A DNA stretch of 21,066 nt from Saccoglossus kowalevskii (lineage: Eukaryota; Hemichordata; Enteropneusta; Harrimaniidae). Under the pieces are notes generated by a model that saw nothing but the letters and a program-made list of their open reading frames with translations, ran no database searches and had not been told where the DNA came from. Positions 1 through 21,066 of this stretch are shown in pieces. The stretch is taken from the NCBI RefSeq assembly GCF_000003605.2, contig NW_003134341.1, positions 90,757 through 111,822 on the forward strand. Direction: 5' to 3'. A program made the translations under genes and the position numbers. Position 1 is the stretch's first letter; each line of letters begins with the position of its first letter.

Positions 1-393
1 CATGTTCGACATTTGTGTTGATAAACATTGTTTTCCACAATCCAATGCGCTCTTCAAATGGAAATCACAAGTATGAGGTTTGACCTGGGTGCGACTTGCG
101 CTAATTACCGCCGGTGACTCCTTGACACCTTCCAATCACCTAAAAAATACCTAATTAAAGCTTGGCAACGTCTCAGTTTGCACTCGTTGATCTGCGCAAC
201 AGTCAAAGTTGCCATCGTTGTTTATATGAGACCCATATATCTCGCACATGCGCAGCGCGACGACTACCGCGCTTTAAATTCGTGTCAAGCTTGTTCGTAT
301 CAACGTAATTAACTACATTGCTAGTAAGTGTTGATTGCGTGAATGTCCATGTAAGTATTTACCATGTTTTGAAAATAGACATTAACTTTTTAC
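1..393 (-). other. Intron 3 of the FOXRED2-like gene (partial)
   Basis: It follows the donor at 393. I read the minus strand in all three frames and found no in-frame continuation of the oxidoreductase. A CAG acceptor-like site near 97 leads to a stop after six codons in the required phase. The next exon is therefore presumed to lie left of the window. Around 230-352 the plus strand carries a GCACATGCGCAG (NRF1-like) motif and a strong donor-like GTAAGTAT at 352; no exon can be established from these. Confidence 0.55.
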
Positions 394-2444
394 CTGGTTT
401 GCAATTGTCATCAAACATTGACAAATCCACATAATTGAAGCCAGTACAGCAGATCACGTGATCATATGGTGGTAGTTTGACTCTGACGTGGCCCTGTCTT
501 TCCCGCCAATGTGGAACAATGTCATCAATAGTGAGGACAAAACCTTCGTCTGTTTTCTCCACTTCTATCAAGTTCACAGCCTGGTAAACGTGCAGAGATT
601 TCAACTGATACATGTCAAGTACGGTATCGTTAACAGCTCTCAGATCACCTGTCGAAAAAGGGTCATTTTTGAAATGTTGAATGAGTACCATACTGGAAAT
701 GTTATATTCCTTATGTACGCGGAGCTAGATTCTATGTTTTAGGTCCATGATATGTGTGGAGTGTAGAATTAATATTAATACACCAAATATGAAATGTTGA
801 ATGTGAAGAGTGCCTGGACGAGTGAACATTATACCATATACATATGTATTTTGAGTATTATAAACTTTTCACTTACCTACAAAATGAGTGTCCCAGGCAT
901 GCTTTATCTTTCGATCTCCAAATATATGTATTATACTAGCTGCTCCAGCAAGGTGATTAGCTGCTTCGAAAGCACTGTTTCCATTACCGAGAATGAATAC
1001 TTTTTTTCCATTGTATTTCTCGGTGTCGAGACTGTGGTTACAGTACGTCTCCATGAGCTCATGACCTTTGATTTTTTTGGGGATTTTCTCATTACGTGCT
1101 CCAGTAGCAACTAACAGAACTTTACATCGGTACTCTCCTTTGGATGTCTTCAGGGAGAAATTTTCACCAGATTTGGCCTGATTTTCTAGTTTCTTTATCT
1201 TCTCAACTTGAGTATTGTAATGAATATTGAGGTTAAACTTCTTGGCGTAATCATCCATGTAGCGAACCAAATCATCGGCATGTGGGAACAGCTCTTTGGA
1301 GTACTTAGTGAAGCGGAGTTCGGGATCATCGCTCAACAACGAGTTCCAGTCATGTCGCATGTTGTATTCCGGTTCCGGGAATGGGTTAAATCTTTTATTG
1401 ATCGATATCAGAGTACGATGACGTGGGTGTACTGCGAAAAACGAACCTGGTGTGTCATTCATTTCCAGTATAGCGTAACTACGCTTCTTCTTCTCAAGGA
1501 AGTAACCCATTTGGCAGCCACCTGGACCTGCACCAACAACGATGTAGTCGAAATAACCTGAGAAAAGAGTTCGTACATGAGTAAGAATGTGTTTATGATT
1601 GCAAATTGTGGTTAGAAACTTGTAAACGCGCCATATTATGAATAAAACGATATCATTGAAATGTGTAGGCAATCAATAGCCTAACATGTCGGCGTGAGTG
1701 GCAGTGGCGCCCTCGCCGGCCGAACGGCATCAGACCTCACAACCCCAGAAGGCGAAACTCACGCGACCTTGTCAGGATAGGCAAGCAGTTGCCCTGGACT
1801 TTGTACACTGAAATGAAATTTACACATATAAGGAGGGTCTATTGGATGCCATGTTACCGTCGTCTGACAGTAAACATGTCTACGGCGTTTTATTTTTTTT
1901 CTCATTTTTATTTCTTTCAAAATTATGCCTACTTGTTATTTTAATGACGCCCTGATTTTATCACTTCATTGCTATATTTTGAGATTACATATCTTTGTGA
2001 AGTTGCAGATGAAAGATAACCAGCTCGTGACCAGTTTAGTACTGAAAAGTCGTCTAAATTAAGCAATAAGCAATTCATTCATTTCGAAAACTAATCTCAG
2101 ATATACATACTAGTACATGAATTTAAGTTATTTGCCTGATTTCAGACGTACATAAATTATAGAGAACTTTATCATAGTGCTATGTTATGGTTCTGAAACA
2201 AATTGGCAGATCAGAGACCAAATTAAACCACACAAACTAGTGGTTATCAATGAACAAAAATATTTGGGGTATATTTTCCCACTCTCAAAATCAAATCAAA
2301 TAGTTTTCTAATAATATCTTCTAAGATGCCACTGAAACCCAGTTACTGGTGGACGGTTGAGTTTGTGGCAGGACATACACTGAATGTCCGAACAATATCT
2401 GTAAATATGCACTTACCAGGCATCTTCTTATTCGCGGAAGCCAT
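394..2444 (-). CDS. FOXRED2-like FAD-dependent oxidoreductase, 5' three exons (gene continues off left edge)
   Basis: Spliced minus-strand gene. Coding exons are 2444-2417 (ATG, 9 codons plus 1 nt), 1557-877 and 648-394, giving 321 codons so far. Donors read CCTG|GTAAGT, GTAG|GTAAGT and CCAG|GTAAAA; acceptors read TTCTCAG|G and CGACAG|G. All three junctions are phase 1 and restore a Gly codon at joins 1 and 2. Visible motifs: N-terminal FAD-binding GxGxxG (G18, G20, G23), ATG motif at 160-162, second dinucleotide-binding GxGxSA (200-205, NADPH site), and a CTGF motif at 304-307. Segments such as PRHRTLISINKR, RHDWNSLL and DLRAVND...YQLKSL match animal FOXRED2 as I know it. This family is flavin-containing-monooxygenase-like. 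Vertebrate FOXRED2 is an ER-lumen protein with a signal peptide, but here the N-terminus is only about 10 hydrophilic residues before the Rossmann strand, so a cytosolic location is inferred. The C-terminal part is outside the window. Family assignment is confident, exact orthology less so. Confidence 0.88.
649..876 (-). other. Intron 2 of the FOXRED2-like gene (228 bp)
   Basis: Minus-strand GTAAGT donor at 876 and TTTTTCGACAG acceptor ending at 649. Removing it joins the Gly codon of HFVG to DLRAVN with the reading frame kept. The open frames on the opposite strand here are shadows. Confidence 0.9.
1558..2416 (-). other. Intron 1 of the FOXRED2-like gene (859 bp)
   Basis: GTAAGT donor at 2416. 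The acceptor is preceded by a CTCTTTTCTCAG pyrimidine tract ending at 1558, with a plausible branch point CTTACTCAT about 20 nt upstream. The exon-2 frame stays open by chance into the intron up to about 1672. The 1680-1790 stretch is GC-rich with a short CGTGAGT/ACTCACG inverted repeat; the remainder is AT-rich with no coding content seen. Confidence 0.82.
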
Positions 2445-2484
2445 GACTGCGTTGTATTATGATTGCTTTGGAACTCCAAAGAAT

Positions 2485-2549
2485 GCTGTGATGATACCCA
2501 GTGAAATGCACGCTTTTATAGGGTACATGTTTCTTATGCCCCGCCCCCT
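2485..2549 (-). promoter_or_regulatory. Core promoter of the FOXRED2-like gene: GC box, TATA box, initiator region
   Basis: On the minus strand a GGGGGCGGGGC Sp1-type box (2549-2539) is followed by TATAAAAG (2520-2513). About 30 nt further, near 2488, is an initiator-like TCACAG. The ATG at 2444 lies about 45 nt below that, in good context (G at -3, G at +4). Spacing is as expected for a TATA-driven RNA polymerase II promoter. The transcription start is inferred from spacing. Confidence 0.6.
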
Positions 2550-2559
2550 TTTATGTGTG

Positions 2560-3770
2560 TCACGGTCATATATATTCAGTTAGCGTCAGGTGAGTAGTTT
2601 TAGTCACCTTTCCTACGATAAAGAACTCACGCGATCTCATTTTTTTGATTGCAGCAAACATGGAGGATTGTGTATGAATTCAGATTCTGTTGTTAGATTT
2701 TGGTATAGCTGACCTCCACATAAACTGATAGTTCGCGTTATTGGTTTAAACCAAAGACAATAGAAAAGATCTCTTTCTAATGTCTTTGTTTAAACATACT
2801 TGATTAACTGAAATGCCAAGGTTGGCTTATGACGTTAAACCAGCACCCATTGTCTCACGGAGATCACGGACGTACGTCCATGCAGAGATCTTTGTCGGTG
2901 TTCGATTTTAATTTACTCATTATTCAAACCATGGAAGGCAATTGGAGAGGAATAGAGGCACAATTGTTCCCCTCTGTTCGATGAAGCTTCGATTTGTTTT
3001 GTCGTAACAAGAATAGTTTGCATTTAGGTCAGATCAGAAACAGTCCGAGATAAATAAGATAAATTGGTACCAAAATCCCACAGCATGAATTGATCAAATC
3101 ACTGATCCTTGTAAAATGTATTTAAACATGGTGGAACTATTTTTCAACTTCGCACATCAGCACACTTGTAATCAACAATTACCATGTTGTTTTGATCTGT
3201 TCAAGTTAGAAGTGGTGAATGAAAGTTTTGGTCACCATTTACCACCCCGACTTTTAGGCAACGGATTTTTGCCAAAAGTTTACTTATAACTATTTATTCA
3301 TGATCCGCACGTTGCATGTTCGATGTATCAATATTGATTTACTCATAACTTTGCCTATTTAGATTTTTAATAATAACTGGCTTGTTGCAACTACGTACTC
3401 ATTATATTTATAAATAAACCCACGGCAACATAGCACAGTACGTAGCATGAATACATCGCGCTCGTAACGTACGGGTTGTGAATGAATAAATACATTGTAT
3501 AAAAAGGTCGCACTTGTAACATATTAGTACAATAGCAAGAAAGCAAAGGCATGAGCTCAATTCAGAGAGAACCTTACAATGCCGTAACGCCATTTACAGA
3601 AATTGTGCTTTACAGTCGACCACGAGCGAAACAAACACAGAAAACGGCTTTCAAAAAAGTGCGTAGGCCCAGTGAACGTCGAACAACGGGATTCAGCAAG
3701 TCCTTTCAAATCAGATACTAGTAATATCGTAATGCATGATGTTAGCTTACGGAATTAACGCCTTCAGTTG
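2560..3770. other. Intergenic, no gene seen
   Basis: AT-rich sequence upstream of the FOXRED2-like promoter. The longest open frames are about 60-85 codons without recognisable motifs. A perfect 12-bp palindrome GGACGTACGTCC (2868-2879), followed by ATG, resembles the ends of the palindromic elements near 9.95-10.1 kb. Confidence 0.6.
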
Positions 3771-3772
3771 AA

Positions 3773-4066
3773 ATGATAACAGCTGTGTACCAAGTAAACA
3801 ACTGGGCGGCCCATGCAAATTACATTTCCCATGATGCACTGGTGCAATTCCTGGGATTGCGGAGCCGCGCTTTAACTACGTGCAAAAATGCCTGGCAATA
3901 CTTCTGGAAAGCAACTAACATGACTAACATGTGTATCAATGACCTCAAGAACATCACGTGAGCCGTTCTGCGCATACAGCATGGAATGACAACCATGCTT
4001 TATTGTACTTAGATTTATGTCCATTTTTAGGATACGACTTCAATAAAGACTATTATTATTATTACT
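3773..4066 (+). repeat. Possible 3' end of a degraded retroelement, with AATAAA and an ATT-repeat tail
   Basis: A short ATG-less frame (3773-3961) ends at TGA. About 80 nt later AATAAA (about 4041-4046) runs into a run of ATT trinucleotides (to about 4065). A polyadenylation signal followed by a simple trinucleotide tail is common at the 3' end of animal LINEs and SINEs. The encoded peptide is not recognised. A terminal exon of an unidentified gene is the alternative; nothing upstream supports it. Confidence 0.3.
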
Positions 4067-4070
4067 TTCA

Positions 4071-4421
4071 ATCTCGAAATTTTGACTTTTAATCTTGACT
4101 TTTATAATGCTGGAACTTCTATTTTTAACGATTGGACGTGGCGAATTGCATCATCCAGCAGAGATAACTGCGATCAGATAGACAATAAAGATTATTTACT
4201 CTAAAGTACAGTGTGTTGACCGTTATAATGCTAAACACTAGTCACGGTGAATTAATTTAAAGTGTATGTGAAATACCTGTTATTTTCTGGCCCAAAATCA
4301 TCATTGGTACATCAACATTATTATTTTTATGTTATTAGGTACAAAAAAAAAATTTAAAGTGAAAAAAATCTACGCAAATTTTATTTTTATTTATTTTAAA
4401 ACGAGGCTCTTTATTAACTTT
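4071..4421. other. AT-rich spacer, nothing recognised
   Basis: Very AT-rich, with A and T homopolymer runs (4345-4400). No open frame of note. Confidence 0.6.
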
Positions 4422-4570
4422 CAGTGGCGGCGGCACGACATTTTATATGGAGGGGCGGGATCTGCGAGGCTTTCAGCTTGATCTTGTAGGGACGACGCAC
4501 CCCCCAACATTTTTCGAGGGCCACCGCCCCCTCTGCTGCCCCCCCCCCCGCACCTGTGCCGCCGCCACTG
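4422..4570. mobile_element. 149-bp MITE with 15-bp perfect terminal inverted repeats
   Basis: The left end CAGTGGCGGCGGCAC (4422-4436) is the exact reverse complement of the right end (4556-4570). The interior is C- and G-rich, with an 11-base C run near 4540-4550, and is sharply different from the AT-rich flanks. No coding capacity. The flanks (TTAACTTT / ACATTTCT) do not give a clean target duplication. CAGTG ends are reminiscent of hAT-type MITEs, but the superfamily is a guess. A related partial copy lies at 16898. Confidence 0.75.
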
Positions 4571-6195
4571 ACATTTCTTATTAATTTTTTTGGTCTTTGA
4601 CTAAATTGCCACTTATGTACTTGTTTCTCGAGGGATAGCGGACCATAAAGATCACATATTATGGCTACGAGTTCACGACATGGTGAGCATCGCTAAACTG
4701 GTTCGTAACCAGTCTTGTGGTTATTTCGCTACAGTGTGTACTTAATAGGCGCCCTTAACGACAAAGAGGGGAGATGCGACAAAAATAAACAGCCAATCGG
4801 CTATCTTGTATCAAAAAACAGTAGGGCATTTTTATTTTATATGGCGACCCAAGCAGAATAGATCAAGCAGTTTTTCAAGATAAAAATCCTCACCGATCAC
4901 CAAAACCATGCAATTGAGGCATTACTAGCTGAAAAAAAAGATGAGTTTGTGTCGAGGACAGGGAGTGGCAAATCACGAAAATTGTGCAACATTTCAACTC
5001 TTGAATCAGTCCAGTAGAATTTCTGAGATTTTCTTTCAGAGTTGACAGTTTCATTACTTTGTTAACCATGGTCGACATAAGTAGTTGTCACTTTGCAATA
5101 CGTTCACGGTAGTATGAAGTCAATACGTAATTTCCTGGCTGACGCTTTGGTTTTCGCGTTACGTCATTGCTCCCTCTTACATAATATAGCTACTAGTATA
5201 TGGTCTCTACAAAACGTTATTCAGATTCACAAAAAGCCGACGCGGTGAACATGGGCTGGTCCGTAAAAGAACACTGAATATTGTTTGCACAAATTAAGCG
5301 ATGGCACTGCATCTTATGTAGCATTAGTTTGTTGTCACCAGAAAATATTGTCAGAAAACAATCAGCTTTCTATCTCTGGAAATACCCTGTGAGTGACAAA
5401 CGTTCTTACATGTTATACATATATACATTTGTAAGCCATCCAATATTAATTCATTTACCAGGAGTCGATCCACCATCGCATGTTGTATTTCTACTCCACT
5501 ATGAATAGAATAGAATTCTTTATTAATACCGTAAAGATAATGTGACATTTCTTTTTTGGTTAACGAGTTAATAAAGTGTTTACATAGTTGAGCGGACATA
5601 AAACTATCCGTGAATAGTAAGAACATTTACAATATGTAAGAATATGACATATGTTGTTTATTTATGCCGGTAATGTATGAAACTCGCCCAACTGCCACGA
5701 TGGCTTCGCATTCGGATTACATGGCCGAAATTTCTAACTGAACGCGTAGTGGGACGACCTCACATGTCAAGATCGGAGCGGGGTTATCGTACATACGTCA
5801 GTGTTATTAATTCCTACAGATAACTATCAAAAGTTGGTGGCCCTGATGCTGATGAAAAGTTGGTGGACCAACTTGCCATTGCTGTTACAGCACAAGCAAC
5901 GTGCAGTATATGAGACTGGGTCGTTTCCGAATCTTCGCAATATGATTATTTTCGTCGATTGGGATGTCAAAGATACGAGTATAAATTATCCAAGCGAATT
6001 ACCATGAACAAAAAAACCAATCGTTTCAAATAGGTTTCCAGACGAGTAGGAAAACGAGAAATTACTTTTATGCAAATTTGCTGTTTTCGAGCCTTTCATT
6101 TTGTCACTGCGCGCAAACACATTCAAAAGAGAGAATGTTTGTACCTGTTTTCTATACTGCGAAATTTTAACAGTCTATAGCATAGCCAAGACTAT
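4571..6195. other. Intergenic, no gene seen
   Basis: AT-rich with only short open frames. The stretch 5801-6007 is open in two frames at once, one reading DADEKLVDQLAIAVTAQATC before a stop. Neither matches a family I know. No RNA gene or clear repeat was found. Confidence 0.5.
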
Positions 6196-6402
6196 TTGGA
6201 TAATAAAAACAATATTTCACTCCCAAGTGAACGAACCTGCATCTATACCTTAATAGACGTCTTACAGACGCCGGATCAATGGAACAGATTTGTTCACGAA
6301 ATATTAACATCTAGCATACCAATAACTGTACGTATCGCATTATTCGATGAACTTATTAAAACGACAGAAATCTTAAATAGAATAAAACAAACGGTAAATT
6401 GA
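6196..6402 (+). pseudogene. Unassigned 68-codon open frame, possible transposon fragment
   Basis: The frame opens with TTG, not ATG, and ends at TGA. It has an amphipathic, protein-like composition (segment TPDQWNRFVHEILTSS). It lies 3 nt before the LINE reverse-transcriptase remnant and in the same orientation, so it may be an upstream LINE part or a host-exon fossil. I cannot name its family. No splice sites or start support an active gene. Confidence 0.25.
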
Positions 6403-6405
6403 AAA

Positions 6406-6619
6406 GTGTTCACTTTTGACTATAGAAAGTTGATCGACAGGGGTCTACCTGGTTATATTATTCGAATGCTAATTGTTTGGTACCGTTATCAGTTATTCAC
6501 TGTCCGCTGGGGGAAATTCTACTTCTACTTTGTTTTCTGTAGAAAATGGTGTTCGGCAAGGTATGATTATATTGCTTTTACTTTCAATGTATATATTGAT
6601 GACCTCAGTGCTTGTTTAA
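6406..6619 (+). pseudogene. LINE reverse-transcriptase remnant, piece 1 (fingers/palm)
   Basis: Conceptual translation gives KLIDRGLPGYIIRML, then ENGVRQG (6542-6561), then FNVYIDDLS (6583-6609). These are consecutive conserved blocks of non-LTR reverse transcriptases of the CR1/Jockey type. ENGVRQG sits in a different frame from the two flanking blocks, so at least two compensating frameshifts lie between about 6510 and 6583. The upstream catalytic F..D block is only vestigial (FTFDYRK) and the catalytic YADD is missing here. YADD reappears at 9933 after a TTAA-flanked insertion. Dead copy. Confidence 0.75.
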
Positions 6620-7014
6620 TGTAGCGAGAAGGGAAATTTTCACTTTTTTCTTGATTTTTCAAAAATTGATAAAACGGTTACTTTCGACCTTGATACATCA
6701 TCCCAGGTTTACAAAAGATCGAAATTGCGAAATAACGTTGCTTAAATTAGTGTTTTAAAACGCTAGCAGAAAAGACTACAACTGCCGTTTCGTGTATATT
6801 TGCATAGTGTTTATCTTTGGAAGGAATTAAATGATTACATCTTATCTGTATACTCTGTTGTTGACGATTCTGATATAACGGTTGATAAGCTTCCCGTCGC
6901 AAACAGTGCGTGTTTATCTAACGTCCATTGTCAGCATTATGAGTCGAGACTTCGTCGGAGAAACATGGTCATACAGTACTCATTTCGCCCAACCTTCCCC
7001 CTTTTCACCGACCG

Positions 7015-7125
7015 CTTATCGCTTAATTTCCGACCATGCGGTCTTGTCCGACCGGAAACCGACCGCATTTTAATCGCATTTTTTTTTCGCTCGCTCGCTC
7101 ATTGAAACACCGACCGCTCGCCCAA
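7015..7125. repeat. CGACCG/CGCTC-rich patch
   Basis: Many copies of CGACCG and a CGCTCGCTCGCTC run, unlike the AT-rich surroundings. The reverse complement resembles the patch at 8690-8800 in motif order: a GAGCGAGCG run, then CGGTCG-type words about 50 nt on. Confidence 0.4.
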
Positions 7126-8688
7126 ACACTGATCATTGGCACATTCCAGTTAGTGGTCGAAAATGTGGTTTTGATAGTAAAGTGTGAACACTTCAAATCT
7201 AATAGTTGTATGACACTTGTGTCGTGAAAGCAACTGAACTGGAACCTCTTGTAATATTTTTTATTATTTTAAGGAGACAGTTACGTGAAAAAAGCATAGG
7301 TAACTCATTTTGACAGAGCAGAGAAACGAGGAAATGTTAATGATTAATTCCAAAAATAACAATACCAAATCCACGTCGGCCGGTCTGGTAAAATTTGACA
7401 TTCAATTTTCAAAAATAAGTCACGATCATTGAATGAGTTCAGTCTATACCGTAAAAGTGTTCCCTCAAAAAATGGTTTCGACTAAAAACGGCCACATGCC
7501 CTGAAAAAATCGAACAGAGCTTGACATGTATGAATAATTTATTGGGCTTTTAAAAAACGTGTCAAATTTAGTTATAGCCATAAAGATTTGGTGGCCAGTC
7601 GATGAAAAATTCGAAACTCAGGATTCACACGGAAGTCCTTCAGGGCTGAAAATCATCGACCCTACTCTGGTTTACTTTATTTCCCAACTTGCAGAGAAAA
7701 CTGATTCGCCGTGGACTCTAATGTATCTCAGCCTAGTATTTTCTTTTTGAACTGAGGTCAAATTCCACCCGTTTGTCAAAATATACCGATGTTTTTCAGC
7801 GAATAATTTTGAAGCCTGTCACAGCACAAAAACACTATGTGAATCGACGCCGGAAATTGGATGGTACGACGACCCTTCAATTAGCTCTTCGTCGAATTTT
7901 TATTTTTTTTATTTCAAGGTAAGAAATGGCTAGTTGAAGTTGCATCGTCTTCAAGGCGACTGTTTCACCGCAAACAACTCTAGCTCTGTTGTAGTTTTGC
8001 GATGTAAAATAAAATATATATTATAATAATACTACTTGTTTAATTGTTTGGGGTTTCAGCTCACAAATTACGGACATGGTCCCCATGAATGATTAGGGTC
8101 AATGTTTGTCCTATCTCGGCTGATTGTGTTGATCGACGCCCTTGCTAAACTCAGTATGGAGAAACCAACTGGGATCGACATTCCTAACAAATTATTGGGA
8201 CACGGTTGACAGACATTCCAAACAATCGAAATTATCAACGAAAGACGATATTTTTCTAGATATTTACAGACATACTGTCATGAAAAACATATGTATAATT
8301 AACAAATACACAAAGAGGTGTAATATTAGATTTTATTTTAGGCTTAGAAATATTTCCTTTCACTCGGCCCATGCATGGAACTGCCATTTAGCTTCAATAA
8401 TTATACAAAACACATCGCGAAGACTCGACAATCAGGAAAGAAAACCCAGACAACCATGTCGTACTTGTGTTGAAATACATTTTGCATTTCACGTCATAAT
8501 ATTGTTTAAAATAAAATATTTAGTCCAAGCCAAATCGAGGTCAAAGGGTCAGATTGCGTGCATATAATTATTAGATAGTTAAAACAAAAAGTATTTGAAC
8601 TTTTGTTAGCTGTTCAACATTCATAAAAACCTGAAAGACAATTATAAGACAATGTGAACCTCGGAAATGTTTCTATTAGTCCGAAATT

Positions 8689-8800
8689 TAAATGCGCGCG
8701 AGCGAGCGGGCGGGCGGGCGGGTGGTGATATTTCGGGGTTTGCGCGGTCGAAAATAAAGCGGAAATTGTCCGGTCGAATTCAACAAACGGTCGCAAAAGC
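8689..8800. repeat. GC-rich GAGC/GGGC simple repeat with CGGTCG words
   Basis: Run of GCGA and GGGC tetranucleotides (about 8691-8722) followed by several CGGTCG words. It is probably an inverted relative of the patch at 7015-7125 inside the same TTAA element. Confidence 0.45.
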
Positions 8801-9896
8801 GAGAGAAAAAGGTGATTGGAAAGCGGAAGCGGGCGGGAGGTTGTGCAAAATAAGTATTGTAACTTTGCGCAACTTTCTTTTAAATCGTTTAATTTTTATT
8901 TAAGTCAATATTCTATTTTACTAATACCATTTTTTCTAACGCAATGGCGAAAGAAAAGAAAACAAAGCGTTGACAGACGAGGCAAAGAAAAATCTGCCAC
9001 TCAGTGTTGCACTCTGAAACAGCATTTTTTTTTCAAACATCGGCTATTTTGTTTTACCATGAAAACCGTTTTATTAGATCTCCTATCATAGACACTTGAA
9101 GGACAGTAATGTTTGTTTGTCAGAGGATTATCCCTCGTTGTTCGTTTGCATAACAATGAAAACCCGAACGTTCCTGGAGTACGGACTCAAATGCCAGCAG
9201 TTTTCTTCATTTTTCACGCTCGAGCTTGAAGTTATTCATTACCTGACACTCTTTATGAGTTCTATGATATCAGTGGTTAATATGTTTGGCCATTTTTAGT
9301 GTATATTTATAATAATGTAGCAAATCTACAGTGTTTTATTAACCAAAACTGTTTTTCGCGTTTTTCTCGAGTTGAAGTTTTGACTGAGTACGACTCATTG
9401 GGACCGCCACCAAATCAAGTGCGTTCGGACTAGGACATTCAAACTCGCAGTTATCGATCAAAAGATAATGATGGTGCGAAATATGTCTGGGTTTTTGAAG
9501 AAAATGCTTTGTCACAGAATAATAGTCTGTTAAAGGTGCCAAGTATGAAATAATTTGGGGACAAAAAAACAAACCTGCATAGAAATCGGAATAATAGGTC
9601 TTTTGACTACCGGGGACACATTTCAATGGACTTGATTACGGACAATGCATGACGTAAATTTCACCAGGAAATTCCGCAGCGTGCTCTCGCAATCGCGGAC
9701 TTAGTCATTTTTACAAGGTTCGCCATTTTTGATGTCACGTGATAATTATGTAAACAATGACTGTCCAGTTTGTGCGAACTTGTACCTCAATACTTAGTCT
9801 TTTGAAATATATAACCTAAATTACTGTTCTGAACGAGACAACAGACATAGAATGTTTTTTTTCGAAAACGTTACAAAACCCTTCTCGCTACCTTAA

Positions 9897-9952
9897 AGTC
9901 ATTGCGTGTTTTTTTTTATCAACCATCTGATGTATGCCGATGACTTGGTTAT
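9897..9952 (+). pseudogene. LINE reverse-transcriptase remnant, piece 2 (catalytic YADD)
   Basis: The frame at 9921-9950 reads NHLMYADDLV, which contains the YADD catalytic motif of non-LTR reverse transcriptases. It is the block that should follow FNVYIDDLS of piece 1. A T homopolymer (about 9909-9917) probably caused a frameshift just before it. The reading stops at a palindromic insertion after GGTTAT. Confidence 0.75.
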
Positions 9953-9990
9953 TCCATGGACGTACTACGTGTTAGTACGTCCATGGTTAT
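9953..9990. mobile_element. 38-bp palindromic insertion in the LINE with GGTTAT direct repeat
   Basis: The arms CCATGGACGTACTA (9954-9967) and their perfect complement (9973-9986) enclose a 5-nt loop. GGTTAT occurs at both edges (9947-9952 and 9985-9990). Removing one copy plus the palindrome restores the LINE reading ...YADDLV-ILSPSIRGL across the site. The direct repeat is therefore a target duplication of 4-6 bp; the outer GG overlaps the palindrome end. Confidence 0.7.
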
Positions 9991-10030
9991 CCTTAGCCCG
10001 TCCATCCGTGGTTTACGAACCCTCGGTTAA
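9985..10030 (+). pseudogene. LINE reverse-transcriptase remnant, piece 3
   Basis: Reads ILSPSIRGLRTL in one frame, the conserved continuation after YADDLV in CR1-like LINEs. It ends at GGTTAA, where a second palindromic insertion begins. Confidence 0.65.
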
Positions 10031-10097
10031 TGCATGGACCACGGTTACTAGTAACCGTGCATGGACGTACTAACACGTATAGTACGTCCATGGTTAA
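10031..10097. mobile_element. Second palindromic insertion, double hairpin, GGTTAA direct repeats
   Basis: It contains a perfect 20-bp palindrome (10040-10059, CACGGTTACTAGTAACCGTG). This is followed by a hairpin with arms CATGGACGTACTA (10060-10072) and its complement (10080-10092), which is the same arm as in the 9954 element. GGTTAA occurs at 10025-10030 and 10092-10097. LINE sequence is not seen directly after it, so the outer boundary is less certain than for the first insertion. Confidence 0.6.
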
Positions 10098-10475
10098 AGG
10101 GGAACCGCTCCCCCCCCACTCAGGATCCATAGGGGCCGCATGCGCGTTCCCATTTTCTCGGGAAAGAGGGTACTTTTTGACGATCTGTCTCGGGAACATT
10201 TTCCCGAGAAAATCGTAGAAAAGGGGGTATTTTTTGCTTGTTTTCCCGAGATTCTCAAAATAGGGGGTGTATTTCAAAACACTTCCCGAGATATACAAAA
10301 AAGGGGGGTTTAAAAGGAGTTCTAGACTGAAAAGTTCCCTAGATAGGGGGTGAAATTCATCGGAAAAGCCCGTGAAAGGGGGGGTAAATTTTCTTCTTTT
10401 CCCTAGATAGGGGGGGGGCAAAAATGAGGGAACAAGCATAGGCCTCCCTAAATATAGGGAGTGGGGGGGGACCGC
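10098..10475. repeat. G-rich degenerate minisatellite
   Basis: Units of roughly 40-60 bp repeat the words TCCCGAGA or TCCCTAGA, then A-rich sequence, then a run of 5-9 G and TATTTT. At least six units are visible between 10155 and 10415. The ends carry related C8-ACTC (near 10110) and GAGT-G8 (near 10460) blocks in inverted orientation. The 148-codon minus-strand open frame here (to 9993) is a by-product: its translation is periodic (KKYPLF, KYTPYF) and unlike a folded protein. Confidence 0.7.
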
Positions 10476-10623
10476 TCAATCCTATGCATTGCACCAAGTG
10501 CTCATGGGTAATTAACTCCGCCTCTGTCCTCTAAGTAAATGAATGCTTATCTTTCCCCCTGTCCCGCTAATCCTACAAACTGAAATAACAACTGATATAA
10601 ACATCATTTGAAAGGAAATACAA
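10476..10623. other. Unclassified spacer inside the LINE gap
   Basis: Short non-coding stretch between the minisatellite and the transposon at 10633. No motif recognised. Confidence 0.5.
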
Positions 10624-10980
10624 CATAATTTCTACCCCAGACCATTCGTCCCGGTGTTATCGCTATCGCCACACGAGACTCCAGCTTGTCTCCTATACAA
10701 TTTTCCTTCCGCCCACTTAATTTTAATATTCATATGACCTTTGCACTGACATCGATAGCCAATCGCATTCGACCGCGGACGTCACTCTAAATAAACAACT
10801 GAATAAATTAATATACCATATTTGGAAGATAGCGGGTAAATTCAACGTTGTTGGTGTGTTCCTTCGGGTTCCGAAGTCGCACGAAACGAGTTCATGTTCC
10901 GTTATCTTTCGCAAGTAAAACAGGTCGATATGTATTAAACATGGCATTTGTTTTCTTGTTTTAACCCCCTTATTACGCAA

Positions 10981-11190
10981 GCTTCCGTCGAAGTGGTGTT
11001 TTTTTCGACGATTTGTGGCATGTTGCAAAACGAACGAAACATTGCGGCATTCTTAGCGGTGGATAAGGGATCGACTATGTCGTCACATTTATGTCTCGTT
11101 TGAAAGAGAATAAACAACCGCTCAGAAAAATATGTTGCTAATATTTAAGTGCGGTGCCTTGAAATCGCCTGCCCGACGTCCAAATTTCAA
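10981..11190 (+). pseudogene. Decayed ZAD-like cysteine-pair domain, copy 1
   Basis: The frame from 10981 reads ICGMLQNERNIAAFLAV, then STMSSHLCLV, then hits TGA at 11101, where copy 2 has TGT (Cys) in LCLVCKRK. A second stop follows at the end of the copy. It shares a 23-bp identical block (11155-11177) with copy 2 (11750-11772). It lies inside the 1358-bp transposon and resembles the N-terminal zinc-binding (ZAD-like) part of transposon-derived proteins. This is motif-level recognition only. Confidence 0.5.
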
Positions 11191-11507
11191 AAGGATGTTC
11201 GATTTGCAATGACGACCGTTCATATGTACTAGGCGACGTTACTAATTACTACTAGGGTCGGTGTTTGCATTAAGAATTATAGAACAAAAGATCAGCAAAG
11301 CGGTGCTTTTGTCGGCGATTTTGTCAAAGGGAATATTGATAAAATGTTGCAAAACAGAATCGCGAGTTGGGTGAAAAATTGCGCCGGCGGCATTCTCAGC
11401 GATGGCGACACCCGAGAAACACCGTGTCACGGTGCATTCGTGCATCAGTACACCGAAGAAATACATACATATTGTTGCGGACGACTATTGTAGACTGTGT
11501 TGAATTT

Positions 11508-11822
11508 CGTGTGTCGTGTGTGAATTTATTCAAGCCAGGAAAAGCAGGAGGGATAACTTATGGAAATCGTCTTTCCAATTTGATCCAGTGCGACGTTGTG
11601 AAAGGAACGACTCTGTCGTCTCATCTATGTCTAGTTTGTAAGAGAAAGATTGATAGCGCAGAAAAATCCGCCAATAATGTAAAACAGTGGCGTGAAATTG
11701 TCAGTCATTCTAATATCTCCCAACCTGTGAACGAAAGGGTTAAGCGTGCTGCCTTGAAATCGCCTGCCCGACCACTCAGATCCGATGAACTAATCAAAAC
11801 TAAAATGGCGCGTGTCACGTGA
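11508..11822 (+). pseudogene. ZAD-like cysteine-pair domain, copy 2, uninterrupted but partial
   Basis: Open from 11508 to a TGA at 11820. It reads CVNLFKPGKAGG, NRLSNLIQCDVV, SSHLCLVCKRKIDSAEKS and RAALKSPARP. The spacing of an N-terminal Cys (11517), a CxxC pair (Cys codons at 11628 and 11637) and a helical stretch after it looks like a zf-AD/ZAD-type zinc-binding fold. The first Cys pair is incomplete and there is no ATG near the start, so it is probably a non-functional relic of a larger transposon protein. It ends close to the right TIR. Confidence 0.5.
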
Positions 11823-11999
11823 TTTTGTTTACTAAAGATAGCGTGGGCGTTTGATTGACACTCAACTCATTAGTATTCCACCAATCACAGCTACATCTAC
11901 TTTCTGGATGTGCGCAGTCAAATTGTATAGGAGACAAGCTGGAGTCTCGTGTGGCGATAGCGATAACACCGGGACGAATGGTCTGGGGTACATAATTTC

Positions 12000-12777
12000 A
12001 AACCAAGTACACTTTAGTCTGTTGGGTCATTTGCGTCACACACAGAGCTAGCTCCATATGCCATGATTTGAAATATCGCGCGCTTCGTAATATGTACATC
12101 GTCGGACAAAAATGACGCTCACTGATCTCGTATACAGTGAAACTGAGAACGAACTTTCCTATGGACATTTCGTATACATTTCTCTGGACTGCTAATGTAA
12201 CAAGTGGGAAAATACCTCTGGTACAGTTATGGGAAATAAAAAGGTCTTTTTACAATTTACAAGGAAAAAAAGACGTTTTTACAGTTTACAGAGAAAATTG
12301 AATTTTGCGGTGAATTTGTCATCTAGTCGTTTGATTACGTTGTACGTCTAGCCTGTGATTACAGAATTATGGAATTAGTTCCATGGTTGTACGAACAAAA
12401 AAATACTAGTACTACAATTACCACGGTTACTAACCGTACAATTACGTTGAACGAAATAACCCTTGCCCCCCCCCCCCATAGTGCTGTTTGTAAACCAACA
12501 AGCTTTGTAGACTGAATAAACATCTAGGGGATTTACATTTTCGTTTTTGTGATTGACAGGCATTTTTGCATACATTAGCCATCATTTTAAACTTGTGATT
12601 TTCACTGGTCGCGGCACGTTTCGACCGAAAATAACAGCATTTATACATCAAAAGCTCAACCAGACGAGTGTAATCGCTAGTTTACATATTCATGCCCCCG
12701 TAGAAATGTATTTGGAATCACAGCCTGATCTCCAAACATCGTTAATTGCACATTTTCCGGAGCTCCCACCACGATGA
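12000..12777. other. Unclassified sequence between transposon and LINE piece 4
   Basis: No gene supported. It contains a small palindrome ACGGTTACTAACCGT (12423-12437), related to the 10040 palindrome, and a 12-base C run (12466-12477). A TTG-started 74-codon frame (12553-12777) has no known motif. The boundary where LINE sequence resumes is near 12780. Confidence 0.45.
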
Positions 12778-12779
12778 GA

Positions 12780-13012
12780 GCAGCTTGGTTCGGATTAGCA
12801 TACTAATTTCGGTGGCTATATTATTTACCATTCTAAGAAGTCTGAATGTACGTACTAGTACTTTATTCCTTGGAAGAAGTAATTCCACCCGTATATCTTG
12901 GTGACTGTAAACAGAAATTGTGCGAAAGCACGTTTATTTAAGATATGTCGTTACTGATAACTGTAAGGATGATGAAGACATAAAACGACAGATTCGATCA
13001 TTCCATGGAGGT
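12780..13012 (+). pseudogene. LINE reverse-transcriptase remnant, piece 4 (thumb side)
   Basis: Frames with shifts and stops read EQLGSD, YHSKKSEC and then VYLRYVVTDNCKDDEDIKRQ (to about 12994). This is the typical post-YADD region of CR1-like LINEs: an N/H-SKKS block, then K/Y-YLG-like, then DDxDIxRQ. It follows LSPSIRGL in the expected order. After about 13012 a 9-bp hairpin (CATGGAGGT/ACCTCCATG, 13004-13027) interrupts and homology is lost. Dead copy. Confidence 0.65.
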
Positions 13013-14762
13013 AAAAAGACCTCCATGATCATTCTATGGCAGAGCCGATTTACTGGTATTGCTTCGAACATTTTCGAGCTGCTAAAATTACAAGGTTCGG
13101 AACCTTTTTCTCTTACCCGGATAAATACGGTAGTAGACTGACTCATCAACATAGTGTTATTGTCTTGCTATCTACAACGTTGCAACAAACATATCTTTTC
13201 ACAGAAATATGAATAATAAAATACACCATATTATTCCATATAAATACATAAAGATCAATATGAATTTTAAATATGCAGAGAAATGCATGATAGTTATTAT
13301 ACATAATTGAAACTTTTTCATAAAATGGGTTTCATTTTTGCCAAAAACATTAAAATCTTGACCAAACTACTGCCATCAAGAGCGATGTCTCTCCAATCAT
13401 GGATGTACTAACCTTGGTAACCAAGGTAGTACGTCCACGCTCTAATCCAGCTGATTGACATGAAAGTCGTTACTGGAGTTTTGGATCTAATTATGAAGTT
13501 TGATTGACTGTTGTTAAATGAAGACTTCCTAGCTCACTATGGAGCCCCATGATTGACGTTTTTTGAGATACTCCTAGAATCCAACTGGTATGGTCCGAAA
13601 ACTCATCACCCAATTTGAATAAACAATTGAAAGATAAATAAACAACCACCCGTCATATGCCAGCATGATAATACCATAAATAAACAAACAAGTCAATCAC
13701 TGCCGAGCCATCTCACTGCACACATGGAGTTCCATGCTACACCCCGTCAAATAATTTACTGAACTACATACAGTCCCTCTATAGGATTGTGACTAGACCA
13801 ACCAACAGAAGGGGAATCGCACGTGACGGCGCCCTTCTTTCAACGGAGTGTGTTTTGTCTCATTGCCGATTACATCGTGCTGGGAGTAACCGGTCCACAG
13901 CTAGTACATTATTTGAACATACACATCTATCCATAGATCTATGATCTATCCCACATCTGGTATGCGCAGCTTTACTCGTGTTTTCTACAGAGTTAATATT
14001 CAAATTACAGGGGACCCTTTTGAACTTTCCTCTTTGTTTTGTTTTTTTTTCCTGACGGAGAGCAATGGCAGACTTTTCTATTGTATCCATTTTTGGTCGG
14101 CGTTTAAGGCATTGTTATTAACGAGTACGACATCATCACCCTATAATCATCGTTGTCGTGAGAACTGCAGTATTAGTATTAGACCAGATCTTCCATCCCT
14201 GTCGTACATCTCGACTCTAAACTACACCACTAAAATATTAAAGTTAATAAATAAATGTCAAAATTCTTGACAGAAAAATAATATCGCCAATATTCAAAAA
14301 AAAACAAAAAACAGAATTTCTGTGAAGATAGCACGAGCGTATCTAACAACCATGTTTACATCGCCATCTTTAAAGTGACCTGACTCGTAGATTACGCGAC
14401 AACCTGATTGTGAAAATTCATGGTACATGAATACTAATTAGGGCAGTTTGCACGCTTAGAAACAGCTTAAAACGAGAGGCACAATAACACTGTAGTAAAT
14501 AAATCTATCACTATCACTCATTGTGATTTTCAGAGCGTTCGGTGTCTTGTATAACATGAAAAGAATATATTGATTTCCGTATACGTCAAAGACATCGACG
14601 AAAAACCGTAGCTCAAAAATGCTGTTTTAACAACATTTTTTATTCAAAAGTTCTGTATAAATGCGGTAGTGGGAATTATGTTTACAGATATTGTGTACAT
14701 TAAAAAGTATTCATAGCAAGAACATAGCAAAACACACAATGACAATGAGCCTTGGTCACATT
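13013..14762. other. Intergenic, no gene seen
   Basis: AT-rich, with several short open frames lacking motifs and one hairpin listed separately (13401). I see no LINE continuation, RNA gene or promoter of note. Confidence 0.5.
13401..13436. repeat. Palindromic hairpin related to the 9954/10060 elements
   Basis: GGATGTACTA and TAGTACGTCC (one mismatch) enclose CCTTGGT-A-ACCAAGG, so nearly the whole 36 bp is self-complementary. The outer arms match the GGACGTACTA arms of the palindromes near 10 kb. No target duplication is visible. Confidence 0.65.
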
Positions 14763-14822
14763 AGCCAAGAGTACAGTTTGATCGGCGGAAGGATGCCAAC
14801 CTACATGACTGTACTCTGGGCT
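14763..14822. repeat. 60-bp inverted repeat
   Basis: AGCCAAGAGTACAGT (14763-14777) is opposed by ACTGTACTCTGGGCT (14808-14822), with 10 bp perfect and the rest near-perfect. A 30-nt loop separates them. Confidence 0.55.
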
Positions 14823-14913
14823 GCGGTCACATAGGAATAAGAGACTCCATGATAAGTCGGGGAATAGAAAAGGACAAATATTTCAAATACTTTTTTTTCA
14901 ATATTTCTCTTGA

Positions 14914-14965
14914 GTTAGTCTGTGGAGCTAAACAAAACTTTTTTTAGCTCTATGGTTAGTCTAAC
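14914..14965. repeat. Hairpin with GGAGCTAAA stem
   Basis: GTTAGTC..TGTGGAGCTAAA is opposed by TTTAGCTCTATGGTTAGTCTAAC. The stem is imperfect. The GGAGCTAAA and GTTAG words recur at 15776-15817, suggesting one dispersed family. Confidence 0.5.
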
Positions 14966-15775
14966 TCCGGTCGAAGGGCTGGGGGAAAATAGCTAAAGCC
15001 GCGAAAACAGCACAAACTTAATTTTGGAGCAATCCCGAAAAATGATAAACCCAATTGATACACGTTGTGTAGGAGAGATGTAAGGGTGGGTAACAACATT
15101 ATTGTATTAGGCCGTGATTGAGCATTGCGGGGCGCTGTGGACAGAATTATTGAGGTGTTTATTCAGATCATGGAGGTATAAACAGATGCATGTTCAGGTT
15201 CAGGTTTCTAACCAGCTGTACATTAATACAAAAAGCCTGCTTATAACCATAAAACAAAAGGCAGTTTATCTGCTGTCACTCTTAGAGAACACTGATTGGC
15301 GGGAGTTTATTCACAAAAGGGACTTCTACTTTTTTCCTTGCCCTCAAATCTAACTCGGATTTCAAGAAAATCTTGACCAATGTTCAAGCAATCATTATAA
15401 ATTTGGCATACAATCGGCATAATTATATGCATGTTTACTGGATCTTTTGTCCTAGGTGTTGCCTGTACTCTGACCAGAGACATTGTCATAGCCTTTATAC
15501 GAGGTCTATTATATAGTCAGAATAAAGGTTTAAGTGAAATTTTAATTAAAAAATAAAAAATAAAAAATATTTTCCTTTTCCTTTCTAGCCCCAACTCTTA
15601 TCACGGAGTCCTTCGCCACTAAAAAATGGAGCTTGCTCCGGGGTGTGGCCAAAGCTCGTTATCGACAGTTTATTTGTTTTTACGTTAGATTTACAACTCT
15701 CGACTTTTTGTGGAAGACCTTGAGTTTGTTTATGTTTGGTCTTAATGTAGTAGGCTTGCAGTCAAACAAACAAGT
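14966..15775. other. Intergenic, no gene seen
   Basis: AT-rich. Includes an A-rich run (15541-15570) and a pyrimidine tract ending in CTAG (about 15572-15589) that looks like a splice acceptor but leads into no recognisable coding sequence. Confidence 0.5.
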
Positions 15776-15817
15776 GCTTAGTCCAACCATGGAGCTAAAA
15801 AGCACCATGGTCTAAGC
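15776..15817. repeat. Hairpin, CCATGG-rich
   Basis: GCTTAGtccaACCATGG is opposed by CCATGGtCTAAGC around an AGCTAAAAAGCA loop. It is adjacent to, and partly shares sequence with, the next hairpin. Confidence 0.55.
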
Positions 15818-15875
15818 ATGAAAGGTAGGACATTCTACCTCAGACATCTAGTTGTCTGAGATTCTACCTTTCATG
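15817..15875. repeat. Hairpin, 20-bp interrupted stem
   Basis: CATGAAAGGTAG + CTCAGACA on the left pairs with TGTCTGAG + CTACCTTTCATG on the right. The left arm carries an extra 9 nt that duplicates CATTCTAC-like sequence. Strong cruciform potential. Confidence 0.6.
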
Positions 15876-16897
15876 GTCTAACTTAGATTTTACCAATGTA
15901 ACTAAAATAACTGAATGTTGGGGAATATGTTCCCAAATATATTCCCATTATAGCGTTATTAATAGAGAAAGTCATGGGTATTCTCTAATTAACTGTGCTC
16001 TAACTCCAAAATGGCGAGTAGCTAAGCCTTCCATAGACCATGCATAGACGGTGTCATGAAGGTCCGGCCCTGGTCGGTTGTGGCCCTGGTAAAAAAAAAA
16101 AGACGATCCGGCCCTGGTTTGGACGTTTCGTTACCAAAACAGTTTACCTCCATGCATAGACCGTTCATCATAAACCTCTACAGACAATGAATTTCACATT
16201 TCGCCACGTGTTTTAAGTACCTCACTGTTGTATGTGACTTTTTTTTGGCTTTTACCTATTCATGAACATATCACCTTGCCCTAACGTTCATAACCATTCT
16301 GTTCTTTGGTGGAAAGTCATTTGATGAGCCTTGGGTGGGGTGCTGATCGAAGGTTCAGTAGTATATGACCTGTTTTTTGTTCATGATTATTACCGGTATG
16401 ATATATTCTCAAGTCTCAAATAAATGACAATTTGATATACACTAATATACCATACTATTGAGTCGGTGTCTATCTAAGACAGTTCTACGTCTTCCAATTC
16501 TACATGTTGTTAAATTAGGAATGTGCTTTCACCAACCAATAACTCAGTTACCTGCACTTCGCTGTAATTTTCCGACTAGTCAAACTTTCCAAAACAGCAA
16601 TATGTCAGTAATTGGGTTTGCAACTTAGTTAACAATGGTGCACATGCATGCATGTATGTACAGCACTACGAGTAGATCATTAACTTCTTCACTTCCATAT
16701 CGTGACATTCGATGAGATTTCCTATAAATAGCACTACCGATCCATAATTATATCACCTGTACGACTTATTCTGACCTGTTGGTTCTGATCGTTGAAGTCA
16801 CGGGATACAAGTGTGAGGGGGAATAGTTAAGATTTAGGTCACCTTTAGTATAACCATTGTCCATCAACGCCTTGGGGAACAAAATCTATTATATTGC
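15876..16897. other. Intergenic, no gene; short direct repeats
   Basis: CCATGCATAGAC occurs at about 16039 and 16152 and brackets three GGCCCTGGT words and an 11-A run (about 16091-16101). Together these may mark a small SINE-like or foldback fragment. The rest is AT-rich without coding signal. Confidence 0.4.
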
Positions 16898-16941
16898 CAG
16901 GGGTGGCGGCACGGAATTTTGCGTGGGAGGGGGGCGGGTCT
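16898..16941. mobile_element. Partial second copy of the 149-bp MITE (left end)
   Basis: CAGGGGTGGCGGCAC, followed by G-AATTTTGCGTGGGAGG-GGGCGGGTCTG, aligns to the left 45 bp of the 4422 element. The right end is not found. The 88-codon minus-strand open frame over it has no supporting motif. Confidence 0.55.
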
Positions 16942-17560
16942 GTTCACCACCCTTGCGCCCCATAGAATAAAATATTTTGTTCAGTTCCATGGAATAAACA
17001 ATGTATTTTACACGCTTTGTAGACGTCACAATAAGTCCCATATTGAACAGAACGCAACAAGACGATCTCCGCTCTTTTAGTGCATTTCTACCGATCAGTT
17101 TATACACAATTGATGACGATGTTTGAGACGTCCAGGGTGTGGACCGGCTTCCCATTTCAACATAAACATACTATATATGTATGATTTGTAGTGTTTTAAT
17201 TACATAGGTTAGCTCAATCTGTCTTGGACGAGCTTTTACAGTTATCTCTGGCTGGCAGTTACCCACTCGGCTTTCACAATACAAAAGAACAGAAAAAGTG
17301 AAACAATAGTTAGCAGCATACGTCTTCGCGTCGACGGTCAATCTGGCACTTCAAACAGAGGCGCGTCGCGTATATTGATATTGATCAAATAAGGTCAGCC
17401 CGAACTAAATCGGTCTAACTGCTCGGCGTCACACGACATCTCATGTAGGTCACGAGATCATTAATAGGGTCGGGTGAACACGCGTCGTGATTGATCGCGT
17501 GAATGTATGTAGCAATATCATCACAATAGTAAACACGACATAATTTGCATATAGACTAAA
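16942..17560. other. Intergenic, upstream of the dioxygenase gene
   Basis: No gene recognised. Close to the downstream gene it holds an octamer ATTTGCAT (17543-17550), which may be part of its promoter. No TATA box is placed 30 nt before an obvious start. Confidence 0.45.
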
Positions 17561-17620
17561 ACAGTTAAATAGTGAAGGGCACTCATTCTAAGATTATTCT
17601 TGCCTGCATTGCGTCGTACA

Positions 17621-17701
17621 TCAGTCAGAAATCACTGAGTAAGCTCTGGTTGCCATTGTTGCTGAACTTATCATTAGAAGTCTTCAACACCAAGCAATAA
17701 G
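17621..17701 (+). other. Predicted 5' non-coding exon of the EctD-like gene
   Basis: It ends at CAATAAG|GTATGT, a good splice donor at 17702. It starts, by guess, at the initiator-like TCAGTC at 17621. It contains no ATG, so no upstream ORF would precede the coding exon. Confidence 0.5.
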
Positions 17702-18180
17702 GTATGTTATATAGTTCAATGTCATTTTATTTTGTGTGTTGAATGATTTTTCGTTTTTAAAACCTTAAGATTAACTTTAACGAGACAAACAAATACAGTT
17801 TTTAAACATAATTCCAGGCATGAAACGAAATCAATGTTAAATGCCACAAACAATTCTAATTCTATTCAAAAAACGCTAACGAATCTGGACATGTGTCAGT
17901 ATTTCTTACAAATGTAAGAACTGTTGCGCCGAATAATAATACTGTGTAATAATTTCTGGAAAATTCAAATAAGATTGTTTCGTCATGGCCCTTTTAAAAG
18001 CTGCCTTGCCTTGACATGAAGAAATGAAATTCGTGGGGCTATGGTGTTTTTTCTGTCGGTGTGTGTGATTAAATTCTGACCCCCGTCACACACAGCATTT
18101 CCATCGGAGCAAATAAAGCTGTGATGTTATTTAATAGGTAAATCGACACTGCTCATTCTTTCTATCGTTTTTCCCAATAG
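17702..18180 (+). other. 5' UTR intron of the EctD-like gene (479 bp)
   Basis: GTATGT donor at 17702 and a pyrimidine-rich TTTTTCCCAATAG acceptor ending at 18180, 14 nt before the ATG. Another AATAG near 18136 is a weaker alternative acceptor. Confidence 0.65.
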
Positions 18181-18194
18181 ATCACCCTTGAACC

Positions 18195-19268
18195 ATGTCA
18201 TACCCTCGTCTCTTCGGTTCCGTGCAACGAGTGCTCAGCAGAACAGCTTTGCAGAACACAAGATCATCAACCATCAAAGGTACCAGTCTGCTAGCTGCTG
18301 TCTCCAGAAGAGCACTAAGCGCCTCAGTGGTAACAGACCATTATCCGACGCGTAAATCTGTTTCGGGGTTATATCCACGTGTTGATCCTTGGTTTTGGGA
18401 AGATAAGAACGGTGTTAGACCGACAGGACCCATAACTGATGCGCAACTCAAAGAGTATGATGAAAAAGGATACTTCGTAATGCCAAACTTTTTCTCGCAA
18501 GAGGAGATACAACCGGTAATCGATGCAATATACAAACATAAAAATGCGATTGAATCCAGCCTTAAAGACGACGAAGATCCAACACTCACTCCAGAAATTT
18601 CGTATTCAACCGAACCAGGAACAAAAAGACTACGGAGCCAGTTTGGGTTACACAGACAGATGCCTGAACTGAACGATATTTTAAAACACAAGAGAATTAT
18701 ACAGTATGTTCGACAGATATTAGCTGATGACGTCTACATTCACCAAGATTTGGTTAACTTCCATACTGCATTTACTGGGATTGGTCATAACTGGCATAGC
18801 GACTTCGAATTCTTCCACGCCGAAGACGGTATGCCGAATATGAGAGCTATGTTTTGTTCTATAATGTTGACCAAAAATACCCCAGATCGAGGTGCAACGA
18901 TGGTTATACCAGGCACTCACAAAATATTTGTCGGTAATCCCACTGAAACACCAAAGAATCAACTTGGAACTTCTTCCAAATATAAAATTGAAGCTGGGGA
19001 AACCGATCAAAAGTTGTTCACTGACTTAGCTAATAAGTACGGTATTGAATATTTAGTGGGTGATGCTGGGTCGGTTGTCTTTTGCGATATTAATGTTTTG
19101 CATGGTAACCATACCAACATGTCTCCCTGGGATAGATTGAATCTATTGCCAGTTTATAACAGCATATCAAACAAAGTTGGGAAACCGTTTAGTGCACCAT
19201 GGGAAAGAAGACCTGAATATATTGCTACACGCAATAAGGAAAACATAACCCCTATTCCGTACCAGTGA
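18195..19268 (+). CDS. Ectoine-hydroxylase-like (EctD/ThpD-type) Fe(II)/2-oxoglutarate dioxygenase, mitochondrial
   Basis: Single uninterrupted 357-codon frame; the ATG has A at -3. Residues 1-45 are Arg/Ser/Ala-rich with no acidic residue (SRRALSAS at 37-44), a typical mitochondrial presequence. The remaining 310 or so match the usual EctD length of about 300. Iron ligands are H201, D203 and H303; R314 fits the 2-oxoglutarate carboxylate ligand. The block WHSDFEFFHAEDGMP (200-214) nearly equals the EctD signature (WHSDFETWHxEDGMP). Other EctD-like blocks are VRPTGPI (74-80), DVYIHQ (179-184), RAMFCSIMLT (217-226) and VYNS (320-323). The family hydroxylates substrates such as ectoine using O2 and 2-oxoglutarate. 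Three residues that I recall as ectoine contacts in bacterial EctD map to Q184 (kept), F207 (Trp in EctD) and L318 (Phe), so the substrate may differ. Ordinary PHYH-family paralogy is the alternative, but the EctD block argues against it. No other ectoine genes are nearby. Confidence 0.93.
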   Translation: MSYPRLFGSVQRVLSRTALQNTRSSTIKGTSLLAAVSRRALSASVVTDHYPTRKSVSGLYPRVDPWFWEDKNGVRPTGPITDAQLKEYDEKGYFVMPNFFSQEEIQPVIDAIYKHKNAIESSLKDDEDPTLTPEISYSTEPGTKRLRSQFGLHRQMPELNDILKHKRIIQYVRQILADDVYIHQDLVNFHTAFTGIGHNWHSDFEFFHAEDGMPNMRAMFCSIMLTKNTPDRGATMVIPGTHKIFVGNPTETPKNQLGTSSKYKIEAGETDQKLFTDLANKYGIEYLVGDAGSVVFCDINVLHGNHTNMSPWDRLNLLPVYNSISNKVGKPFSAPWERRPEYIATRNKENITPIPYQ

Positions 19269-19340
19269 ACAATGAGACCTGTGACATTGTATATCTTAAT
19301 GTGTACGAATTTATAAAAAATAATGTCTTATTACATTATA
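19269..19340 (+). terminator. 3' UTR with candidate polyadenylation signals
   Basis: A TATAAA variant signal lies at 19312-19317, about 45 nt after the stop, and A/T-rich sequence follows. A canonical AATAAA occurs only much later (19835-19840). Which is used is unknown. Confidence 0.35.
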
Positions 19341-20538
19341 TTATTAACTTTGATATTCACACATGACCTTATGGCGACGACGCTAGATATTATTTATAAT
19401 AATTATTGTATTACTGAGTTTATGCATGCAGTATATATAGCGCATGCGCAAAAAATAATGCACAATAGAATATACTAGTAGATAAAATAACGCGTTTTTA
19501 CTTTGCACTAACCTTGTCTCGATCAACGCTTTTGCTGTATTTTACAATTGTTTACTAAAATGTCAGTTTTGTCCGTTGTCGAACAGATTTTCTGTTTTAA
19601 TAGAGTGGTTCAGTTTTCTTTTACAGGAAACCGAGCTTTTTTTTGTGACAATGTTAGCCAGAATACCACTAAATGTATTTACAGATTTTACTTGTTTTCA
19701 ACTTATATGTTTATTACTTGAGTATATGGTATCTGGCAATAGAAGTAGCTTAATTTTTATTGACTATTCCTTTACCTTATAGTCAACTTTTCAGAAGCTG
19801 CTTTATCATGTATTATACTTTATCCCACATTTTGAATAAATAGAAACTAGAGCAATATCCAACTGTCCGATGAGTGTCATATGCACATCTTCACAACACA
19901 ACTTTAAATTAAAGATGAGCTGGTAAACACTGTAAACATTGTTTACTAATCACTCTGTCCCCTTCAAGCCAACAGCCAGGGAACAGCCCCTGACAAATCT
20001 TACCTGTAATGCTGAAAAATGTTGCGGTCTTTGCTGTTAATCTCTTTTAGTACATGCTATCTTCTCCTTTCCAACTTCTAAACGCTCAAATAACACATCA
20101 ATTGCTATTGCTACGTTCACACGACAGCATTTTATCAGAGCCCTACGGCTCGAGCCGGCCCGAGCCATCAAAATGGCCGTGTATACGAGTTCGGCTCCAA
20201 TAAACCCTCGGGGTTGAATTCCGATATGGTTGAGACCCGACATGGCCCCGACCGTGTATACGCATCACACGGAGACTATTGGATCCCAAATCACGCCCTC
20301 AATCGTCTTCTTCAAGTTACCTCTCATTTCAATTATGGCGGAGACAACATCTTTCGTAATTTCCCGCTTGACTAAGAGATATACGTTCTAATATATACTT
20401 GACAGAGCAAAGTATTACTGCGATAGATTGATATCTCAACGGGAAACAGAAATCAAAGAAAGCTTAGAAAGAACTCCCATGTGCTGAGAGTATTGGAGAC
20501 ACATTAAATATTATTTGAAATTACTTAGCTGAAAACTA
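19341..20538. other. Intergenic, no gene seen
   Basis: AT-rich. A 75-bp-spaced direct repeat CCGTGTATACG (20177-20187 and 20252-20262) lies in a locally GC-rich patch (20140-20275) that also has a GCCAT/ATGGC hairpin. It is probably a dispersed repeat, and the ORFs across it are not supported. Confidence 0.45.
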
Positions 20539-20917
20539 ATTATGCAAATCAGAAAATTAACATGAACAGATTTGATTGTAAAACTAATGAGGTCTGCGCA
20601 ATGTAACAAAAACTCTATGTACCAAGTTTAATTGAAATGTGATTAGAATAAAAAAAATATGAATTATTATGCTAATTGGGGAAATAATATGAACAGAGTT
20701 TGACCCCAAACTAATTAGGTTTGTACATTGTCCTAGAGCATCTTTGTACTAAGTTTCATTAAAATGGAAATTAGTACTTTAGATATCAGTGTGAAAGCTT
20801 AAAATTGGTTAATTATGCAAATTGGGTAATTAATATGTACAGATTTTAACCCACAATTATCCAGGTCTGTCTATTGTCCTACAGCATCCATGTATAAACA
20901 TTCATTGATATGTGATG
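20539..20917. repeat. Tandem repeat, three diverged units of about 127-146 bp
   Basis: Units start at about 20539, 20666 and 20812 with ATTATGC(A/T)AAT. Each runs through an AA(C/T)ATGAACAGA- or AATATGTACAGA-like block, an AATTAGGT(C/T)TG-like block, a CATTGTCCTA block (units 2-3) and an AAGTTT(A/C)ATT-like block. Divergence between units is substantial. No coding content. Confidence 0.65.
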
Positions 20918-21066
20918 ATTACCGTAAAAACCCGCAAACAAGCGCCACCCTCAATTAAGAGCCACTCAGTGAAAATTTGTTACATTTGACCCTCCATTAA
21001 GAGCCACCAAGAGTTGAGTGGTTTTGTCATAAGACCCAGAAATAAGTGCCAGCCACCCGGTTGTTT
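20918..21066. repeat. Start of a dispersed repeat, cut by the window edge
   Basis: The sequence from ATTACCGTAAAAACCCGC onward repeats AAGCGCCACC / AAGAGCCACC / AAGTGCCAGCC at about 35-60-nt intervals. It looks like the end of a multi-copy element that continues beyond 21066. The internal word repetition is seen directly; the multi-copy status is inferred. Confidence 0.4.

Follow-up and report, generated by a model that had tools for sequence, protein, structure and literature searches.

An ectoine hydroxylase (EctD) lineage gene in the nuclear genome of the hemichordate Saccoglossus kowalevskii

Ectoines are regarded as microbial protectants, and their synthesis in protists and the occurrence of ectA/ectC-like sequences in two deuterostomes have been reported only recently. 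In the ectoine hydroxylase of V. salexigens (VsEctD), the iron is bound by H146, D148, and H248, and the segment F143-P159 is strictly conserved, distinguishing EctD from proline- and phytanoyl-hydroxylases (PMC3979721). In SaEctD, hydroxyectoine is held by Q127, H144, T149, W150, R280, and L284 (PMC6890836). Among eukaryotes, the EctD gene of Halocafeteria seosinensis contains introns and is thought to be a bacterial acquisition, and the ect enzymes of this organism bear mitochondrial targeting signals (PMC5924519).

Eukaryotic ect genes, including ectA/ectC-like sequences in two deuterostomes, are thus known already; an animal EctD lineage is apparently new. In a search of the open-licence literature (titles and abstract openings), none of the matches listed describes an EctD gene from an animal, and the word "ectoine" is absent from the main text of PMC13342648. 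Here, we describe such a lineage in Saccoglossus kowalevskii. The stretch of DNA analyzed, hereafter the window, comprises 21,066 nucleotides (C2592:90757-111822) of a contig of 561,846 bases, within a 572-Mb assembly of 4830 contigs that has animal features.

The window gene, its copies, and its genomic setting

We find an uninterrupted ATG-to-stop frame at exactly 18195-19268 on the forward strand. This open reading frame is a real gene; its GC content is 41.7%, against 38.7% across the window. Its features are as follows.

18195..19268, + strand: coding sequence of an EctD-lineage Fe(II)/2-oxoglutarate hydroxylase, single exon, 357 codons plus stop (from reading frame, profile, and tree)
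17702..18180, + strand: putative 5'-UTR intron, with a donor-like AATAAG/GTATGT (17702) and an acceptor-like TTTTTCCCAATAG whose last base is 18180 (consensus match)
18195..18326, + strand: predicted mitochondrial presequence, residues ~1-44 (composition, amphipathicity, and low model confidence)
18786..18836, + strand: EctD signature block, residues 198-214, HNWHSDFEFFHAEDGMP, in which F206/F207 replace Thr-Trp
18795..18803, + strand: iron ligands H201 and D203 (HxD), by alignment to VsEctD H146/D148
19101..19103, + strand: third iron ligand H303, by alignment to VsEctD H248

The genome holds three EctD-like loci on three contigs. In addition to the window gene on C2592, these are:

C1340:916602-917462, - strand: EctD-like copy 2, on a 954-kb contig
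C3666:11298-12161, - strand: EctD-like copy 3, on a 23-kb contig

The C1340 copy is 49% identical to the window protein and the C3666 copy 67%, the latter over its C-terminal open piece, the only part of this copy included in our analyses. Pairwise dN/dS among the three is 0.14-0.17, at dS values (1.32-2.93) that are near saturation. The three copies are old duplicates under purifying selection. An intact ATG-to-stop reading is seen in the window copy only. As assembled, the C3666 copy contains one in-frame TGA, and the ATG frame of the C1340 copy hits a stop, with the enzyme encoded in a different frame. These breaks could reflect true lesions, splicing that went unseen, or errors in the assembly.

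A previous sequence-only reading of the window had described an animal nuclear gene in a spliced, repeat-rich locus. The coding sequence is a single exon, and splicing is predicted instead for the 5' UTR, from the consensus-like sites at 17702 and 18180. The acceptor-like sequence ends 14 bases before the ATG. A pyrimidine-rich sequence resembling a 3' splice site lies 11-15 bases before the ATG in all three copies (TTTTTCCCAATAG in the window; TTTATTTTCAG and TTTTGTTCAG in the paralogues), and the putative intron may therefore be older than the duplications. The two paralogues have weak donor-like sites nearby. Between 17500 and 19500, three bacterial promoter-like sites (7.5 expected in shuffles) and two terminator-like sites (1.1 expected) were counted, and these numbers thus give no sign of a bacterial transcription unit. 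No phage record matched, and a scan for viral contigs confirmed nothing. Three copies, diverged from one another, located on three contigs, and carrying acceptor-like sequences at the same place, give good support for a nuclear gene of the animal.

The first 45 residues of the window protein include seven basic and no acidic residues, with an amphipathic segment (RLFGSVQRVLS) and an RRALS that precedes the conserved YPTR. The hydrophobic moment of the N-terminal segment, 0.75, is high relative to the mature part (mean 0.29, sd 0.13), yet is surpassed there once (maximum 0.85). The C3666 copy begins similarly, with a net charge of +5, so that two copies have presequence-like N-termini. These compositions are most simply read as a mitochondrial presequence.

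Other features of the genome were recorded in passing. To the left of the EctD-like gene, at 872-1672 (- strand) of the window, lies a flavin-dependent oxidoreductase exon (Pyr_redox_3). A second copy, some 16 kb farther to the left on this contig (L121:5284-6018, - strand), is identical in the stretch compared; we read the two exons as a local duplicate family. Palindrome-like stretches noticed by eye at ~9950-10100 and 13400-13440 (CCATGGACGTAC...GTACGTCCATGG) resemble copies of a short repeat or of a mobile element end. On the mitochondrial contig (C4830, L137), cox1 is on the strand opposite to nad1 and cox2. In contexts that we take to be conserved, ATA agrees with Ile, AAA with Lys (nad1 ADGVKLFIKEP), and AGA, at one informative nad1 site, with Ser; TGA is Trp, and AGG is missing from cox1, cox2, and nad1. 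The combination of ATA as Ile, AAA as Lys, and AGA as Ser fits hemichordates; echinoderms read AAA as Asn. A hemichordate is thus likely from the code, in line with the ect-like sequences reported from Saccoglossus (PMC5924519).

Relationship to bacterial EctD

The window protein matches the NCBIfam ectoine hydroxylase model (TIGR02408) at 237.2 bits (E 2.2e-70) over profile positions 1-274 of 277, and the PhyH family (PF05721) at 91.4 bits (E 1.3e-25). Among solved structures, EctD ranks first in a sequence search (3emr, E 4.9e-57; 4mhr, E 1.2e-53). The structure model has a mean pLDDT of 81.4; values are below 50 at residues 1-42, and order begins at about residue 50. EctD is also the best match in a fold comparison, followed by trans-proline hydroxylase H11 as the second-best family, although the model was based on a bacterial EctD alignment, which favors an EctD-like outcome. 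The curated TIGR02408 cut-off of 336.5 bits is missed by the window protein, the C1340 copy (247.9), and the C-terminal piece of the C3666 copy (211.5); the first two of these contain the whole domain. Four divergent bacterial EctD rows, chosen for comparison, likewise score below it (263.7-333.4 bits).

We show that the animal proteins have EctD ancestry. In a tree of 81 rows (65 bacterial EctD, 13 other PhyH, and the 3 animal rows, the only eukaryotic EctD or PHYH sequences included), bacterial EctD and the animal copies are united at 100/100, apart from the 13 other PhyH rows, and the animal copies make up a clade of their own, also at 100/100. The same grouping of animal rows with EctD was obtained at 100/100 in a 40-row tree. 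Bacterial rows at least 75% identical to a kept one were removed, reducing 95 (including L020-L022) to 34; L022, L072 (long branch), and L138 and L160 (re-hits of included genes) were left out of the final tree. A phylogeny against other PhyH proteins, the check that had been proposed for the EctD assignment, therefore bears it out for the 13 PhyH rows sampled. A long stem leads to the animal clade, and the tree program issued a long-branch warning, under which false joins are possible.

Bacterial EctD proteins are 33-41% identical to the window protein among the matches listed, and none listed exceeds 41%. At E 0.001, 75 of 392 Planctomycetota genomes match the animal protein, with 12 places at 139.5-203.8 bits and the next at 79.9 bits. 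Matches occur in 55 of 398 Pseudomonadota genomes, with 27 places in 22 genomes at 145.6-210.5 bits and the next at 98.2 bits. The fetched matches are split by motif in the same way: 34 rows of the upper group have WHSDFETWH, and 11 rows of the lower group have WHQD.

Horizontal transfer, as previously proposed, is the natural reading because a resident animal nuclear gene has a bacterial EctD lineage. The best reading is an ancient transfer, and we infer that its direction was from Bacteria to the animal. The further proposal of a marine bacterium as donor is not supported by the trees: the animal clade is basal, and two alternative placements are both compatible with the data. The cost is 0.03 log units (p-AU 0.429) for placing the animals outside all bacterial EctD, with the latter kept as one group, and 9.19 (p-AU 0.281) for joining them to a 16-row Marinobacter/Modicisalibacter/Salinisphaeraceae clade; both groupings were picked after viewing the tree, and neither is rejected. 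In an outgroup-free tree, the animals stand beside a small Modicisalibacter/Marinobacter/Salinisphaeraceae clade at 82/83, which is not a strong branch.

Two rival explanations were weighed. The assembly is fragmented (4830 contigs), and N fills the 20 kb beyond the right edge of the window, which makes continuity on that side unreadable; in such a setting bacterial contamination or a chimeric contig might be suspected. Against this stand the similar GC contents of gene and window, the acceptor-like sequence shared by all copies, the ceiling of 41% identity to bacterial EctD among the matches listed, and the readable sequence beside the gene, which shows no ect gene other than EctD. Above all, three diverged copies under constraint (dN/dS 0.14-0.17) on three contigs strongly oppose contamination, and we reject it as very unlikely. 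Alternatively, the protein could be an ordinary eukaryotic PHYH/PHYHD1 paralogue with EctD-like residues that arose by chance, and it does belong to the PhyH superfamily. We consider such paralogy highly improbable and reject it too, on the 100/100 union with EctD against the 13 other PhyH rows sampled, the preference for EctD in the fold comparison, and the animal's other PhyH pieces (L004-L006, all fragments), none of which matches the window protein at E 0.001.

Substrate-side residues and EctC-like partners

By alignment to VsEctD, H201, D203, and H303 are all present, in agreement with the complete Fe/2-oxoglutarate ligand set claimed by the sequence-only reading. Its description of a nearly full EctD signature overstated the likeness. 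The window block HNWHSDFEFFHAEDGMP is identical to the 17-residue VsEctD signature at 12 positions, and the TIGR02408 cut-off is missed; the corresponding blocks are YTWHSDFEIFHAEDGMP in the C1340 copy and HSWHSDFEIFHAEDGMP in the C3666 copy. Three of the five window differences (F to H, T to F, and W to F) fall at sites where all 127 bacterial EctD rows compared have the same residue.

All 127 of these rows (119 distinct) carry the motif F-x-WH(S/A)DFE-TW-H-x-EDG, each with F as the first signature residue and TW after WHSDFE, or after WHADFE in a single row (L020). The F and the TW pair are altered in all three animal copies, where TW becomes (F/I)-F; none of the 127 bacterial rows has the animal residues. 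These rows were picked by similarity, with the non-EctD rows L021 and L022 excluded, and they are not a free sample, as 80 were matches listed by a scan whose patterns included parts of the motif. A further 34 came from the animal-protein searches over two phyla, two of them being re-hits of genes already included. The row with WHADFE is a separate observation. It is a plasmid gene of Rhodococcus qingshengii, annotated only as phytanoyl-CoA dioxygenase, that carries FxWHADFETWHxEDG, groups inside actinobacterial EctD, and scores 316.7 bits with TIGR02408, slightly under the cut-off; it is probably an unrecognized ectoine hydroxylase.

With the register worked out manually, the SaEctD contacts Q127, H144, and R280 are kept in the window protein (Q184, H201, and R339), and T149, W150, and L284 are changed to F206, F207, and I343, the last being Ile in VsEctD also. 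Because the proline hydroxylase H11 has both the Gln and the Arg, their conservation is unspecific and does not single out ectoine, which stands as a candidate substrate. The N-terminal YP(T/S)R...RxDP block typical of EctD is retained in the animal protein.

The same genome encodes relatives of ectoine synthase. A genome search with PF06339 (EctC) gave five matches on two contigs, and the following features were defined.

C349:123708-124097, + strand: EctC-like match (PF06339)
C3528, ~300.5-301.2 kb, - strand: EctC-like match (PF06339)
C3528, ~302.6-302.9 kb, + strand: EctC-like match (PF06339)
L010:1141-1890 (C349) and L011:1468-2214 (C3528): double-domain EctC-like proteins, each with a pair of EctC-type cupin domains in a single frame

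In both open frames (278 and 257 codons), two EctC-like domains are encoded in tandem, and the proteins are 54% identical to each other. A third copy adjoins the second in opposite orientation and is interrupted by stops. The C349 and C3528 proteins score 110.5 and 115.7 bits with PF06339 (cut-off 27), and 111.1 and 118.6 bits with NF009806, whose cut-off of 128 is not reached. Compared with 11 bacterial EctC rows, their C-terminal domain shows 27-36% identity; it retains Y-x-N-H-x-E, Y..D-K-H, and C-V-F, conserved motifs whose residues presumably bind metal or substrate. This half is without the Trp before S-x-R and without the FS-x-(H/N)-x-T of the 11 bacterial rows. The N-terminal domain is 16-25% identical to bacterial EctC and is without Y-x-N-H-x-E and Y..D-K-H. 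A PDB search with the C349 protein returned solved ectoine synthases over the second domain (best E 1e-14). TALE-repeat chains that matched residues 72-114 of this protein were taken as chance; no stretch passed alone.

The proposed search for ectA, ectB, and ectC homologues was thus answered in part, with EctC-like genes found and EctA and EctB not found. An exon-by-exon genome search for EctA (TIGR02406), in an assembly that is partly N, gave no match, with a model that gives below-cut-off signal in 7 of 14 control genomes. The EctB search gave one 50-position match (E 5.9e-5) with an internal stop, below the cut-off; because signal appears in 14 of 14 control genomes, this model is unspecific. 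Searches of the window and 22 pieces around the EctC and EctD loci with EctA and EctB profiles, each derived from 61 bacterial loci, yielded nothing convincing: one 16-position EctA match (E 0.38) and none for EctB. Among 16 flank pieces searched, four are entirely N (L123, L124, L125, and L134) and four are 42-96% N (L122, L127, L128, and L133). Introns and N stretches weaken the negative results, and both genes are unseen rather than absent.

Proposed function and comparison with known systems

We propose, with a probability of about 60%, that the window gene encodes a mitochondrial EctD-descended hydroxylase, established at three loci after an old horizontal transfer, that acts on ectoine or a close cyclic analogue and has an EctC-like partner. 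A bacterial EctD would have become an animal nuclear gene and then been duplicated. The enzyme would be imported into mitochondria, bind Fe(II) via H201, D203, and H303, and consume O2 and 2-oxoglutarate in hydroxylating a small, cyclic, zwitterionic solute at one of its ring carbons. The likely partner would be the double-domain EctC-like protein. The suggestion of a role in osmolyte chemistry fares accordingly in two ways: the EctC-like family is present, but EctA and EctB were not found and the T-W contact pair is replaced.

From the residues and genes at hand, ectoine itself and a shifted substrate appear about equally likely. A descendant with a new function could act on another substrate, such as a proline-like five-membered ring, for instance the amidine ADPC derived from glutamine, supplied by the likewise altered double-cupin EctC-like protein with no need for EctA or EctB. 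The change of T-W to (F/I)-F in three copies points this way, as does H11, which likewise has F at the T position of EctD (WHQDYTFWH), although H11 keeps the Trp that is missing from the animal copies. The losses in the C-terminal half of the EctC-like proteins fit the same idea; retention of the EctD-typical N-terminal block does not. The suggestion is speculative, and a natural ADPC hydroxylase is not known to us. H. elongata EctC converts glutamine to ADPC, at very low efficiency, but ADPC is termed a synthetic solute (PMC5924519). Bacteria with a solitary ectC and no recognizable ectA are also without ectD (PMC3979721), and there is thus no bacterial precedent for EctC and EctD alone. Taken as a whole, we hold a new function on another substrate to be possible but doubtful. 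A genuine ectoine 5-hydroxylase within a full animal ectoine/hydroxyectoine pathway, with EctA and EctB split by introns or lying in unreadable stretches and the T-W replacements tolerated, is in our estimate rather unlikely. It would account for the EctC-like genes, for the ectA- and ectC-related sequences reported in Branchiostoma floridae and Saccoglossus kowalevskii (PMC5924519, PMC5796728), for an organellar location like that of the Halocafeteria ect enzymes (PMC5924519), and for the kept Q127, H144, and R280 and the Ile shared with VsEctD at L284. The failure to find EctA and EctB weighs against it, as do T149/W150 equivalents replaced in three of three animal copies and in none of 127 bacterial rows. 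Most tentatively, and as an unlikely proposal, a deuterostome EctC-EctD-type pathway, composed of the double-cupin EctC-like enzyme and the mitochondrial EctD-lineage hydroxylase, might make a hydroxylated cyclic amidine osmolyte other than hydroxyectoine, without EctA or EctB, both enzymes being changed at conserved and probably substrate-side positions.

If the mitochondrial hydroxylase with an EctC-like partner is the right reading, an animal lineage has acquired and retained part of a bacterial osmolyte pathway while altering the substrate pocket. The basis for this meaning is an EctD-descendant clade under purifying selection, presequence-like N-termini, and EctC-like genes alongside.

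Among the known systems, animal PHYH/PHYHD1 have the common PhyH superfamily fold, and the window protein is nearer to EctD. H11 and the leucine hydroxylase GriE are 24-31% identical to it in matches that start at residue 76-79, leaving the EctD N-terminal block outside; H11 has WHQDY where the animal protein has WHSDF. The reports from Branchiostoma floridae and Saccoglossus kowalevskii (Harding et al., via PMC5924519 and PMC5796728) place ect-type genes in deuterostomes, and our EctC-like finds agree with them. In their available descriptions, these reports name ectA and ectC, not ectD, whereas we find EctD-like and double EctC-like genes, and EctA was not found. Halocafeteria seosinensis EctD resembles the animal gene as a eukaryotic member of the family with mitochondrial targeting, which for the animal is predicted; unlike the animal, this protist has the entire ectABC-ectD-ask set (PMC5924519). 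From bacterial EctD/ThpD (EC 1.14.11.55; 3emr, 4mhr, and 4q5o), the animal protein differs in its identity of 33-41% (matches listed), its replaced signature F, T, and W, and its score below the equivalog cut-off, and the gene differs in being nuclear and multi-copy, with a predicted presequence and no ectABC cluster seen alongside. The two nevertheless have in common the fold, the Fe triad, the N-terminal block, WHSDFE, EDGMP, and the Gln/Arg pair, and bacterial EctD/ThpD is the closest lineage in the tests made.
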